NCBI RefSeq assembly: GCF_030817175.1 | Contig: NZ_JAUSYY010000001.1 | Span: 2,604,001-2,668,000, forward strand | DNA length: 64,000 bases | Direction of reading: 5' to 3' | Source: Agromyces ramosus | GTDB lineage: Bacteria > Actinomycetota > Actinomycetes > Actinomycetales > Microbacteriaceae | Shown: in pieces, positions 1 through 64,000 of the stretch | Numbering within the stretch: position 1 is the stretch's first letter | Layout: every line of letters begins with the position of its first letter | Notes under the pieces: model-generated | The model's input: the letters and a program-made list of their open reading frames with translations, nothing else | What the model was told of the DNA's origin: nothing | The model's database searches: none | Position numbers and translations under genes: made by a program

Positions 1-196
1 GTTGGTCGGCCGCGCGGTGCGACGCGAGACCGCTGCCGGCTATACCACCCTGAGGTCTGGCACCCGTTCTGTTCCAGAGGTGGATCCGAGGTCCGGAAGG
101 GTCGTTCGTTCAGCCGGGGAGCCCGCGATCTCGGCGGCAGAACGCTCCGCACGTCTGCGTAGTATCCGAGGTCTCTGACGGCTGGCCGGCAGCGCA
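1..196. other. Gene-free left edge
   Basis: I see no coding frame with recognisable protein here. The ten bases ATCCGAGGTC occur at 84-93 and again at 164-173, exactly 80 bp apart; the meaning is unknown and chance is possible. Confidence 0.4.
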
Positions 197-1144
197 TCAG
201 TTACCTGTGGGCGCCCCGAAGTAGACGGTCTGCGAGTTCATGTAGAAGCGCACGCCCCACACGCCCCGGTCGCCATCCGCAGTCGGGATGTCGATGACGA
301 CGTTGCCGGTTTCGGATGCCTCGGGGTCGACGCCACCGAGTGTCTCGATGGTTCCCTCCATGTTGATCCAACGCTTCTCGACCACCTGGAGACCGGACGT
401 GACGTACTCGAACTTGAGCTGCACGGCGGGTGTCGCTCGCAGGGAGCCCATGTTGGTCACGGTGACCGGCACGGACGCGTACTGTTCGCCCGGCTCGAGG
501 TCGGAGTACGGGTACCCGGCCGCCACCTCGGCGGTCGCATCGAGGGTCGGAGACCCGAGGGTCACGTCCCATCCATAACCGAGGAAGTCGTCGGGAGCAC
601 TGCGAAAATGCACGGTCGAGCCGAACGGAGCTGGATTGTCGGGGCTCAGCCCCAGGCCGGCGTCGGCGGGCTCCGACGAGTCGGGCTCGAACACGACCGG
701 CTCCTCCTCGGTGATGAGGTACGACGCGCCGTCGTCTTCGACGGTGTCGACCCACCCGGTGAAGGCCACCGCATACAGGACCACCAGGAGTACCGACAGT
801 GCGAGCGATACGACCGAGACAGGCACACCGATGATTGCGGTGAGTTTGGGCTTGCCGCGCTGGAGCAGGCCGATGACACCCAGCACGACGCCGACGAGCG
901 CGGCCAGCGCTCCGAGCACGTTCAGGATCGGAATCAACGCGAGGACGAGCGCGACCCCACCGAGCGCAATCGACGCGATTCCCAGTCCATTCGTCCGGGA
1001 CGTGGGCCGGGAGGCCGGGGCTCCGGTCAGCGGAGGGTACGGAGGCGGCGGCGAGTTCAGCGTCGATCCGACCGGGGTCACCGGGGCGGGCGGAGTGGGC
1101 GGCGCCTCTGGCGGCGGGAACGACGTCGGGTTGGACACCCACAT
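197..1144 (-). CDS. Proline-rich membrane-anchored protein, DUF4190-like with extracytoplasmic beta domain
   Basis: A 315-residue protein of unknown function. Residues 5-45 are rich in Pro and Ala, as in cytosolic tails of actinobacterial DUF4190 proteins. They are followed by hydrophobic segments at about 52-92 and 102-128 that should span the membrane. The C-terminal 170 residues are acidic and polar, with a DUF4352-like pattern (a predicted Ig-like fold in which 'VPVTVTNMGS' is typical). The topology suggests an extracytoplasmic domain. The start is the ATG giving MWVSN; a GTG two codons later is also possible. There is no operon partner on this strand within 110 bp. Confidence 0.65.
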   Translation of the reverse strand: MWVSNPTSFPPPEAPPTPPAPVTPVGSTLNSPPPPYPPLTGAPASRPTSRTNGLGIASIALGGVALVLALIPILNVLGALAALVGVVLGVIGLLQRGKPKLTAIIGVPVSVVSLALSVLLVVLYAVAFTGWVDTVEDDGASYLITEEEPVVFEPDSSEPADAGLGLSPDNPAPFGSTVHFRSAPDDFLGYGWDVTLGSPTLDATAEVAAGYPYSDLEPGEQYASVPVTVTNMGSLRATPAVQLKFEYVTSGLQVVEKRWINMEGTIETLGGVDPEASETGNVVIDIPTADGDRGVWGVRFYMNSQTVYFGAPTGN

Positions 1145-1260
1145 ACTCTCTCAGATGACGTCACGGCGAAGTGCCCGCAGGGCCGGATGCCCCGGTGCAT
1201 CCGGAGCCGCGATTCCCTTCAACCCGCTTCATGGTTGCCGGGCCGTCGAACACGCCGGTG

Positions 1261-1647
1261 TCAGCCGTCGCTGACGCGCATCCCGGCCGAGCCGAGCACT
1301 CGCTCGACGGTGATCTCGAGTACGACCCGGTTCGGATTCGGGCGCGGCTGCCGGTAGCGGGCGGCGTAGAGCGCAACGGCGAGGGCGACCGACTCTTCAT
1401 CGGTGCGAACGCGGGCGGGGCCTTCAAAGCTGATCCAGCGCCGGCCGTCGACGGTGTTGACGGTGGCACGGCCGCTGCGCTCGGCGTTGACGAACTTCTG
1501 CGAGCCGCGGCTGCCGATCACGCGGACGATCCCGTCGAGGTAAGTGATGCCGACCGGCACCGAGTGGATGCGCCCACGGCCGTCGAGGGTCGAGAGCGTG
1601 GCAAGGTGGTACTCCGAGAGGAACTCTCGTGCGAGGTCGGTCAGCAC
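1261..1647 (-). CDS. PPOX-class F420-dependent oxidoreductase-like protein
   Basis: A 128-residue split-barrel flavin or deazaflavin-binding protein of the pyridoxamine-5'-phosphate-oxidase superfamily, Rv1155-like. The family signature 'FLSEYHLATLSTLDGRG' near the N-terminus and 'ISFEGPARV' in the middle support this, and its length is normal for the TIGR03618 type. I chose the GTG start (giving VLTDLAREFL) because GAAAGA lies just upstream and homologues begin there; the frame is open further upstream but overlaps another gene. It lies 34 bp downstream of a VOC gene on the same strand and is probably the last gene of the flavoprotein-VOC-PPOX operon. The substrate is unknown. Confidence 0.8.
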   Translation of the reverse strand: MLTDLAREFLSEYHLATLSTLDGRGRIHSVPVGITYLDGIVRVIGSRGSQKFVNAERSGRATVNTVDGRRWISFEGPARVRTDEESVALAVALYAARYRQPRPNPNRVVLEITVERVLGSAGMRVSDG

Positions 1648-1681
1648 ATCGCTTCTTTCGTGCAGGCGGGCAACCGTGAGC

Positions 1682-2089
1682 TCAGTCTGCGGGCGACTCG
1701 CGGGGCGGGTTATGCATGAACTCGATGCGGATGCCGTTGTCGTCTTCGAGGAAACACGCGTAGTAGCGCTCGTTGAACCGCGGGAAGGTCTTCGGATCGC
1801 GCACCGGCGTCCAGCCTGCGTCGACCGCGATCGCGTGCAGGCGATCGACCTCCGCGCGTGAATCGACGGCGAAGGCGAGGTGCTGCCAACCGACCCGGCC
1901 GTGCCGGTGCGGGCCGGTGCCAGCCTCTCGGGCGGGGAAGAGGATGAGCTCCTCTTCGCCCTTGTACCAGGACACTCCGTTGTCAGCATCTTGCCGCGTG
2001 CAGCCGAGCGCCTGCATGACCGGGTCGAACTGTGCGATCGAGCGAGGCAGGTCATCGACGGTGATACCCAGATGGTCGAAGAGAGACAT
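1682..2089 (-). CDS. VOC-family (glyoxalase/dioxygenase fold) protein
   Basis: A 135-residue vicinal-oxygen-chelate protein with two beta-alpha-beta-beta-beta units: 'FDHLGITVDDL' at the N-terminus and 'QHLAFAVDSRAEVDRL' in the middle. The possible metal ligands are the His of 'FDHLGITV', the His of 'WQHLAF' and the Glu in 'GIRIEFMHN' near the C-terminus. Members include glyoxalase I, extradiol dioxygenases and fosfomycin or bleomycin resistance proteins; this one cannot be assigned a substrate. It sits 29 bp after the flavoprotein gene and 34 bp before the PPOX gene, all on one strand, so co-transcription is likely. Confidence 0.8.
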   Translation of the reverse strand: MSLFDHLGITVDDLPRSIAQFDPVMQALGCTRQDADNGVSWYKGEEELILFPAREAGTGPHRHGRVGWQHLAFAVDSRAEVDRLHAIAVDAGWTPVRDPKTFPRFNERYYACFLEDDNGIRIEFMHNPPRESPAD

Positions 2090-2118
2090 CCGAACATCCT
2101 AGGAGCTACTCGACTGAG

Positions 2119-3861
2119 CTACTCGACGAGCTTGCCCGCCACCGATACGTCGCGCATGAGCGCGGCGATCTCGGCCGGGATGGGCAGGATCTCCTCGCGG
2201 GTCACGCCCGTTGAGGGCGACCAGACCAGGTTCACCTGCAGCGACTCGTCGAGCTCTGGGTAGTCGCTGCGGTTGTGGCATCCGCGGGTCTCGCGCCGTT
2301 CGAGCGCCGCCTCGAGGGTCGCGCGAGCCGCCAGCGCGGCCGACTTGAGATCGAAGGCGTGGGCCAGGTCGTGGTAGCCGGCGATGTCGGGGTGCACGCC
2401 GATGTCGGCGATGCGCGCCTCGATCGCGTCGAGCTCGGCGAGGCCGGCGAGGAGGCCGTCTTCGTCGCGCACCACGCCGGCGTGCTCGGTCATGGTGTCG
2501 CGGATCGCGCGCTGCAGGGCGCGCACGTTCTCGGCACCATCCGAAGCCAGCAACGACGCGATCTCGTCGCGCGCGGTCCGCACGGCGGCGGCCGACCGCG
2601 TCTGCGCCGCGAGCGAGGCCGAGTACGACGCCGCGGCCTGCCCCACGATGCGCCCGAAGACGAGCAGCTCGATGAGCGAGTTGCCGCCGAGGCGATTGGC
2701 GCCGTGGAGGCCAGAGGATGCCTCGCCGATGGCGTAGAGGCCCGGGACATCCGTGCCGTGGTCGTCGGGTCGCACCCACACGCCGCCCATCGAGTAGTGC
2801 GCGGTGGGCGCGATCTCGATCGGCGACTTCGTGATGTCCAGCATCTGCAGTTCGAGCATGGTCTGGTAGACGCGGGGGAGGCGCGTCATGATCGTCTCGC
2901 GGGGCAGGTGCGAGACATCCAGCCAGACACCGCCATTGGGGGTGCCGCGCCCCTCCTTGATCTCGGTGTAGCAGGCGAGGGCCACGCGGTCGCGCGTGGA
3001 GAGCTCGAGCCGCTCGGGGTCGTACTTGTGCATGAAGCGCTCGCCGAGGCCATTGGTGAGGATGCCGCCCTCACCGCGTGCCGCCTCGCTGATCAGGGTG
3101 CCGGCCGCGCTCTCGGGCTCGATGATGCCCGACGGGTGGAACTGCACGAGCTCGGGATCGCGCACCCGCCCGCCGGCCTCGACGGCGAGCCGCCACGAGT
3201 CGCCCGTGTTCTCGTCGCGGCGCGACGAGGTGCGCCGCCAGATGCGGTTGTGGCCGCCGGCGGCGAGGATGACCGCGTCGGCGTGGATGAGGTAGCGCGT
3301 GCCGTCTTCGAGGTCGAAGCCGTAGGCGCCGAACACCGCGCCGTCGTCGTTCACGAGGATGCGCGTGACGTACACCGTGTCGAGGATCGGCACGTTCAGC
3401 TGCGCCGCCCGGTTGATGAGCGTGCGCTGGATCTCGAGCCCGGTGTAGTCGCCCGCGAAGGCCGTGCGGCGATACGTGTGGGCGCCGAAGAAGCGCTGTG
3501 AGATGCGGCCGTCGTCTTCGCGGGCGAAGGGCATGCCATAGCGCTCGAGGTCTTCGATGCCGCGGGCCGCGCCCGAGGTGACGATCTCGACCGTGTGCGG
3601 GTTGGCGAGCAGGTAGCTCTCCTTCAGCGTGTCGGCGGCGTGCTGCTGCCAGCTGTCGTCGGGATCCATGGTCGACAGCGCGGCGTTGATGCCCCCGGCG
3701 GCGAGGGAGGTGTGGGCGTCGGACTTCGGGCGCTTGCCGAGGGCGAGCACGTCGACACCCGCCTCGGCGAGCTCGATGGCGGCGCGCAGTCCTGATCCGC
3801 CGGTGCCGATGACGAGAACGGTGGTGGAGATCTGGCGTTCGGAGGTGCTCAAGGTGCTCAT
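2119..3861 (-). CDS. Orphan SdhA/FrdA-type FAD-dependent oxidoreductase
   Basis: A 580-residue flavoprotein of the succinate dehydrogenase/fumarate reductase/L-aspartate oxidase family. Visible are the N-terminal dinucleotide fold 'VIGTGGSGLRAAIE', 'AHTSLAAGGINAAL' (His50 aligns with the histidine that covalently holds FAD in SdhA), the active-site stretch 'PTAHYSMGGV' and 'SSGLHGANRLGGNSLIELLVFGR', which is closer to SdhA than to NadB. There is no iron-sulfur or membrane-anchor gene nearby and no nadA/nadC, so it is either soluble or works with unlinked partners. It heads the operon with VOC and PPOX genes and is divergent from a LysR regulator 76 bp away, its likely controller (inference). 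The fumarate/succinate-like substrate is not proven. Confidence 0.8.
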   Translation of the reverse strand: MSTLSTSERQISTTVLVIGTGGSGLRAAIELAEAGVDVLALGKRPKSDAHTSLAAGGINAALSTMDPDDSWQQHAADTLKESYLLANPHTVEIVTSGAARGIEDLERYGMPFAREDDGRISQRFFGAHTYRRTAFAGDYTGLEIQRTLINRAAQLNVPILDTVYVTRILVNDDGAVFGAYGFDLEDGTRYLIHADAVILAAGGHNRIWRRTSSRRDENTGDSWRLAVEAGGRVRDPELVQFHPSGIIEPESAAGTLISEAARGEGGILTNGLGERFMHKYDPERLELSTRDRVALACYTEIKEGRGTPNGGVWLDVSHLPRETIMTRLPRVYQTMLELQMLDITKSPIEIAPTAHYSMGGVWVRPDDHGTDVPGLYAIGEASSGLHGANRLGGNSLIELLVFGRIVGQAAASYSASLAAQTRSAAAVRTARDEIASLLASDGAENVRALQRAIRDTMTEHAGVVRDEDGLLAGLAELDAIEARIADIGVHPDIAGYHDLAHAFDLKSAALAARATLEAALERRETRGCHNRSDYPELDESLQVNLVWSPSTGVTREEILPIPAEIAALMRDVSVAGKLVE

Positions 3862-3937
3862 GCTTCAACGCTAGGCAGCCGCATCCGATTACTCCAATGC
3901 ATATATTTCGTCGTAACGATGCGCGTAGGCTATCGAT

Positions 3938-4873
3938 ATGAACCTCGAGCAACTGCGGAGCTTCGTCGAGGTGGCCCGGTTCGGCAACTTCACTCGGGCC
4001 GCCGAAGAGCTCTACCTCGCGCAACCCTCGCTGAGCCGCCAGATCGCCGCGCTCGAGCACGACCTCGGCGCCGAGCTGTTACACCGAGCCCGCGGCGGCA
4101 GCACGCTGACGGTCGCGGGCGAATCACTGCTGCCGCTCGCGCGCCGCATGCTCGCCGATGCAGAGTCGGTGCGACGCGAACTCGCCGAGCTCGCCGGCCT
4201 CGAGCGAGGCCGCGTGCGGCTCGGCGCCACCCCAACCCTGTGCATCAGCCTCGTCGCCGAGGTGCTCAGCGCGTTCCACGCGGAGCATCCGGCCATCGAA
4301 CTGCACCTCTCGGAGCAGGGCTCCCGTCGGCTGCTCGACGAGCTCGCGAGCGGCGAGCTCGATCTCGCCCTGATCACCACGTCGGATGCGACCTCCGCTG
4401 ACCGATTCACCGTGACCCCGCTGCTCGTCGAAGAGCTCGTGGTGGTCTCGTCGGCCGCCGCACCGCCGGTCACCACCGGCGAGAGCATCGGGCTCGCGGA
4501 TGTCGCGGGGCTGCCGCAGATCGTCTTCAGCTCGAGCTACGACCTGCGCAGCACGACTGATGCTGCGTTCGATGCCGCCGGGCTCACGCCCGAGGTCGTG
4601 CTCGAGGGCGCCGAGATGGATGCGGTCCTGCGGTTCGTGGAGCGCGGGCTCGGCGTCGCGATCGTGCCCGCGATGGTGCTCATCGACCGCCCCGGGCTGC
4701 GATCGGTGCGGCTCGAAGGGCCGACGCTCGACCGGACGATCAGCGTCGCCAGCCCTGCGGATGTCGCGCCGACCGCAGCGGTCGAGGTCATGCAGCGCAC
4801 CATCACGGCGAGCGCCACGGCGTTCGCGGCCAGGGCCGGGGAGACCATGCGGCTCGCTGAAGCGAGCGCATGA
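3938..4873 (+). CDS. LysR-family transcriptional regulator
   Basis: A 311-residue LysR-type regulator. The N-terminal winged helix-turn-helix ('FGNFTRAAEELYLAQPSLSR', residues 15-34) is textbook for the family, and residues 90-290 form the periplasmic-binding-protein-like effector domain. It is divergent from the flavoprotein operon, the usual arrangement for a regulator and its target. The start ATG lies 6 nt after TAGGCT (3926-3931), suggesting a leaderless mRNA. A weak LysR-type box (T-N11-A, with TCGT/ACGA arms) spans 3907-3919. The effector is unknown, but may be a substrate of the divergent flavoprotein. Confidence 0.9.
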   Translation: MNLEQLRSFVEVARFGNFTRAAEELYLAQPSLSRQIAALEHDLGAELLHRARGGSTLTVAGESLLPLARRMLADAESVRRELAELAGLERGRVRLGATPTLCISLVAEVLSAFHAEHPAIELHLSEQGSRRLLDELASGELDLALITTSDATSADRFTVTPLLVEELVVVSSAAAPPVTTGESIGLADVAGLPQIVFSSSYDLRSTTDAAFDAAGLTPEVVLEGAEMDAVLRFVERGLGVAIVPAMVLIDRPGLRSVRLEGPTLDRTISVASPADVAPTAAVEVMQRTITASATAFAARAGETMRLAEASA

Positions 4874-4896
4874 CGCGCCGACGAGCCGTCGCGACG

Positions 4897-6570
4897 CTAC
4901 GCCGCCGAGCAGTGATGCGTCCCCGCCGGCGGCGCCTCGGGCAGCGCTGCGGCATCGGCCGCGTCGTGCATGACCTCGCCCCCCACGATCGTGAGGTCGG
5001 CGCGCTCGCCGAGCAGTTGCCCGGGATCGGCCTCGAGTTCGTAGAGATTCGACGACCAGGTCACGAGGTCGGCGCGAGCTCCGACACGCAGCCGGCCGAG
5101 CGAGTCTTCGGCGTGCCACGCCCAGGCGCCCTCGACGGTGTAGCCGCGAATGGCCTGGTCGAGCGACATCCGCTCGGCCGACGTCCATGACGACCGGCCT
5201 TCGAGGCCGGCTCGGGTGATCGCCGAGTAGAAGCCGACCAGCGGGTCCATCTCGCCGACCTGCCAGTCGCTCGAGAGCGCCACGTGCGCACCCGACTCGG
5301 CGAGCGACCGGAACCGCCAGGCGCGGCTCCAGCGCTGCTCGCCGACGTTGTTCATCCAGGTGCCGCCGACGAGGTCGGGCGAGCAGTGCCGCGGCTGCAT
5401 GGCGGCGGTCACGCCGAGGGCGGCGAAGCGCGGCAGGTCGTCGGGGTGCAGGCATTCGACGTGCACGATGCCGTGGCGACGGTCGCGGGTGCCGTTGGTG
5501 CGTGCAGCGTGCTCGATGGCGTCGAGGGCGATGCGGATGCCGCCGTCGCCCGTGGCGTGCGTGTGGGTCTGGAAGCCGAGCCGGTCGAGCTCGGTCACGA
5601 TGCGGGTGAGCTCGCCGAGCGGCGCGCTCGGGTGGCCGCGATGACCCGGACGATCGGCGTAGTCGTCGAGCATCCATGCCGTGTGCGGCTCGATCACGTC
5701 GTCGGCGTAGAGCTTGACCGGCCCGAACCGCAGCCGCTCGTCGCTGGGAGCCGAGTCGACGGCCTCGCGCAGCTCGGCGCGGAACGCGCCATCCGCATCC
5801 ATGGGGTGGAAGAGCGCGGCGATGACCCGGCTCGAGAGCTCACCCTCATCGCGCGCTCGCAGCAGCAGGCTCATCTCGGCGAGCGGCACCTGCGGCTCGA
5901 CGACGGTGGTGATGCCGGTCGCGCGAGCCAGACGCAAGCTCGTGAGCAGCTTTCGGTAGCGGCGCTCGGGGGAGTACATCGGAATGTCGCGCTGCAGCGC
6001 CGCGAGGCCCGCGGTCGTCATCGCGCTCGTGTAGAAGTCGGTCACCCAGCCGGTCGGCTCACCGGTCGCGGGATCGATCTCGGGGTTGCCCCACGCGATG
6101 CTGTCGGCACGACGGATGCCGAGTACACGAAGCGCCACCTCGTTCAGCCACACCGAGTGCTGGTCGTACGTGGTGACGAAGACGGGCCGATCGGTCACGC
6201 CGGCGAGGTCCTCGGCGCGCGGCCGTCGGCCGTCGACGATCGAGTACACGGCGTTCTCAGCGCAGACCCAGTCGAGGTCGGGGCGGGCGTCCGCGAGCGC
6301 GCGGATGCGGCGGCGCACCTCGTCGAGCGACTCGGCGCCCTCGAGTGAGACGGCGTCGGCATCGAATCCCAGCAGGAGGTGGTTGTGGCTGTCGATGATG
6401 CCCGGCGTGACCAGCCGCCCCTCGAGCTCGACGGTCTGGCGTGCGGTCGGGGCATCCGCTGCACTGCCGACGTAGCTGATGCGGCCGGCGGTGGTGCCGA
6501 TGGCCTCGGCCGTGGGCTGAGCGTCGTCGAAGGTGCGGACGAGGCCGCCGGTGAGAAGCAGGTCGATCAC
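4897..6570 (-). CDS. Amidohydrolase family protein (YtcJ-like, Amidohydro_3)
   Basis: A 557-residue metal-dependent hydrolase of the amidohydrolase-3 type. The metal-binding 'HNH' follows 'VTPGIIDS' (His62, His64). 'QTHTHATGDGGI' and 'ALSSDWQVGEMDP' supply later His and Asp ligands, and the C-terminus carries the composite beta-sandwich ending ('GARADLVTW'). The start is a GTG that shares a GTGA overlap with the stop of the upstream permease gene, indicating translational coupling. The pair probably imports and hydrolyses a nitrogenous compound such as a cyclic amide, N-acyl amine or carbamate. The exact substrate is not visible. It is convergent with the LysR gene, 23 bp away. Confidence 0.85.
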   Translation of the reverse strand: MIDLLLTGGLVRTFDDAQPTAEAIGTTAGRISYVGSAADAPTARQTVELEGRLVTPGIIDSHNHLLLGFDADAVSLEGAESLDEVRRRIRALADARPDLDWVCAENAVYSIVDGRRPRAEDLAGVTDRPVFVTTYDQHSVWLNEVALRVLGIRRADSIAWGNPEIDPATGEPTGWVTDFYTSAMTTAGLAALQRDIPMYSPERRYRKLLTSLRLARATGITTVVEPQVPLAEMSLLLRARDEGELSSRVIAALFHPMDADGAFRAELREAVDSAPSDERLRFGPVKLYADDVIEPHTAWMLDDYADRPGHRGHPSAPLGELTRIVTELDRLGFQTHTHATGDGGIRIALDAIEHAARTNGTRDRRHGIVHVECLHPDDLPRFAALGVTAAMQPRHCSPDLVGGTWMNNVGEQRWSRAWRFRSLAESGAHVALSSDWQVGEMDPLVGFYSAITRAGLEGRSSWTSAERMSLDQAIRGYTVEGAWAWHAEDSLGRLRVGARADLVTWSSNLYELEADPGQLLGERADLTIVGGEVMHDAADAAALPEAPPAGTHHCSAA

Positions 6571-8030
6571 GCGTGGCGCTCCCCGCCGAGCCCGGCCTCG
6601 GCTTCTTCTTCGGCATCGAGGAGCACGAGGTGCGTACCCGAGCGCGGACGCAGGTAGGCGACGTAGTAGAGGAACCCGGCCGCGACGATGCCGACCGAGA
6701 TGGCGAGGCTCAGCCACTGCGCCGGGTCGAGCAGCGCGCTGAGGATGATGCCCAGGATGACCAGCATCGCGACGATCGGCGGCAGCGGGAACAGCGGCAT
6801 GCGGTAGGCGCCGGCGACGGCCTTGCGGCGGTGGTTGACGAGGGCCGCCAGGGCGATGAACAGGTAGCTGAAGGCGACCGTCGAGCCGGTGGCGGTGAGC
6901 AGCACGTCCATGGGGATGAAGCAGGCGGCGAGGGCGATGATCCCCATCGTCGCGGTCGCCACGATCGGCACGCGCGAGCCCGAGGTCACGCGGCTCAGCG
7001 GGCGCGACAGGGCGGCGGGGAGCGCGTTGTCGCGGGCCGCCGTGTAGAGCAGACGGCCGGCCTGCAGCGCGATGGCGATGATGGCGTTGATGATCGCGAG
7101 CGCGATCGCGAGCAGCACGACGAGGCTCACCACGTCGCCCGACTGCTCGGCGAGGAACGACTCGACCGGCAGCTCCGCGCCGAAGAGGCCCGGCAGGCTC
7201 GAAGCGCCGAGGAGGATCGCGGTGAGTGGCACGACCTCGGCGACGACGGTGATGACGCAGCTGAGGATCACGGCCTTGGCGATGGAGCGGCTCGCGTTCT
7301 TCGTCTCCTCCGAGAAGTAGACGGCTCCGCCGTAGCCGTTGTAGGCGAAGATGCCCTGCGTGACGGCGAGGAGCAGGCCGCCGAGGGCGAGGGGTGCCAT
7401 CTCGTTCGTCGACGGGTCGAGGAACTCGGGGCTCAGCAGCGTGAGCGGCGAGCGCTCGATGCTGATGAAACCGAGCACCGCGAGCAGCGCGAGCGCGGCG
7501 AACTCGATGAAGAGGAACACGCCCGTGAGCCAGGCGTTGGCGCGGATGTTGAAGCATGCCGTCACCGTCGCCAGTGCGACGACGATGAGGCCGGTGCCGA
7601 GCGGCGAGAGCCCGGCGATCGCGACGCCGAGGTAGTCGGCGACGCCGAGCCCGAAGACGGCGAGGATGAGCGGCAGCGAGACGAGGCTGATGAAGAACGT
7701 GGCCACGCCGAAGGCCGGGCCGAGTGCCCGGGTCACGAGGGAGTAGTCGCCGCCCGACACGGGGTAGGCGCTCGCGAGCTCGGCGTAGCAGAACGCGATG
7801 AGGATGCTCACGACCCCGGCGATCACGAACGCCCAGAACACGCCGGTTCCATAGGTGGTGAGGGCGGCGCCGCCGAGGATGAAGACGCTTGAGGCGGGCG
7901 AGATCGACGAGAGGGTGATGAGCACGTTGCCGCCGACCCCGAGGCGGCGGGCGAGGCGTGGCTGCTCGGCGCGTTGCAGTTCGGCGGGGGTGGGCGGAGC
8001 CTGCTCGGTGGCTGCTGCGTTGGAGTCCAT
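6567..8030 (-). CDS. APC-superfamily amino acid/amine permease
   Basis: A 487-residue integral membrane transporter with about 12 hydrophobic helices. The first-helix signature ('SISPASSVFILGGAALTTYG') and 'AFCYAELASAYPVSGGDYSLV' are typical of the amino acid-polyamine-organocation superfamily. Length is normal. I chose the ATG at 8030 because GGAAGA precedes it; the frame continues open upstream into the promoter. It is the first gene of the operon with the amidohydrolase and is divergent from a TetR gene whose palindromic operator lies 36 bp upstream of this start. Import of the amidohydrolase substrate is the simplest role (inference). Confidence 0.85.
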   Translation of the reverse strand: MDSNAAATEQAPPTPAELQRAEQPRLARRLGVGGNVLITLSSISPASSVFILGGAALTTYGTGVFWAFVIAGVVSILIAFCYAELASAYPVSGGDYSLVTRALGPAFGVATFFISLVSLPLILAVFGLGVADYLGVAIAGLSPLGTGLIVVALATVTACFNIRANAWLTGVFLFIEFAALALLAVLGFISIERSPLTLLSPEFLDPSTNEMAPLALGGLLLAVTQGIFAYNGYGGAVYFSEETKNASRSIAKAVILSCVITVVAEVVPLTAILLGASSLPGLFGAELPVESFLAEQSGDVVSLVVLLAIALAIINAIIAIALQAGRLLYTAARDNALPAALSRPLSRVTSGSRVPIVATATMGIIALAACFIPMDVLLTATGSTVAFSYLFIALAALVNHRRKAVAGAYRMPLFPLPPIVAMLVILGIILSALLDPAQWLSLAISVGIVAAGFLYYVAYLRPRSGTHLVLLDAEEEAEAGLGGERHA

Positions 8031-8065
8031 CGGTCTTCCGTTCTCGATTTCGTCTCGGGTTCGAG

Positions 8066-8091
8066 ATTCTTTGACATCGGCGTCAATGAAT
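8066..8091. promoter_or_regulatory. Putative TetR operator 1
   Basis: A near-perfect 26-bp inverted repeat with arms ATTC-t-TTGAC and GTCAA-t-GAAT around ATCGGC; only one arm pair mismatches. It sits midway between the divergent APC permease and TetR genes and shares 18 of 26 positions with the second copy at 8106-8131. The TTGAC...GTCAA core is a classic TetR-type operator layout. Confidence 0.7.
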
Positions 8092-8105
8092 GAAGCGATG
8101 CTGAC

Positions 8106-8131
8106 ATTCTTTTGCGCTAGTGTCAAGGAAT
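8106..8131. promoter_or_regulatory. Putative TetR operator 2 overlapping leaderless start
   Basis: Second copy of the operator, exactly 40 bp from the first. It keeps ATTCTTT on the left and GTCAA-g-GAAT on the right, with a less symmetrical centre. It contains the likely -10 element TAGTGT (8118-8123) and reaches into the ATG of the TetR gene (8130), so binding here would block its own transcription directly. Confidence 0.65.
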
Positions 8132-8732
8132 GGCGCGACCGAAGAAGCAGGAGGCCAGACGGGCCGACCTCGTCGAGGCCGCGCTCGCCGCCGTCTCGGA
8201 GCACGGGTTGCGTTCGCTGTCGCTCGCGGATGTCGCCGCGCAGGCCGGTCTCACGCGCGGCGCCATCCTCTACTACTACGACGACCTCGACGCACTGCTG
8301 CGAGAAGCGCATCGCGCCGGCCTCGAGCGCTTCTGCGACCGGCGCGACGCCGTGGTCGCGACGCTTGCGGAGCCGCAGAACCAGTTGGCCGCCGCCATTC
8401 GCGAGGGCTTGCCGAGCGGGCCGGATGACGCGCTCATGCGCCTGCTCTACGAGTTCGACGTGCTCGCGGGAACGTCGAGACTGCACGACGAACTTGTCGA
8501 GCGGATGTACCAGCGCCAGCTCGCGACCTACGCCGGCGTGATCTCACGCGGGATCGAGGCGGGCGTCTTCGCGCCGCCCATGCCGGTCGAGCAGCTCGCC
8601 ATGAACCTCGTGGCGCTCGAAGATGCCTACGGGTTGCATATCGTCGCCGGCAACAGCCTGGTGACGGTCGCGCTCGCCGAGGCCGCGATGCGGGCGGTCG
8701 CCGACAACCTGGGGTGCCCGACGACGGTGTGA
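8130..8732 (+). CDS. TetR/AcrR-family transcriptional regulator
   Basis: A 200-residue repressor. The N-terminal helix-turn-helix is clear ('SLADVAAQAGLTRGAILYYY', residues 30-49, with YYY in place of the usual YxHF), and the rest is a helical ligand-binding and dimer domain. It is divergent from the permease-amidohydrolase operon. Two matched inverted repeats lie in the 99-bp gap, one covering its own -10 element and start codon. This strongly suggests autorepression and control of the transporter and hydrolase (inference). The mRNA is probably leaderless, with TAGTGT 6 nt before the ATG. Confidence 0.9.
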   Translation: MARPKKQEARRADLVEAALAAVSEHGLRSLSLADVAAQAGLTRGAILYYYDDLDALLREAHRAGLERFCDRRDAVVATLAEPQNQLAAAIREGLPSGPDDALMRLLYEFDVLAGTSRLHDELVERMYQRQLATYAGVISRGIEAGVFAPPMPVEQLAMNLVALEDAYGLHIVAGNSLVTVALAEAAMRAVADNLGCPTTV

Positions 8733-8915
8733 GCGGGCGCCACCTTGGGGACGCCTCACGGCTGCGCCGCCATTCTCGGCGGTCTCTCGGTATGCGGTTC
8801 GCGGTGAGGCGCGTACTCTGGAGAGACGGGTCGTCACGGCGGGTCTCGAGCGAGACCACGCCGGTCGAGCCGGCGGGCAACCCATGAACCAGCGCCCGAA
8901 CGGAGCAGCTCAACG
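8733..8915. other. Leader region with stem-loops upstream of the transglycosylase
   Basis: A hairpin with 6-bp arms GGTCTC/GAGACC (8842-8857) is followed by a CCGG/CCGG element. Actinobacterial wall-lytic genes are often under a c-di-AMP (ydaO) riboswitch, so I looked for one, but I cannot match its conserved blocks here. The function is unresolved. Confidence 0.3.
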
Positions 8916-9809
8916 ATGTCCTGGGACGACGATTCCGACGCCGACGACTACGACGGCCGTCGGCCGGAGCGAGCCACAGGACGTGCGGCGGCCTGGCGCG
9001 TCACACGGCGTGTACTGGGCTACGCAGGGGTCGTCGCCGGGGTCGGCGCGCTGGTCGTCGGCACGATCTTCGCGGCGAACGTCGTGGGACTCGCGGCCAA
9101 GCCCGGGGGATTCGAGGCGCCCGGGGCGAAGGGTCCCAGCGTCGAGCTGCCCCCCGTGACATTGACGCCCGAGCAGGATGAAGCGGCGGACGAACAGCTC
9201 CCGACGAACGAGGAATCAGCGCCGGTGTCGAGCTCCGCGGGGTCGCTGATGCCTGGCATCGATCCGGAGTGGGCAACGGTGACGGCTGCGGCGACCGGAA
9301 TTCCGGAGCGCGCGCTGACCGCCTACGCCTTCGCGCACGTCTCGATCGCCGACGAGCAGCCGGAGTGCGGCCTCGCCTGGATCACGATCGCCGCCATCGG
9401 CGAGATCGAGTCGGGTCACGGCAGCCACGGCGACACGATTCTCGACGAGAACGGCCATGCCCAGCCGGCGATCATCGGTCGCGCGCTCGACGGCGATGGC
9501 GTGGCGAAGATCGAGGACACCGACGACGGGGTGCTCGACGGCGACGACAAGTGGGACCGTGCGGTCGGCCCGATGCAGTTCATCCCCTCCACGTGGGAGA
9601 AGTGGGCGAGCGATGCGAACGGCGACGACGTCGCGGACCCGAACCAGATCGACGATGCCGCGCTCGCCACGGCGCGGTACTTGTGCGCGTCGGGGCCGAT
9701 GACGAGTGTCGAAGGGTGGCGCGCGGCGGTGTTCTCGTACAACCACGACAACGACTACGTCGACAAGGTCGCCCAGGTCGCGAACGAGTTCGCAGCGGCA
9801 GTCGAATAG
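8916..9809 (+). CDS. Membrane-anchored lytic transglycosylase (MltB-like, SLT_2)
   Basis: A 297-residue protein. A short acidic cytosolic tail is followed by one membrane segment (about 34-60), a disordered Pro/Glu-rich linker, and a lysozyme-like domain from residue 115. The catalytic signature 'IGEIESGHG' places the probable acid at Glu165. 'GPMQFIPSTWEKW' and the calcium-loop-like 'DANGDDVADPNQIDDA' are characteristic of MltB-type soluble lytic transglycosylases. It cleaves the MurNAc-GlcNAc bond of peptidoglycan outside the membrane. The start ATG has GGAG about 10 nt upstream. There is no operon partner. Confidence 0.9.
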   Translation: MSWDDDSDADDYDGRRPERATGRAAAWRVTRRVLGYAGVVAGVGALVVGTIFAANVVGLAAKPGGFEAPGAKGPSVELPPVTLTPEQDEAADEQLPTNEESAPVSSSAGSLMPGIDPEWATVTAAATGIPERALTAYAFAHVSIADEQPECGLAWITIAAIGEIESGHGSHGDTILDENGHAQPAIIGRALDGDGVAKIEDTDDGVLDGDDKWDRAVGPMQFIPSTWEKWASDANGDDVADPNQIDDAALATARYLCASGPMTSVEGWRAAVFSYNHDNDYVDKVAQVANEFAAAVE

Positions 9810-9824
9810 GTCGAAGACCGGCCG

Positions 9825-10520
9825 TCAGCCTCGGTCGGAGCTCGAGCCGGATGCCGCGGTCGCGGCCTCGGCCGCCGCGGCAGCGGCCCGCTCCACCCAC
9901 TTCGGCGTCTCGCCGTAGCGCTGGAACGACACCAGCCGACCCGCGGCACTGTCGTCGATCAGCTGCGTGAGCCGTCGCTCGCGCGTGGCCTCCTGCTTGG
10001 CCGAGAGCACCCAGTGGGTCACCTGGCGGCGGTAGGTGGCGGTGGCGGCGTGCCAGAAGGCGGATGCCGCGGCATTTGCCGCCAATCGTGCCGCAGCCTC
10101 GGGCGGCAGCTCGGTGTCGGGGTTCTCGTGCGAGTACACGCCCGACCGGTCTTCGCGTCGCCGCTCGAACGCGGCGATGCCGGCGGGGTGCATGCGCCCC
10201 TCGGCGGTGAGCTTCTCGACGAGGGCGATGTTCACGCTCGACCAGATGCTCGAGGGCTTGCGCGGGCTCCAGCGCTGGCGACGCGCATCGTCGTCGATGC
10301 GCTGGGACACCGAGTCGATCCATCCGAAGCACAAGGCCTCGGGCACCGCCTGTTCCCAGGTAAGCCCCCGATCGGGTACGTGCTTCTTGTACAGGCCCAT
10401 CCACAGCTCGGTCTCGGTGTCGTGATTGGCCTCGAGCCAGGCGCGGAACTCCTCTGGCCCGGAGAAGAAGGTGGCGGGCCGTTCGGGAGTGCCGCCCGGC
10501 GTGCCGATGCTCGTCGTCAT
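9825..10520 (-). CDS. YdeI/OmpD-associated family protein
   Basis: A 231-residue cytosolic protein of the YdeI family. Its diagnostic patterns are 'FRAWLEANHDTETELWMGLYKKH' at the N-terminus and 'ALCFGWIDSVSQRIDD', 'WSPRKPSSIWSSVN' further in. The family is widespread and its biochemical role is not established. The C-terminal 20 residues are Ala-rich and low complexity. The gene is convergent with the transglycosylase, with a 15-bp gap. Confidence 0.8.
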   Translation of the reverse strand: MTTSIGTPGGTPERPATFFSGPEEFRAWLEANHDTETELWMGLYKKHVPDRGLTWEQAVPEALCFGWIDSVSQRIDDDARRQRWSPRKPSSIWSSVNIALVEKLTAEGRMHPAGIAAFERRREDRSGVYSHENPDTELPPEAAARLAANAAASAFWHAATATYRRQVTHWVLSAKQEATRERRLTQLIDDSAAGRLVSFQRYGETPKWVERAAAAAAEAATAASGSSSDRG

Positions 10521-10629
10521 GGCACGAGTCTGCCAGCAGGCACCGTCAGAGTGGCGCGAGGCGGCCGGGTCCGCCGAGCGCTACATTGACCCCGTCGGGG
10601 CGATGAGTCGGGGCGATGAAAGGGACACC

Positions 10630-10911
10630 ATGTCGGATGCCGAGCTCGCGAACCTGCGGGAACGAGCCGCACTCGGCGACGCGGAAGCGGCTGCGCAACT
10701 CGTGGAGCTCGCCGCTGAGCGAGCCGATGCCCACGAGTTGCGGGTGCTCGCTGAGAGCGGCGGCACTGACGAGATGGACGAGCTCGTGCAGCTCGCAGCC
10801 GAGCACGGCGATCTCGATGAGCTCCGACGACTTGCGGCGACCGGCAACCGGGATGCCGCGGCGGTACTCGACGCGCTGTACGGTGCGGACCCGACCGACG
10901 ACGGCACCTGA
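10630..10911 (+). CDS. Small helical-repeat protein
   Basis: A 93-residue acidic protein of unknown function, built from four short helical hairpins with the pattern L..LA..GD..A..L. This recalls Sel1, HEAT or ankyrin-like solenoids and suggests a protein-binding role. The start ATG has AAAGGGA 6 nt upstream. It lies 72 bp before the DUF2236 gene on the same strand and might belong to that module, although the downstream gene seems to have its own leaderless promoter. Confidence 0.6.
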   Translation: MSDAELANLRERAALGDAEAAAQLVELAAERADAHELRVLAESGGTDEMDELVQLAAEHGDLDELRRLAATGNRDAAAVLDALYGADPTDDGT

Positions 10912-10983
10912 GTGGCTTCACGGGCGGGCGCGTTCGCAGGAGATGCGCAGCCGCGCGGCATCCGACCGGGTCTACCGTCGAGT

Positions 10984-12150
10984 ATGGGCGATCGTCGAGA
11001 GGTCGCCGGCACGAGCGCGGCCGGTGCCGGCGCTGCACCGTGGCGGCCCATGCGACGTCGTCGCCAGGAGCCGCCGGCATGGACGGCAGCGCTCACCGAG
11101 GGTGAGGACGCCGGCTTCTTCGGTCCGGGCAGCGCCGCCTGGACCGTCAACGGGTCGATGCCCGCGCTCGTCGCCGGCATTCGGGCGCTGCTGCTGCAGA
11201 CGCTGCATCCGGGTGCGATGGCGGGGGTGCACGACTGGTCGAGCTACCGCGACGACCCCCTGCGGCGGCTCGACGGCACCGTGCGGTGGATCGCCACGAC
11301 GACGTTCGGCGACCGGCGCAGCGCCACCGAGGCATCCGCGTTCGTCTCGCGGTTGCACGAGCGGGTGACCGGCACGTACGTCGACGCGAACGGGGTCGAA
11401 CGCGAGTACGCGGCGAACGACGCGGAGCTGCTGCGCTGGGTGCACAACGCGTTCACCGAGGCGTTCCTCGGCGCGCACGAGGTCTGGGGCGGCCCGATCC
11501 CGGGCGGGCCCGATGCCTACGTGCGCGAATGGGCGCAGGCGGGGCGGCTCATGGGCGTGCAGGATCCGCCCACGACGGTCGACGCGCTGCACGCCGAGAT
11601 GGCCGCGTTCCTCGTCGAGGCGAAGCCCGATGAGCGCGTGACGGAGGCCATGGGCTTCCTGCGCAGACCCGGGCTGCCGGGCCTCACCGGGATGCTGTAC
11701 CCGATCCTGTTCGGCGGCGCCGTGGCATCCCTCGATCAGCACTCTCGCGAGCTGCTGGGGCTGCGGCGCCCCTGGTGGCCGGCGATCACGCCGACGCGGG
11801 TGCTGCTCGCTGCGGCTGGGCGCGTGTTCGGCCGGGTCTCGCCGAGCGAGCGCAATGCGCGTGCCCGCATCGCGGGGTTGCAGGGGTCGGCGAACGCCTC
11901 CGTCAAGCCATCGCGTCCGCCGGAGTCCGTCGATACGCTGAGCGAAACAACGGGAGGAGCTCGCATGAGCATTAACGATGACGACATCACCCTCGAGCCG
12001 GGTGACGACGGTGAAGGCGTCGCCGACGGCGGCGCCAACCCGAAGGGACACGACGGCGGCGCCGACGGCTCCGCCGCCGAGGGTGAGGGAGTCGCCGATG
12101 GCGGCGCCAACCCCGGTGGCCACGACGGCGGCGCCGACGGTTCGGCGTAA
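10984..12150 (+). CDS. DUF2236 (MpaB-like oxygenase) protein with in-frame repeat-peptide tail
   Basis: The DUF2236 domain covers about residues 40-300 of 388: 'GSMPALVAGIRALLLQTLHPGAMAGVHDWS' at its start and 'LLRWVHNAFTEAFLGAHEVWG' in the middle. The family contains the lariat-forming oxygenase MpaB and latex-clearing proteins and is thought to act in oxidative reactions. I chose the ATG at 10984 because TACCGT (10973-10978) lies 5 nt upstream, indicating a leaderless start; the frame is open back to a GTG at 10912. No stop codon separates it from the following small peptide gene, so the reading frame runs through the whole peptide. Either the enzyme carries the peptide as a tail, or the peptide is made separately from its own start at 11965. 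Confidence 0.75.
   Translation: MGDRREVAGTSAAGAGAAPWRPMRRRRQEPPAWTAALTEGEDAGFFGPGSAAWTVNGSMPALVAGIRALLLQTLHPGAMAGVHDWSSYRDDPLRRLDGTVRWIATTTFGDRRSATEASAFVSRLHERVTGTYVDANGVEREYAANDAELLRWVHNAFTEAFLGAHEVWGGPIPGGPDAYVREWAQAGRLMGVQDPPTTVDALHAEMAAFLVEAKPDERVTEAMGFLRRPGLPGLTGMLYPILFGGAVASLDQHSRELLGLRRPWWPAITPTRVLLAAAGRVFGRVSPSERNARARIAGLQGSANASVKPSRPPESVDTLSETTGGARMSINDDDITLEPGDDGEGVADGGANPKGHDGGADGSAAEGEGVADGGANPGGHDGGADGSA
11965..12150 (+). CDS. Gly/Asp-rich tandem-repeat peptide, candidate modification substrate
   Basis: A 61-residue acidic peptide. A 15-residue leader (MSINDDDITLEPGDD) precedes two 22-residue repeats (12010-12075 and 12082-12147) that differ at a single residue, Lys versus Gly. 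Each contains 'EGVADGGANP' and 'GHDGGADGSA'. A strong ribosome-binding site (GGAGG, 11953-11957) lies 7 nt before this ATG, favouring separate translation although the frame is also open from the DUF2236 gene. The stop overlaps the ATG of the JmjC/cupin gene (TAATG). It resembles short 'BatC'-labelled proteins I recall from related genomes. A repeated substrate-like sequence next to a hydroxylase suggests a modified peptide (inference). Confidence 0.65.
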   Translation: MSINDDDITLEPGDDGEGVADGGANPKGHDGGADGSAAEGEGVADGGANPGGHDGGADGSA

Positions 12151-13385
12151 TGAACAGCCCCGAGCGCGGGCCGATCGGTCGGCCCGCGCTCGCACGCTGC
12201 ATCCGGGTGCCGGCCGAGGAGTTCGGCGACCGGTACTGGGGTCGCGAGCCGCTCCTCTCCACGGCAGACGAGCTCGGGTCTGGTTTCGACGACCTGTTCT
12301 CGGCGACTGCCGTCGACGAGCTCGTCTCCCGGCGCGGGGTGCGCACTCCGTTCATCCGCATGGCGCAGGAGGGCGCGGTGCTGGCGGCATCCGCCTACAC
12401 CGCCTCGGGTGGGTTCGGCGCTGAGATCGCCGACCAGGTCTCGAGCGACAAGGTGCTCGCCGAATTCGCGGACGGTGCGACCATCGTGCTGCAGGGATTG
12501 CACCGGCTGTGGCCGCCGATCATCGACTTCACCCGGGCGCTCGTCGACGACCTCGGTCACCCGGCGCAGGTGAATGCCTACGTGACCCCGCCGTCGTCGC
12601 AGGGATTCGACCCCCACTACGACACCCACGACGTGTTCGTGCTGCAGATCTCGGGCGAGAAGCACTGGCGCATCCATCCGCCGGTGCTGGTCGACCCGCT
12701 CCGCACGCAGCCGTGGGACCAGCATCGCGCCGCCGTCGCCCGCAGGGCCACGCACGAGCCGGCCATCGACGCCGTGCTGCGGCCGGGCGATGCCCTGTAC
12801 CTGCCACGAGGTTGGATCCACTCCGCGACCGCCCTCGGCGAGACATCCGTGCACCTCACCGTCGGCATGTCGGCCTACACGCGTGCCGACCTCGTCGACG
12901 CGCTCATCGGCGAGGTCGGCGACAACGCCGCCCTGCGCACATCGTTGCCGCTCGGCGTCGACCTGCGCGACCCCGAGGCGCTGAAGCCGATCGTCGAGCA
13001 GACCGTGCAGGCGCTCATCGAGACACTGCAGCAGACGGATGCCTCGCGGCCGGCCGCCAGCCTCAGCGCCCGCTTCGACGCCGAGACGCGTGCAGAGCCG
13101 CTCGCTCCGCTCGCGACGCTCGAGGCGCTCGCAACACTCGACGCCTCCACCCCGGTGCGCTGGCGCGGGTCGCTGCCGGTGCGCATCGAGACGGTCGAAG
13201 ACCGCGTGCGCATCGTGGCCCGTGCCAAGACGCTCTCCCTGCCCGCCGAGGCGGAGGCGGCGGTGCGGCGGCTTGCAGCCGGCGACCCGGTGACGGTGGG
13301 GGAGCTGCCGGGAATCGACTCCGAGAGCGCGGTCGTCGTCGTGCGCAGGCTCGTGCGCGAGGGATTCGTGGTGGCGGCCGCGTGA
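12150..13385 (+). CDS. JmjC/cupin-4 family oxygenase (ribosomal-oxygenase-like)
   Basis: A 411-residue protein with the double-stranded beta-helix of Fe(II)/2-oxoglutarate hydroxylases. The iron triad is visible: His156 and Asp158 in 'DPHYDTHDVFVLQISGEKHW', and His224 in 'LPRGWIHSA'. The C-terminal half has a dimerisation and winged-helix-like region, as in YcfD/RoxA, MINA53 and NO66, which hydroxylate Arg or His residues of ribosomal proteins. Here the adjacent, translationally coupled repeat peptide is a plausible substrate (inference). The TAATG overlap upstream and GTGA overlap downstream fix it in a tight operon. Ribosomal protein modification remains the alternative. Confidence 0.85.
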   Translation: MNSPERGPIGRPALARCIRVPAEEFGDRYWGREPLLSTADELGSGFDDLFSATAVDELVSRRGVRTPFIRMAQEGAVLAASAYTASGGFGAEIADQVSSDKVLAEFADGATIVLQGLHRLWPPIIDFTRALVDDLGHPAQVNAYVTPPSSQGFDPHYDTHDVFVLQISGEKHWRIHPPVLVDPLRTQPWDQHRAAVARRATHEPAIDAVLRPGDALYLPRGWIHSATALGETSVHLTVGMSAYTRADLVDALIGEVGDNAALRTSLPLGVDLRDPEALKPIVEQTVQALIETLQQTDASRPAASLSARFDAETRAEPLAPLATLEALATLDASTPVRWRGSLPVRIETVEDRVRIVARAKTLSLPAEAEAAVRRLAAGDPVTVGELPGIDSESAVVVVRRLVREGFVVAAA

Positions 13386-14290
13386 CGCTGGTCGCCGAGC
13401 ACTGGGCACCGTGCAGCGATCGCGCCCGCGAGCGCGACGACCCGCTGGTCGGCACCGGTTCGCGCGGGCTGCGCTGGTTCCTCATCGAGGTCGCGGCGAG
13501 CTGGGGCCACAACGCGTTGCTCAGCGAGCCGTTCGACCGTGAGCTCGGGAGAGCCCTGATTCGGCGCATCGAGGGCGCCGGCATGCGCCCGCTCGTCATC
13601 CGTCGCACAGGTCGCCGCGTTGCTTCGGCGACGCAGCGGTGGGCGATCGTCGACTCGCGGCCGGGGCTCGAGAGCGTAGTCTGGGGCGAGGTGACGGATG
13701 CCTCGGAGCTCCTCGACGTGCCGCTCGACGGGTCGACCGGCGTGCCGTCGTCGCGGCCGGTCTACTGCGTGTGCACGCATGCCCGCCACGACCGATGCTG
13801 TGCCGTGCGCGGCCGTCGCGTCGTCACCGCGCTCGCCGAGGCGCATCCCCACGAGACGTGGGAGTGCTCGCACCTCGGCGGCGACCGCTTCGCCGGAACC
13901 ATGGTCGTGTTCCCGCACGGCCTCTACTACGGCTACGCCGACGACGGCGACCCGGTGCGCATCGCCGACGCCTTCGACGACGGCCGCGTCGTGCCCGAGC
14001 GATACCGCGGACGCAGCTCCCTGACGCATCCGGTGCAGGCGGCCCAGCACTACGCCCGCGAGCGGTTCGGCGACGACCGCATCGAGGCGTTCGCGCCCGT
14101 CGCCGAGGACGTCACCGAGACCGGTTGGCGCGTTCGCCTCGAGGGCGCCGGCGCGGGCGGCGAGGTCATCGCCGTGGAGCTCGAAGAAACCGAATCCGAG
14201 CCGCTGCTGTCGACCTGCGCCGCGACCCGGTTCGTGCGGGTGCGGCAGTACGCCCTCCGCTCGATCAGCGTCGAACGACCGAACGACTGA
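13382..14290 (+). CDS. Sucrase/ferredoxin-like protein (Suc_Fer family)
   Basis: A 302-residue thioredoxin-fold protein of the Suc_Fer-like family. It shows an N-terminal Cys-containing 'WAPCSDRARERDDPLVGT', the cluster-binding-like 'YCVCTHARHDRCCAVRGRRV', and 'WECSHLGGDRFAGTMVVFP', the family hallmark. Members are thought to bind a [2Fe-2S] cluster. The GTG start overlaps the stop of the JmjC gene (GTGA). The position suggests it supplies electrons to the oxygenases of the operon (inference). Its last 26 bp overlap the convergent NAD(P)-binding gene. Confidence 0.85.
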   Translation: MTLVAEHWAPCSDRARERDDPLVGTGSRGLRWFLIEVAASWGHNALLSEPFDRELGRALIRRIEGAGMRPLVIRRTGRRVASATQRWAIVDSRPGLESVVWGEVTDASELLDVPLDGSTGVPSSRPVYCVCTHARHDRCCAVRGRRVVTALAEAHPHETWECSHLGGDRFAGTMVVFPHGLYYGYADDGDPVRIADAFDDGRVVPERYRGRSSLTHPVQAAQHYARERFGDDRIEAFAPVAEDVTETGWRVRLEGAGAGGEVIAVELEETESEPLLSTCAATRFVRVRQYALRSISVERPND

Positions 14291-15068
14291 CCGACTGAGT
14301 GACTGGACGACGCTCGTTCAGGAACTCGCGCCAGGTGCGGATGCCGCGCTGCGCGCCCTCACCCGCGAGGTTCTCTCCCTCGCGGTAGGCACGCCCCACG
14401 GCTCCGGGCAGGCGGATGGGCAGGCGGCCGCCCCGCGCCCGGGCGCCCGTCGCCTCCCGGAACGCCGCGACGAGTCGAGGGACGTCGAGCACCTCCGGTC
14501 CAGCGAGATCCGCCACCCGTCCCGACGGGGAGCCGAGGGCGAGCTCCGCCAGCCGAGCCGCGACCTCGTCGCCGTGGACCGGTTCGAAGCGCAGCCCACC
14601 GGGTACCGGCAGCAGCGGCATCCGTGCCATGCCTCGAGCGACCGGCAGCACGAAGTCGTGCAACTGCGCGGCTCGCAGCACCGTCCACGGCACCCCCGAT
14701 GCGGCGATGACCCGCTCGGCCTCCGCCTTCGCGCGGAAGTAGCCGATCGGCATGCGGTCGGCGCCGATCACCGAGATGAGCACGAGGTGCCGCACGCCCG
14801 CCGCACGCGCGGCGGCCGTGAGGTTCCGTGCGGCGACATCGTCGCCCTTCGCCCCGCCGGCGAGGTGCAGCACGACCTCGACATCCTCGAGTGCGGCGGC
14901 GAGTCCGTCTCCGGCGACGGTGTCGCCCACGACATGCTGGATGCCGGGCTCAGGAGTGCGCGGGTGCCGGGACAGGATCCGGATGTCGCGGCCGGCCTGC
15001 CGCAGCAGCGGTACCACGCGGCTGCCGATGTTGCCGGTCCCGCCCGTCACGAGCAGAGGTGCGTTCAT
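14265..15068 (-). CDS. NAD(P)-binding NmrA-like/atypical SDR protein, ECF41 partner
   Basis: A 267-residue atypical short-chain dehydrogenase. The Rossmann motif is at the N-terminus ('LLVTGGTGNIGSRVVPLLR') with 'VVLHLAGG' and 'VRHLVLISVIGAD' following, and the pattern matches NmrA/NAD(P)H-binding regulators and reductases. It is divergent from an ECF41-type sigma gene, a known association of that sigma group with small oxidoreductases. A leftward TGTCACA-N16-CGTC element (15145 down to 15119) should drive it from that sigma factor. The substrate is unknown. Confidence 0.85.
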   Translation of the reverse strand: MNAPLLVTGGTGNIGSRVVPLLRQAGRDIRILSRHPRTPEPGIQHVVGDTVAGDGLAAALEDVEVVLHLAGGAKGDDVAARNLTAAARAAGVRHLVLISVIGADRMPIGYFRAKAEAERVIAASGVPWTVLRAAQLHDFVLPVARGMARMPLLPVPGGLRFEPVHGDEVAARLAELALGSPSGRVADLAGPEVLDVPRLVAAFREATGARARGGRLPIRLPGAVGRAYREGENLAGEGAQRGIRTWREFLNERRPVTQSVSRSVVRR

Positions 15069-15083
15069 GGTCGATCCCCTTCA

Positions 15084-15110
15084 TGTCACATCCGAGGGCG
15101 TTCCCTCGTC
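15084..15110 (+). promoter_or_regulatory. ECF41-type promoter, rightward
   Basis: TGTCACA (15084-15090), 16 bp, CGTC (15107-15110). This is exactly the published ECF41 -35/-10 pattern as I know it. It points to the sigma factor gene at 15145, implying positive autoregulation. Confidence 0.8.
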
Positions 15111-15118
15111 GACATGGT

Positions 15119-15145
15119 GACGATCGAGCACGAGGAGATGTGACA
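15119..15145 (-). promoter_or_regulatory. ECF41-type promoter, leftward
   Basis: On the minus strand TGTCACA (15145-15139), 16 bp, CGTC (15122-15119). It points to the NAD(P)-binding gene. Its -35 overlaps the ATG of the sigma gene. It faces the rightward copy, and the two -10 elements are only 8 bp apart. Confidence 0.8.
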
Positions 15146-16047
15146 TGACGGATCGAAGAATTCTCGCGAGGCGGTTCGAGACCGAGCGCCCGCGGCTGAA
15201 GGCGATCGCCACGAAGCTGCTCGGTTCGGCCGCCGACGCCGACGATGCCGTGCAGGAGACCTGGCTTCGCCTGGAGCGGGTGGATGCCGCGGAGCTCGAC
15301 AACCTCGAGGCATGGCTCACCACCGTCGTCTCGCGGGTCAGCCTCGACCTGCTGCGCGCACCACGCCGCAAGCGGGAGCACTCGTGGCAGGTCGAACCCT
15401 GGCGTGACGAACCCGCCGCCGCCGACGCGGACCCGGCCGAGCTCGTCGCGCAGAGCGATCAGGTGAGCGTGGCACTGCTCGTGCTGCTGGAGACGCTGAG
15501 CCCCGCGGAGCGGATCGCCCTCGTGTTGCACGACGTGTTCGGCCAGTCCTTCGACGAGATCGCAGAGGCGCTCGATCGGTCGCCGCAAGCGGCACGGCAG
15601 CTCGCCTCGCGGGCGCGCCGCCGTGTCCGCGCCGCCGACGAGCCCGCACGGCCCGACCGCGAACGCGGCCGGCGGATCGTGAACGCCTGGCTCGCCGCCG
15701 CGCAGGGCGGCGACCTCGGCGCGTTGCTGGGGCTCCTCGACGACGGTGCGGTGCTCCACGCCGACTACGGCACGTCGACGCAGCGCGTGGAGGGCGCCCG
15801 CTCGATCGCCGAGCAGGCGGTGCTCTCGGGCCGGCTCGCGGCGCACTCCACGCCGATCCTGATCGACGGGCGACCGGGTGTGGCCGCGGTCATGCACGGG
15901 CACGTCGTGTCGATCATGGCGTTCGACCTCGACGCCGACCGCATCGTCGGCCTCGACGTGCTGGCCGATCCGAAGCGGCTCGAGGAGCTCGGCCTCGACG
16001 AGATCGTGCGGGGAACGGCGCCCGACGGTCCGACGCGAGGCGCATGA
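15145..16047 (+). CDS. ECF41/SigJ-type sigma factor with C-terminal SnoaL-like domain
   Basis: A 300-residue extracytoplasmic-function sigma factor. Region 2 is at about residues 8-72 ('ADDAVQETWLRLERVD') and region 4 at 108-155 ('ERIALVLHDVFGQSFDEIAE'). A C-terminal NTF2/SnoaL-like domain (about 165-290) replaces the usual anti-sigma factor. In ECF41 this domain controls activity in cis. The linker lacks the canonical WLPEP motif (it has 'WRDEP'), so it is a divergent member. Two ECF41-type promoters lie directly upstream. The start ATG has GAGGAGA upstream. It is followed 12 bp later by an alpha/beta hydrolase gene on the same strand. Confidence 0.9.
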   Translation: MTDRRILARRFETERPRLKAIATKLLGSAADADDAVQETWLRLERVDAAELDNLEAWLTTVVSRVSLDLLRAPRRKREHSWQVEPWRDEPAAADADPAELVAQSDQVSVALLVLLETLSPAERIALVLHDVFGQSFDEIAEALDRSPQAARQLASRARRRVRAADEPARPDRERGRRIVNAWLAAAQGGDLGALLGLLDDGAVLHADYGTSTQRVEGARSIAEQAVLSGRLAAHSTPILIDGRPGVAAVMHGHVVSIMAFDLDADRIVGLDVLADPKRLEELGLDEIVRGTAPDGPTRGA

Positions 16048-16059
16048 GCACCGCTCGTC

Positions 16060-16920
16060 ATGACGACCAATACGACCAGAGGCAGCGGAGCACGCGCCAT
16101 GGCCGCAAGAATGGCTGACATGATCGATGCGATTCGCCCCCTCGTCGAGATGCCGCCACCGGTGTACGTGATGTCCGCCTCCGGGCGGCGCCTCGCCACC
16201 TACCGGTGGGGCGACGATGATGCGCCGACGGTGCTGTGCGTGCACGGGTTCGCATCGAGTTGCCGCGACAACTGGGTGAGCACCGGATGGGTGCGCGACC
16301 TCACGAGGGCCGGTTTCCGGGTGCTCGGTGTCGACCAGCGCGGGCACGGCGAGAGCGACAAGCCGCACGAGGCATCCGCGTTCAGCATGGATGAGCTCGT
16401 CGGCGACCTCGTCACCGTGCTCGACACGTACCTGCTCGATTCGGTGCTCTACGCCGGGTACTCGCTCGGTGCACGCGTCGGCTGGCAGCTCGCGGTGCAG
16501 GTGCCCGAGCGCGTCGAGCGGGCGGTGCTCGGCGGCATCCCCGACGGGCGCCCCCTCGCACGACTGCAGATCGACCAGGCGAGTGCGTATGCCGAGCGCG
16601 GCATACCCGTCGAAGACCAGGTGACCCGCAACTACGTCACGCTCGCCGAGCGCGTGCCGGGCAACGACCTGCGCTCGCTCGTCGCGCTCGCCGAGGGCAT
16701 GCGGCTCGGCGACGCCGACCCCGATCCGGAGCATCCGCCGCTGCAGCCCATCTTGTTCGCCACCGGCAGCGAAGACGCCATCCTCGAGCGGTCGAGGGGG
16801 CTCGCGGATGCCACGCCGAACGGCACCTTCGTCGAACTGCCCGGGCGCCACCACTTCAACGCACCCGGTTCACGCGTGTTCCGCCAAGCGGCGGTGGACT
16901 TCTTCACGACGCAGCGCTGA
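16060..16920 (+). CDS. Alpha/beta hydrolase
   Basis: A 286-residue alpha/beta-hydrolase-fold enzyme. The oxyanion loop 'CVHGFASSC', 'VDQRGHGESDKP', the nucleophile elbow 'AGYSLGAR' (Ser) and the C-terminal 'LPGRHHFNAPGSR' (His) are all present. It could be an esterase, lipase or lactonase; the sequence does not decide. The first 20 residues are poorly conserved in appearance, and an internal ATG at 16099 (MAARMADMI) with GGAG upstream is an alternative start. It directly follows the sigma gene and may belong to its operon. The 3' end overlaps the convergent cytochrome b gene by 17 bp. Confidence 0.85.
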   Translation: MTTNTTRGSGARAMAARMADMIDAIRPLVEMPPPVYVMSASGRRLATYRWGDDDAPTVLCVHGFASSCRDNWVSTGWVRDLTRAGFRVLGVDQRGHGESDKPHEASAFSMDELVGDLVTVLDTYLLDSVLYAGYSLGARVGWQLAVQVPERVERAVLGGIPDGRPLARLQIDQASAYAERGIPVEDQVTRNYVTLAERVPGNDLRSLVALAEGMRLGDADPDPEHPPLQPILFATGSEDAILERSRGLADATPNGTFVELPGRHHFNAPGSRVFRQAAVDFFTTQR

Positions 16921-18529
16921 CCTCGTGAGGCCGCGGCTCCGCGACCTGGGGCTCGAGCTCGGCGGGCGCGACGGGCCGGACGATGCGGTCCTCGAAGAAG
17001 AATCGGGAGAGGCGGACTCGCAGTCGTCGTGCCGGGGTGATCCGGCCCCGCTCATCGGGGCGCAGGAGCTCCGGCCGCGGGTCGACGACGCCGGTGAGCC
17101 GCGCTCGCTCGTCGTCGTCGACCGGCTGGTGCACCTCGATGTACTCGCCGCCCGGGAGGCGCACGATGCGGCCGGTCTCGAAGCCGTGCAGCACGATCTC
17201 ACGATCCTTCCGCTGCAGCCCGAGGCACACGCGACGAGTGAGCTCGAATGCGATGACCGGCCCGATGAGCACCGCGACCTGCAGGGTGGCGACCACGGTC
17301 TCGATGGTCAGCGAGAACGCCACGGCGACCAGGTCGGCGCTGCCCGCCAGCCACAGCACGCCGAAGAACGTGAGCCCGGCGACGCCGATGCCGGTGCGCG
17401 AGGGGGTGTCACGAGGGCGGTCGAGCAGGTGATGGTCGCGGTGGTCGTCGGTGATCCACTCCTCGAGGAACGGGTAGACCGCGACGACGGCCAGCCCGAC
17501 GGTGATCACCGCGAGCGGGACCAGCAGGGCGAGGGTCCAGGTTCGGTCGAGCCAGACGAACTCCCATCCCGGCGGGACCAGCCGCAGAGCTCCGTCGAGG
17601 AAGCCCGTGTACCAGTCGGGCTGGCTGCCCGCCCCGGCATCCCCGGGCGATGCCGGCCCGTAGAGCCAGATGGGGCTGATGGTCACGGTCGCCGAGATCA
17701 GCACGAGGATGCCGCTCACGATGAGCCCGAGTCCGAGGCCGCGCCGCGCCGCGTTCGGCACGAGCGGGATGCCCACCACCCGGGACTCGCTGCGGCCCGA
17801 ACCCCGGAACTGCGGCGACCGATGCCGGAGCCAGAGGACGCCTCGCACGACGAGGAGCGCCACCAGCGCGACCGAGGCGACGAGGTGCAGCGGGTAGAGG
17901 TTCGCGAGCACGTTGCCGGGGAACTCCCCGCCGAACAGCAACCGCGATACGGGAGTGCCGATGAACGGGATGGCGAGGACGATGCCCTCCACGATGCGAA
18001 GGCCCGTGCCCGACAGCATGTCGTCGGGCAGCGCGTAGCCGCTCCATCCGGCGGCGAGTGCCGAGACGAAGACGAGGAACAGCAGCACCCAGGCGGCGCG
18101 ACGAGGACGCCGGAACCCGCCCGTGAAGAAGATGCTGAGCATCTGCAGGATCACGGCGGCGGGCAGCAACAGGGCCGCCCAGTGGTGCGCCTGCCGCACG
18201 AGGAGTCCGCCGGGCACGTCGAACGTCACCTGCATCGTCGACGCGAATGCCTTCGACACCTCGGCGCCGTGCAGCGGGGCGTAGGAACCCTCATACGTGA
18301 CGACCTCGTTCGATGGTGTGTAGAAGAACATGAGCACGAGGCCGGTGCCGAACAGCATGACGACGCACGCCGCCGTGACGACGCCGAACAGGTTCGTCAA
18401 GTGATTCGGCACGACCCGGCGGCGCAGCTCCGTCGACACCCGCGACGCCTGTCGCCCGAACCGGGTCGTCCGCAGGCGCGCTGCGATGCGATCGCTCACG
18501 TTCTGCCGCTGCTTCCGCTCGACTGACAT
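16904..18529 (-). CDS. QcrB-like cytochrome b paralogue lacking one haem-ligand pair
   Basis: A 541-residue membrane protein that clearly resembles actinobacterial QcrB over its full length: 'VRQAHHWAALL', 'IFFTGGFRRPRRAAWV', 'YALPDDMLSG', 'EFPGN', the quinol-site 'SQPDWY' (PEWY equivalent) and 'ICLGLQR'-like 'VCLGLQRKDREI'. His115 and His215 match the ligands of the positive-side haem. The partner positions for the negative-side haem are Gln129 and Gly230 (neighbour Arg229) instead of His, so that haem is probably absent. There are no Rieske or cytochrome c genes nearby, so it is not the main bc complex. The start is fixed by a perfect AAGGAGGT 4 nt before ATG 18529. It may shuttle electrons from quinol or to the adjacent TmsA-like reductase (speculative). 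Confidence 0.85.
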   Translation of the reverse strand: MSVERKQRQNVSDRIAARLRTTRFGRQASRVSTELRRRVVPNHLTNLFGVVTAACVVMLFGTGLVLMFFYTPSNEVVTYEGSYAPLHGAEVSKAFASTMQVTFDVPGGLLVRQAHHWAALLLPAAVILQMLSIFFTGGFRRPRRAAWVLLFLVFVSALAAGWSGYALPDDMLSGTGLRIVEGIVLAIPFIGTPVSRLLFGGEFPGNVLANLYPLHLVASVALVALLVVRGVLWLRHRSPQFRGSGRSESRVVGIPLVPNAARRGLGLGLIVSGILVLISATVTISPIWLYGPASPGDAGAGSQPDWYTGFLDGALRLVPPGWEFVWLDRTWTLALLVPLAVITVGLAVVAVYPFLEEWITDDHRDHHLLDRPRDTPSRTGIGVAGLTFFGVLWLAGSADLVAVAFSLTIETVVATLQVAVLIGPVIAFELTRRVCLGLQRKDREIVLHGFETGRIVRLPGGEYIEVHQPVDDDERARLTGVVDPRPELLRPDERGRITPARRLRVRLSRFFFEDRIVRPVAPAELEPQVAEPRPHEVSAAS

Positions 18530-18666
18530 GAAACCTCCTTGGGCTCTCACTCATTAAGACGCCGGAGCCCTCGCATTTGTGACATCCCCGGATCGGATGC
18601 CTCGGCCGGCGCGGCAGGTCGCGCCGAGTTGGTGCGGTGATCACGGCTGCGGACTAGCGTTGAGAC

Positions 18667-20046
18667 GTGTCCGCTCCCGCGACCGACGCACGGACCGCTC
18701 ACGCCGAGGGCGTGCAGCGCCTACTCGAGAGCTATCGTGCGGTGCCCGAGTCTGCCTCGATCCGGCTGGCCAAGCCCACCTCGAACCTGTTCCGGTCGCG
18801 CACGAGGGCCGACGGCGCGGGCCTCGACACGTCGGGGCTGACCGACGTCATCGCGGTCGATCCTGAGGCGCGCACGGCCGACGTCGCGGGCATGTGCACG
18901 TACGAAGACCTCGTCGATGCGACGCTGCGCTATGGGCTGACGCCGCTCGTCGTGCCGCAGCTGAAGACGATCACCCTCGGCGGCGCCGTGACCGGCCTCG
19001 GCATCGAGTCGACGTCGTTCCGCAACGGGCTCCCGCACGAGTCGGTGCTCGAGCTCGACATCCTCACCGGTGCGGGGGACGTGCTGACCACATCGCCGGG
19101 CGAGCACGCCGATCTCCTTCGCGCCTTCCCGAACTCGTACGGCACGCTGGGGTACTCGGTGCGCCTGCGCATCGAGCTCGAGCCCGTGAAGCCGTTCGTC
19201 GCGCTCACCCACCTGCGGTTCCACTCGCTCACCGACCTGATGGCGACGATGGACCGCATTGTCGAGAGCGGCACCCTGCACGACGTTCCCGTCGACTACC
19301 TCGACGGAGTCGTGTTCAGCGCCGACGAGAGCTACCTGTGCGTGGGCGTGCAGACCGCGGCATCCGGCCCCGTCAGTGACTACACCGGCCAGCGCATCTA
19401 TTACCGCTCCATTCGGCACGACCAGGGCGCCGAGCACGACCGACTCAGCATCCACGACTACCTGTGGCGTTGGGACACCGACTGGTTCTGGTGCTCCGAG
19501 GCGTTCGGGGCGCAGCATCCGCTGGTTCGTCGGCTCTGGCCGCGCCGGCTGCGGCGCAGCAGCTCCTACGCGAAGCTGATGCGCTGGGAACGTCGATTCG
19601 ACGTCGGCGACCGCCTCGAGAAGCTCAAGGGGCGCCCGCCGCGAGAACGCGTGATCCAAGACGTCGAGGTGCCGATCGAGCGGTGTGCGGAGTTCCTCGA
19701 GTGGTTCCTCGGCAACGTGCCGATCGAGCCGATCTGGCTGTGTCCGCTGCGGCTGCGCGACGACGAGGGCTGGCCGCTCTATCCGCTCCGGCCGAACCGC
19801 ACGTACGTCAACGTCGGCTTCTGGTCGACGGTGCCGGTCGGGGCGACCGAGGGCGAGACCAACCGTCGCATCGAGCGAAAGGTCGGCGAACTCGACGGGC
19901 ACAAGTCGCTGTACTCCGACGCCTACTACTCCCGCGAGGAGTTCGACGAGCTCTACGGCGGCGACACCTACCGGGCCGTGAAGTCGAAGTACGACCCCGA
20001 TTCACGGCTGCTCGATCTCTATGCGAAGGCGGTGCAACGACGATGA
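18667..20046 (+). CDS. tmsA: FAD-dependent 10-methylene-fatty-acyl reductase (TmsA/BfaA-like)
   Basis: A 459-residue FAD-linked oxidoreductase with a p-cresol-methylhydroxylase-type FAD domain: 'IAVDPEARTADVAGMCTYEDLVD' and 'VPQLKTITLGGAVTGLGIES' are the binding motifs, as in DWARF1-like reductases. Translational coupling (ATGA) to a cyclopropane-synthase-like methyltransferase identifies it as the reductase of the tms/bfa pair. That pair makes 10-methylstearate (tuberculostearate-type) acyl chains from oleoyl phospholipids. The GTG start lies 6 nt after TAGCGT, so the mRNA is probably leaderless. It is divergent from the cytochrome b paralogue across 137 bp. Confidence 0.8.
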   Translation: MSAPATDARTAHAEGVQRLLESYRAVPESASIRLAKPTSNLFRSRTRADGAGLDTSGLTDVIAVDPEARTADVAGMCTYEDLVDATLRYGLTPLVVPQLKTITLGGAVTGLGIESTSFRNGLPHESVLELDILTGAGDVLTTSPGEHADLLRAFPNSYGTLGYSVRLRIELEPVKPFVALTHLRFHSLTDLMATMDRIVESGTLHDVPVDYLDGVVFSADESYLCVGVQTAASGPVSDYTGQRIYYRSIRHDQGAEHDRLSIHDYLWRWDTDWFWCSEAFGAQHPLVRRLWPRRLRRSSSYAKLMRWERRFDVGDRLEKLKGRPPRERVIQDVEVPIERCAEFLEWFLGNVPIEPIWLCPLRLRDDEGWPLYPLRPNRTYVNVGFWSTVPVGATEGETNRRIERKVGELDGHKSLYSDAYYSREEFDELYGGDTYRAVKSKYDPDSRLLDLYAKAVQRR

Positions 20047-21410
20047 CCTCGTTCAAGGAACACGCGACGAAGGCGGCCGACGGGCCAGAAGAGCCGAAAG
20101 GTCAGGTGACGGATGCCGCGGCCGCATCGGATTCGGGAAAGCTGACCCTCGCCGAGATCCTCGAGATCTTCACCGCGGGTCAGCTCCCGCTGCGGTTCAC
20201 CGCCTACGACGGGAGCACTTCCGGACCGCCCGATGCGCAATTCGGGCTCGACCTGAAGACGCCGCGGGGCACGACCTACCTCGCCACCGGCCGCGGCGAC
20301 CTCGGCTTGGCCCGCGCGTACATCTCGGGTGACCTCGAGGCCGAGGGCGTGCACCCGGGCGATCCCTATGAACTGCTCAAGGCGTTGTCGGGCGACCTGA
20401 TCTTCAAGCTGCCGTCGCCGCGGGTGATGGCCCAGGTCTTCCGTTCCATCGGCGTCGAGCACTTGAAGCCGATCGCACCGCCGCCGCTCGAGGTGCCGCC
20501 CCGGTGGCGCCGCGTCGCCTCGGGCCTCCGGCACAGCAAGAGCCGCGACGCCGAGGCGATCCACCACCACTACGACGTCTCGAACACGTTCTACGAGTGG
20601 GTCCTCGGCTCGTCGATGACCTACACGTGCGCGTGCTACCCGCGCCACGACGCCACGCTCGACGAAGCGCAGGAGAACAAGTACCGGCTCGTGTTCGAGA
20701 AGCTGCGGCTGAAGCCGGGCGACCGACTGCTCGACGTCGGCTGCGGGTGGGGCGGCATGGTGCGCTACGCCGCCCGTCGCGGAGTCAGGGCGCTCGGCGT
20801 CACGCTCTCGCACGAGCAGACGTCGTGGGCCCAGCAGGCCATCGCCGACGAGGGCTTGGGCGAGCTGGCCGAGGTGCGCTACGGCGACTATCGCGACCTC
20901 ACCGAGGGCGGCTTCGACGCGGTGTCGTCGATCGGACTGCTCGAGCACATCGGGGTGCGCAACTACCCGTCGTACTTCGAGTTCCTGCAGTCGCGACTGC
21001 GTCCCGGCGGGCTGCTGCTCAACCACTGCATCACCCGGCCCGACAACCAGGCCAAGCCCTCGACTCGCGGGTTCATCGACCGCTATGTCTTCCCCGACGG
21101 GGAGCTCACCGGCTCGGGTCGAATCATCAGCGAAGCCCAGGACGTGGGCTTCGAGGTGCTGCACGAGGAGAACCTCCGCCACCACTACGCGCTGACCCTG
21201 CGCGACTGGTGCGCCAATCTCGTCGAGCATTGGGATGAGGCGGTCGCCGAGGTGGGGCTTCCGACCGCGAAGGTGTGGGGCCTGTACATGGCCGGCTCGC
21301 GGCTCGCCTTCGAGAGCGGCGGGATTCAGCTGCACCAGGTGCTGGCGGTCAAGCCCGACGGACGTGGCGGCGACGGCGACCTGCCGCTGCGACCCTGGTG
21401 GACCCCCTAG
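20043..21410 (+). CDS. tmsB: SAM-dependent fatty-acyl methyltransferase (TmsB/BfaB, CFA-synthase family)
   Basis: A 455-residue enzyme of the cyclopropane-fatty-acyl-phospholipid synthase family. The SAM motif is 'LLDVGCGWGGMVRYAA' (DVGCGWGG at 231-238), preceded by the family signatures 'AIHHHYDVSNTFYEWVLG' and 'MTYTCACYP'. The N-terminal 150 residues form the lipid-binding domain. It should add a methyl(ene) group at C10 of oleoyl chains, which the coupled TmsA then reduces. The start overlaps the tmsA stop by ATGA. A plain cyclopropane synthase is less likely given that partner. Confidence 0.8.
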   Translation: MTSFKEHATKAADGPEEPKGQVTDAAAASDSGKLTLAEILEIFTAGQLPLRFTAYDGSTSGPPDAQFGLDLKTPRGTTYLATGRGDLGLARAYISGDLEAEGVHPGDPYELLKALSGDLIFKLPSPRVMAQVFRSIGVEHLKPIAPPPLEVPPRWRRVASGLRHSKSRDAEAIHHHYDVSNTFYEWVLGSSMTYTCACYPRHDATLDEAQENKYRLVFEKLRLKPGDRLLDVGCGWGGMVRYAARRGVRALGVTLSHEQTSWAQQAIADEGLGELAEVRYGDYRDLTEGGFDAVSSIGLLEHIGVRNYPSYFEFLQSRLRPGGLLLNHCITRPDNQAKPSTRGFIDRYVFPDGELTGSGRIISEAQDVGFEVLHEENLRHHYALTLRDWCANLVEHWDEAVAEVGLPTAKVWGLYMAGSRLAFESGGIQLHQVLAVKPDGRGGDGDLPLRPWWTP

Positions 21411-21434
21411 CCGCGAGTTGCCGGCCGCCGTTCG

Positions 21435-22025
21435 CTAGCGCCGCCCGCGCAGCGCCTCACGGGTGACCGACAGGATCTCCTCGGAGATCGGGTCGCCCGC
21501 GGTGCCGCGCGCGAGCGTCAGCGCGCCGACCATGGTCGCGAGCTGGAGGATCGCACGGTCGCGCCGCTCGCGCTCGTCGAGTTCTTCAGGCTGGTAGTCG
21601 GCGAGCTCCTCGACGGTGGCGCGCAGGCCGGCGGTGTAGGCGGCGTGCAGGGGACTGTCGCCCGGGGCGCGCGCCGAGTCCGCGGCGATCGCCGTGTTGC
21701 CGCATCCGGTGCCGGGCGTATCGCGATGGTCGACCGACAGGTACCGGTCGAGCATCTGCGTCGTCGCGTCGTCACGCTCGGGGTGCTCCTCGAGGATGCG
21801 CTGCATGCCGGCGATGCGCTGGTCGAACGCGGCCGCCGCGGCAAGCCCCATCAGCTCGTCTTTCGAGGCGAAGTGCTTGTAGAAGCCGCCGTGCGTGAGC
21901 CCGGCCGCCGACATGGCGTCATTCACGCTCACGGCGCCCGCGCCGCGCTCGCGGAGGAGCCGCGACGTGGCGGCGACGATCTCATCGCGGTGCTCTGCGG
22001 CATCTGCACGTGATGCTCTGCCCAT
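21435..22025 (-). CDS. TetR-family regulator (NemR/AcrR-like)
   Basis: A 196-residue regulator. The DNA-binding segment 'SVNDAMSAAGLTHGGFYKHF' is typical of TetR proteins and very close to the NemR/YxaF style ('GGFYxHF'). A conserved 'GTGCGNTAIA' follows in the ligand domain, where a Cys could sense electrophiles (inference from relatives). The start is ATG 22025, with GAGGAG 7 nt upstream. It is divergent from a VOC, small protein and disulfide oxidoreductase operon, its probable target. Confidence 0.85.
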   Translation of the reverse strand: MGRASRADAAEHRDEIVAATSRLLRERGAGAVSVNDAMSAAGLTHGGFYKHFASKDELMGLAAAAAFDQRIAGMQRILEEHPERDDATTQMLDRYLSVDHRDTPGTGCGNTAIAADSARAPGDSPLHAAYTAGLRATVEELADYQPEELDERERRDRAILQLATMVGALTLARGTAGDPISEEILSVTREALRGRR

Positions 22026-22146
22026 GGCGTGGCTCCTCACTCGAAAATATATGAGATTCATCCTCTAACTGGGAATGATCCATCTCGAGTTTAGCTTATA
22101 ACCGTCATCTAACCGCCACAACGAAGGCACAACGAAGGAGAACCCC
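22026..22146. promoter_or_regulatory. Divergent promoter region, TetR versus VOC operon
   Basis: An AT-rich island in a GC-rich neighbourhood. Two related words, TCATCcTCTAAC (about 22052-22063) and TCATCTAAC (about 22106-22114), are spaced around a TATAAC-like -10 and could be half-sites for the TetR protein. No perfect palindrome was found. Confidence 0.35.
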
Positions 22147-22590
22147 ATGGACCTCAAGCTCGAGGTACTCGTCATCCCCGTCAGCGACGTCGACCGCGCG
22201 AAGGCGTTCTACGAGCAGCTCGGATTCCGTCTCGACGCGGACTTCCCGGTCGGCGACGACTTCCGGGTCGTGCAGGTCACGCCGCCCGGGTCGGAGGCGT
22301 CCATCATCCTCGGCAAGGGGGTTTCGACGGCCGCACCCGGGTCAGTCCAGGGCCTGCACCTCGTCGTCACCGACATCGAGGCCGCCCGCGCCGAGCTTCT
22401 CGCCCGCGGCGCCGACGTGAGCGACGTCTGGCACGACGCCGACGGCGTCTTCCACCACCCCGGCACCACGAACCGCGTGAGCGGCCCGCACCCCGAGCGC
22501 GCCAGCTACGGCTCGTTCGCCTCGTTCGAGGACCCTGACGGCAACGGCTGGATCCTCCAGGAAGTCGTCACCCGCGCACCCGGCCGCTGA
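22147..22590 (+). CDS. VOC-family protein
   Basis: A 147-residue vicinal-oxygen-chelate protein: 'LVIPVSDVDRAKAFYEQLGF' at the N-terminus and 'GLHLVVTDIEAARAELLARGADV' starting the second module. 'SFEDPDGNGWILQEV' near the end is the commonest VOC closing motif, with Glu as likely metal ligand. The sequence type is common beside NemR-like regulators in actinobacteria. It may detoxify electrophiles or bind a drug; not resolved. The ribosome-binding site GAAGGAGAA is 6 nt upstream. It is the first gene of a three-gene operon. Confidence 0.85.
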   Translation: MDLKLEVLVIPVSDVDRAKAFYEQLGFRLDADFPVGDDFRVVQVTPPGSEASIILGKGVSTAAPGSVQGLHLVVTDIEAARAELLARGADVSDVWHDADGVFHHPGTTNRVSGPHPERASYGSFASFEDPDGNGWILQEVVTRAPGR

Positions 22591-22628
22591 GCCGGACCAC
22601 CCACTCGAACCTGAGACAGGAGCAGATC

Positions 22629-22853
22629 ATGGAACCCACTGAGAGCACCACCGGCACCACCATCGACACCACGACGAACGAGCTCATCCTCGACGTGCTC
22701 GTGAAGGCGGCCACCGCCCACGGCGTGCACGAAGCCGAGGAGCTCGGCGGCGTCTACGACGAGGACTGGCCCGCGTGGTACGCCGCGCACATCACCCGCT
22801 CGCTCGCCGACGGCGGCTACCGCATCGTCCGCACGTCCAACGGCGGGCTCTGA
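22629..22853 (+). CDS. Small acidic protein with DWPAWYA motif
   Basis: A 74-residue protein with a Thr-rich N-terminus and a conserved-looking core ('AHGVHEAEELGGVYDEDWPAWYAAHI'). Similar short sequences occur alone or fused to VOC domains in actinobacteria, from memory; no biochemical role is known to me. GACAGGAG provides the ribosome-binding site. Its stop overlaps the next start (TGATG), so it is translationally coupled to the disulfide oxidoreductase, which suggests a joint function. Confidence 0.7.
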   Translation: MEPTESTTGTTIDTTTNELILDVLVKAATAHGVHEAEELGGVYDEDWPAWYAAHITRSLADGGYRIVRTSNGGL

Positions 22854-24316
22854 TGTCGACTCCTCAGGCGCTCGGCACGGCCGAGTACGACGTCATCGTC
22901 CTCGGCGCCGGCGCCGTCGGTGAGAACGTCGCCGACCGCGCGGTGCAAGGGGGCCTCACCGCCGTCATCGTCGAGAGCGAACTCGTCGGCGGCGAGTGCT
23001 CCTACTGGGCGTGCATGCCCTCGAAGGCGCTGCTCCGTTCCGCCCAGGTGCTGCGCGCCGCTCGCCGAGTTCCCGGAGCCGCGCAGGCGGTCACGGGCGA
23101 GCTCGACGTCGCCGCGGTGCTCGCGCGACGCGACGCCTTCACGAACAACTGGTCCGACGCGGGCCAGGTGGCCTGGCTCGAGAGCGCCGGCATCTCGTTG
23201 GCACGCGGCCACGGCCGCATCACCGGCCCGAAGGAGGTCACGGTGACGGCTCCGGATGGCTCGGTGACCGTGCTGCGCGCCCGCCACGCCGTTGCGGTGG
23301 CCACCGGTTCCGACGCGTTCATCCCCGACATCGAGGGTCTCCGCGACGCCCACCCGTGGACCAGCCGTGAGGCGACGAGCGTCAAGTCCGTGCCCGCGAG
23401 CCTCGCGATCATCGGCGGTGGCGTCGTGGCCGCCGAGATGGCGACCGCCTTCACGTCGTTCGGCACCGCGGTGACGATCGTCGCGCGCCGCGGCCTGCTC
23501 GACGGCATGGAACCGTTCGCCGCCGAGATGGTGGCCGACGCGCTCCGGGCCGACGGGGCATCCGTGCTCCTCGAGACCGAGACGACGCGCGTCAGTCGCA
23601 CCGCAGATGGGTTCACCCTCGAGCTCGGCGACGGTTCGACCGTCGAAGCCGAGCAGCTGCTCGTCGCGACCGGTCGTACGCCGCGCAGCTCCGACATCGG
23701 GCTCGAGACGATCGGCCTCACGCCGGGCGCCTGGCTCGACACCGACGACACCCTGCTGGTTCCCGGATTCGACTGGCTCTATGCCGTCGGCGACGTCAAC
23801 CACCGCGCGCTGCTCACCCATCAGGGCAAGTACCAGGCCCGCGCGGCGGGCGACGTCATCGCCGCGCGCGCGAACCATGAAGAGGTGTCGGATGCCCCGT
23901 GGGGCACCCACGTGGCATCCGCCGATCATCGTGCCGTGCCGCAGGTCGCCTTCACCGAGCCCGAGGTGGCGTCGGTGGGCCTGACCGCGGCCGCGGCTCG
24001 CGCCGCCGGATACGACGTGCGTGCCGTGGACTACGAGATCGGCCACGTCGCGGGCGCGAGCGTGCTCGCCGACGGGTATCGCGGCACCGCCCGCATGGTC
24101 GTCGACGAGGAGCGCCAGGTCGTGCTCGGCGTCACCTTCGTCGGACCCGACGTGGCCGAGCTCCTGCAGACGGCGACGCTCGCGGTCGTCGCCGAGGTGC
24201 CGCTCGACCGCCTCTGGCACGCGGTGCCCGCCTACCCGACGGTCAACGAGATCTGGCTGCGGCTGCTCGAGACGTACGGGCGGCCCGTCACGCAGCGGGA
24301 GCAGATGGCGGCGTAG
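22853..24316 (+). CDS. Pyridine nucleotide-disulfide oxidoreductase (LPD/MerA-like)
   Basis: A 487-residue class I flavoprotein disulfide reductase. The FAD motif 'VIVLGAGAVGENVADRA' (residues 14-30) is followed by the redox pair Cys49 and Cys54 in 'GGECSYWACMPSK'. A second dinucleotide fold is 'LAIIGGGVVAAEMA'. The C-terminal 'HAVPAYPTVNEIW' carries the His and Glu of the interface active site. No lipoyl-enzyme genes are nearby, so it is probably not the pyruvate-complex E3. A mycothiol or mercuric reductase-like role, or quinone reduction, is possible. It is coupled to the small DWPAWYA protein upstream. The 3' end overlaps the convergent zinc-finger gene by 29 bp. Confidence 0.85.
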   Translation: MSTPQALGTAEYDVIVLGAGAVGENVADRAVQGGLTAVIVESELVGGECSYWACMPSKALLRSAQVLRAARRVPGAAQAVTGELDVAAVLARRDAFTNNWSDAGQVAWLESAGISLARGHGRITGPKEVTVTAPDGSVTVLRARHAVAVATGSDAFIPDIEGLRDAHPWTSREATSVKSVPASLAIIGGGVVAAEMATAFTSFGTAVTIVARRGLLDGMEPFAAEMVADALRADGASVLLETETTRVSRTADGFTLELGDGSTVEAEQLLVATGRTPRSSDIGLETIGLTPGAWLDTDDTLLVPGFDWLYAVGDVNHRALLTHQGKYQARAAGDVIAARANHEEVSDAPWGTHVASADHRAVPQVAFTEPEVASVGLTAAAARAAGYDVRAVDYEIGHVAGASVLADGYRGTARMVVDEERQVVLGVTFVGPDVAELLQTATLAVVAEVPLDRLWHAVPAYPTVNEIWLRLLETYGRPVTQREQMAA

Positions 24317-24668
24317 GGTCGCCGGTCTCGAAGTACAGGTGGGTGTGCAGGCGGCAGCGCTCGTTGAACGGCGACCCGCAGTTCGGGCACTCGCTCGCCG
24401 CGAGGTAGGACGCGATCGTGAGCTGGGTCTTGCACGCGCCGCAGAGCACGGCCTCGTGGTCGCGGTCGCCGAGCCGCCACTGCTGGGCGGCATGGTCGGC
24501 TGTCTCCGCGTGGCAGAGATGGCACGGGTAGTACTCGTTGCAGCAGGCGAACTTGATCGCGACGATGTCGACCGCCGTCTGGTAATGCACGCAGCGAGTC
24601 AGGTCGTCGACCACCGGCCCGAGCACCCGCGGTGCTGCCCGGGTCTCGGGGTGGTCGGCGTCGGGCAT
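24288..24668 (-). CDS. CHY-type zinc finger protein
   Basis: A 126-residue protein with the CHY zinc finger: 'TRCVHYQTAVDIVAIKFACCNEYYPCHLCH' contains the Cys-His-Tyr start, and 'CGACKTQL', 'CPNCGSPFNERCRLH' supply further ligand pairs for about three zinc ions. The small bacterial/yeast family (Hot13-like in yeast mitochondria) is linked to zinc handling or redox. The final 12 residues are Pro/Ala rich. It overlaps the end of the convergent flavoprotein gene. Confidence 0.85.
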   Translation of the reverse strand: MPDADHPETRAAPRVLGPVVDDLTRCVHYQTAVDIVAIKFACCNEYYPCHLCHAETADHAAQQWRLGDRDHEAVLCGACKTQLTIASYLAASECPNCGSPFNERCRLHTHLYFETGDPTPPSAPAA

Positions 24669-24738
24669 GCGACCATCCTTCCATCACCGCGCCGGCGCCA
24701 TCGAGACGGGTAGCGTTGGGCAGGTGGAAGGGGAGCTC

Positions 24739-25308
24739 ATGCCCACATACCAGGTCGGCTACTTCGTCGGCAGCCTGTCCTCGAAATCCATCAACCGGAT
24801 CCTCTCCAAGGCCCTGATCCGGGTGGCGCCCGATGACCTCGAGTTCACCGAGATCCCCATCGGGAACCTGCCGCTGTACAGCCCCGACTACGACGGCCAC
24901 TTCCCACCAGAGGCCGTCGCGTTCAAGGCGGCGATCGCGGCATCCGACGCCGTGCTGTTCGTGACGCCCGAATACAACCGGTCGATCCCCGGTGCGTTGA
25001 AGAACGCCATCGACTGGGCCTCGCGGCCGGGCGGCGAGAACTCGTTCGACCACATCCCGGCGGCCGTCATCGGCGCCTCGAAAGGGCCGATCGGCACGGC
25101 GCTCGCACAGCAGAGCCTCCGCGCCGTGCTCGGCTACTGCAACGCCCGCCAGATGACCGCCCCCGAGGCGTACATCCAGTACTCACCCGAACTGTTCGCC
25201 CCCGACGGCACCATCACGGCGGAGCGCACCGAGGTGTTCCTGACGAACTTCATGGCCGAGTTCCGCGAGCATATCGAGCGCGTCCTGACCGTGCTGCCGC
25301 GGCAGTAG
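24739..25308 (+). CDS. NADPH-dependent FMN reductase
   Basis: A 189-residue flavodoxin-fold reductase: 'YFVGSLSSKSINRILSKAL' forms the FMN phosphate loop and 'VTPEYNRSIPGALKNAIDW' is the family signature (PEYN.S.PG.LKN). It reduces free FMN, quinones or chromate-like acceptors with NADPH. I place the start at the ATG preceded by GGAAGGGGAG. An in-frame GTG at 24724 lies 7 nt after TAGCGT and could be the leaderless start, adding five residues. Confidence 0.9.
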   Translation: MPTYQVGYFVGSLSSKSINRILSKALIRVAPDDLEFTEIPIGNLPLYSPDYDGHFPPEAVAFKAAIAASDAVLFVTPEYNRSIPGALKNAIDWASRPGGENSFDHIPAAVIGASKGPIGTALAQQSLRAVLGYCNARQMTAPEAYIQYSPELFAPDGTITAERTEVFLTNFMAEFREHIERVLTVLPRQ

Positions 25309-25338
25309 CCGCGAGATCCGTGCGAATCGATCGCGGCT
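25307..25338 (+). terminator. Putative stem-loop terminator after FMN reductase
   Basis: Perfect 8-bp arms AGCCGCGA (25307-25314) and TCGCGGCT (25331-25338) around a 16-nt loop, starting in the stop codon. There is no T-run, which is common in high-GC actinobacteria. Confidence 0.4.
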
Positions 25339-25408
25339 CCCCGGCGACGCCGTCGGCGTGCGGACCTACGATGGCTGTGTCAGGCACGATCTTCCGACGG
25401 GAGTCGCC

Positions 25409-25963
25409 ATGATGATCCAGGTCCGCGTGCTCGGAGTCGCGCTCGATGCTGCGCGGCAGCACATCGTCCTGCTCAAGCCGCTGCACGAGGAGCCGGGCGT
25501 GCAACGCGTGCTGCCCATCTGGATCGGCGCCCAGGAGGCGACGTCCATCGTCATCGCCGTCGCGGGCGAGCAGGCGCCGCGGCCGTTGACGCACGACCTC
25601 ACGATGACGTTGCTCGACACGCTGCACGCCCAGATCGCGCGCGTGGAGGTGACCCGCATCGACGAGGGCACGTTCTACGCCGAGCTCACCCTCACCACGC
25701 CCGCGGGTCCGCGGGTCATCGACGCGCGCCCGTCCGATGCCGTGGCGCTCGCCGTGCGCGCCGACGCCCCGATTTTCGTCGACGAGGAGGTGCTCGACGA
25801 GGCCGGCATCCCCGGCGAGATCGCCGAGGGGGGCGACGATGACGCCGCGGTCGATGAGGCCGGCATGCCCGACGAGGCGGCCGCCGAGCGCACCGATGAG
25901 GCGGCGGTCGACGAGTTCAAGCGGTTCCTCGACGACGTGGATCCCGAGGACTTCCAGGGCTGA
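25409..25963 (+). CDS. Bifunctional nuclease (BFN/DUF151) domain protein
   Basis: A 184-residue protein. Residues 1-135 match the BFN/DUF151 domain: 'VLPIWIGAQEATSIVIAVAG', 'RPLTHDLTMTLLDTL' and 'DARPSDAVALAVRADAPIFV' are its hallmarks. The family includes plant and bacterial proteins with reported RNase/DNase activity. The C-terminal 50 residues are acidic and rich in Glu, Asp and Ala, ending in 'FLDDVDPEDFQG', as in other actinobacterial members. The start is the first of two consecutive ATGs after GGGAG. Confidence 0.85.
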   Translation: MMIQVRVLGVALDAARQHIVLLKPLHEEPGVQRVLPIWIGAQEATSIVIAVAGEQAPRPLTHDLTMTLLDTLHAQIARVEVTRIDEGTFYAELTLTTPAGPRVIDARPSDAVALAVRADAPIFVDEEVLDEAGIPGEIAEGGDDDAAVDEAGMPDEAAAERTDEAAVDEFKRFLDDVDPEDFQG

Positions 25964-26038
25964 GCCGTCGGCGGTCGCGCACCACGGCCGCCGGGGCGAG
26001 GAATGGCTCCGGATGCCACGGCGGGATACCGTGACGGT

Positions 26039-26554
26039 ATGCCCCGGAGCATGAGCGAGCGCAGTGACCGTGATGACGAGGTCGACCTGATCATCGACGC
26101 GTGGTCACGTCGACTGCCCGACGTCGATTTCACGCCGCTCGACGTGATGTCGCGTCTGCGGCGCGTGTCGAACCGCCTCGGCCGCCTGCGCGCGACCGCG
26201 TTCAGCGGAGCCGGGCTCGCCGTGTGGGAGTTCGACGTGCTCGCGGCGCTTCGGCGGGAAGAACCGCCCCATGAGCTCAACCCGGCCCAGCTGATCGAGG
26301 CCACGATGATCGGCAGCGCCGCGATGACGAATCGTCTCGACAACCTCTCGCGTCGTGGTCTCGTCGAGCGGCGCCCCAACCCGCGCGACGGGCGCAGCGT
26401 GCTCGTTCGGCTCACGCCAGAGGGGGCGACGCGCGTCGACGACGCCATGCGCCGGCTCGCCGAACGCGAGGCCGTCGAGCTGCGCGGCCTGAGCCGCGAG
26501 GAGCAGGCGACGCTCGCCGGGCTGCTGCGCCGCCTCGTGCAGGACTCCGAGTAG
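26039..26554 (+). CDS. MarR-family transcriptional regulator
   Basis: A 171-residue MarR protein. The winged helix spans about residues 55-125 ('NPAQLIEATMIGSAAMTNRLDNL' as recognition region, 'RRGLVERRPNPRDGRSVLVRLT' as wing). N- and C-terminal helices form the dimer. A TACCGT element lies 6 nt before the ATG, so a leaderless mRNA is likely. There is no obvious divergent partner, because the upstream BFN gene is on the same strand. Confidence 0.9.
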   Translation: MPRSMSERSDRDDEVDLIIDAWSRRLPDVDFTPLDVMSRLRRVSNRLGRLRATAFSGAGLAVWEFDVLAALRREEPPHELNPAQLIEATMIGSAAMTNRLDNLSRRGLVERRPNPRDGRSVLVRLTPEGATRVDDAMRRLAEREAVELRGLSREEQATLAGLLRRLVQDSE

Positions 26555-26577
26555 CGCCGGCCCGAGAGCTCGCGCGG

Positions 26578-27498
26578 TTACGACTCGAACCAGCGGAGCA
26601 CACGCAGGGCGCGGAGCGTGTTCCAGCGGCTCGGCTCGCCCGCGGGCGCATCCGCCGCGAAGTGCACCTCGCCGTGCCACGGCTCGCCGGCACGCCAGCG
26701 GCCGTCGTCGCCGCGCTTCGAGATCAGGAGGTCGACCGCGTCGGCGACCCGGGGATCGGGGTGGTCGCCCGTGCTGCGGAAGTAGTCGAGCGAGCGCAAT
26801 ACGTCGTAGAGCCAGTAGGGCGGGAAGATGAGGTTGGCGTAGCGGTCGCGCACGATCTGACCCGTCGAGCGGCGGCGGAAGAGGTCGCGCTCCAGCAGGT
26901 ACTCCTCGCCCCGGCGGCGTGCCTCGGTGATCGAGGCATCCGTGCCGCCCGTCGCCTGCTCGTACCCGAGCAGCCCCTCGAGCACGCAGAGCGTGGTGTC
27001 GAACGACGACCGCTTCGACTCGGGGGCGTCGCAGTTCCAGCCGCCGTCGTCGAGCTGCTCGTCGAGCAGTCGCGCGATGATGCGGTCGCTTCCGGCGCCG
27101 AGCACGCCGAAGTAGGCGCCGAGTGAGAGCACGCCGCCGTTGATGCAGGGCTCGACCTCGCCGTGGAAGTAGGGCAGGTCGTCCCACTCGCGCCACTTCA
27201 CGCCGTCGCGAACCCGGGCGATCGCCGCGCGAACAGGCGGGGCATCCGGATCGATGCCGAACCGGCGCAGCAGATGCAGCGTCCAGGTGACGCTCGTGCG
27301 CTCACCGTGCATGCCGTACTCGTCGCCGCCCCAGTAGCCGTCGTCGGGCTGCAGGGCGAGGAGCCGCGCCCCCCAGCCCTCGGTGGCGACGCGACCCCGC
27401 TCGGCGGCGACCGCCTCGGCCGGCTCGTCGAGCAGGTCGCGCATCACCTGCCAGCGGATCGAAGGGTCGGAATCGAGCAGCCACTCGGTGACATCCAT
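26578..27498 (-). CDS. Alpha/alpha-toroid (squalene-cyclase/prenyltransferase-like repeat) protein
   Basis: A 306-residue protein with repeated helical hairpins of the terpenoid-cyclase toroid type, for example 'DDGYWGGDEYG', 'LDDGGWNCDAPESKRSSFDTTLCVLEGL' and 'GDDGRWRAGEPWHGEVHF' (QW-like repeats). It lacks the DxDD acid of true squalene-hopene cyclases and is half their length, so cyclase activity is doubtful. Related proteins occur widely in actinobacteria as 'squalene cyclase' with unknown function. The start is ATG 27498, giving MDVTEWLLDSD. It is convergent with the MarR gene. Confidence 0.75.
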   Translation of the reverse strand: MDVTEWLLDSDPSIRWQVMRDLLDEPAEAVAAERGRVATEGWGARLLALQPDDGYWGGDEYGMHGERTSVTWTLHLLRRFGIDPDAPPVRAAIARVRDGVKWREWDDLPYFHGEVEPCINGGVLSLGAYFGVLGAGSDRIIARLLDEQLDDGGWNCDAPESKRSSFDTTLCVLEGLLGYEQATGGTDASITEARRRGEEYLLERDLFRRRSTGQIVRDRYANLIFPPYWLYDVLRSLDYFRSTGDHPDPRVADAVDLLISKRGDDGRWRAGEPWHGEVHFAADAPAGEPSRWNTLRALRVLRWFES

Positions 27499-27547
27499 GT
27501 GCCCATGGTTCCGGATGCGGCCGGCCGACGCCACACTCGGGCGGGGT

Positions 27548-28111
27548 TCAGGCACGTCGGCGCCGCGCGCCCACGCGCCCCCACGGCTTGAACACCGCGA
27601 GGGCCATCGCGACGATCACGGCCGTCGACGACACGATCGGCGGGAACACGAGGGTCGACGGCAGCGTCGGAGCCGTGCCTGCGGCGAGCGAGTCGAGCGC
27701 CGCGCCGGAGAGCGCCGACGTGCCCGGTGCCAGCACGAGCACCACGAGCGTGACGAGCACCACGTTCAGCACGAGCTTCGCGAGCACCCACCAGTACCGC
27801 ACGAGCCCGTACTTGGATCCGACGCCGAGCAGCACCCCGGTCACGAGCGTGACGAGGCCGACCGTGATGAGCGGCCAGGTCGCGAACGACGCCACGCTCG
27901 CCGCCGCGGCGGCGGACTGCACGGCGCTCGCCGTGAAAGCCGTGAAGACGAGCACACCGAGCACGAGGTCGAGGCCCAGCCAGGCTCCGGCCGCCGCGAT
28001 ATGGGTGAGCAGCACGACCTTGCGAATGCGCGGCGAGAGCCGAAGGCGAATGGATGCCGGCGGCATCGGCCGTCGCTCGGTTCGTGCCCTTGCTCCAGTG
28101 GCGGCTGACAT
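27548..28111 (-). CDS. DUF2269-like integral membrane protein
   Basis: A 187-residue membrane protein with about four hydrophobic helices. A conserved start 'VVLLTHIAAAGAWLGLDLVLGVLVF' and 'GLVRYWWVLAKLVLNVVLVTLV' match the DUF2269/DUF2214 style of small membrane proteins, with a His in the first helix. The role is unknown. The start is ATG 28111, with GAGGGAGCG upstream. Confidence 0.65.
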   Translation of the reverse strand: MSAATGARARTERRPMPPASIRLRLSPRIRKVVLLTHIAAAGAWLGLDLVLGVLVFTAFTASAVQSAAAAASVASFATWPLITVGLVTLVTGVLLGVGSKYGLVRYWWVLAKLVLNVVLVTLVVLVLAPGTSALSGAALDSLAAGTAPTLPSTLVFPPIVSSTAVIVAMALAVFKPWGRVGARRRRA

Positions 28112-28152
28112 GGTCGCTCCCTCTCGTGGGTGCTTCTCGACCAGCATTCACG

Positions 28153-28175
28153 GCGGATGCGCCGAGGGCATCCGC
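28153..28175 (-). terminator. Hairpin between MFS and DUF2269 genes
   Basis: 8-bp perfect arms GCGGATGC/GCATCCGC with a 7-nt loop lie about 85 bp past the MFS stop. A second hairpin, CCGTCG/CGACGG, is at 28189-28206. Either may end MFS transcription. The arms contain the CGGATG word that is common here, so chance is not excluded. Confidence 0.35.
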
Positions 28176-28259
28176 GCGGGGGAGGCATCCGTCGTACTCC
28201 CGACGGCGTACGCGACCGTTCACTGCGTTGAACGCGCGGCTCGCGCCGCCGCGTCGTCG

Positions 28260-29583
28260 CTACGCGCGCAGGTCGACGCCCTTCGTCTCCTTCACGAGCG
28301 AGACGCCGACGAGCGAGACGACCGCGGCGACGGCGATGTAGACGCCGATCATCCACGACTTGCCGGTGGCCCCGAGCAGCGCCTCGGCGATCATCGGGGC
28401 GAACGCGCCGCCGAGGATCGCGCCGAGCGCGTAGCCGATCGAGACGCCCGAGTAGCGCACGTTCGCGGGGAACATCTCGGCGTAGAGCGACGCCTGCGGG
28501 CCGTACGACAGGCCGAGGCCGAAGGTCATCACGAACAGCGCGACGAAGTACCAGACGATGTCGGCAGTGTCGATGAGGAACCACATCGGCACGGCCCACA
28601 GTGCGAGGAACGTGTAGCCGATCTGGAAGGTGCGCACCCGGCCGAGCCGGTCGGAGATGCGGCCGCCCCACAACGTGAACACCAGCCAGCCGAACGAGGC
28701 GAGGGTCGTGGCGAGCAACACCGTGGGTCGGTCCATCTCGAGCACGGTGACGGCGTAGGTCGCGAAGAACGCGATGAGCAGGTAACCCGCCGCGTTGTTG
28801 CCGATGAAGATGATCGCGGTGAGCAGCACCGAACGCTTGTGCGTCTTCAGGAGCTCGCGCAGCGGAGCTGAAGACTCCTTGCGGCGGCGCTGCAGGTCTT
28901 CGAAGACCGGGCTCTCCTCGACCGAGCGGCGGATCAGGTAGCCCACGGCGATCAGCACGATCGAGAGGAGGAACGGGATACGCCAGCCCCAGGCGATGAA
29001 GGCTTTCGGGCGACATGTTCGAGGTGAGCAGCCACAGCGTGGAGGTGGCGAGGATCATGCCGATCGGCACGCCGATCTGGGGGAACGCGCCGAAGAAGCC
29101 CCGACGGTTCGTCGGGGCGTGCTCGACGGCCATGAGCGCCGCGCCGCCCCACTCGCCGCCCGCTGAGAAGCCCTGCAGGATGCGGAGCAGGATCAGCAGG
29201 ATCGGAGCCGCGATGCCGATCTGCGCGTACGTCGGCAGCAGACCGATGAGCGAGGTCGACAGGCCCATGAGCATGAGCGTGAAGACGAGCATCTTCTTGC
29301 GTCCGAGCCGGTCGCCGAGGTAGCCGGCCACGATGGCGCCGAGCGGGCGGAACAGGAACGAGATGCCGATCGTCGCGAACGCGAGGACCTGGGCCAGGGT
29401 GGCGTTCGACTCCGCGACGGGAGCGAGGAAGAGGGGCGCGAGCACGAGGCCGGCCGCCTGCGCGTAGATGAAGAAGTCGTACCACTCGATCGAGGTTCCG
29501 ACGAGGGTGCTGGCGAGCACCTTGCGCTCTTCGGCGGGCATGCGCCCGGTGCGTTCTGCTTCTGTGGGGGTGACTGTCGACAT
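28260..29583 (-). pseudogene. MFS transporter (metabolite:H+ symporter type), frameshifted by one base
   Basis: Once the frame is repaired, this is a 440-residue MHS-type major facilitator. 'GTSIEWYDFFIYAQAAGLV' is the hallmark first helix and 'AGYLGDRLGRKKMLV' the loop motif; the second half carries 'GGRISDRLGRVRTFQIG'. The break lies after 'TSNMSPE': one extra A in GAAAGCC (plus-strand TTT at 29004-29006) shifts the frame. Removing it gives the expected 'AFIAWGWRIPFLLSIVLIAVG'. All other residues look intact, so a sequencing error is more likely than decay. The start ATG has GGAG 7 nt upstream. An imperfect palindrome lies 45 bp upstream. Confidence 0.85.
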
Positions 29584-29628
29584 GCGAACTCCGTTGTTCT
29601 CGCGTGGTCTTCGGTGGGGGTGCAATTA

Positions 29629-29648
29629 CTGAACGATTGGTCGGTCAG
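29629..29648. promoter_or_regulatory. Imperfect palindrome upstream of MFS gene
   Basis: CTGAACGATTGGTCGGTCAG pairs at 7 of 10 positions per arm. It lies in an AT-richer patch and resembles TetR-family operators built on ACCGACC/GGTCGGT. No TetR gene is adjacent. Confidence 0.4.
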
Positions 29649-29764
29649 AAAATCCGAGAATACCGCATCACCCGCCGGCACTGAAAGCCGTGTGCGATGA
29701 ACGGCCGCCCTGCTGCGCCGAGCGGCGCCGTCGTCGTGACGGACGCCGAAATAGAATGGGCCGG

Positions 29765-30490
29765 ATGACCCACGCGTCGACCTTCCCCGGCGGGACCGCC
29801 GTTTCATGGCTCGACGTCTACGACACCGAGTCGATCGACGGGCTGCGAGGTGGCACGCCGCACCTGCACCTCGTCTCACCCGAGTGCTACGTGGTGGTCG
29901 CCGGGCGCGGACGGCTGCAGACGCTCATTGCCGCAGGCGTGGCCGAGACGCCCCTTGCGCCCGGCACCGTCGCGTGGTTCACGCCGGGCACCGTGCACCG
30001 GGCGGTGAACGACGGCGAGCTGCGGGTGCTCGTGCTCATGGCGAACTCGGGCCTTCCCGAGGCGGGTGACGCGGTGATGACGTTCCCGCCCGAGCACCTC
30101 GTCGATGCGGCGACGTACCGCGCTGCGGCGCAACTGCCCGACCGCGAGACCGAGGCCGAGCGGCAGGCCGACGCCGATCGGCGACGCGATCTCGCGGTGC
30201 AGGGCTTCCTCGACCTTCGATCAGCGATGGAACGCGGCGCCGCGGCGCCGCTCGAACGGCTCTACGCGGCAGCCGCGCGCATCGTACAACCGCTCGTGCC
30301 CGGGTGGGAGCCGATCTGGAATGAGGTCGTCGGCGAGCAGGCCGAGCGCACCCGTGCGACCCTGCCGGCGCTGGCGAACGGCGACTGGAGCAGCTTGCTC
30401 GCCTCGGCCGTCTTCGAGGCCGACGCGAACCCGGGCGAGCGGCGGTTCGGCATGTGCGGCCGGCTCAGCACGTACCGGCTCGGGGCGTAG
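29765..30490 (+). CDS. Cupin-domain protein
   Basis: A 241-residue protein. Residues 20-105 form a cupin barrel: 'GGTPHLHLVSPECYVVVAGRGRLQTL' with His residues in motif 1 and 'VAWFTPGTVHRAVNDGELRVLVLM' as motif 2. The remaining helical half is unassigned. It could be a sugar isomerase-like or sensory protein. TAGAAT lies 7 nt before the ATG, indicating a leaderless start. It is divergent from the MFS gene, and a shared function with it is possible. Confidence 0.7.
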   Translation: MTHASTFPGGTAVSWLDVYDTESIDGLRGGTPHLHLVSPECYVVVAGRGRLQTLIAAGVAETPLAPGTVAWFTPGTVHRAVNDGELRVLVLMANSGLPEAGDAVMTFPPEHLVDAATYRAAAQLPDRETEAERQADADRRRDLAVQGFLDLRSAMERGAAAPLERLYAAAARIVQPLVPGWEPIWNEVVGEQAERTRATLPALANGDWSSLLASAVFEADANPGERRFGMCGRLSTYRLGA

Positions 30491-30512
30491 GGCGGCCTGC
30501 GGCGTCGGCCGG

Positions 30513-31295
30513 TCAGCGCTCTTCCGGGTCGAGACCCTGGGCGGCGCGCCCGCCGTCGACGGGCAGCACCGCACCGTTGACGAACGACGCGGCGTCGGAG
30601 AGCAGGAAGCTCACCGTGTTCGCCACCTCCTCGGCCTCGCCGGGGCGGCCGAGTGGGTGCAGGTGGGCGATCTGACGTTCCATCGCGGCACGCGAGGCGA
30701 CATCGAGCCCCTCCACGTGGCGGACGTAGCGTTCGGTCACGATGGAGCCCAAGGCGACGGCGTTCGTGCGGATGCCGCGCGGCCCGTAGTCGACGGCCAT
30801 CGCCCGGGTGAGTCCCTCGATCGCCGCCTTGGCCACGGCATACGGAAGCGCGCCGCGCACCGCCCGCTGCGCCTGGTGCGACGAGACGTTGACGATCGAC
30901 CCGCGAGCCCCGGTGCGGAGGAACTCGTCGAGGGCGGCGGATGCCCCTGCCACCGTCGGTCGCAGGATCGCGTCGACGATGTCGAGCACGCCGGCGCTCC
31001 CCGCCTCGTGCAGCCACGCGTCGCGGAAGACCGCGGCGTTGTTCACCCAGCCGCGCAGCTCGCCGAGTTCGCGGGCCTGCTCGATCGCGGCCGACAGCAC
31101 TTCCGCGTCGCCGGCATCGCCGACGATCCCGGCGCCGCGCGGGCCGCCATCGGATGCCGCGTGGTCGAGCCATCCGGCCGGCGCGACGTCGATGACGACG
31201 ACCCCGTCGCCGCTGCGCAGCAGCGCCTCGGCGATGCTGCGCCCGACCCCGCCGGACGCGCCGGTCACGACGTGCACCGCCCGACGCTGCTCCAT
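30513..31295 (-). CDS. Short-chain dehydrogenase/reductase
   Basis: A 260-residue classical SDR: the cofactor motif 'TGASGGVGRSIAEAL', 'NNAAV' after the fourth strand, catalytic Ser in 'NVSSHQ', Tyr and Lys in 'YAVAKAA', and the C-terminal 'FVNGAVLPVDGG'. The Asp after the second strand ('VIDVAP') favours NAD. The alcohol or ketone substrate is unknown. TAGCAT lies 7 nt before the ATG at 31295; an ATG nine bases earlier is also in frame. Confidence 0.9.
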   Translation of the reverse strand: MEQRRAVHVVTGASGGVGRSIAEALLRSGDGVVVIDVAPAGWLDHAASDGGPRGAGIVGDAGDAEVLSAAIEQARELGELRGWVNNAAVFRDAWLHEAGSAGVLDIVDAILRPTVAGASAALDEFLRTGARGSIVNVSSHQAQRAVRGALPYAVAKAAIEGLTRAMAVDYGPRGIRTNAVALGSIVTERYVRHVEGLDVASRAAMERQIAHLHPLGRPGEAEEVANTVSFLLSDAASFVNGAVLPVDGGRAAQGLDPEER

Positions 31296-31352
31296 GCACT
31301 CCATGCTAGGTCGGTACGGCGTTCGCCGGGCAGCTGTTCTCGTGCACCGCGG

Positions 31353-31925
31353 TCAGCCCAGGTCGAGGCGCATGAGCACGCGCGGGAACCCGTTCAGCAC
31401 CGACTCGGTGTCGGCCGCCTTCGTGAACCCAGCCCGCTCGAAGAGCTTGCGCGTGCCGACGTAGGCCATCGTGAGGTCGACCTTCTCACCCTTGTTGTCG
31501 ACCGGATAGCCCTCGATTGCGGGTGCACCATGATCGCGGGCGAACACGACCGCGCCCTCGAGCAGGTGATGCGAGATGCCCTTGCCTCGATGGCCGGGTC
31601 GCACGCGGATGCACCACACCGACCACACGTCGAGGTCGTCGACGTGCGGGATCTTGCGGTTGCGCGCGAAGCTCGTGTCGGAACGCGGGTGCACACCGGC
31701 CCAGCCCACGACCTCGTCGCCGTCGTACGCAAGCACCCCGGGCGGTGGGTCTTGCCGGCACAGCTTCTGCACGAGCTCACCGCGAGCCGGGCCCTGCAGT
31801 GCGAGGTTCTCCTTCGACGGGATGCGGTAGCTGAGACACCAGCAGACGTTCGCATCGGGCCGCTTCGGCCCGACCATCGCCTTCACGTCGACGAACACCG
31901 ACGCCGGACGCACCTCGATCGCCAT
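31353..31925 (-). CDS. GNAT-family N-acetyltransferase
   Basis: A 190-residue acyltransferase. The acetyl-CoA pyrophosphate loop is 'IRVRPGHRGKGISHHLLEGAV' (R/Q-x-x-G-x-G/A type), followed by 'PAIEGYPVDN' and 'KLFERAGFTKA' of the final fold. The N-terminal 'CWCLSYRIPSKENLALQGPAR' is seen in a GNAT subgroup of unknown substrate common in actinobacteria. The start is ATG 31925. Confidence 0.85.
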   Translation of the reverse strand: MAIEVRPASVFVDVKAMVGPKRPDANVCWCLSYRIPSKENLALQGPARGELVQKLCRQDPPPGVLAYDGDEVVGWAGVHPRSDTSFARNRKIPHVDDLDVWSVWCIRVRPGHRGKGISHHLLEGAVVFARDHGAPAIEGYPVDNKGEKVDLTMAYVGTRKLFERAGFTKAADTESVLNGFPRVLMRLDLG

Positions 31926-31987
31926 ATCACTCACCCTGCCACCGGCCTCCGACAGCGGCAACGGCGTGCCCTCGCTACGCTGACCAC

Positions 31988-32998
31988 GTGGCAGACGACC
32001 TCCCGCTCCTCGACCTCGCGGGGCTGAGCGCCGCGAGCGAGCGGCTCTACGTGCATGTGCTCATGAACGGACGCGCGAGCGTCGCCGCGATCGCCGAGCA
32101 GTTCGAGCTCGACGAGGCCGTCGCGTTCGAGCGACTCGAGAACCTCCGGCAGCTCGGACTGGTGTCGCGTCTCGAGGGCGAGCCGCCGGAGTACGCGGCA
32201 GTCGATCCGCGGTATGCCCTGAGGGCGATCATCGATCGGCTCAGCGACCAGGCGCTCCGCATCCGCGAGGCCATCCCGATGCTCGTCGAGTACTTCGACG
32301 CGGCGACGCCCGGCGACACCGCTTCGCATCAGACAGTGGTGCTGACAGATCCCGACACGGTCGCCGGCTGGTACGCGAGGCTGCAGCATCAGGCGAGACG
32401 CGAGTTCCTCGCGTTCGACCGGCCACCCTACGTCTCTGCATCGTTCGACCCGTTCGAGGCATCAGTGCTCGCTCGCGGCGTCGATTGGCGCGCCGTCTAC
32501 ACGATCGAGAGCTTCGACCAGGGAGCGACGTGGGAAGAGGTCGAACGCCTCGCCGAGCAGGGCGAGCAGTCGCGCATCACCGACGACCTTCCGGTGAAGC
32601 TCGCGATCGTCGACGGTGAGATCGCGCTCGTGTCGCTGAGCCTCGAGCCGGGCCGCATCGATGCCCTCATCACGCACGCGCCGCCACTCGTGCACGCCCT
32701 CCGCGAGCTCTTCGAGTTCCACTGGACCCGCGCGATGCCGTTGCCCGAGGCGAAGGAACACGTCGCAGGCGGAGCATCCGACCTCGCGATCGCCGAGGAG
32801 TTCGGCAGGCGTCCCTCGCTCGAGGAGCGCTCGATCCTCACGCTCATGGCCGTCGGAATGAAAGACGACGCCATTGCCAGGCAGCTCGGGATGTCGCCTC
32901 GCACGCTTCGTCGGCGCAGCCAGGAGCTGCTCGCCGAACTCGGTGCCGGCAACCGGTTCCAGGCGGGTGTCGCGGCTGCGAGGCGTCGCTGGCTCTGA
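31988..32998 (+). CDS. TrmB-like/LuxR-type DNA-binding regulator
   Basis: A 336-residue regulator. The N-terminal winged helix (about 5-60, 'SVAAIAEQFELDEAVAFERLENL') is TrmB-like, the middle resembles a PLD/TrmB sensor domain, and the C-terminus is a LuxR-type helix-turn-helix ('LTLMAVGMKDDAIARQLGMS'). Such regulators are often next to secreted subtilases in actinobacteria. Here one follows 162 bp downstream, with a perfect 24-bp palindrome between, a plausible binding site. The GTG start is 6 nt after TACGCT (leaderless). Confidence 0.8.
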   Translation: MADDLPLLDLAGLSAASERLYVHVLMNGRASVAAIAEQFELDEAVAFERLENLRQLGLVSRLEGEPPEYAAVDPRYALRAIIDRLSDQALRIREAIPMLVEYFDAATPGDTASHQTVVLTDPDTVAGWYARLQHQARREFLAFDRPPYVSASFDPFEASVLARGVDWRAVYTIESFDQGATWEEVERLAEQGEQSRITDDLPVKLAIVDGEIALVSLSLEPGRIDALITHAPPLVHALRELFEFHWTRAMPLPEAKEHVAGGASDLAIAEEFGRRPSLEERSILTLMAVGMKDDAIARQLGMSPRTLRRRSQELLAELGAGNRFQAGVAAARRRWL

Positions 32999-33048
32999 GT
33001 TCGAGCTGCCCGTGTAACAGTCACGTTTCGTGCGGTGGCCTCCCCCGG

Positions 33049-33072
33049 TCGTTGGCCGATATCGGCCAACGA
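33049..33072. promoter_or_regulatory. Perfect 24-bp palindrome, candidate operator of the subtilase gene
   Basis: Twelve bases TCGTTGGCCGAT are followed at once by their exact reverse complement, centred between 33060 and 33061. It lies 87 bp before the subtilase start and 50 bp after the regulator stop. A shorter inverted repeat, GACGATCGTC, is at 33099-33108. The absence of a loop argues for a protein-binding site rather than a terminator. Confidence 0.7.
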
Positions 33073-33159
33073 TGCGTGGTTCGGCTCGCACACAATGGGA
33101 CGATCGTCGGCCGTCGAACGGCATGACACCCCCGGCATCCGTTCCCAGCAAGGATCCTC

Positions 33160-36100
33160 GTGACCACACGCACCCGCTCCGCCATCGTGACGAGAGGGCG
33201 TCGCTCGACTGCGACCCTCGCCGCCACGCTCCTGTTCCTCACGCTCGGCACCGCTTTTTCACCCGCGGCGACAGCTGACGACACTCCCACTCCCAACACG
33301 CCTGCGCCGACGGCCGCGTCCGCGTCGAAGGACGAGGCCGCGTTCGAGGATGGGCGCTATATCGTCACCCTCCGCGACGAGGCCGTCGCCACGTACGGCG
33401 GCGGCACGGGCTCGTTCTCGGCGACACGCGCGCCCGAGGGGGAGGAGCTCGCAGCTCGCTCGAAGCGAGCGGTCGCCTATGCCGACCACCTGGGTGACGA
33501 GCAGGCAGCGGTGGCCGAATCCGTCGGTGCCGACATCATCAGCTCCTACACGCTCGCGACCAACGGGTTCAGCAGCACACTGACCGCCGACCAGGCGGCT
33601 GCGCTCGCGGCAGACTCGCGGGTCCTCGCCGTCGTCACGGACGAGCTCCTGCACCTGCACGCGGCGGTGCCCTCGACCGAGTTCCTCGGTCTGAGTGGCG
33701 ATGGCGGCGTGTGGAACGCGACGGGCGGCGTCGACTCGGCCGGCGAGGGCGTCGTGGTCGGCATCATCGACTCGGGCGTCGCACCCGAGAACCCGTCGTT
33801 CGCGGGCGAGCCGCTCGGCGATGCACCCGGGGGCGAACCGTATCGCGACGGCGAGTCGATCGTCTTCGACAAGGCGGATGGCGCCCGGTTCCGCGGCGCC
33901 TGCGTCACCGGCCAGCAGTTCACCGCCGACGACTGCTCGACGAAGCTCATCGGCGCACGCTACTTCCTCGACAACTTCCAGGAGGAGTCGATCGGCGCCG
34001 ACCGCGCCGAGTACGTCTCGCCCCGCGACGGCAACGGCCACGGCTCGCACACTGCGAGCACCGCGGCCGGCAACCACGGTGTGTCGGCGAGCGTCGCCGG
34101 GCGCGAACTCGGCGAGATCTCAGGCGTCGCGCCCGCCGCGAAGATCGCGGTGTACAAGGCCTGCTGGTCGGGTCCGACACCGCAGGACGACGGATGCGCC
34201 ACCGGCGACCTCCTCGCAGCGATCGACGCCGCGGTGCTCGACGGCGTCGACGTGATCAACTACTCGATCGGCGCGGGCGCCGCGTTCACGACCGTCTCCC
34301 TCACCGACCAGGCGTTCCTGCGCGCCGCGGCCGCGGGCATCTTCGTGGCCGCCTCCGCCGGCAACGACGGACCAGATGCCTCCACCGCCGACAACGCGGC
34401 CCCATGGATCACGACGGTCGCGGCATCCACGATCCCGAGCTACGAGGCGAGCGTTCGCCTCGGTGACGGCCGCACCTTCCTCGGCGGGTCGATCACAGTG
34501 CCGGCCGGCGGGTCGCTCGAGGGGCCGCTCCTCGCGGCGTCCGCGATCGGTGTCGCGGGCGCCGAGGAGCCGCGGCTCTGCGGGCCGGGCACGCTCGACC
34601 CCGCCCGGGCGGCCGGCACCATCGTGCTCTGCGAGCGAGGCGTGGTCGATCGCGTGGCGAAGTCGGCGGAGGTCGCGCGCGTCGGCGGCATCGGCATGGT
34701 GCTCGTCAACCCCGGACCCAACTCGATCGACCTCGACGACCACACGGTTCCCACGGTGCACCTCGACGGCGCCGCGTACGAGGCAGTCGGCGGCTACGCC
34801 GCGACGGCCGGCGCGAGCGTGACGCTCGAAGACGGCAACACGACCGGCGGGGCATCCGCTCCGACGCCGCAGGTGGCGGGCTTCTCGTCGCGCGGACCGA
34901 TCCTCGCCGACGGCGGCGACGTGCTGAAGCCCGACGTGGCCGCGCCCGGCGTCGCGATCCTCGCGGATGCGGCGAACGCCGAGGGTGATGACCCGCGCTT
35001 CCAACTCCTGTCGGGCACCTCGATGGCCTCGCCGCACGTTGCCGGGCTCGCAGCGCTGTACCTTGGCGAACGCCCGAACGCATCGCCGTCGGAGGTCAAG
35101 TCGGCGCTCATGACGACCGCGTACGACACCGTCGACGGCGCCGGCGAGCCGGTCGACGACCCCTTCCTCCAGGGCGCAGGCCACGTCGACCCGACGCGGT
35201 ACTTCGAGCCCGGATTCCTCTACCTCAACGACCTCGACGACTGGTACGGCTACGTCCAGGGCCTCGGCTTCGTGGATGTGGGCGTGGAACCCGTCGATCC
35301 CTCGAACCTCAACCTCGCGTCCATCTCGGTGGGTGCCCTCGCCGGCGTCGAGACGATCACCCGCACCGTCACGGCGACCGCGCCCGGTCACTACGAGGTG
35401 CAGCCGGTCGACTTGCCGGGGGTCGAGGTGAGTGTCGCGCCAGCGATGCTCGACTTCGCAGCCGCGGGCGATGAGCTGGCGTACACGGTGACCTTCCGGC
35501 GAACGGATGCCCCGCTCGACGCGTTCACCACCGGCACGCTCCGCTGGGCCGGGGCCGACGGCACCGTCACGACGCCGCTCGCGGTGCGGCCGGTCGTGCT
35601 CAGCGTTCCGTCTGATGCCGCCGGATCGGGTGTCGACGGCTCGCTCGAGATCCCGGTCTCTGCGGGCGACACGCTCGATGTTCCGATCGCGGTCGACGGC
35701 CTCGTCGAATGTCACGTCCTGCGGGGTCGCGGAACGGAAGGCGGCGCGCGCGACCGCCATGTGATCGAGGTCCCCGACGGCACGACGTACGCGCGCTTCG
35801 ACCTCGACGCGGCCGATGACACCGCCGACCTCGACCTGCGCCTCTACCAGCTCGACCCGTACGGCAGCAGCTGGCTCAGCCGCGAGGCGACGACGCCGAA
35901 CGCCGACGAGCAGATCGTCATGCCGCTGCCCTCGAGCGGTCGCTACGTCGTGGAGGTCGACTTCTTCGCGGGCGCCGGCGACCTCGACTACGAGCTGATC
36001 GGGTTCTTCCTCGGTGGTGAAGCGAATGTCGGCGACTTCAGTGCCGATCCGGCCGTGCTGCCGATGAGACTCGGCGAAGCGGCATCCGTCGCCGTGTCAT

Positions 36101-37656
36101 GGTCGGGTCTCGCGCCCGGTTCCCGGTACCTCGGCCGGGTGCACTTCGGCGACACCACGCGCGTCACGAACGTCGTCGTCTCGACGCCCGGCCAGCCGGC
36201 CGGGGGTGACGAGGAGCTCGCGGTGACGGTCGCCCCCCAGTGGGTGCGACCGGGCAAGTCGTTCAGCATCGAAGCGGTCGGGCTCGCTCCCGCAGGCGAT
36301 TACACGATCTCCCTCGACGGCGAGTCGTTCGCGGCCGGCCGTGCCGCGAACGACGGCGAGGTCTCGCGCTACCTGAGCGTGCCGGCGGATGCCGCGGAGG
36401 GTACGCACCTCGTGCGGATCGAGGCCGACGGCGGTCATGCAGAGGCCGAGTTGCACGTCGCGAACCTCATCATCTACGACCTCTGGGAGTTCGTCGACTA
36501 CGGCGCCGACGGCAGCGCGACCGCGGGGGCCGAGATCACGTTCGGCGGCATCGGCCCGGTTCGTGTTGTGATCGAGAGCGCGGGCGGGGCGATCGCACTC
36601 GACGAGACCCTCGAGCTGTCGGTCGACCCGATGTTCGAGGCCGACAGTCGGAGGTCGTCGGCCGCGCCGGTCGTGCCCGGCGACTACACGGCGCGAGTCT
36701 GGGCGATCGCAGGCGACGGCTCGCAGACCCAGCAGGGCGAGTACGCCTTCACCGTCGCCGAGACCGAACCGGACGCGGTGACGATGACGCAGAACCCCGA
36801 CAACGAGAACGCGATGGACCTCATCTACGAGAACACCACCGGCGACGTCAGCCAGGCGACGATGCGCTACAAGATGTGCTCGGGGCCGCTCGTCTTCGCG
36901 ACCGTCTGGATCGACCAACCGGTCATCACCGGCACGTTCGACATGACAGCGATGACGGGCGTCGAGTTCCTGCTCGACGGCGAAGCGCTCGGCGCCTACG
37001 CGAACCACGGGTCGGAGCGCTGCGTGAGCGAGCCGAAGATTTCGAACGACTTCTGGGCGACCATGTCGGCGACGGATGCCTCGTCGACGCTGGGCGCGGA
37101 GGGCGCCACGGCAGCGGAGAACGCGGAGGCCGATGCGACCGCCGCGGCGACGCCGATCACCCTTACCGCGAGCAACCGGTACCCCGCCTACAGCCGGGGA
37201 TTCGACTTCTCGGTCGGTCACGGGTGGGACATCTACCAGGGCAGGTTCCACCGGGAGGAGGTGCCGCACGACCAGGTGCTCGAGCCCGGCCCGGTCGAGT
37301 CGCGAACCATCCAGGTCGAGGAGGATGCCGCATTCTGGGTGCGCGCCAAGTACGAGGTGCTCACGCCCGACATCCACATCTCGGCGCATCGCGTGATCTT
37401 CACGACTCCGGTCTCGCTGGCGCAATTGGCGCCGGTCGAGGATGAGGAGCCCGGTGGGCCGACGGATCCGGGCAACGGCGGGTCGGGTGGCGGAGCGCCG
37501 GGATCGCCGTCGGCGCCCGCGGCAGGCGGCGGGTCGGGCCTGGCGCACACCGGCGTGGAGCTCGGCAGCGTCGTCGCGATCGCGGCCCTCGTGGCGGTGC
37601 TCGGCGGAATGCTGGTGGTGGCCGGGACCCGGCGTCGCCGCGGAGGACGCATCTAG
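33160..37656 (+). CDS. Giant secreted S8 subtilisin-like protease with sortase anchor
   Basis: A 1498-residue cell-surface serine protease. Features in order: signal peptide (about 1-41, ending 'AATADD'), I9-type propeptide (about 65-170), and a catalytic domain with Asp204 ('GIIDSG'), His294 ('GHGSHTAS') and Ser621 ('SGTSMASPH'). A protease-associated insert precedes the Ser, and a cucumisin-like Fn3 domain follows. Long beta-rich repeats then lead to a Gly/Pro spacer, LAHTG at 1461-1465, a hydrophobic helix and an Arg-rich tail. LAxTG is the preferred signal of class E sortases in high-GC Gram-positives. The GTG start has AAGGA 7 nt upstream. Regulation by the adjacent TrmB/LuxR-type protein is likely. 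Confidence 0.9.
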   Translation: MTTRTRSAIVTRGRRSTATLAATLLFLTLGTAFSPAATADDTPTPNTPAPTAASASKDEAAFEDGRYIVTLRDEAVATYGGGTGSFSATRAPEGEELAARSKRAVAYADHLGDEQAAVAESVGADIISSYTLATNGFSSTLTADQAAALAADSRVLAVVTDELLHLHAAVPSTEFLGLSGDGGVWNATGGVDSAGEGVVVGIIDSGVAPENPSFAGEPLGDAPGGEPYRDGESIVFDKADGARFRGACVTGQQFTADDCSTKLIGARYFLDNFQEESIGADRAEYVSPRDGNGHGSHTASTAAGNHGVSASVAGRELGEISGVAPAAKIAVYKACWSGPTPQDDGCATGDLLAAIDAAVLDGVDVINYSIGAGAAFTTVSLTDQAFLRAAAAGIFVAASAGNDGPDASTADNAAPWITTVAASTIPSYEASVRLGDGRTFLGGSITVPAGGSLEGPLLAASAIGVAGAEEPRLCGPGTLDPARAAGTIVLCERGVVDRVAKSAEVARVGGIGMVLVNPGPNSIDLDDHTVPTVHLDGAAYEAVGGYAATAGASVTLEDGNTTGGASAPTPQVAGFSSRGPILADGGDVLKPDVAAPGVAILADAANAEGDDPRFQLLSGTSMASPHVAGLAALYLGERPNASPSEVKSALMTTAYDTVDGAGEPVDDPFLQGAGHVDPTRYFEPGFLYLNDLDDWYGYVQGLGFVDVGVEPVDPSNLNLASISVGALAGVETITRTVTATAPGHYEVQPVDLPGVEVSVAPAMLDFAAAGDELAYTVTFRRTDAPLDAFTTGTLRWAGADGTVTTPLAVRPVVLSVPSDAAGSGVDGSLEIPVSAGDTLDVPIAVDGLVECHVLRGRGTEGGARDRHVIEVPDGTTYARFDLDAADDTADLDLRLYQLDPYGSSWLSREATTPNADEQIVMPLPSSGRYVVEVDFFAGAGDLDYELIGFFLGGEANVGDFSADPAVLPMRLGEAASVAVSWSGLAPGSRYLGRVHFGDTTRVTNVVVSTPGQPAGGDEELAVTVAPQWVRPGKSFSIEAVGLAPAGDYTISLDGESFAAGRAANDGEVSRYLSVPADAAEGTHLVRIEADGGHAEAELHVANLIIYDLWEFVDYGADGSATAGAEITFGGIGPVRVVIESAGGAIALDETLELSVDPMFEADSRRSSAAPVVPGDYTARVWAIAGDGSQTQQGEYAFTVAETEPDAVTMTQNPDNENAMDLIYENTTGDVSQATMRYKMCSGPLVFATVWIDQPVITGTFDMTAMTGVEFLLDGEALGAYANHGSERCVSEPKISNDFWATMSATDASSTLGAEGATAAENAEADATAAATPITLTASNRYPAYSRGFDFSVGHGWDIYQGRFHREEVPHDQVLEPGPVESRTIQVEEDAAFWVRAKYEVLTPDIHISAHRVIFTTPVSLAQLAPVEDEEPGGPTDPGNGGSGGGAPGSPSAPAAGGGSGLAHTGVELGSVVAIAALVAVLGGMLVVAGTRRRRGGRI

Positions 37657-37936
37657 CCGAGCGGCACGCCGGGCGGCGGTCGGCACGACACAATCGTGCG
37701 GCCGTCGCCCTGCGCCGTCGTCTCTCGCGGTGGCATCCCCGGAGTCGCGGCGGCCCTTGTGAGCGGCGCCCTTGTGAGCGGCGCCGACCTGCGGGAGGGT
37801 GGCGAGAGCGATGAGAGGCGGCCATGGTGAGGACAGGAAGCCAACCGATCGAACGTGTGCGTGTCGCGCGGCTGGAACGCGGTGGACAGGAGCCGCCCCC
37901 TCGGACATGGCCGGCTGTCGTGGAGGCGATCGCGAG
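37657..37936. other. Intergenic region with 15-bp tandem duplication
   Basis: The longest gene-free stretch in the window. CCCTTGTGAGCGGCG occurs twice without gap (37754-37783). An in-frame upstream extension of the next gene exists but is not protein-like. I see no clear promoter or terminator. Confidence 0.4.
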
Positions 37937-38515
37937 ATGAACGGCCCGGAGCCCGCGCCGATGGTCCTGTTCTGGCGTCGCACCGACCTGCGCGGCCTGG
38001 AGCGGCTGGCGTTGACCGTGTCCGGCGACGGGATCGTCGCCGAGTCCACGGTGCTCTGCCTCGAAGACGGCGGGTTCCGGCTCGACTACCGCTGGAGGCT
38101 CACGCACGGCTGGAGGGCCCTCTCGCTCGGGGTCGAGCGCTGGGGTGCGGGAGTGCATCGCCGGCTGGTGCTCGTGCGCTCGGGCGACGGATGGCTCGTC
38201 GACGGCACACTCCGACCCGACCTCGATGGGGCGGAGGAACCCGATCTCTCGGTGACGCCCTTCTGCAACACGTTTCCGATCCGGCGCACGCCGTCGGCGG
38301 CCGGCTCGAATCTCACGCTCGACACCTGCTACGTCGACGCCGCCGAGATGACCGTGAAGCGCTCCCGGCAGCGGTACGACCGCCTTGGGCCGAACCGGCT
38401 GCGGTACGTCGACCTCGGCGTCGCGGCCGGGTTCGAGGCAGATCTCGAGGTCGACGATGAGGGGCTCGTGCTGCGGTACGAGCACCTGTTCGAGCGCGTG
38501 GAGCCCGCCCCGTAA
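37937..38515 (+). CDS. Putative glycolipid-binding domain protein (DUF1089)
   Basis: A 192-residue protein matching the glycolipid-binding/DUF1089 family: 'VLFWRRTDLRGLERLAL' at the start, 'GFRLDYRWRLTHGWR' and 'DLSVTPFCNTFPIRR' in the middle, and 'RYDRLGPNRLRYVDL' near the end are its conserved blocks. It has a beta-barrel-like fold by family knowledge, with the role inferred only from structure. The start is the ATG giving MNGPEPAPM; the longer open frame upstream lacks family similarity. Confidence 0.8.
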   Translation: MNGPEPAPMVLFWRRTDLRGLERLALTVSGDGIVAESTVLCLEDGGFRLDYRWRLTHGWRALSLGVERWGAGVHRRLVLVRSGDGWLVDGTLRPDLDGAEEPDLSVTPFCNTFPIRRTPSAAGSNLTLDTCYVDAAEMTVKRSRQRYDRLGPNRLRYVDLGVAAGFEADLEVDDEGLVLRYEHLFERVEPAP

Positions 38516-38545
38516 CCTCGCTGCACGGCTGGCTACAGTCGAGCT

Positions 38546-39334
38546 ATGCACGCAGAGGCGGCGCCGATGGTCGCGATTCCCGCAGGCGCGATCAAATTGC
38601 GCGACGCCCGATCGGGTTCCTCGCGTGTGGTCGAGCTGCGCGCGTTCGAGCTCGGGCGCACGCCCGTCACGCGACGCGAGTACGAGGCCGTGCGCGACCG
38701 GGGCGCGGCGGGCGCAGCCGACCGAGCGGGCGAGACGGAACCGGCAGCGGATGCCCCGGCGCATCCGGTGACCTGGTTCGACGCGGTGGGGTGGTGCAAC
38801 GCGGCATCCGCTGCCGAGGGCCTGACGCCCGCATACGCGATCGACGGTCGCGACGTCGCCTGGGAGGTCGGCGCCGACGGCTACCGCCTGCCGACCGAGG
38901 CCGAGTGGGAGCGCGCGTGCCGGGCGGGGACGACCGCTCCCACCTACGGGCCCGTGCGCGAGATCGCCTGGTCGGCGCTCGACGAGGTCGACGGCCCGCA
39001 GCCGGTCGGGGGGAAGGCGGCGAACGCGTTCGGCGTGTTCGACCTGCTCGGCAACGTGTGGGAATGGTGCTGGGACTACGCCGACACCGCACGCTACGGC
39101 GACTACCGGAGCCTGCGCGGCGGCGGGTGGGCCGATCGCGAGTGGAGCGTCCGGGCGTCGGTGCGGCGGGGCAGCGCGCCCGATGCGGTGCTCGAGGACG
39201 TCGGGTTCCGGGTCGCCCGCGGACCCGTCGGCGAGCAGGGCGCGGATGCCGCGCAGGGCTGGTCGGCGGCATCCGACCGCCTGCGGGCCGACGTTCGCGG
39301 ACCGCGTCCGATCGGATGGACCCCGCTGCACTGA
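38546..39334 (+). CDS. SUMF1/FGE-fold protein without catalytic cysteines
   Basis: A 262-residue protein with the formylglycine-generating-enzyme fold: 'AHPVTWFDAVGWCNAAS', 'GYRLPTEAEWERACRAG', 'NAFGVFDLLGNVWEWCWD' and 'LRGGGWADREW' are family signatures. The Cys pair that binds copper in true FGE, normally just after RGGSW, is missing here ('ADREWSVRASVRR'), so sulfatase activation is unlikely. It may act like other non-FGE members in C-S chemistry or carbohydrate binding. TACAGT lies 6 nt before the ATG (leaderless). Confidence 0.8.
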   Translation: MHAEAAPMVAIPAGAIKLRDARSGSSRVVELRAFELGRTPVTRREYEAVRDRGAAGAADRAGETEPAADAPAHPVTWFDAVGWCNAASAAEGLTPAYAIDGRDVAWEVGADGYRLPTEAEWERACRAGTTAPTYGPVREIAWSALDEVDGPQPVGGKAANAFGVFDLLGNVWEWCWDYADTARYGDYRSLRGGGWADREWSVRASVRRGSAPDAVLEDVGFRVARGPVGEQGADAAQGWSAASDRLRADVRGPRPIGWTPLH

Positions 39335-39468
39335 GCCCGGAGCGCTCCAGCGCGACTCGGCGCACGTTGCTCGCGCCGGCGCACCGAGGACGTTGCGCCG
39401 CCGCGAGAAACCTGCGCCCGACGCGACGTACACGGAATCGCACGCCCGCTCGCCCGGTTGCACCCACC

Positions 39469-40494
39469 ATGAGAGCTATCGTCTACAGCCGCACGGGAGA
39501 CTCGTCCGTGCTCGAACTGTCGGAGCGGGAGATCGCGGAGCCGGGGCCCGGTGAGCTGCGCGTGCGGGTCGTCGTCTCGGGCGTGAACCCGACCGACTGG
39601 AAGGCGCGGCGCGGGTCGGGCACCGCGGCAACGACCGCCCTGAGCGTGCCGAACCAGGACGGCGCCGGCGTGGTCGACGCGGTGGGCGAGGGCGTCACCG
39701 GTTTCGCGGTCGGCGACCGCGTGTGGCTGGCGATCTCGGGCTGGAAGCGTCCGGCGTCGGGCACCGCGCAGGAGGTCACGATCACGCTCGCCGAACGGGC
39801 GTTCCCGCTGCCCGACGAAGTGTCGTTCGATGCCGGCGCGAACCTCGGCGTGCCGGCGGTCACGGCGTATCGCGCGCTCACGGTGTCGGAGGACGGCCCC
39901 GCTCGCCTGCACCCGGGCGCGCTCGGGGGCAGGACCGTGCTCGTCGCCGGGGGCGCGGGCGCGGTCGGGCACGCGGCGATCCAGCTCGCCCGCTGGGCAG
40001 GCGCGACGGTGATCACCACGGTGAGCGGCGACGAGAAGGCGGCGCTCGCGACGGCCGCCGGCGCCCACCACGTCGTGCGCTATCGGGACGCGGATGCCGC
40101 GCAACAGATCCGGGCGATCGCACGCGACGGCGTCGACATCGTGGTCGAGGTGGCCGCGGGCGCGAACGCCGAGCTCGACCAGGCCATCACCCATGAACGC
40201 TCGACGATCGCGAGCTACGGCAACGACGGCGACGTGCCGCTGACCATCGACTTCGGACCGGCGATTTTCAAGAACCTGCGGTACCAGTTCGTGCTGATCT
40301 ACACGATGGGCGCTGAGGCCTGGGCGGCGGCCGGTGAGGACGTCACCGCTGCGGCGCGCGACGGTGCCCTCGCGATCGGTGCCGGGGCGGGCCTGCCGTT
40401 GCATCGGTACGCGCTCGAGCAGACCGCGGCCGCCCACGATGCCGTCGAGGGTGGCGTGGTCGGCAAGGTGCTCATCGACGTCGCGCCGCAGTGA
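39469..40494 (+). CDS. NADPH:quinone reductase-like zinc-independent alcohol dehydrogenase
   Basis: A 341-residue medium-chain dehydrogenase/reductase of the QOR type. The N-terminal GroES-like domain has 'VVVSGVNPTDWKARRG' and 'NQDGAGVVDAVGEGV'. The NADPH fold is 'VLVAGGAGAVGHAAIQLAR', and there are no structural zinc cysteines. It probably reduces quinones or enones. The frame is open far upstream in the antisense-free region, but only the ATG at 39469 gives the family start MRAIVYSR. Confidence 0.9.
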   Translation: MRAIVYSRTGDSSVLELSEREIAEPGPGELRVRVVVSGVNPTDWKARRGSGTAATTALSVPNQDGAGVVDAVGEGVTGFAVGDRVWLAISGWKRPASGTAQEVTITLAERAFPLPDEVSFDAGANLGVPAVTAYRALTVSEDGPARLHPGALGGRTVLVAGGAGAVGHAAIQLARWAGATVITTVSGDEKAALATAAGAHHVVRYRDADAAQQIRAIARDGVDIVVEVAAGANAELDQAITHERSTIASYGNDGDVPLTIDFGPAIFKNLRYQFVLIYTMGAEAWAAAGEDVTAAARDGALAIGAGAGLPLHRYALEQTAAAHDAVEGGVVGKVLIDVAPQ

Positions 40495-40603
40495 CGACCT
40501 CGGGGTCGCCTGCGCCTCAACGGATGCCGCCGCCACTAGCACGGCACACCCGGCTCGGGCATCCCCCTGCCGCAAGCGCGCGGCACCGCGTACGTTGGCG
40601 AGC

Positions 40604-41605
40604 ATGACGTCTGAGACGCCCCTGCATGAATCGACCGACCACGCACGACGAGCCGCACTGATCTACAACCCCGTGAAGGTCGAGCCCGGCGAGCTGAGGC
40701 CCATCGTCGAAGCGGCCGAGCAGGAGGCCGGCTGGGGCCCGACGCTCTGGCTCGAGACGACCGAGGAGGATCCGGGTACCGGGCAGGCGGAGGAAGCGCT
40801 GAGCGCCGGCGTGGCGGTGGTGATCGCCGCGGGCGGCGATGGCACGGTGCGGGTCGTCGCCGAGGTGCTGCGGGGATCGGGAGTCCCGCTGGCGCTCCTG
40901 CCGTCGGGCACCGGCAACCTGCTCGCCCGCAATCTCGATCTCACGCTCGACGACGCCGAGCACTCGCTGCGCAGCGCCTTCGCCGGTGAGAATCGCCCGA
41001 TCGACATGGCTGTCATCGACATCCGCGATGGGGTCGGCGGCTCGCGGCGGCACGCCTATCTCGTCATGGCGGGCTTGGGGCTCGATGCCAAGATGCTCGC
41101 CAACACCGACGACGAGCTCAAGGCGAAGGCCGGGTGGCTCGCCTACGTGAAGGCGATCGGGGTCGCGCTCCGCGACAAGAACCAGTTGCGTCTGCGCTTC
41201 AAGCTCGACAACGGGGGCACCCGCAGGATGCGCGCCCACACGATCATGATCGGCAATTGCGGATCATTGCCGGCGAACATTCTGCTGCTGCCCGAGGCGG
41301 CGGTCGACGACGGCGAGTTCGACATCGTCGTGCTGCGCCCCGAGGGGTTCGTCGGGTGGCTGCAGATCACGGTCAAGATCTTCTGGGAGAACGGGGTACT
41401 CCGGCGCACCACCGCGGGCCGCAAGCTCATGGGCGCGACCAAGGAGGTGCGCGCGCTCAACTACCTGCGGGGCAGGGAGCTCATCGTCTCGCTCAGCAGG
41501 CCCGAGCAGATCCAGCTCGACGGCGACGGGTTCGGGGTGGCGCAGTCGTTCAAGACGTGGGTCGACCCGCGGTCGTTGCTCGTGCGGGTGCCCGCCGAGG
41601 AATGA
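40604..41605 (+). CDS. Diacylglycerol kinase-family lipid kinase
   Basis: A 333-residue DagK/YegS-type kinase. The nucleotide-binding segment is 'AAGGDGTVRVVAEVLRGSGVPLALLPSGTGNLLARNLDL' (GGDGT and the GTGN loop), with 'MAGLGLDAKML' and 'VDDGEFDIVVL' later. Members phosphorylate diacylglycerol, sphingosine or related lipids at the membrane, for example in PI or lipid recycling. TACGTT lies 7 nt before the ATG (leaderless). The gene ends 3 bp from a convergent gene. Confidence 0.9.
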   Translation: MTSETPLHESTDHARRAALIYNPVKVEPGELRPIVEAAEQEAGWGPTLWLETTEEDPGTGQAEEALSAGVAVVIAAGGDGTVRVVAEVLRGSGVPLALLPSGTGNLLARNLDLTLDDAEHSLRSAFAGENRPIDMAVIDIRDGVGGSRRHAYLVMAGLGLDAKMLANTDDELKAKAGWLAYVKAIGVALRDKNQLRLRFKLDNGGTRRMRAHTIMIGNCGSLPANILLLPEAAVDDGEFDIVVLRPEGFVGWLQITVKIFWENGVLRRTTAGRKLMGATKEVRALNYLRGRELIVSLSRPEQIQLDGDGFGVAQSFKTWVDPRSLLVRVPAEE

Positions 41606-41608
41606 CGG

Positions 41609-42734
41609 CTACGGCTCGGGCTCGCCCCGCACGACCTCGAGCTCGAGCCAGCGCGCGAGCTCACGGATCTCCTCGTCGACACCATGACGGATGCCGCGGT
41701 CGAACGGCTCGTCTTCGTGGATCGCGTGCACCGTGAGGACGCCGGCCTTGCGGTCGGCCTTCGCGTCGAGCTTTCCGACGAGGCGGTCGCCGTGCAGGAT
41801 CGGCAGCGCGAAGTAGCCCCACCGTCGCTTCGCCGCTGGCTTGTACATCTCGAGGGTGTACTCGAAGTCGAAGAGCTGCTGCGCACGCACGCGGTCGTAG
41901 ACGAGCCGGTCGAACGGTGAGAGCAGCGCGGTGCGGCCGGCGAACGGCGTGCTGCGAGGGAGTTCGAGCTCCCGTTCGAGCGTGGCCGGGTCGACGCGCC
42001 AGACGCCCGGCACGCCCTCGACGACTGCGGCCTCACCCGCCTGCCCCACGTCGACCGGTTCGAGCGGCATGGCCGTGCTCTTCTCGCGGGCGATGCCGAG
42101 CGCCGTGAGCCGGCGTTCGTTGCGCACCGTGTGCGCTTCGTCGGCTGGCAGCGCGGGCGGATGCCGCGGGTAGACGCGCTCGGCGAGGGTCCAGAGTCGT
42201 TCGCGACCGCGTCGGGCGGCGATCGCGATCTCACCGCGCATGGCGAGGAACTCGAGCATCTGGCCGACGTTGCGGTTGTGCGTCCAGCCGGTGGATTGCC
42301 ACGACACGATGCTCGTGTCGGGGAGGTCGCGCGAGCGCAGCGGCTCGGGCGACTCCGCGAGCAGGTTCAGGATGTCGCGGCGGAACGCGTCGTTCTGCTC
42401 GAGCCACTCGCGTGACCTCGACCACGTCGGCCAGGCCGCCATGTCGGCGCGGTAGAGCGCGAGGTCTTCGATCGGGCGGATCAGCGCGTCGTACTCGAAC
42501 AGGGGTTCGCTGCCGCTCGAGCGCGTGCACGAGATCGGCCGGCCGGTACGCCGAGCCGAGACGGCTCCAGGCCACCAGGTCGGCGTTCGGCGCGATCGCC
42601 GCGGTGGGGTCGACCTGCAGCAGGGTGAGGTGCCGCACCATGTCGACGAGCTCGACGGGCCGGTTGGCGTCGAGCAATTGAGCGCGGATCGCGATGCGCC
42701 GCGCGGTGGCGCGATCGAGCCGGTGAGGTTCCAC
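41609..42734 (-). pseudogene. Winged-helix DNA-binding domain protein (HTH_42 type), frameshifted by one base
   Basis: After repair this is a 374-residue protein of the winged-helix 'crosslink repair glycosylase YcaQ-like' family. Signatures are 'HLTLLQVDPTAAIAPNADLVAWSRLG', 'DMAAWPTWSRSREWLEQND', 'STGWTHNRNVGQMLEFLAMRGEI' and 'LSPFDRLVYDRVRAQQLFDFEY'. YcaQ-type enzymes unhook DNA interstrand crosslinks. The break is one extra base in the GGGG run at 42502-42505, right after 'VHALERQRT'; removing it restores 'LFEYDALIRPIEDLALYRAD'. The remainder is intact, so sequencing error is likely. The GTG start lies 7 nt after TAGCGT (leaderless). Confidence 0.8.
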
Positions 42735-42799
42735 GCGCGTCACGCTACCCGGTGCCGCCGACACGTCGCCGCAGGGCGGAGGGGAGAGCGGGTGAGGAG

Positions 42800-43678
42800 C
42801 TACGCCTCGGGGATCGCCAGACTGAACGCGTCGGTCGTGATATCGGCGGGCTCAGGGCCGCCGCGCACGCCGGTGTCGAGCCGGTCGATCGCCTCGAGCT
42901 CCGCCCCGGCGAGCTCGAAGTCGAACACGTCGAAGTTCTCGGCGATGCGTTCGGGGCGCGCCGACTTCGGGATGGCGGATCGGCCGTGCTGCAGCTGCCA
43001 GCGCAGCATCACCTGCGCGGGCGTCTTGCGATGGTTCACGGCGATGCCGCCGATCACGTCGTCGTCGAGCGTGCTCGAGCCCCCGCTCCGGTAGAACGTG
43101 ATGCCGCCGATCGGCGACCACGCCTGCGTCACGATGCCATGCTCCGCGTTCGCGGCCCTGACCTCGGGCTGCGAGAAGTACGGGTGCACCTCGACCTGGT
43201 TCACGGCCGGCACCACCGACGTCCGCTCGAGGAGCGAGGTGAGGTGGTCGGGCATGAAGTTGCTCACGCCGATCGCGCGCACCCGCCCATCGGCGAGGAG
43301 GGTCTCGAGCCCGCGGTACGCCTCGACCGTCCGGTCGAACTGCTTCGGCGTGGGCTGGTGCAGGATGAGCAGGTCGAGCACGTCGACGCCCAGCTTGCGC
43401 GTGCTCTTCTCGAACGCGTGCAACGTCTCGTCGTAGCCGTAATCGCTGATCCACACCTTCGTCTCGATGAAGACCTCCGACCGGTCGAGGCCCGACTGCC
43501 GAATCGCTTCGCCGACGCCGCGTTCGTTGAGGTACGCGGCCGCGGTGTCGATGTGGCGGTATCCGACGCGGAGGGCGGATGCCACGGCATCGGCGGTCTC
43601 GTCGGGCGGCGTCCGGTATACGCCGAAGCCGAGGGCGGGCATCGTGATTCCGTTGTTGAGCGTGAGCGTCTGTGTCAT
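42800..43678 (-). CDS. Aldo/keto reductase
   Basis: A 292-residue NADPH-dependent reductase with the (beta/alpha)8 AKR barrel. The catalytic tetrad is visible: Asp and Tyr in 'RHIDTAAAYLNERGVG', Lys in 'IETKVW' and His in 'DLLILHQP'. NADP-binding 'IPKSARPERIAEN' is at the C-terminus, 'AIGVSNF' in the middle. It resembles 2,5-diketo-gluconate reductases; the carbonyl substrate is unknown. The start is ATG 43678. Confidence 0.95.
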   Translation of the reverse strand: MTQTLTLNNGITMPALGFGVYRTPPDETADAVASALRVGYRHIDTAAAYLNERGVGEAIRQSGLDRSEVFIETKVWISDYGYDETLHAFEKSTRKLGVDVLDLLILHQPTPKQFDRTVEAYRGLETLLADGRVRAIGVSNFMPDHLTSLLERTSVVPAVNQVEVHPYFSQPEVRAANAEHGIVTQAWSPIGGITFYRSGGSSTLDDDVIGGIAVNHRKTPAQVMLRWQLQHGRSAIPKSARPERIAENFDVFDFELAGAELEAIDRLDTGVRGGPEPADITTDAFSLAIPEA

Positions 43679-43728
43679 CAGCTCGACGCTACGCGTGCTC
43701 ACCCCGACGAGGGCGGCCCGGTCAGGGC

Positions 43729-44379
43729 ATGTCAGATCTGACTGCGGTCACCCGGGACATCGTCGCCCTTGTCGAGGACGCGCGAGTGCGCAAGAGTGAC
43801 GGCATGCACGTCACCGGGTTCCTCACTCCCGACGAGTTCTGGGCCGTCGTCGACCGCGGCGACGACGAGGTGCGGCGTTCCTTCGCGGAGCGACCGGTCT
43901 ACGCCGTGCGGGGATGGCCGGGGCGCGCCATGATCTCGGAGTGGTCGTTCGGCGGTGGCAGCGGCATCCGCTCGATCGCGTTCCTTCCTGCAGGCTGGAA
44001 CGGCGCCGATTACTCGGCTGACGAGGCGAAGCCGCGCGTCGACGTGCTCGTCGATCTCACCGAACCCCGACAGATGGTCGCTGAACGCATTGCGCAGGGC
44101 ATCCTCGCGCGCAGCGGCACGCCACCGACGCTGCCGATGCCCGATGCGCCGGCCCCCGACGCGATCATCGAGCTCGAGGTCGACGGCATCGGCGAGCCGT
44201 TCGAGATGTGGTCGGATGACGCGGGCGAACGAGCGGCCGGTCGTATCGGTGGCGTCACCGTCGTGCTGGAGACCGTCGATCACCCGATCGCGGACATCGC
44301 GCTCGAACGCGTCACCGACCTCGAGCGATTCATCGCCGAGCGGCGACGCTGGATCCGGGCTCAGCGCGGCGAGGACTGA
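43729..44379 (+). CDS. Conserved-looking hypothetical protein
   Basis: A 216-residue soluble protein with no family I recognise. It is a mixed alpha/beta sequence with a Trp-rich part ('YAVRGWPGRAMISEWSFGGG') and a predicted domain 'IIELEVDGIGEPFEMWSDDAGERAAGRIGGVTVVLE' that reads like a beta-sheet unit with internal homology to small regulatory folds. It ends in a basic helix. CAGGG precedes the ATG. It is divergent from the aldo/keto reductase, with a 50-bp gap. Confidence 0.6.
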   Translation: MSDLTAVTRDIVALVEDARVRKSDGMHVTGFLTPDEFWAVVDRGDDEVRRSFAERPVYAVRGWPGRAMISEWSFGGGSGIRSIAFLPAGWNGADYSADEAKPRVDVLVDLTEPRQMVAERIAQGILARSGTPPTLPMPDAPAPDAIIELEVDGIGEPFEMWSDDAGERAAGRIGGVTVVLETVDHPIADIALERVTDLERFIAERRRWIRAQRGED

Positions 44380-44390
44380 CGCGCCGCCCG

Positions 44391-45035
44391 CTAGTGCTGC
44401 TCCACCCCGGAGAAGAACGCGGCGGTGCGGTCTGCCGAGGCGCGAGCGGACTCCTCGGGTTCGCCCGCCGCGATGGCGGCATCGCCCCACACCGCTGCGG
44501 AGGCGCGGATGAACGCGAGTCCCTCCTCAGACGTCGCCCATTCGGTGGTCTCGAGGGGCGCGTCGGTGTCGAACGCGAGGTGGGCCGCGAGCCCGAGCAG
44601 GGCGCCGTCCCAGCCGACACCCGTCGCACCGGGGCCGAACTGGTCGTAGAACTCGTAGGGCACGTCGCCGGAGTGCTGCAGCGTGAGGCGGGTGCCGTCG
44701 CCCTCGGGGGTGAGCGTGACGCTCAGCTCGCTCGTGCCGCCGCCGAACTCCCACGTGGCGGAGAAGCCGGTGGGGGCGTCGCACGTGAGGATGGTGCCGC
44801 TCGCGTTGCCCTCGACCGCGTACGTGCCGCCGAGCCGGAAGTCGCCGCTGACGGTGCCGAACCAGCGGGCGAGGCGCTGCTGGTCGACGATCGCGTTCCA
44901 GAGGTCGTCGACGTCGGTGCGGTAGACGTGGCTGACCGTCAGCACGCTGGCAGCTGCGGCATCCTGCTTGTCGATGGTCACCGATCGGTGCGCCTCGGTG
45001 AGCACCCGGTGGGCCTCGGACGTGTAGTCGTTCAT
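44391..45035 (-). CDS. SRPBCC/AHSA1-domain protein
   Basis: A 214-residue START-like (AHSA1) protein: 'VSHVYRTDVDDLWNAIVDQQRLARWFGTVSGDFRLGGTY' opens the helix-grip fold and 'WEFGGGTSELSVTLTPEGDGTRLTLQHSG' follows. Such proteins bind hydrophobic ligands and are commonly co-transcribed with an ArsR repressor, as here. Its start overlaps the stop of the arsR-like gene (ATGA), so it is the second gene of that operon. Confidence 0.85.
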   Translation of the reverse strand: MNDYTSEAHRVLTEAHRSVTIDKQDAAAASVLTVSHVYRTDVDDLWNAIVDQQRLARWFGTVSGDFRLGGTYAVEGNASGTILTCDAPTGFSATWEFGGGTSELSVTLTPEGDGTRLTLQHSGDVPYEFYDQFGPGATGVGWDGALLGLAAHLAFDTDAPLETTEWATSEEGLAFIRASAAVWGDAAIAAGEPEESARASADRTAAFFSGVEQH

Positions 45036-45403
45036 TCCTGTTCCTCCTCATCATGGTTCGGGGTCGGTCGCGTCGCCGGTCGTCGTGTGCGCTTGCCGCG
45101 GGCGATCTCGGTCTCGAGCGCCGAGAGGCGCGGGCTCCAGTAGCGGCGGAACGGTGTCATCCATTCATCCACCTGCCGCATCCCCTCCGCTTCGAACGAG
45201 TAGAGGCGCCTCGGCCCGTCGGCGCGCGATGAGGCGAAGCCGCTGTCGCGAAGCACGCGCAGGTGCTGCGACACCGCCGACTGGGTGATGCCGAACTCGC
45301 CGACGACGGCGTCGGTCAGCTCGCCGGCGCTGCGCTCGCCGTCGATGAGCAGCTCGAGCACGCGCCGGCGTACCGGGTCTCCGAGGACATCGAACGCGTG
45401 CAT
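45032..45403 (-). CDS. ArsR-family transcriptional regulator
   Basis: A 123-residue winged-helix repressor: 'DVLGDPVRRRVLELLIDGERSAGELTDAV' and the recognition region 'FGITQSAVSQHLRVLRDSGF', with the beta wing 'RADGPRRLYSF'. No metal-binding Cys motif is visible, so it probably senses an organic ligand or works with its SRPBCC partner. A TTGACT/TACGAT promoter with an 18-bp spacer puts +1 on the start ATG. A 32-bp near-palindrome fills the -35 and spacer, implying autoregulation. Confidence 0.9.
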   Translation of the reverse strand: MHAFDVLGDPVRRRVLELLIDGERSAGELTDAVVGEFGITQSAVSQHLRVLRDSGFASSRADGPRRLYSFEAEGMRQVDEWMTPFRRYWSPRLSALETEIARGKRTRRPATRPTPNHDEEEQE

Positions 45404-45409
45404 GGCCCA

Positions 45410-45439
45410 ATCGTATTAGCACTGACTCATATGAGTCAA
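45410..45439 (-). promoter_or_regulatory. Promoter of the arsR-SRPBCC operon
   Basis: On the minus strand -35 TTGACT (45439-45434), 18-bp spacer, -10 TACGAT (45415-45410). Six nucleotides later comes the ATG, so transcription probably begins at the start codon. Confidence 0.65.
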
Positions 45440-45446
45440 GACTAAT
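45415..45446. promoter_or_regulatory. Candidate ArsR operator
   Basis: A 16-bp perfect palindrome TGACTCATATGAGTCA (45423-45438) is flanked symmetrically by ATTAG (45415-45419) and CTAAT (45442-45446), giving 13 of 16 matched pairs. It covers the promoter spacer and touches the stop codon of the upstream lacI-like gene. Confidence 0.7.
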
Positions 45447-46521
45447 GCGAGCGACGCATGCCCTCAGGGCGCGTCCCGGTGTTCACCGGGCCGGCGGATC
45501 GCCGCGGCACGAGCTGCGACGACCACACGGGAATCGGCTGGCTCAGTTTGCCCTCGATCTGGGAGAGCAGCTCGAGCACCGAGGCACGACCTTGCGCCTC
45601 GAAGTCGACGCGCAAGGTCGTGAGGGGCGGGTCGAAGTACGCGGCGTCGGGGATGTCGTCGATGCCGACGACGCTCACGTCGTCGGGCACGCGATAGCCG
45701 CGTTCCTTCAGGGCGAGCATCGCGCCGAGGGCCATCTGGTCGTTCGCCGCGACGAACGCGGTGGCTTCGGGAAGCTCGGCGAGCGTCGTGATCGCCTCGT
45801 ATCCGGATCTCGCCGACCAGTCGCCGGGGAGCACGCCGAGCGAGCGCAGCCCTTGACCCTCGACCGCGGTTTCATAGGCATGGATGCGGTTGCGCGCCGC
45901 CGTCCAGTTGGTCGGGCCGGCGATGTGCACGAGGTTGCGGTGCCCGAGGTCGGCGAGGTGCGTGATGAGCGCCGGGAGGCCGACACCGGTGAGCTCCGAC
46001 GGCTCGCCGCTCACCGCGTCGTCGGCCTCGACGGCGATGAGCGTCGGCACGCGGAACTCCGTCGTCTCGAATGCCCGGGTCATCTCGTCGGTCGACGAGA
46101 GCGCGAGCACGCCGGCGAGGTCGTGCTGGGTGATGAGCGCGAGCGACTCCTCGATCGCGCGTGGGTTGCGCACGTCGAGTGAGACCAGGTCGAGCACGTA
46201 GCCCGCCTCGCGGGCCGCAGCGCTGGCGCCTTCCGCCACCCGGCTGGGGCCGACGTGCGAGATCTCGTGGGTGAGCGCGCCGATGCGGTGGGAACGCCCC
46301 GACTTGAGGCTGCGGGCGGTCAGGTTGGGTCGGTATCCGAGCTCGTCGAGGGCCTGCACGACCTTCTCGCGTGTCTCCGGGCGAATGCCCGTGAAGCCCT
46401 TCAGGAAGCGGCTGACCGTCTGGTGCGACACGCCAGCCGCCTGGGCGACGTCGTAGATGGTGGCGGCCTTCATCGGTGCGCCGTTGCGTTCCGATTCGCG
46501 CGGCTCAGAATCCGTGCTCAT
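45442..46521 (-). CDS. LacI-family repressor of the galactoside locus
   Basis: A 359-residue LacI/GalR regulator. The N-terminal helix-turn-helix is 'TIYDVAQAAGVSHQTVSRFL' (residues 21-40) with the hinge 'YRPNLTARSLKSGRS'; the rest is a periplasmic-binding-protein-like sugar-sensing domain. It is divergent from a GH42 beta-galactosidase gene, with two matching operators GAATGTTGTC/GACAACATTC type over that gene's promoter. The effector is probably galactose, lactose or a galacto-oligosaccharide (inference). The ATG at 46521 has GAGGGGA upstream. Confidence 0.9.
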   Translation of the reverse strand: MSTDSEPRESERNGAPMKAATIYDVAQAAGVSHQTVSRFLKGFTGIRPETREKVVQALDELGYRPNLTARSLKSGRSHRIGALTHEISHVGPSRVAEGASAAAREAGYVLDLVSLDVRNPRAIEESLALITQHDLAGVLALSSTDEMTRAFETTEFRVPTLIAVEADDAVSGEPSELTGVGLPALITHLADLGHRNLVHIAGPTNWTAARNRIHAYETAVEGQGLRSLGVLPGDWSARSGYEAITTLAELPEATAFVAANDQMALGAMLALKERGYRVPDDVSVVGIDDIPDAAYFDPPLTTLRVDFEAQGRASVLELLSQIEGKLSQPIPVWSSQLVPRRSAGPVNTGTRPEGMRRSH

Positions 46522-46613
46522 GACGATCCCCTCAGTACGTGGCGCGGGCTCACCACCTCGGGTGGTCGTGAGTGCGTCACGTGATCATTTTCGTCACAGT
46601 GTCCAATTGGTGC

Positions 46614-46643
46614 TTGACAAGGCGATGTTATCGGCAACATTCT
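46614..46643 (+). promoter_or_regulatory. Promoter of the galactoside operon
   Basis: A perfect -35 TTGACA (46614-46619) with a poor -10 (CATTCT at an 18-bp spacer, 46638-46643). Operator 2 covers the spacer and -10, as expected for tight LacI-type repression. Confidence 0.6.
46623..46642. promoter_or_regulatory. LacI-type operator O2
   Basis: CGATGTTATC followed by GGCAACATTC; it matches the O1 arms at 7 of 10 and 9 of 10 positions. Its centre is 32 bp (about three helical turns) from O1. Confidence 0.65.
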
Positions 46644-46654
46644 GGTTTGGCACG

Positions 46655-46674
46655 GAATGTTGTCGACAACATTC
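46655..46674. promoter_or_regulatory. LacI-type operator O1
   Basis: A perfect 20-bp palindrome, GAATGTTGTC followed by its reverse complement, with the central CG typical of LacI-family sites. It lies between promoter and start codon of the GH42 gene. Confidence 0.8.
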
Positions 46675-46727
46675 GCCGCATCGCCCAGTGCACACCACCA
46701 TCCAGTCCCACAACGGAGTTCGCACAG

Positions 46728-48830
46728 ATGCAGAACCACCAGCCGGTCCAGTCGATGAGCGGACTCCTGTTCGGCGTGGCCTACTACCCCGAGTACCACC
46801 TCACCGATCGGGTCGAGCTGGACCTCGACCTGATGCGCGACGCGGGCATCAACGTGATCCGCGTGGGCGAGTCCGTGTGGTCGACGTGGGAGCCCCGCGA
46901 CGGCGAGTTCGACCTGGAGTGGCTGGCGCCGGTGCTCGACAGCGCCCATCGCCGCGGCATCCGCGTGATTCTCGGAACACCGACGTACGCGGTGCCCCCG
47001 TGGCTGCAGGTCGCGCATCCCGAGATCGCCGCCGAGCGGCGCACCGGCGAGCGAATCCCGTGGGGCGCGCGGCAGGAGGTCGACTTCAGCCACCCGGTCT
47101 TCCGAACGCACGCCGAGCGGGTCATCCGTGCCGTCATCGAACGCTACGCCGGGCACCCCGCCGTGATCGGCTACCAGGTCGACAACGAGCCGGGCATGGA
47201 GCTGTTCCACAACGACCACGTCTTCGAGGGCTTCGTGCAGCGGCTGCGCGAACAGTACGGCGACGTCGAGACGCTCAACCGCGAATGGGGCCTCACGTAC
47301 TGGTCGCACCGCCTCGGCGACTGGTCGCAGCTGTGGCGGCCCGACGGCAACACCTTCCCGCAGTACGACCTCGCGTGGCGGCGGTATCAGGCCGAGCTCA
47401 CCACCGAGTTCATCTCGTGGCAGGCCGACCTCGTGCGTGAGTACCGCCGGCCCGGCCAGTTCGTGACGACCTGCCTGCAGTACGGACGGCCGGCGCTCGA
47501 CGACGAGCGGTTGTCGCGCGCCCTCGACATCACGGCGGGCAATCCCTACTACGGCATGCAAGACCACCTGGATGCCTCGCTCGAGCGGCCGCAGCTCAGT
47601 CACTGGACCACGACCGGGGTCGCCGCGCTCTTCCGGCAGGCAGACCGCATGTACGCGTCGAAGCAGGGCCGGTACCTCGTCACCGAGACCAATGCGCAGT
47701 CGATCGGCCACTCCGACACGAACTTCCCGCCGTACCCCGGACAACTGAAGCAGGCGGCCTACACCTTCATCTCGCGGGGCGCGGCGATGATCGAGTACTG
47801 GCACTGGCACACGCTGCCGTATGGCATCGAGACCTACTGGGGCGGCGTGCTGCCGCACAGCCTCGAGCCCGGCCGCGTCTACGCCGAGGTGGCCGAGATC
47901 GGCGCCGAGCTGTCGAAGATCGGCACGACGCTCGACGGGTTCGAGCCCGACGCGGATGTCGCGATCCTCTGGTCGAATCCGAGCCGCTTCGCGCTGCAGT
48001 TCTCGCCGCCGTTGCGCGTCGGCGGGGCACCAGACGGCGAATCATTCGAGCGCATCGTCGACGCGTTCCACCGCGGCGCGGTCGAGACGGGGCGGCAGGC
48101 ACGTCTCCTGCACCTCGATCAGGCTGCCGAGCTCGGTGCAGCCGCACTCGCCGACCGGTTCCCGGTGCTGGTCGCCGCGGGCGTCTACGTGACCTCCGAC
48201 GATGAGCTGCAACTGCTGCGCGACTACGTGTCGGCGGGCGGCCACCTCATCGTCGGCATCCGCACGGGCTACGCCGACGACGAGGCACGTGCCCGTGTCG
48301 AGGTCGCCCCGCCCCGCCTCGCCGACCTCGCGGGCACCCGCTACGAGGAGTACTCGAACCTCGACGACGAGGTCGCGGTCGTGAGCGAGTCCGACGAGCT
48401 GCACCTCGACGGCGCCGCCGCGCGCCTGTGGATCGACGGCCTCATCGCCGACGACGCCGACGTGCTCGCGCGATACGAGCACCCGCGATTCGGCGACTTC
48501 CCGGCCGTCACGAGTCACGCTGTCGGCGACGGGCGCGTCACCGTCCTCGGCTGCGTGCCCAACCGCGCGCTCGCGGGCGGCATCGTCCGCTGGGCGGCGG
48601 GCGAAGGGCCCGGCCACGAGCTCGCCGGGGAGACCGCATCGCCGGTCTCCGTGGCATCCGGCTCACTGCCCGGCCGACGCCGCGTGTGGTTCGTCTTCAA
48701 CTGGGGGTGGGAGCCGCAGGTCATCACGATCGCGGCCGACATCGCCGACACCGTCACCGGAGAGCGACTCCAGACGGGCACCGATGTCTCACTGCCGGCC
48801 TGGTCGGCGCGGACCTTCGTCAGCCAGTGA
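46728..48830 (+). CDS. GH42 beta-galactosidase
   Basis: A 700-residue glycoside hydrolase family 42 enzyme. The TIM-barrel start 'GVAYYPEYHLTDRVELDLDLMRDAGINVIRVGE' is diagnostic. The acid/base is Glu154 in 'YQVDNEPG' and the nucleophile probably Glu320 in 'LVTETNAQS'. A trimerisation domain and a C-terminal beta domain follow ('VWFVFNWGWEPQ'). There is no signal peptide, so it hydrolyses imported beta-galactosides in the cytosol. It heads the operon with an ABC importer and a second GH42. The start is ATG 46728 with GGAG 9 nt upstream. Confidence 0.9.
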   Translation: MQNHQPVQSMSGLLFGVAYYPEYHLTDRVELDLDLMRDAGINVIRVGESVWSTWEPRDGEFDLEWLAPVLDSAHRRGIRVILGTPTYAVPPWLQVAHPEIAAERRTGERIPWGARQEVDFSHPVFRTHAERVIRAVIERYAGHPAVIGYQVDNEPGMELFHNDHVFEGFVQRLREQYGDVETLNREWGLTYWSHRLGDWSQLWRPDGNTFPQYDLAWRRYQAELTTEFISWQADLVREYRRPGQFVTTCLQYGRPALDDERLSRALDITAGNPYYGMQDHLDASLERPQLSHWTTTGVAALFRQADRMYASKQGRYLVTETNAQSIGHSDTNFPPYPGQLKQAAYTFISRGAAMIEYWHWHTLPYGIETYWGGVLPHSLEPGRVYAEVAEIGAELSKIGTTLDGFEPDADVAILWSNPSRFALQFSPPLRVGGAPDGESFERIVDAFHRGAVETGRQARLLHLDQAAELGAAALADRFPVLVAAGVYVTSDDELQLLRDYVSAGGHLIVGIRTGYADDEARARVEVAPPRLADLAGTRYEEYSNLDDEVAVVSESDELHLDGAAARLWIDGLIADDADVLARYEHPRFGDFPAVTSHAVGDGRVTVLGCVPNRALAGGIVRWAAGEGPGHELAGETASPVSVASGSLPGRRRVWFVFNWGWEPQVITIAADIADTVTGERLQTGTDVSLPAWSARTFVSQ

Positions 48831-48876
48831 GCGCCAAGGGATCGTGTGATCCATCCCAACCACAGAAAGAGTGATC

Positions 48877-50226
48877 ATGAAGAAGGCACGGAGAACAGCA
48901 GTGACGCTGGTGGGCGGCGCCGTCTCGATCGGCATGCTCCTGACCGGGTGCACCCCGGACGCCGGTGGCGGCACGACCGACGGCCCCATCACCGACGAAC
49001 AGCGCGAGGAGGCCCTCAGCACCCCCACCGAGCTCACCTTCTGGACGTGGGTTCCCGACATCGAGAACGAGGTCGCCCTCTTCGAGGAGAAGTACCCCGA
49101 GATCGACGTGACCGTCGAGAACGTCGGCCAGGGCCTGCCGCACTACCAGAAGCTGCGCAGCGCGATCGAGGCGGGCGAAGGGGCTCCGGATGTCGCGCAG
49201 ATCGAGTACCAGTACATCCCGTCGTTCGTGCTCCCCGAGTCGTTGCTCGACCTGAGGCCCTACGGCGCCGACGACCTCTCGGGCGAGTACGTGGACTGGG
49301 CGTGGAACCAGGTCTCACCCGACGATCCGGTCTGGGCGATCCCGCAGGACGTCGGCCCGATGGGCAACCTCTATCGCGAGGACATCCTGGCGCAGGCGGG
49401 CATCACCGAGCCACCCGCGACCTGGGACGAGTACGCGACGGCGGCCCAAGCCGTGAAGGAGGCCACGGGCTCGTACATCTCGAACCTCGGCGCCACCCAG
49501 GCCGGCCAGATGATCGGCTTCTTCTGGCAGGCCGGGGTCAAGCCCTTCGGCTACGACGGAGAGGAGACGGTGAAGATCGACGTCAACAGCGACGAGGCCA
49601 AGGAGGTCGCGACCTACTGGACCGACCTGATCCAGCAGGATCTCATCTCGACCGACGTCGACTTCCAGGACGAGTGGTACCAGGGCCTCGCCAGCGGGAA
49701 GTACGCGGGCTGGCTCACCGCCGCCTGGGGTCCGATCTTCCTCCAGGGCACGGCCGAGGGCACGACGGGCCTCTGGCGGGCCGCGCCGCTGCCGCAGTGG
49801 CAGGAGGGCGATGAGGTCTCGGGCAACTGGGGCGGCTCGTCCGACGCGGTGCTCGCGGACAGCGAGAACCCGATCGCCGCGTACGAGCTCGCGAAGTTCA
49901 TCAACAGCGATGAGGAATCGGCGATGAAGCTCGCGACGGAGCAGTTCCTCTTCCCGCCGCAGGTCTCGGTGCTGGAGGATCCCGCGTTCGTCGACCAGGA
50001 GTCGGAGTTCTACGGTGGCCAGCAGGTCAACAAGCTGTTCTCCGAGATCTCGGAGACGGTGGACACCGACTTCCAGTGGCTCCCGTTCATGGACTACGTG
50101 TACTCGAGCTACGAGGAGACGATCGGCACCGTCATCGCCGACAAGGGCGACATCGCCGCGGCGCTCGACGAGTGGCAGGACCAGCTCGTCGCCTACGCGG
50201 AGGACCAGGGCTTCACCGTCGAGTGA
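48877..50226 (+). CDS. ABC transporter solute-binding lipoprotein (sugar type)
   Basis: A 449-residue extracellular solute-binding protein of family 1. A signal peptide ends in the lipobox 'LLTGC' with the lipid-modified Cys25. 'ELTFWTWVPDIENEVALFEEKYPEIDVTVENVG' begins the sugar-binding fold, and 'WYQGLASGKYAGWLTAAWGP' is typical of oligosaccharide binders. It captures galacto-oligosaccharides outside the membrane for the two downstream permeases (inference from context). AAAGAG precedes ATG 48877. A strong hairpin follows the stop. Confidence 0.9.
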   Translation: MKKARRTAVTLVGGAVSIGMLLTGCTPDAGGGTTDGPITDEQREEALSTPTELTFWTWVPDIENEVALFEEKYPEIDVTVENVGQGLPHYQKLRSAIEAGEGAPDVAQIEYQYIPSFVLPESLLDLRPYGADDLSGEYVDWAWNQVSPDDPVWAIPQDVGPMGNLYREDILAQAGITEPPATWDEYATAAQAVKEATGSYISNLGATQAGQMIGFFWQAGVKPFGYDGEETVKIDVNSDEAKEVATYWTDLIQQDLISTDVDFQDEWYQGLASGKYAGWLTAAWGPIFLQGTAEGTTGLWRAAPLPQWQEGDEVSGNWGGSSDAVLADSENPIAAYELAKFINSDEESAMKLATEQFLFPPQVSVLEDPAFVDQESEFYGGQQVNKLFSEISETVDTDFQWLPFMDYVYSSYEETIGTVIADKGDIAAALDEWQDQLVAYAEDQGFTVE

Positions 50227-50230
50227 GCCC

Positions 50231-50272
50231 GTGAGGCGCCCGCCGCACCGCACCGCACCGCGGGCGCCTCAC
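50231..50272 (+). terminator. 13-bp hairpin between binding protein and permease genes
   Basis: Perfect arms GTGAGGCGCCCGC (50231-50243) and its complement (50260-50272) enclose a 16-nt loop of CGCAC/CGCACC repeats, 5 bp after the stop. There is no T-run. It probably acts as an attenuator or mRNA 3'-end stabiliser that keeps the binding protein in excess over the permeases. Confidence 0.65.
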
Positions 50273-50308
50273 GCCCCTGGCCCGAATCCACGATCAGAAG
50301 GAGCCGCC

Positions 50309-51277
50309 ATGTCGCAAACCCCGGCGCTCAGAGCCGAGCGCCCCGCCGCACCGCCGTCGCCGTCAGTTGCCAGGCGCGGTGCGAGCACGGCGAAGCGCAA
50401 GCAGTACCGTGCCGCCTACCTCTTCCTCCTCCCGTTCTTCGTCGTGTTCATCACGATGCTCGTTGTACCCCTCGTCTACTCGGGTTACCTGAGCCTGTTC
50501 GAGAGCAAGCTCATCGGCGGCGACGTCTTCGCCGGCCTCGCGAACTACGTTCGCGCCCTGCAGGACTCCGCGTTCCTGGCGAGCATCGGCCGTATGGGCC
50601 TGTTCTTCGTCGTCCAGGTGCCGATCATGCTCGGCCTGGCGCTGTTCCTCGCCCTCGCGCTCGACACGGGCCGCGCTCGCGGCTCGAAGGGCGTGCGGCT
50701 GCTCGTGTTCATGCCGTACGCCGTGCCCGCGGTGGTCGCCACGCTGATGTGGGGCTACCTGTACGGTCCCGACTTCGGTCCGATCGCCCAGATCGCGCGG
50801 GGCGTCGGCCTCGGCACGCCCGACTTCCTCTCGCCCGAGAACATCCTCGGTTCGATGATGAACATCGTCACGTGGGAGTTCGTCGGCTACAACATGATCA
50901 TCATGTACGCGGCGCTGCGGTCGATCCCGGGCGAGCTCTACGAGGCGGCCGAGATCGACGGCGCCGGCCAGTGGCGCATCGCGTGGAGCGTGAAGATCCC
51001 CGCGATCCGCCCGGCGATCCTGCTGACCGTGATCTTCTCGATCATCGGCACGTTCCAGCTCTTCGCCGAGCCGAGCCTGCTGAACGCGATCGCGCCCGAT
51101 GCCATCACGAACTCGTTCACGCCGAACTACTACGCCTACAACCTCGCGTTCATCAACCAGGAGCTCAACTACGCGGCCGCGATCGCGTTCCTCCTCGGCA
51201 TCTTCATCGCGATCGTGTCGTACATCGTGCAGCTCAGCACACAACGGCGTGAGCGCCGCGAGAGGGGGATGTCATGA
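50309..51277 (+). CDS. ABC transporter permease 1 (MalF-type)
   Basis: A 322-residue permease with six or so membrane helices. The EAA motif, which docks the ATPase, is 'YEAAEIDGAGQWRIAWSVKIPAI' in the C-terminal part. The first helix 'AAYLFLLPFFVVFITMLVVPLVYSGYLS' is typical of MalF/UgpA-like subunits. AGAAGGAG lies upstream of ATG 50309. It overlaps the next permease by ATGA. No ATP-binding gene is in the operon. Confidence 0.9.
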   Translation: MSQTPALRAERPAAPPSPSVARRGASTAKRKQYRAAYLFLLPFFVVFITMLVVPLVYSGYLSLFESKLIGGDVFAGLANYVRALQDSAFLASIGRMGLFFVVQVPIMLGLALFLALALDTGRARGSKGVRLLVFMPYAVPAVVATLMWGYLYGPDFGPIAQIARGVGLGTPDFLSPENILGSMMNIVTWEFVGYNMIIMYAALRSIPGELYEAAEIDGAGQWRIAWSVKIPAIRPAILLTVIFSIIGTFQLFAEPSLLNAIAPDAITNSFTPNYYAYNLAFINQELNYAAAIAFLLGIFIAIVSYIVQLSTQRRERRERGMS

Positions 51278-52203
51278 CCTCGCTCGACACGCGGGCCGCC
51301 GTGGCCATCGACGACGATGCCGCAGGCAGGCGTCGCGCGAAGCGCAGCTTCGACCCGAAGAAGCGACGCAGCGTGCTGCTCACGGTGCTGCTCTGGCTGT
51401 GCGTGCTCTACTTCGTGCTGCCGCTCTGGTGGCTGCTCGTCTCGGCGACGAAGGACAACTCCGCGTTGTTCTCGACGTTCGGCCTGTGGTTCGGCGGCGG
51501 CTTCTCGTTCGCCGAGAACCTGGAGACCCTGTTCACCGTGCGCGACGGCATCTTCACGCGGTGGCTCGTGAACACGCTCGTGTATTCGCTCACGGCCGCC
51601 GCCGGCGCCACGCTCCTCGCGACCATGGCGGGATACGCGTTCGCGAAGTACGACTTCCCGGGCAAGAAGGCGCTCTTCAGCGCCACGCTCGGCGCCGTGA
51701 TGATCCCACTCACCGCATTGGCGCTGCCGACGTACCTGCTGTTCTCGCAGGCCGGCCTGACCGATACGCCGTGGGCGGTCATCATCCCGTCGCTCGTCTC
51801 GCCGTTCGGGGTGTACCTCATGCGCGTGTACGCGGCGGACGCCGTCGACGACAGCCTCATCGAGGCGGCCCGCGTCGACGGCGCCGGCGAGTTCCGCATC
51901 TTCTGGCAGGTGGGACTTCGCCTGCTCGGACCGGGCCTCGTCACCGTGTTCCTCTTCTCGCTCGTCGCGACCTGGAACAACTACTTCCTGCCGCTGATCA
52001 TGCTGAACACCTCCGACCTGTACCCGGTCACGGTGGGCCTCGCGCAGCTCCAGGCGGCGGCCTCGGCGGGCGGCGGGTCGCAGGCGTTGTTCTCGACGGT
52101 CATCACCGGGTCGTTCGTCTCGATCCTCCCGCTGATCGTCGCCTTCCTGTTCCTGCAGCGCTACTGGCAGTCGGGGCTCGCGACCGGCAGTGTCAAGGGC
52201 TGA
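51274..52203 (+). CDS. ABC transporter permease 2 (MalG-type)
   Basis: A 309-residue permease, six membrane helices, EAA motif 'IEAARVDGAGEFRIFWQVGLRLLGPG'. 'LVNTLVYSLTAAAGATLLATMAGYAFAKYDFPGKK' is characteristic of MalG/AraQ subunits. It is coupled to permease 1 by an ATGA overlap. Because no ATPase gene is present, it presumably uses a shared MsiK-like ATPase encoded elsewhere, common in actinobacterial sugar importers. Confidence 0.9.
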   Translation: MTSLDTRAAVAIDDDAAGRRRAKRSFDPKKRRSVLLTVLLWLCVLYFVLPLWWLLVSATKDNSALFSTFGLWFGGGFSFAENLETLFTVRDGIFTRWLVNTLVYSLTAAAGATLLATMAGYAFAKYDFPGKKALFSATLGAVMIPLTALALPTYLLFSQAGLTDTPWAVIIPSLVSPFGVYLMRVYAADAVDDSLIEAARVDGAGEFRIFWQVGLRLLGPGLVTVFLFSLVATWNNYFLPLIMLNTSDLYPVTVGLAQLQAAASAGGGSQALFSTVITGSFVSILPLIVAFLFLQRYWQSGLATGSVKG

Positions 52204-52244
52204 GCGGATGCCCCGCGACCATCACCCACGAGGAGGACAGACGT

Positions 52245-54249
52245 TTGATCTGGTACGGCGGCGACTACAACCCCGAGCAATGGCCGAGGGACGTGTGGGA
52301 CGAGGACGTGCGCCTCATGCAGCGCGGCGGCATCACGCTCGCCACGGTCGGGGTGTTCTCGTGGGCTCGCCTCGAGCCGCGCGAGGGCGAGTACGACTTC
52401 GGGTGGCTCGACGAGCTGCTCGACCTGCTGCACGCGAACGGCGTGCGCGTCGACCTGGCCACCGCCACCGCGTCGCCGCCGCCATGGCTCGCGCTGCGGC
52501 ATCCCGAGACCCTGCCCGTGACCGTCGATGGCGTGCGGCTCGGTGTCGGCAGCCGGCAGCAGTACTGCCCGAGCTCGCCCGTGTATCGCGCGAAGGCCGG
52601 CGAGCTCGTGCGGCGCCTCGTCGAGCGGTACGCCGGCCATCCGGCACTCGAGCTCTGGCACGTCAACAACGAGTACGGATGCCACGTGAGCCACTGCTAC
52701 TGCGAGGTGTCGGCGGCCGCGTTCCGCGAGTGGCTGCGCGTGAAGTACGGCACGGTCGAGGAGCTCAATCGTGCGTGGGGAACGGCGTTCTGGTCGCAGC
52801 GCTACGACGCGTTCGAGGAGGTCGAGCCGCCGCGCGCCGCCCCGACGTTCAAGAACCCGACCCAGCTGCTCGACTTCGACCGCTTCTCGAGCGACGAGCT
52901 GCTGGCCTGCTACCTGGCGGAGGTCGGGGTGATCCGTGCGGGATCCGGCGTGCCGATCACGACGAACTTCATGGGCTTCTTCAAGGCGGTCGACTACTGG
53001 GCGTGGGGCGCCGCACGTCGACATCGTGTCGGATGACACGTATCCAGACCCCGCGGATCCGATCTCGCCGGCCTACGCGGCCATGGTGCGCGACCTCATG
53101 CGGTCGCTCGGCGGGGGAGCGCCGTGGCTGCTCATGGAGCAGTCGCCGAGTGCGGTGAACTGGCGGGCCCGGAATGCCGTGAAGGCGCCGGGCCAGATGC
53201 GGGCGTGGTCGCACCAGGCGGTGGCGCGCGGCGCCGACGGCATCCTGTTCTTCCAGTGGCGGCAGTCGGCGGCCGGGTCGGAGAAGTTCCACTCGGGGAT
53301 GGTGCCGCACGGCGGCACCGACACCCGGGTGTGGCGCGAGATCGAGCAGCTCGGCGCCGAGTTGCGGCAGCTGTCGGGTGCGGAGCCGGGGGTCGAGGGA
53401 AGCCGGGTCGCGGCGAGCGTCGCGATCGCGCTCGACTGGCACAGCTGGTGGGCGGTCGAGCAGCCCGCGTCGCCGACGACCGTCTCGTACGTCGAGACCC
53501 TGTTCGCGTGGCATCGGGCGCTCACGTCGCTCGGCGTCACGGTCGACTTCGTGCGTGCCGACGCCGACCTCTCGGCGTACCGCGTCGTCGTCGTGCCGAC
53601 CCACTTCGTCGCCACCGATGCGCAGCTCGAGAGCCTTGCGGCGTTTGCCGAGGCGGGCGGCACCCTCGTGGTCGGCTTCGGCACCGCGATCACCGATCAA
53701 GACCTGCACGTGCGACTGGGCGGTTACCTCGGCGAGCGGCTGCGGCAGGTGCTCGGCGTCTGGATCGAGGAGTTCGCGCCGCCCGCCGCGCCCGATCTGC
53801 GGGCGGCTGGCGGCGGTGCAGCGCCTCCGGTGGCGTTCGAGGGCGAGCTGCTCGGCGGCAGCGTGAGCGGCAGTGTCTGGAGCGAGTTCGTGCGCGTCGA
53901 TGGCGCGGAGGTCGTGGCGACCTTCACAGCGGGCGCGCTCGCCGGGTGGCCAACGGTGACACGACGCGCAGCCGGCGAGGGAAGCGCGTGGTACGTCGCG
54001 ACCCTCCCCGAGCCGGCGGCATTGCGCCGGCTCGTCGAGCACGTGCTCCGCGGGGCCGGCGTCGAGCTGCCCGCGCCGGTCACGAGCGGCGAGCGGGTCG
54101 AGGTCGTGCGCCGTGGTGAGCTGACCTTCGTCATCAACCACGGGGCGGATGCCGCGGAGCTTCGGCTCGACGGCACCGACGTGCTCACCGGGTCGCCGGC
54201 GGCGGGCCTGGTGCTCGGGCCGCAGGGGGTCGCGATCGTCAGGCGGTGA
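52245..54249 (+). pseudogene. Second GH42 beta-galactosidase, frameshifted by one base
   Basis: After repair this is a 667-residue GH42 enzyme starting at TTG (GAGGAGG 8 nt upstream): 'IWYGGDYNPEQW' is the classic GH42 opening, the acid/base is Glu143 in 'HVNNEYG', and the nucleophile Glu298 (repaired numbering) in 'LMEQSPSAVNW'. Cysteines in 'NEYGCHVSHCYC' are the family zinc site. The break is one extra G in the GGGG run at 53005-53008; removing it restores 'YWAWAPHVDIVSDDTYPDP'. With both active-site Glu intact on either side, a base-calling error is more likely than loss. It is the last gene of the galactoside operon. Confidence 0.85.
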
Positions 54250-54285
54250 GCACCGCCCCCGCCCGGCCGGGCCCCATCACGCGGC

Positions 54286-54870
54286 TCACGCCGAGCCGCT
54301 CCAGGGCGCGGGCGCGAGCACCCAGCACACCTCGGCCGGTGCGTCGTCCTCGGCGTGCCAGGTGTGCGGCTCCCGGCCGGGGAACGTCAGGGCGTCACCG
54401 GTCTCGAGTCGCACCGAGCGGTCGGCGAATCGCACGGTGACCGCCCCCGCGATGACGTGGAGCACTTCGATGTCGCAGTTCACGGTGTAGAGCTCGTGCC
54501 CACCGTGTGCGCCGGGTTCGAGGGCGGAGCGGATGAGCTGCACTCGCGATTCGCCGCGCGGCGACATGAGGAGCTCGCTGACGCCGACGCCGCCGAGGTT
54601 GATGTGGGGTGCGTCGGCGTGCGTGATGCGCTGGATCTCGGGTTCGGCGAAGAGCGCGCCGACCGGCAGCGAGAGCACTTGGCACAGCTGCACGAGGGTG
54701 GCGACGCTCGGCGAGGTCTCGTCGCGTTCGACTCGGCTGAGGAATCCCTTGCTGAGTCCGCTCGACTCGGCGACCTGGGCGAGGGTGAGCCCCTGTGCGA
54801 TGCGAGTGCTCCGCAGCTTCGCGCCGATCGGGGTGCCGATCGCGTCGGCGCTGGGGTGGATGGGACGCAT
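54286..54870 (-). CDS. XRE-family regulator with C-terminal cupin
   Basis: A 194-residue regulator of the PuuR/XRE-cupin type. The helix-turn-helix is at about residues 16-75 ('GLTLAQVAESSGLSKGFLSR'), followed by a cupin sensor ('EVLHVIAGAVTVRFADRSVRLETGDALTFPGREPHTWHAED'). PuuR-like proteins regulate polyamine use, which fits the divergent agmatinase-type gene 82 bp away. GGGAGGAGA precedes the ATG. Confidence 0.9.
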   Translation of the reverse strand: MRPIHPSADAIGTPIGAKLRSTRIAQGLTLAQVAESSGLSKGFLSRVERDETSPSVATLVQLCQVLSLPVGALFAEPEIQRITHADAPHINLGGVGVSELLMSPRGESRVQLIRSALEPGAHGGHELYTVNCDIEVLHVIAGAVTVRFADRSVRLETGDALTFPGREPHTWHAEDDAPAEVCWVLAPAPWSGSA

Positions 54871-54931
54871 GAGGTCTCCTCCCTTGACGGCGGCGGCGAC
54901 CGCGGCATACAGTGGCCGCAGGTTTTCTCAA

Positions 54932-54947
54932 CAGTACTGAAAGTTTC
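54932..54947. promoter_or_regulatory. Candidate XRE-cupin operator before the ureohydrolase gene
   Basis: An AT-rich stretch with an 8-bp palindrome CAGTACTG (54932-54939) running into GAAAGTTTC (54939-54947), 5 bp before the ATG. Two symmetric words side by side suggest a regulator site, but arms are short. Confidence 0.4.
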
Positions 54948-54952
54948 GTAAT

Positions 54953-55921
54953 ATGCAACCTACTCCCGAAGAGCCGCGCGACCGCGACATCCGCGGCCCC
55001 GTCGATGCGAGCGTCGTACCGCGCTTCGCCGGCATCGCGACCTTCGCCCGCCTGCCGCGCCTCGACGAGGTCGGCCGGGCACACGTCGCGATCGCCGGCG
55101 TGCCGTTCGACAGTGGCGTGAGCTACCGGCCGGGCGCCCGGTTCGGCCCCGCGCACGTGCGAGAGGCCTCGCGGCTCCTCCGCCCCTACAACCCCGCACA
55201 AGACGTCTTCCCGTTCGGTGCGCAGCAGGTGGCGGATGCCGGCGACATCGTCGCCAACCCATTCGACATCGCCGAGGCGGTGCGCCAGATCGAGGCGGGT
55301 GCGCTCGATCTCGCCCGGCACGCCGACAAGCTCGTGGCGATCGGCGGCGACCACACCATCGCGCTGCCGCTGCTGCGCGCCGTGCACGCGAAGCACGGCC
55401 CCGTCGCGGTGCTGCACTTCGACGCGCACCTCGACACCTGGGACACCTACTTCGGCGCCCCGACCACGCACGGCACGCCGTTCCGACGTGCGTCGGAGGA
55501 GGGTCTCATCGACCTCACGGCGAGCATGCACGTCGGCATCCGCGGCCCGCTGTACGCGAAGAGCGACCTCGACGACGACGAGCGACTCGGGTTCTCGATC
55601 GTCACGAGCGAGTACCTCGAGGAGAACGGCCTCGCCGCCGCGATCGACCGCATGCGCGCCCGCATCGGCGATGCGCCGCTGTACATCTCGATCGACATCG
55701 ACGTGCTCGACCCCGCGCACGCCCCGGGCACCGGTACCCCCGAGGCCGGTGGGCTCACGAGCCGCGAGCTGCTGCGCATGATCCGATCACTCGCCGACCG
55801 CAACATCGTCGGCGCCGATGTCGTCGAGGTCGCCCCCGCGTACGACCACGCCCAGCTCACCGCAGTCGCGGCGAGCCACGTCGCCTACGAGCTCATCAGC
55901 GCCATGGCGCCGCGCGCATAG
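54953..55921 (+). CDS. speB: Agmatinase/ureohydrolase-family enzyme
   Basis: A 322-residue Mn-dependent ureohydrolase. Its metal motifs are all present: '[16 protein letters not shown]', '[16 protein letters not shown]' and '[22 protein letters not shown]'. The closest pattern is agmatinase (SpeB) or guanidinobutyrase; relatives also act on guanidinopropionate or guanidine, so the substrate is not certain. It yields urea and an amine. It is divergent from an XRE-cupin regulator and heads an operon with SnoaL-like, NCS1 permease and cyclase genes. Confidence 0.85.
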
Positions 55922-55934
55922 CCCTTCCGACGCG

Positions 55935-55969
55935 CCCGACACCCGACACCCGACACCCGACACCCGACA
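55935..55969. repeat. Five perfect copies of heptamer CCCGACA
   Basis: An uninterrupted 35-bp array between the ureohydrolase stop and the ribosome-binding site of the SnoaL-like gene (GAAGGAG). The copy number may vary by slippage, changing spacing or mRNA structure. It is not a CRISPR (no spacers). Confidence 0.9.
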
Positions 55970-55998
55970 GAAGAACCCGAGGCGAAGGAGCCGCACCG

Positions 55999-56433
55999 AT
56001 GACCGACCAGACCGAACCGAACCGCGAGGCGGTGCTGGCCGCGGCATCCGAGATCGTCGACGCCTTCGCCGCGACCGACGGCGAGCGCTACTTCGCAGCC
56101 TTCGCGCCCGAGGCGACGTTCCTGTTCCACACCGAGCCCGAACGGCTGGCCGACCGGGCCTCGTACGAGCGGCTCTGGGCGGGCTGGGTCGAGGGCGGCT
56201 GGCGCGTCGTCTCGTGCACGTCGAGCGACCCGCTCGTGCAGACGTTCCCCGGCGGCGCGGTGTTCACGCACTCGGTCGCGACGACCGTCGACACCGGCGG
56301 GGGCACCGAGTCCTACCGCGAGCGCGAGACGATCGTCTTCCGCGTCGAAGGGGCGACGGATGCCGCCTCGCCGCGCCTCATCGCCGTGCACGAGCACCTC
56401 TCTCCCATGCCCGACGCGGCCCACGCGTCCTGA
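55999..56433 (+). CDS. SnoaL/NTF2-like protein (DUF4440 type)
   Basis: A 144-residue cone-shaped NTF2-like fold: 'EIVDAFAATDGERYFAAFAPEATFLFHTEPERLADRASYERLWAGW' contains the two typical helices, and 'FRVEGATDAASPRLIAVHEHLS' the last strands. Family members are small-ligand-binding proteins or isomerases. Its place between a ureohydrolase and a purine-type permease suggests an auxiliary step on the same compound (inference). GAAGGAG precedes the ATG. Confidence 0.85.
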   Translation: MTDQTEPNREAVLAAASEIVDAFAATDGERYFAAFAPEATFLFHTEPERLADRASYERLWAGWVEGGWRVVSCTSSDPLVQTFPGGAVFTHSVATTVDTGGGTESYRERETIVFRVEGATDAASPRLIAVHEHLSPMPDAAHAS

Positions 56434-56477
56434 TGGCCACCCGAACCCGACCCACCACTCAACGAGGAGACCTGGCA

Positions 56478-57869
56478 ATGTCGCTCTACTCCCGCCTCGA
56501 GCAGTACCTCGAGGAACACTCCGATGACGCCGGCCCCGTGCGGGGCACGCTCTCGCTGCCGCGCATCGGCATGATCTGGCTCGCCGCGAACCTCGTGGTG
56601 ACGACCCTGCTCACCGGCACGCTGTTCGTGCCGGGCGTCGACTACGGCCTCGTCGTCGTGCTGATCATCGTCGGCACGATCATCGGCGCCGCGGTGCTCG
56701 TGACGGTGGGCAACATCGGCACGCGCACCGGCCTGCCCACGATGGCGCTCACGCGCGGGCCGTTCGGCACGCGCGGCAGCCTCCTCCCGGTGGCCGCGAA
56801 CGTGGTCATCCTCATGGGCTGGAGCTGGGTGCAGGCGATGCTCGCCGGCATCGCGCTCGACTTCCTCGTGGCATCCGTCACCGGGTTCTCGAGCCCGATC
56901 ATGTTCGCGGTGCTCTGCCAGACCCTCGTCGTGATCCTCGCGATCTTCGGCCACACGGGAATCGCTCGCGTCGAGCCGTGGCTCGCCGTGCTCATCCTCG
57001 GCATCATCGCGTACATCTTCGTCGTCGCGTTCACGACGTACGCTCCGGCCGAGTTCGTCGCGATCCCGGCCGATCCGTCGATCGGCTACACGCCCATCCT
57101 CGTACTCGACGTGGTCATCGCCACGGCGATCTCGTGGACGGTGCTCTCGGCGGACTTCAACCGCTTCGCGAGGTCGAGCAAGGCCGGCATCATCGGCTCG
57201 GGAGTGGGCTACACGCTCTCGACGGTCGTCTCGATGACCGTCGGCGCCACCGCGATCGGCTACGTCGTGCTGTCGGGCGGCGAGGCCGTTCCGTTCGACC
57301 CGGTGACGATCGTCGAGCCGTTCGGCGCTCCGCTCGCGGTCGTGATCTTCCTGTCGGTGATGGCCACGAACACGATGGTCGTCTACGGCATGGTCACCAC
57401 GATCGTGAACGCCGTTCCGGGCGGCAAGAAACTGAAGTTCCTCCCGACCGCGCTCATCGTGGGCGTCATCTCGATCGTCGGGTCGACCTGGTTCGGCCTG
57501 CTGAACCAGTTCACGACGTTCCTCGTCACGATCGGCGCGCTCTTCGCACCCGTGTTCGCGATCATGATCGCCGACTACTACATCGTGAAGCGCGGCGCCT
57601 ACACGCCCGACATCCTGCGCGCCCGCGACGGCCGATACTGGTACTTGGCGGGCGTGAACTGGGGCGCGGTCGTCGTGTGGCTCATCGGTGCCGTCGCGGC
57701 CTACGTCTTCACCTACGTGTGGCCGACGTTCGTCGGTGCGACGATCCCCGCATTCGTGATCACCTTCGTGCTCTACCTGCTGGTGTCGCTGCGCGAGCGC
57801 TCGTCGACGCCACAAGTGAGGAGCGAGCATCTCGCGGATGCCACGACGGAGCCCGCCCCGCATGCGTGA
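56478..57869 (+). CDS. NCS1-family cytosine/purine/allantoin-type permease
   Basis: A 463-residue transporter with about 12 membrane helices. 'GTRTGLPTMALTRGPFGTRGSLLPVAANVVILMGWSWVQA' is the NCS1 hallmark around helices 2-3, and 'WTVLSADFNRFARSSKAG' marks the middle. Import of a nucleobase, hydantoin or guanidino compound for the operon enzymes is likely. The start is ATG 56478 with GAGGAGA upstream. Its end overlaps the cyclase gene by 8 bp. Confidence 0.9.
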   Translation: MSLYSRLEQYLEEHSDDAGPVRGTLSLPRIGMIWLAANLVVTTLLTGTLFVPGVDYGLVVVLIIVGTIIGAAVLVTVGNIGTRTGLPTMALTRGPFGTRGSLLPVAANVVILMGWSWVQAMLAGIALDFLVASVTGFSSPIMFAVLCQTLVVILAIFGHTGIARVEPWLAVLILGIIAYIFVVAFTTYAPAEFVAIPADPSIGYTPILVLDVVIATAISWTVLSADFNRFARSSKAGIIGSGVGYTLSTVVSMTVGATAIGYVVLSGGEAVPFDPVTIVEPFGAPLAVVIFLSVMATNTMVVYGMVTTIVNAVPGGKKLKFLPTALIVGVISIVGSTWFGLLNQFTTFLVTIGALFAPVFAIMIADYYIVKRGAYTPDILRARDGRYWYLAGVNWGAVVVWLIGAVAAYVFTYVWPTFVGATIPAFVITFVLYLLVSLRERSSTPQVRSEHLADATTEPAPHA

Positions 57870-58491
57870 CCTGAGCCATCCGGTACGCACCGGCATGCAG
57901 GTGTATCCCGGCGACCCCTCCGTCGACCTGACGCCGGCGCTGGACCTCGAGCGCGACGGCGCCGCCGTCACGTCGCTCCACCTCGGGTCGCACACCGGGA
58001 CCCACGTCGACGCCCCCGCGCATACCGTGCCGGGCGGGCGGACGATGGACCTGGTCGCGCTCGAGGAGCTCGTCGGCGAGGCGCTGCTGATCCGGGTTCC
58101 GGGGCTCGCCGACGGGGCGACCATCGGCATCGCCGACCTCGGCGAGCTGCCCGACCGGGTGCCGTCGATTGTGGTCGTCGACACCGGGTGGGCGCGGCAC
58201 TTCGGCACCGAGCGGGCGCTGCGGCATCCGGCGCTCGGTGTCGACGCGGCGCGCCTGCTCGCCGAACGGGGCATGCACGTGCTCGGCGTCGACGCCCTGA
58301 GCCCCGATCCCACGGATGCCGCCGGCACGACCGAGTTCCCGGTGCACGAGGTCGTGCTCGGCGGCGACGGCCTCATCGTCGAGAACCTCACTGGGCTTGA
58401 CGGGCTTCCACCGCGCGTGCCGATCGGCGTGTTCCCGATGCGGCTCGCCGGCGACGGCGCGCCGGCCCGAGCGGTCGCCTTCGTCGGCTGA
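57862..58491 (+). CDS. Cyclase/kynurenine formamidase-like metal hydrolase
   Basis: A 209-residue enzyme of the cyclase (KynB-like) family. The hallmark 'HLGSHTGTHVDAPAH' (HxGTHxDxPxH) supplies the zinc ligands, with 'MQVYPGDPSVDL' at the N-terminus and 'PVHEVVLGGDGLIVENL' near the end. Members hydrolyse N-formyl or cyclic amides such as formylkynurenine or isatin. No other kynurenine-pathway genes are here, so a cyclic amide or formamide from the operon substrate is more likely (inference). It ends 1 bp before the convergent oxidase gene. Confidence 0.9.
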   Translation: MRDLSHPVRTGMQVYPGDPSVDLTPALDLERDGAAVTSLHLGSHTGTHVDAPAHTVPGGRTMDLVALEELVGEALLIRVPGLADGATIGIADLGELPDRVPSIVVVDTGWARHFGTERALRHPALGVDAARLLAERGMHVLGVDALSPDPTDAAGTTEFPVHEVVLGGDGLIVENLTGLDGLPPRVPIGVFPMRLAGDGAPARAVAFVG

Positions 58492-58492
58492 G

Positions 58493-60013
58493 TCACTCGG
58501 GCTGGTTGCCCGCCGCGCCGTTGATCGTGAAGGGCGTCGAGACGCCCTCGTACATGACGTGGGCGATGAGGCCGTCGACCGCGTGGGGGAGGGTGTGGCA
58601 GTGATCGCTCCAGATGCCGGGGTTGTCGGCGACGAAGGCGATCTCGTACGACTCGCCGGGGTGCACGTCGAGTGAGTCGACCCACCATGGGCTGCCCGAC
58701 GCGGCCTCGCCGTCGCGAGACAGCACCACGAAGTGGTGGCCGTGCAGGTGCATCGGATGCACCTCGCCCGACTCGTTCGCGATGCGCATCACCACGATCT
58801 CGCCCTCTCGCACGTGGAACATCGGCACGTCGGGGAACATGCGTCCGTTGATCGTCCAGAAGTTGCCGGGGCGGCCGTCGATGATGCCGAATCGGCGGGC
58901 GATCACGTAATCGTACGTACGGTCGGGCGCCGTCGGGTCGAGGCCGAGCGGAGCGGGCGTCCCGTAGGCCAGCAGGTCGAGGGTCTCCGAGGGCTGCGGG
59001 CCCGGCCGCACGGATGCCGCGGGGTCGCCGACCAGGATGCGGCGCGCACCGCCCACGTGCAGACCCACTGAGCCGTGCTGCGGCGACCGCACCGAGACAT
59101 CCGCTCGACCGCCGGCCGGGATGAGCAGCCGCTTCCCGTCGATGTCCGTCGGCCCGTTCACGTCGCGCCCGTCGGTCGCGACGACGCGGAACGGCGACTC
59201 CGACCACACGGCGGCCGTGCCCTGGTCGGTGTTGATCACGCGAACCCGCACGGTCGCGCCCGGCGGCGCCTCGACGCGCTCGTCGGAGACCCGCCCGTTG
59301 AGGGTGTGCTGCCCGCCGTAGACGTGCAGCAGTGCGGTGACGTCGAGGTTCGCCGCCGCATCCGACGACGCTGGGTCGACGACGATCGCGCCGAGAAGGC
59401 CACGCACGACCTGGTCGTGCGACACCTGGTGCGAGTGGTACCAGTACGTGCCGGCATCCGTCGCCTCGAAGCGGTAGACGGCATGGCCGCCGACCGGCAC
59501 GGCGTCTTGGGTGATGCCCGCCACCCCGTCGGCCGCGTTCGGCACGTCGATCCCGTGCCAGTGCAGCGTCGCGCCGGCGCTCACCGACTCGTTCACGAAC
59601 CTGACCTCGACGAGGTCGCCCTGCCGAGCCCGCAGCTCGGGTCCCGGCGACGAGCCGTTCACGGTGTACCCCTCGACCGAACGGCCCCCGGGCACGTCGA
59701 TCGTCTCTTGCCGGGCGACGAGCTCGACGTGCACGTCGGCGGTGCGGTCGGGGTCGGCCGTCAGTGCGGTCACGCTGACCTCGCCTGCGGCACCAAAGAC
59801 GTCGGATGCCGCCGCCCCGCCGCCGGCGCCCACGCCGCGCTGCGCATGGCCCGAGTGCCCATCGTGACCGCCGCCACTGTGCCCGTCGCCCATGGTCATG
59901 ACCGAGTACTCGCCGAGGAGCGTGGAGCTCCACGCGAGCGCGCCGGCGCCGAGCGCGGTCACGACCGCGACGCCCACGACGGCGCGCCGCACGAGCTCAC
60001 GCCGCGACGGCAT
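58493..60013 (-). CDS. Multicopper oxidase (exported, Tat-like N-terminus)
   Basis: A 506-residue laccase-type enzyme with all copper sites: 'LHWHGID' and 'YWYHSHQ' in domain 1, 'HPMHLHGHHF' and 'HCHTLPHAVDGLIAHV' in domain 3, covering types 1, 2 and 3. The N-terminus 'MPSRRELVRRAVVGVAV' has an Arg pair and a hydrophobic helix, so it may be Tat-exported and anchored. A His/Gly-rich stretch (about residues 42-58) could bind metal. It oxidises Cu(I), Mn or phenols with O2. It is downstream of and overlaps a small membrane-protein gene by 17 bp. Confidence 0.9.
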   Translation of the reverse strand: MPSRRELVRRAVVGVAVVTALGAGALAWSSTLLGEYSVMTMGDGHSGGGHDGHSGHAQRGVGAGGGAAASDVFGAAGEVSVTALTADPDRTADVHVELVARQETIDVPGGRSVEGYTVNGSSPGPELRARQGDLVEVRFVNESVSAGATLHWHGIDVPNAADGVAGITQDAVPVGGHAVYRFEATDAGTYWYHSHQVSHDQVVRGLLGAIVVDPASSDAAANLDVTALLHVYGGQHTLNGRVSDERVEAPPGATVRVRVINTDQGTAAVWSESPFRVVATDGRDVNGPTDIDGKRLLIPAGGRADVSVRSPQHGSVGLHVGGARRILVGDPAASVRPGPQPSETLDLLAYGTPAPLGLDPTAPDRTYDYVIARRFGIIDGRPGNFWTINGRMFPDVPMFHVREGEIVVMRIANESGEVHPMHLHGHHFVVLSRDGEAASGSPWWVDSLDVHPGESYEIAFVADNPGIWSDHCHTLPHAVDGLIAHVMYEGVSTPFTINGAAGNQPE

Positions 60014-60488
60014 CGGGGCTCGCCCCCTCGGCGCGCGCGGGCGACGCGTCGGTCGCGTCGGCGACCCGCCCTCGCCGTGAGCGCAGCGCGGCGATCGACG
60101 CCGTGGCCACGACGGCCAGCGCGTTCGCCCCGTGAATCAGTCCGAGGTACGGCATGTCGGTGATCGAGAATCCGAGGGTGACCTGCAGGGCGACGAGTCC
60201 GAAGACGATCGCCGCCCACAGCCTGGCCCCGCGCACTCGCACGAAGAACGAGACCACGAGCAGCGTGAGCGCGAGCAGGGGGATGAGGCCGGCTCCCACC
60301 ACTGCGTGGATCATGAACCCGAGTTCGCCGACGCCGCCCGCCTGGAAGCTCTCGAGGAGTGCCTTGTCGACGACGCCGCCCTCCGACACGAGGTTCAGCA
60401 TGCCGCCGAACGCGAACGCGATCGCGGCGGCCTGCACGACGACGGCGCCCGCGACCGTCCAGGCGAGGCCGGTGTACAGCTTGCGCAT
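59997..60488 (-). CDS. Four-helix membrane protein, partner of the multicopper oxidase
   Basis: A 163-residue integral membrane protein with four hydrophobic helices (about 8-30, 58-85, 90-112, 118-135). 'HAVVGAGLIPLLALTLLVVSFF' and 'LIHGANALAVVATASIAAL' place His residues in or near helices, which could bind haem or copper. Function unknown. GAAGGAGAAGG precedes ATG 60488. It is co-transcribed with the oxidase and may supply or take up electrons or metal for it (inference). Confidence 0.75.
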   Translation of the reverse strand: MRKLYTGLAWTVAGAVVVQAAAIAFAFGGMLNLVSEGGVVDKALLESFQAGGVGELGFMIHAVVGAGLIPLLALTLLVVSFFVRVRGARLWAAIVFGLVALQVTLGFSITDMPYLGLIHGANALAVVATASIAALRSRRGRVADATDASPARAEGASPDAVAA

Positions 60489-60674
60489 GATGCCTTCTCC
60501 TTGGTGCGGCGCCGGTCGTGGCATCCGCTCGCCCCATACGTTCGTCGACCGCGCCGAGCACCGGAACGCAGCGAACCGGATGCCGCATGGTGGAGCGCCG
60601 CACAGTCGATGGGGGGTACCCGCTAAGGGGTGTCGGGGGAGACCCTCTCCCGAGAACGGCCGGACAGGAGGACG
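60489..60674. other. Divergent control region of the oxidase operon and two-component genes
   Basis: It holds an ACCC-N6-GGGT inverted element (60618-60631) that could be a NarL-type site. A near-perfect hairpin, CGGGGGAG/CTCTCCCG (60634-60652), sits close to the kinase start. I cannot identify -35/-10 elements with confidence. Confidence 0.35.
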
Positions 60675-62768
60675 ATGGGAACCGTGGACCGCAGGTGGGT
60701 GTGCCTCGCGACGCTCGGCCCGATCGGGGTCGCCGCGCTGGTGTACGTCGTCGTCATGCGCGGCTTCATCGACCCCGACGTCAACTCGGACCACGGCCTC
60801 GCCTGGCCGCTGCTCGGTGCGCTGCCGCTGTTCGTGTTCGGCATGTGGCTGCTCACGGTGTCGGCGTCGCGGATCGCGCTGCTCATCGCGCTCGGGTCGA
60901 CCGCGATGCTCGTCGGGTCGGCGTACGAGACCTTCGTGCATCTCAACGTCGCGATCCTCGGGGAACCCTGGTTCCCGCTCGTCAACATGCTCGGCCTCAC
61001 CGCCGATGCGGTGGCGACGTCGGCGCTGCTGGTCGTGTTCGCGACCTTCCCCGACGGTGTTCCGGAGCATCGGTGGCAGCGGATCGCGGTCATCTTCCTC
61101 TGGCTCCCGGTGCTGGCGGGCCCGCTCACCCTGCTCACGACTCCGCACGTCGTGATGTCGCAGTTCATCGGCATCAGCGGCGAGTCGATCCCCAACCCCT
61201 ACTTCCTGCCGTCGCTCGAGTGGGCGGCCCCTGCAGTGCACTACCTGGTCGTCCAGTCGTGGGCGGCCGTCGCGCTCGGCGTCACCGTGCTCGCCTCCCG
61301 TGCGCTCTTCGGGCCGCCGGCGGTGCGCGTCCGTACCCGAGTCATGGCCCTGGCGGTCGGCTCGGCGATGGTGGCGTTCGCGCTGTGGACGTTCGTACCG
61401 GGCCTCTGGGGCGTCGAGTTCCTGGTCTACGCGTCGATGATCACCATCCTGGTCGCGGCGATCCACGGCATCCTGCGGTACGGCGCGTTCGACATCGGGC
61501 CGGGCGATCGCGGCGCGCGGGTCGAGCGCTCGTCGAACCTGCTCATCACGGTCGTCTACGCGGCCGGCGTCGCGACGCCCGGCCTGCTGCTCACACCCCC
61601 GCTCAGGACCGTGCCGGCGATCCTGCTCACGACCATCCTCGCGGTCGTGTTGCTGCCCGGCCGGAGCTGGATGCAGCGGCGGCTCCACCGCGCCCTGTTC
61701 GGCGACCGCGAGCGGCAGTTCACGATGCTGAGCGAGCTCGGCGCGCAGCTCGAACAGGCAGGTGACCCGCGCGAACTGCTCACGAGGCTTGCCGAGGCGG
61801 TCCGCGATGGACTCGATGCGTCGTGGGTGCGGATCCGGCTGGTGCCGACGGATGCCGCACTCGCCGCGTCGCCCGTCGGTGTCGCGGGCGATGCGGCCGG
61901 CGCCGAAGAACCCGCGCTGTCGTGCGACCTGGTGCGCGGCGATGAGACGCTCGGGCGCATCGAGGTCGGCGCGCGGCGTCGCGGCGAGTACAGCGACGCC
62001 GAACGCACCCTGTTGCGCACGGTCGCCGGCCAGGCCGCGGCATCCGTCGCCAATGTGCGCCTGACGGAGCAGCTCGCGGCGCAGCTCGACGAGCTGACCG
62101 CCTCGCGTGAACGGCTCGTGGCCGCTCAAGACGACGAGCGCCGGCGCCTGGAGCGAGACCTGCATGACGGCATCCAGCAGGACGTGGTGGCGCAGATCGC
62201 CGGGCTCCGGCTCGCCCGCAACAGGTTGCAGCGCGGCGAGCTGACGGCGGAGGAGCTCACCGAGCTGCAGGACCAGGCTCGCGAGACGCTCACCGACCTG
62301 CGGGAACTGGCCCGCGGCATCCACCCGCCGGTGCTGAGCGACAACGGCCTCGTCGCGGCGGTCGAGTCGGGCGTCGCGCGCTACCCGATCCCGCTGACGG
62401 TGGAGGCCGATGACGGCGTTCGCGCCGAGCGCTTCCCCGACGATGTGGAGACGACCGCGTACTACGTGGTGCGGGAGGCGCTCGCGAACACGGCCAAGCA
62501 TGCGAACGCGACGCATGCCTCGGTCGGACTGGCGCGAGACGACGGGCACCTGCGCATCGCGATCAGCGACGACGGATGCGGCATGGGGTCGGTCGTACCG
62601 GAGTCGGCCGCCAGTGGCGGACTCGCGAACATCCGCGACCGGGTCGCCGCGCTGCGCGGCACGATACGGGTGTCATCCAGCGAATCGTCGGGCACCACCG
62701 TGCTCGTCGACCTGCCGGTCGACGGCGTCGCTCCCGCAGCAGGGCCGGGGGTCGCCGCCATTGGATGA
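60675..62768 (+). CDS. NarL-type sensor histidine kinase
   Basis: A 697-residue membrane kinase. About eight hydrophobic segments occupy residues 10-330, a GAF-like domain (about 345-465) follows, then a HisKA_3 dimerisation region with His497 in 'ERRRLERDLHDGIQQDVV'. The HATPase_c domain has N-box 'REALANTAKHANA' and G-boxes 'SDDGCGMG' and 'SGGLANIRDRVAALRG'. It should autophosphorylate and pass phosphate to the overlapping response-regulator gene. The ATG at 60675 has AGGAGG upstream. Divergence from the oxidase operon suggests that this may be a target (inference). Confidence 0.9.
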   Translation: MGTVDRRWVCLATLGPIGVAALVYVVVMRGFIDPDVNSDHGLAWPLLGALPLFVFGMWLLTVSASRIALLIALGSTAMLVGSAYETFVHLNVAILGEPWFPLVNMLGLTADAVATSALLVVFATFPDGVPEHRWQRIAVIFLWLPVLAGPLTLLTTPHVVMSQFIGISGESIPNPYFLPSLEWAAPAVHYLVVQSWAAVALGVTVLASRALFGPPAVRVRTRVMALAVGSAMVAFALWTFVPGLWGVEFLVYASMITILVAAIHGILRYGAFDIGPGDRGARVERSSNLLITVVYAAGVATPGLLLTPPLRTVPAILLTTILAVVLLPGRSWMQRRLHRALFGDRERQFTMLSELGAQLEQAGDPRELLTRLAEAVRDGLDASWVRIRLVPTDAALAASPVGVAGDAAGAEEPALSCDLVRGDETLGRIEVGARRRGEYSDAERTLLRTVAGQAAASVANVRLTEQLAAQLDELTASRERLVAAQDDERRRLERDLHDGIQQDVVAQIAGLRLARNRLQRGELTAEELTELQDQARETLTDLRELARGIHPPVLSDNGLVAAVESGVARYPIPLTVEADDGVRAERFPDDVETTAYYVVREALANTAKHANATHASVGLARDDGHLRIAISDDGCGMGSVVPESAASGGLANIRDRVAALRGTIRVSSSESSGTTVLVDLPVDGVAPAAGPGVAAIG

Positions 62769-63435
62769 ATCGGATGCGCTGCGAGTCGTGATCGCCGAGG
62801 ACAACTACCTCGTGCGTGAAGGGCTGCGCCGCCTGCTCGAGGACTCGGGCGAGATCGACGTCGTGGCCTCCACCGGCAACGCCACCGAACTGATCGACGC
62901 GGTGCGGCGGCTCGCCCCGCACGCGGTGCTCACCGACATCCGGATGCCGCCCGGCCATCACATGGAGGGCATCGAGGCGGCACGTGCGATCCGCGCCGCT
63001 CACCCCGACACCGGCGTGGTGGTGCTGTCGCAGCACGCGGACGAGAGCTATGCACTCGCACTCTTCGCCGATGGCTCGGCCGGGCTCGGCTACCTCCTGA
63101 AAGATCGCATCGGCGATCTCGAGGACCTCGTGCATGCCCTGCGCGAGGTGCGCGCCGGCGGTTCGGTGATCGACCCGCAGATCGTCGACACGCTCGTGCG
63201 GCGCCGCAGTGCCGCGGCGGCGAGCCCGCTCGCCGCGCTCTCGCCCCGCGAGCTCGACGTGCTGCGCGAGATGGCGCAGGGCAAGACGAACGCCGGCATC
63301 GAGCAGTCGCTCTTCCTCTCGTCGTCGACGGTCGAGAAGCATGTCAATGCGATCTTCACGAAGCTCCGCTTTCCCGAGACCGGCGTGCACCGTCGGGTCG
63401 CCGCGGTGCTCGCCTTCCTCCAGAACGGCGGGTGA
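62761..63435 (+). CDS. NarL/FixJ-type response regulator
   Basis: A 224-residue regulator. The receiver has the acidic pair 'IAEDN', phospho-acceptor Asp59 in 'AVLTDIRMP' and 'LLKD' with the conserved Lys. The C-terminal LuxR-type helix-turn-helix is 'LSPRELDVLREMAQGKTNAGIEQSLFLSSSTVEKHV'. The TTG start overlaps the kinase stop by 8 bp, so the two are coupled. It is the cognate partner of the kinase. Confidence 0.9.
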   Translation: MDESDALRVVIAEDNYLVREGLRRLLEDSGEIDVVASTGNATELIDAVRRLAPHAVLTDIRMPPGHHMEGIEAARAIRAAHPDTGVVVLSQHADESYALALFADGSAGLGYLLKDRIGDLEDLVHALREVRAGGSVIDPQIVDTLVRRRSAAAASPLAALSPRELDVLREMAQGKTNAGIEQSLFLSSSTVEKHVNAIFTKLRFPETGVHRRVAAVLAFLQNGG

Positions 63436-63449
63436 TCCGGGCGGGTGAT

Positions 63450-64000
63450 TCAGGAGGCGCGGCGCATCGTGGAGCGACCGAACTCGGCGCCCTCGCGGCG
63501 TGCTGCGTCATGGGCTGACCTGCGCCCGAGGTCGGCGTCGGCGGTGGCGAGGTTCGGGCGGGAGGCGATCGACGAGACATCCGTGATTCCCGTCCAGCGC
63601 AGCCAGTCCTCGAAGTAGGGCTGCTGGAAGTCGCTGCCGAACGCGGACGGTCGCCCGTCGCCGTACACGGCGCTCGTGTACACGACGGCCGCGCGGCGAC
63701 CGCCGAGCCGGCCGGTGTAGCCGGTCTCGGCGTCGAAGTCGAACACCATGCCGGGCTGGCTGACGACGTCGATGAACTGCTTGGCGATGTACGGGATGCC
63801 GGCGTTCCACATCGGCAGGCTGAACAGGTAGAGGTCGGCCGCCGCGAAGCGCTCGAACGCGAGCCGCGCGCGATGCCACGCCGTCTCCTGCGGCCCCATC
63901 GGCTGCTCGCCGGCGAAGACGCGCATCTTGGCGCCCGCGCCGTCGGGGCCGAACTCGGGCAGCGATCCGTCCCAGAGATCCCACTCGTCGATGGATGCCT
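63450..64000 (-). CDS. FMN-dependent NADH-azoreductase-like protein, 5' end off window
   Basis: Partial, at least 183 residues; the N-terminus lies beyond the right edge. 'EWDLWDGSLPEFG' near the edge and 'LYLFSLPMWNAGIPYIAKQFIDVVSQPGMVFDFD' match the AcpD/azoreductase flavodoxin fold (P-M-x-N-x-x-I-P motif). It probably reduces quinones or azo compounds with NADH. The start cannot be seen. It is convergent with the response-regulator gene, with a 14-bp gap. Confidence 0.85.
   Translation of the reverse strand, partial: ASIDEWDLWDGSLPEFGPDGAGAKMRVFAGEQPMGPQETAWHRARLAFERFAAADLYLFSLPMWNAGIPYIAKQFIDVVSQPGMVFDFDAETGYTGRLGGRRAAVVYTSAVYGDGRPSAFGSDFQQPYFEDWLRWTGITDVSSIASRPNLATADADLGRRSAHDAARREGAEFGRSTMRRAS

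Follow-up and report, generated by a model that had tools for sequence, protein, structure and literature searches.

Gene organization of the locus

The window (the whole stretch of 64,000 nucleotides of Agromyces ramosus DNA that was analysed) contains, on the forward strand, a short gene (11965..12150, from the ATG at 11965 to the TAA at 12150) for an Asp/Gly repeat peptide of 61 amino acids, the predicted precursor and substrate of the enzyme encoded beside it. The peptide begins with MSINDDDIT, where a loose motif matched across peptides identifies the short conserved leader S-I-N-D-D-D-I-T (11965..12000), and continues with two core units recognised by the unit profile, EGVADGGANPKGHDGGADGSA (12013..12075) and EGVADGGANPGGHDGGADGSA (12085..12147). 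As an earlier note on this DNA had claimed, the two units are near-identical (residues 17-37 and 41-61, with a period of 24 amino acids). A strong Shine-Dalgarno-like sequence, GGGAGGAG (11952..11959), can be read directly 5' of the peptide gene. The next gene (12150..13385) encodes a ROX-type JmjC_2 oxygenase of 411 amino acids (PF08007, E=1.9e-30 in Pfam), and its start overlaps the stop codon of the peptide gene in TAATG, in agreement with the coupling described in that note; the HxD...H triad is intact as well (H156, D158 and H224). The C-terminal winged-helix part of this enzyme (residues 330-411, 13137..13382) has no match in Pfam and is proposed to bind the leader in an RRE-like manner. 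The GTG start of the third gene (13382..14290) overlaps the JmjC stop codon; its product is a Suc_Fer-like (thioredoxin-like ferredoxin) protein (PF06999, E=7.7e-16 in Pfam) and a putative accessory.

The DUF2236/MPAB_Lcp oxygenase-family gene lying upstream on the same strand (10984..11964; MPAB_Lcp_cat, the DUF2236 family, E=2.1e-44 in Pfam) is regarded as a neighbour outside the cassette. Its frame runs into the peptide without an intervening stop codon, a feature absent from the earlier note, giving a single ORF (10912-12150) that would suit a DUF2236-peptide fusion, an oxygenase with a repeat tail, as the functional form. We consider such a fusion most improbable, since the peptide is provided with a start codon and a Shine-Dalgarno-like sequence of its own, the DUF2236 homologue of locus L039 stops about where the window frame continues and, among 102 JmjC loci, a DUF2236 gene adjoins the cassette only in the window genome, with one other homologue 4.2 kb off. 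The DUF2236 gene, which had been put forward as a partner, was therefore rejected as an accidental neighbour.

The window peptide had no match in NCBIfam or Pfam, and its relatives (four compared with NCBIfam and three with Pfam) gave a sole match, at E 2.8, so that no named RiPP precursor family with a curated model was recognised. Such precursors have perhaps been overlooked because they are short, repetitive, devoid of Cys and without match to the family models tried. None of the three cassette proteins was matched by PADLOC, which leaves a defence system unsupported, and this candidate was dropped. Mobile carriage was also discarded, as the peptide had no match at E 1 in plasmid and phage collections and the plasmid JmjC relatives, among the best 20 listed, were at most 33% identical. 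A block resembling GATACGCT occurs upstream in several Agromyces loci.

Association of the peptide with the JmjC gene in actinobacteria

The earlier note had advised checking whether a short repeat ORF precedes JmjC homologues. Such a repeat peptide is found 5' of the JmjC gene in 99 of the 102 loci, and thus far beyond the Agromyces genome; in L085 and L051 the enzyme is present and there is no repeat peptide. An Asp-rich peptide is also encoded upstream in all 44 further assessable loci (a set that takes in eleven added genomes and three extra copies and leaves out L169, whose JmjC is identical to that of L112). Of these, 36 lie outside the class, where the core is mostly wholly different (DGDATDGTD). 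A peptide score, fitted after the peptides had been seen, was passed in 97 of the 99 JmjC loci whose upstream sequence extends to 400 bases or more, compared to 3 of 955 other genes taken from these loci. Of 60 Agromyces genomes, 17 carry the JmjC gene; tandem HDG[GA]ADG clusters were detected in 16 of these 17 and were absent from the 43 genomes without a JmjC match. In 396 genomes from the phylum, each of the 11 tandem HDGGADG clusters adjoins a JmjC gene. It should be noted that gene starts were assigned by script and that some are wrong (L077, L117 and L194). Outside these 11 clusters, 35 of 67 HDGGADG matches in the 396 genomes were single and isolated, compared to 4 for the reversed pattern.

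A small gene for a putative precursor and the gene of a presumed modifying enzyme are found here side by side and conserved jointly, as in RiPP systems. Because the peptide is encoded nearly always directly in front of the JmjC gene, and because this coupling extends so far, we consider it very likely that the peptide is the substrate of the JmjC enzyme. These data point to a family of oxidised peptides of ribosomal origin, as yet uncharacterised, in many actinobacteria. The oxidised peptide imagined in the earlier note thus keeps its pairing with JmjC and its likely substrate role, but loses DUF2236 as a partner, Suc_Fer being only accessory. Alternatively, the peptide might stay unmodified, as an acidic binding partner, an inhibitor or a metal donor, with the substrate of the JmjC enzyme elsewhere, for example in a ribosomal protein. 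ROX relatives do act on ribosomal proteins (PMC6182338) and processing genes do not recur near the peptide, but the cassette occurs in only 17 of the 60 Agromyces genomes, a patchiness within a single genus that makes service to the ribosome unlikely, and a variable repeat core behind a constant leader would fit a substrate rather than a regulator. We hold this alternative to be quite improbable.

Fifteen more distant JmjC loci (L205, L208-L215, L029, L220-L222, L235 and L236), scoring 119-217 bits with our own profile, are without an Asp-repeat peptide; the lowest-scoring enzyme accompanied by one (L202) reaches 221 bits. Since a different ORF of 45 residues ending in GRSDGND lies just 5' of JmjC in L210 and L213, and since a plasmid copy from Streptomyces clavuligerus (L219, 255 bits, 33% identity) comes with a 48-residue Asp/Pro peptide containing two short repeats, this outgroup control is not clean. 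Short peptides upstream of JmjC may be more widely spread than the family defined here.

Regarding the other neighbours, only JmjC and Suc_Fer recur at a fixed position beside the peptide (within about 8 kb, as far as the contigs extend, in a search run on a GC3-filtered gene set), and two other gene clusters (11 and 9 loci) recur at scattered positions. Genes for a protease, an exporter or immunity do not recur within this distance, contigs permitting, which gives no indication of a classical secreted RiPP; not all RiPP classes require a leader protease or an exporter within the cluster. Suc_Fer, a partner in the earlier note, is encoded downstream in 87 of the 102 loci, but it is dispensable: PF06999 was unmatched at E 0.001 in the whole genomes of three cassette carriers (G299, G371 and G372), and we therefore regard it as accessory.

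Peptide constraint, leader and winged helix

The 57-base units of the window peptide differ at 9 positions, with 6.3 synonymous and 2.7 non-synonymous changes. The pN/pS ratio was 0.092 between units of one gene (237 pairs; a value lowered by the choice of units by likeness), 0.20 over 506 orthologue pairs of more than 75% identity and 0.36 when all 718 pairs of equal length were compared without alignment. These results demonstrate that the peptide is under constraint at the protein level, and a chance repeat is ruled out by the low pN/pS together with the peptide score. Among 85 peptides (units being counted by likeness), 75 have three units, 6 have two, 3 have one and 1 has four, so that the two-unit window peptide is a minority form. 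In 244 units collected by likeness with no residue fixed, Asp is kept at unit positions 5, 14 and 18 in 244, 240 and 244 units, respectively, Asn in 236 and His in 234, the latter being replaced by Arg, Ala, Ser or Asn in a few units. In the far-set peptides the Actinomycetes unit is absent, Asp is retained and the core is mostly without His. Across the peptide family, nothing but Asp and the short DDDIT-like leader is maintained, and Cys is absent from residue 9 onward in all 135 peptides.

The loose leader motif, adopted after a first version had missed five far-set leaders, was found in 125 of these 135 peptides, and in that of L117 after correction of its start; the exceptions are two contig-end fragments and seven peptides without it. 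A similar acidic leader accompanies unlike cores in the two main enzyme groups, so that leader and core evolve differently, as in RiPP loci. The seven leaderless loci are those of the seven enzymes with a degenerate winged helix, which scores at most 23.9 bits compared to at least 31.7 in every other scored peptide-bearing enzyme; in their catalytic domains, by contrast, these seven enzymes reach 281-310 bits and so exceed the far set. Leader and winged helix have decayed together in these loci, which form one clade (SH-aLRT 99), so that the co-loss counts as one event. One of them, L048, keeps a leader remnant, NDDDTM. A second co-loss may have occurred in L205, a long branch with a winged helix of 6.3 bits and no detected peptide.

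Since winged-helix degeneration coincides with leaderless peptides in one clade, the winged helix may bind the leader, which we regard as more probable than not. The predicted model displays strands at residues 345-349, 352-356 and 361-365 and helices at 366-376, 383-385 and 391-403. For RREs the order beta-beta-beta then alpha-alpha-alpha is described (PMC12710340); in the model, the helix 383-385 has three residues only, and there is one extra strand on each side. In the same paper, RRE-Finder identified RRE-JmjC proteins, in which RRE-like folds are fused to a PF08007 JmjC domain, in fish and algae, and one sentence places bacterial homologues in RiPP-like contexts; in the section on these proteins, a precursor family, a core, a partner gene and a joint loss of leader and winged helix are not described (PMC12710340). 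We found no description of the cassette in the literature, this sentence of 2025 being confined to RiPP-like contexts of JmjC proteins. What the winged helix does in ROX enzymes has been called unclear (PMC6182338); whether it binds a leader of about nine residues is directly testable.

Candidate target residues and related systems

The model of the window JmjC enzyme was predicted with a pLDDT of 90.3, and its best solved structural match is NO66 (TM 0.65). According to the predicted fold and the alignment, the enzyme is of the ROX type, with a JmjC domain bearing HxD...H, a helical middle and a winged helix; H156, D158 and H224 are present in 137 of 137 enzymes. It thus has the NO66/MINA53/YcfD architecture, sharing the three-part fold and the catalytic triad with these ROX/RIOX proteins. 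Unlike these enzymes, whose substrates are His or Arg residues in ribosomal proteins, it has a repeat peptide encoded next door and, in 137 of 137 enzymes, an invariant Gly in place of the Ser of the NO66/MINA53 histidyl hydroxylases, Ser421 in NO66, which holds the target His (PMC9994133).

The same cassette could target His (or Asn) within the unit ANPxGHDGG, as NO66 and MINA53, the nearest solved proteins, do for His. NO66 Tyr328 is kept as Y144 in all 137 enzymes, and the conservation of His and Asn would make such a target possible in the Actinomycetes clade. This is unlikely in our view, given the Gly at the Ser421 position, the substitutions of the unit His and the far-set peptides, which accompany enzymes of this family yet have no such unit and, for the most part, no His in the core. 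Since Asp is near-invariant in the units and persists in the far set without the unit, and since the Ser421 position is Gly, we give Asp somewhat better than an even chance of being the hydroxylation target.

Taken together, these results make it reasonably probable that the locus is a RiPP-like cassette whose JmjC enzyme, of the ROX type, hydroxylates aspartates of the core. The compact cassette would comprise a precursor in which an Asp-rich repeat core follows a short acidic leader, an Fe(II)/2-oxoglutarate JmjC enzyme and, usually, Suc_Fer. The C-terminal winged helix would hold the leader while the active site moves along the core, hydroxylating Asp side chains, probably at the beta carbon, repeat by repeat. 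Suc_Fer might serve as an accessory redox protein, perhaps keeping the iron reduced; our confidence in this role, as in any biological function of the cassette, is weak.

A refinement of the hydroxyaspartate explanation, rather than an exclusive alternative to it, is a hydroxy-Asp-rich peptide for iron or calcium, intracellular or released by general machinery, whose bound iron would be reduced by Suc_Fer. A metal-binding product is attractive: beta-hydroxy-Asp has been reported in Fe(III) siderophores, Asp is regularly spaced, Cys is missing beyond the leader region and a predicted [2Fe-2S] protein usually adjoins. The refinement is nonetheless only tentatively entertained, because no transport or storage gene recurs, some carriers have no Suc_Fer and no IdeR/DtxR-like box is enriched. 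Scored against the box consensus, the best site had 8-11 mismatches of 19 in 98 upstream regions compared to 6-11 in one shuffle per region, and iron regulation through such a box was rejected. Doubtful, in turn, is a still broader view of ribosomal polyhydroxyaspartyl peptides as a phylum-wide class with a metal ligand role, in which one ROX-type JmjC enzyme with a leader-binding RRE winged helix carries out the maturation; if true, the corresponding winged helix in ribosomal oxygenases of humans would have had an ancestral peptide-grasping role.

In biphenomycin-type RiPP clusters, a JmjC/cupin-like 2-oxoglutarate oxygenase (BipG, BpmG or PbsQ) likewise acts on a ribosomal precursor, as one tailoring step on Orn among those of an MNIO, a B12-radical-SAM enzyme, an arginase and a protease (PMC12707348, PMC12257519). 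A JmjC enzyme acting on a RiPP precursor, considered new in the earlier note, is therefore known in principle. The cassette differs from these clusters in its core of Asp-rich repeats and in that no modifying enzyme other than JmjC recurs beside the peptide. An oxygenase acting on Asp is also described for the SmaO/SmaX cluster, in which beta-hydroxylation of precursor Asp precedes aminomalonate formation (PMC13097080); that cluster differs from the cassette in being a graspetide cluster. With the repeat peptide, a large branch of JmjC ribosomal oxygenases from bacteria gains a dedicated short substrate candidate, and RiPPs would gain an Asp-repeat, single-enzyme class.

In the cassette Suc_Fer proteins, alignment shows C131, C140 and H164 in 87 of 87 members and Asp at the fourth ligand position in 86 of 87, HxGGD being found by pattern in 83 of 86. 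The CX8C motif and a later His are common to the Aim32/Apd1 thioredoxin-like ferredoxins, described as CX8C...HX3H, from which the cassette proteins differ by the Asp at the last ligand position (PMC8482512). A non-cassette Suc_Fer copy (L218) also has Asp at this position.

The repeat peptide and its JmjC partner

In the window (contig 1 of the Agromyces genome G000, 2604001-2668000), the repeat peptide ORF (11965-12150), the JmjC_2 gene (12150-13385) and the Suc_Fer-like gene (13382-14290) lie on a single strand with overlaps of a few bases between neighbours. The upstream DUF2236 (MPAB_Lcp) frame reads into the peptide with no intervening stop (10912-12150), so that a DUF2236-peptide fusion product could be conceived from the sequence, in the window genome alone; despite this open frame, a Shine-Dalgarno-like site stands in front of the peptide itself. 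In another Agromyces (locus L039), the DUF2236 homologue is found 4.2 kb away from the cassette and carries a stop codon at about the place corresponding to the read-through.

The JmjC protein was present in 28 of the 100 relatives searched (17/60 among Agromyces). We assembled 102 loci, all differing in JmjC sequence, from the window, 26 fetched regions and 75 loci of a GTDB scan (the best 80 of at least 555 confirmed, less five duplicates). A D/G-rich ORF was found upstream of JmjC in 100/102 loci and, as the L051 ORF is not a repeat, the repeat peptide was counted in 99/102, including two peptides cut by the contig end (L066 and L116). The remaining loci are L056, whose contig starts at the JmjC gene itself, and L085 (Curtobacterium), which kept JmjC and Suc_Fer and showed no repeat peptide upstream or across the 17 kb of the locus. 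A peptide score, fitted after the peptides were seen, was passed by 97 of 99 JmjC loci with at least 400 bases upstream whereas only 3 of 955 other genes from the same loci passed; these controls left out any plus-strand gene closer than 1.5 kb to JmjC.

Tandem HDG[GA]ADG clusters were detected in 16 of the 60 Agromyces genomes, every one a JmjC carrier, and in none of the 43 Agromyces genomes that lack a JmjC match. In G044, the one remaining carrier of the 17, Arg replaces two of three His and a single match is left. Phylum-wide, HDGGADG matched in 40/396 genomes; at least two closely spaced matches occurred in 11 genomes, with a JmjC gene adjacent in 11/11. Single matches outside these clusters accounted for 35 of 67, and the reversed-pattern control gave 4.

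Repeat units and a second core type

The canonical unit is EG[PTV]ADGG[AS]NPxGHDGGADG. When every segment alike at 11 or more of 18 positions was accepted, with no residue fixed, 244 units were recovered from 85 of 100 peptides. Three units were found in 75 peptides, two in 6, one in 3 and four in 1. Asp was kept at positions 5 (244/244), 14 (240/244) and 18 (244/244), His in 234/244 and Asn in 236/244. Between units inside a gene, pN/pS was 0.092 (237 non-independent pairs) and only 4/237 pairs were identical at the DNA level, indicating that unit likeness is maintained at the protein level and not by recent duplication. Orthologue pN/pS, also from non-independent pairs, was 0.20 for 506 pairs of >75% identity, and 0.36 when all 718 pairs of equal length were compared unaligned. 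No Cys was found from residue 9 onwards in 135/135 peptides.

All 58 of 396 genomes with a JmjC match at E 1e-30 were surveyed. Beyond the 102 loci and the outgroup, an Asp-rich peptide directly precedes JmjC in 44/44 assessable loci (34 + 10; contig-end loci L200, L227 and L234 left out, and L169 removed, its JmjC being identical to that of L112). Of these, 36 lie outside the class, with JmjC 34-42% identical to that of the window where measured. Leaders of this far set resemble LTDEDIETV and the cores are mostly of alternating Asp, DGDATDGTDGDA. Exceptional cores are those of L189, with several DGTDQGV...GGTYGPRD repeats (DGxDQGxxGG...GPRD type), and L207, with two copies of PTEDDENLDAPGEHSQDTGDE. 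The L189 peptide is also the sole Tyr-containing one among 135, and in the far-set L231 peptide a GAGDAAGDG-type core takes the place of the DGDATD core seen in its relatives. In a quick tree (SH-aLRT support only, several long branches), made without the later-added loci (eleven genomes and three extra copies), canonical-unit peptides and 25/26 alternating-Asp peptides fell into two main groups, L053 being the exception.

The oxygenase, its winged helix and the leader

The closest solved relatives of the window JmjC protein are NO66 and MINA53. Its AlphaFold model (mean pLDDT 90.3, 20 sequences) matched NO66 with a TM of 0.65 over most of the length, followed by MINA53 and YcfD. H156, D158, H224, K171, N142, Y144, H160, D161 and H235 were invariant in 137/137 enzymes (140 rows minus L172, L200 and L205). 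NO66 Ser421 pairs with the target His (PMC9994133); the equivalent position, with NO66 residues numbered along the alignment, is Gly in 137/137.

The scoring profile was trained on 102 rows, excluding the far set and seven further enzymes. The 28 far-set enzymes scored 31.7-70 bits for the winged helix, with catalytic domains remote from the profile (median 153 bits). By contrast, the seven enzymes near the training rows scored 281-310 bits for the catalytic domain and merely -0.1 to 23.9 bits for the winged helix. These seven (L048-L052, L176 and L178) are the ones whose peptides lack the leader motif, which had been loosened once, a first version having missed L135, L188, L194, L195 and L198; L048 retains a remnant, NDDDTM. 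The motif was also missed in three other peptides: two are fragments at a contig end, and in L117 the leader emerges after start correction. As the seven leaderless loci form a single clade (SH-aLRT 99), co-loss of leader and winged helix was counted as one event; a second is perhaps L205, where the winged helix scored 6.3 bits and no peptide was detected. In this clade, winged-helix residues 389 and 390 are lost (7/7 and 6/7), as is Glu404 (7/7). Winged-helix function in ROX enzymes is described as unclear in PMC6182338. RiPP recognition elements are defined by a beta3-alpha3 order (PMC12710340), an order that the modelled JmjC winged helix may roughly follow.

The Suc_Fer-like protein and putative role of the cassette

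Suc_Fer follows JmjC in 87/102 loci; among the 15 others, contigs end about 210 bases or less past JmjC in L055, L119 and L129, and within about 1.25 kb in L106. A further scan found Suc_Fer in 33/38 cassette loci (including one fragment, L191, and two rows, L172 and L179, repeating loci of the 102) versus 0/9 outgroup loci, and it was present in 8 of the ten assessable loci added later. It was not found beside the L231 cassette. Genome-wide, the cassette carriers G299, G371 and G372 gave no PF06999 match at E 0.001; G093 and G209 have a match elsewhere in the genome. At residues 164-168 (window 13382-14290), the HxGGH ligand motif is HxGGD in nearly all cassette members and also in a non-cassette copy, L218. 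The conserved residues would fit a thioredoxin-like ferredoxin with Asp at the fourth ligand position.

No protease or transporter gene recurs around the cassette and its presence is patchy inside one genus, suggesting an accessory trait. Because hydroxy-Asp occurs in siderophores, metal handling is our leading guess for its function, but no iron box was found upstream of the cassette. JmjC enzymes are known from biphenomycin-type RiPP clusters (PMC12707348, PMC12257519), SmaO/SmaX is an oxygenase-containing graspetide case (PMC13097080), and a one-sentence remark places JmjC proteins in RiPP-like contexts (PMC12710340). In open-licence PMC full text, we found no description of this peptide family and no occurrence of DGGADGG, GHDGGADG, HDGGADG or GGADGGADGG.

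On a Streptomyces clavuligerus plasmid, a JmjC (cupin) gene that is only distantly related directly follows an Asp/Pro peptide of 48 residues (L219, 2260-2406), which bears a leader-like SLEPDEIEVI and two short repeats; an S9 peptidase is encoded downstream. In the outgroup loci L210 and L213, JmjC is preceded by unlike 45-residue ORFs with the common ending GRSDGND, perhaps another JmjC-peptide pair. Two Streptomyces plasmids (L221 and L222) carry two closely spaced cupin/JmjC genes flanked by peptidase genes, and in L221 a carbamoyltransferase adjoins one of them.
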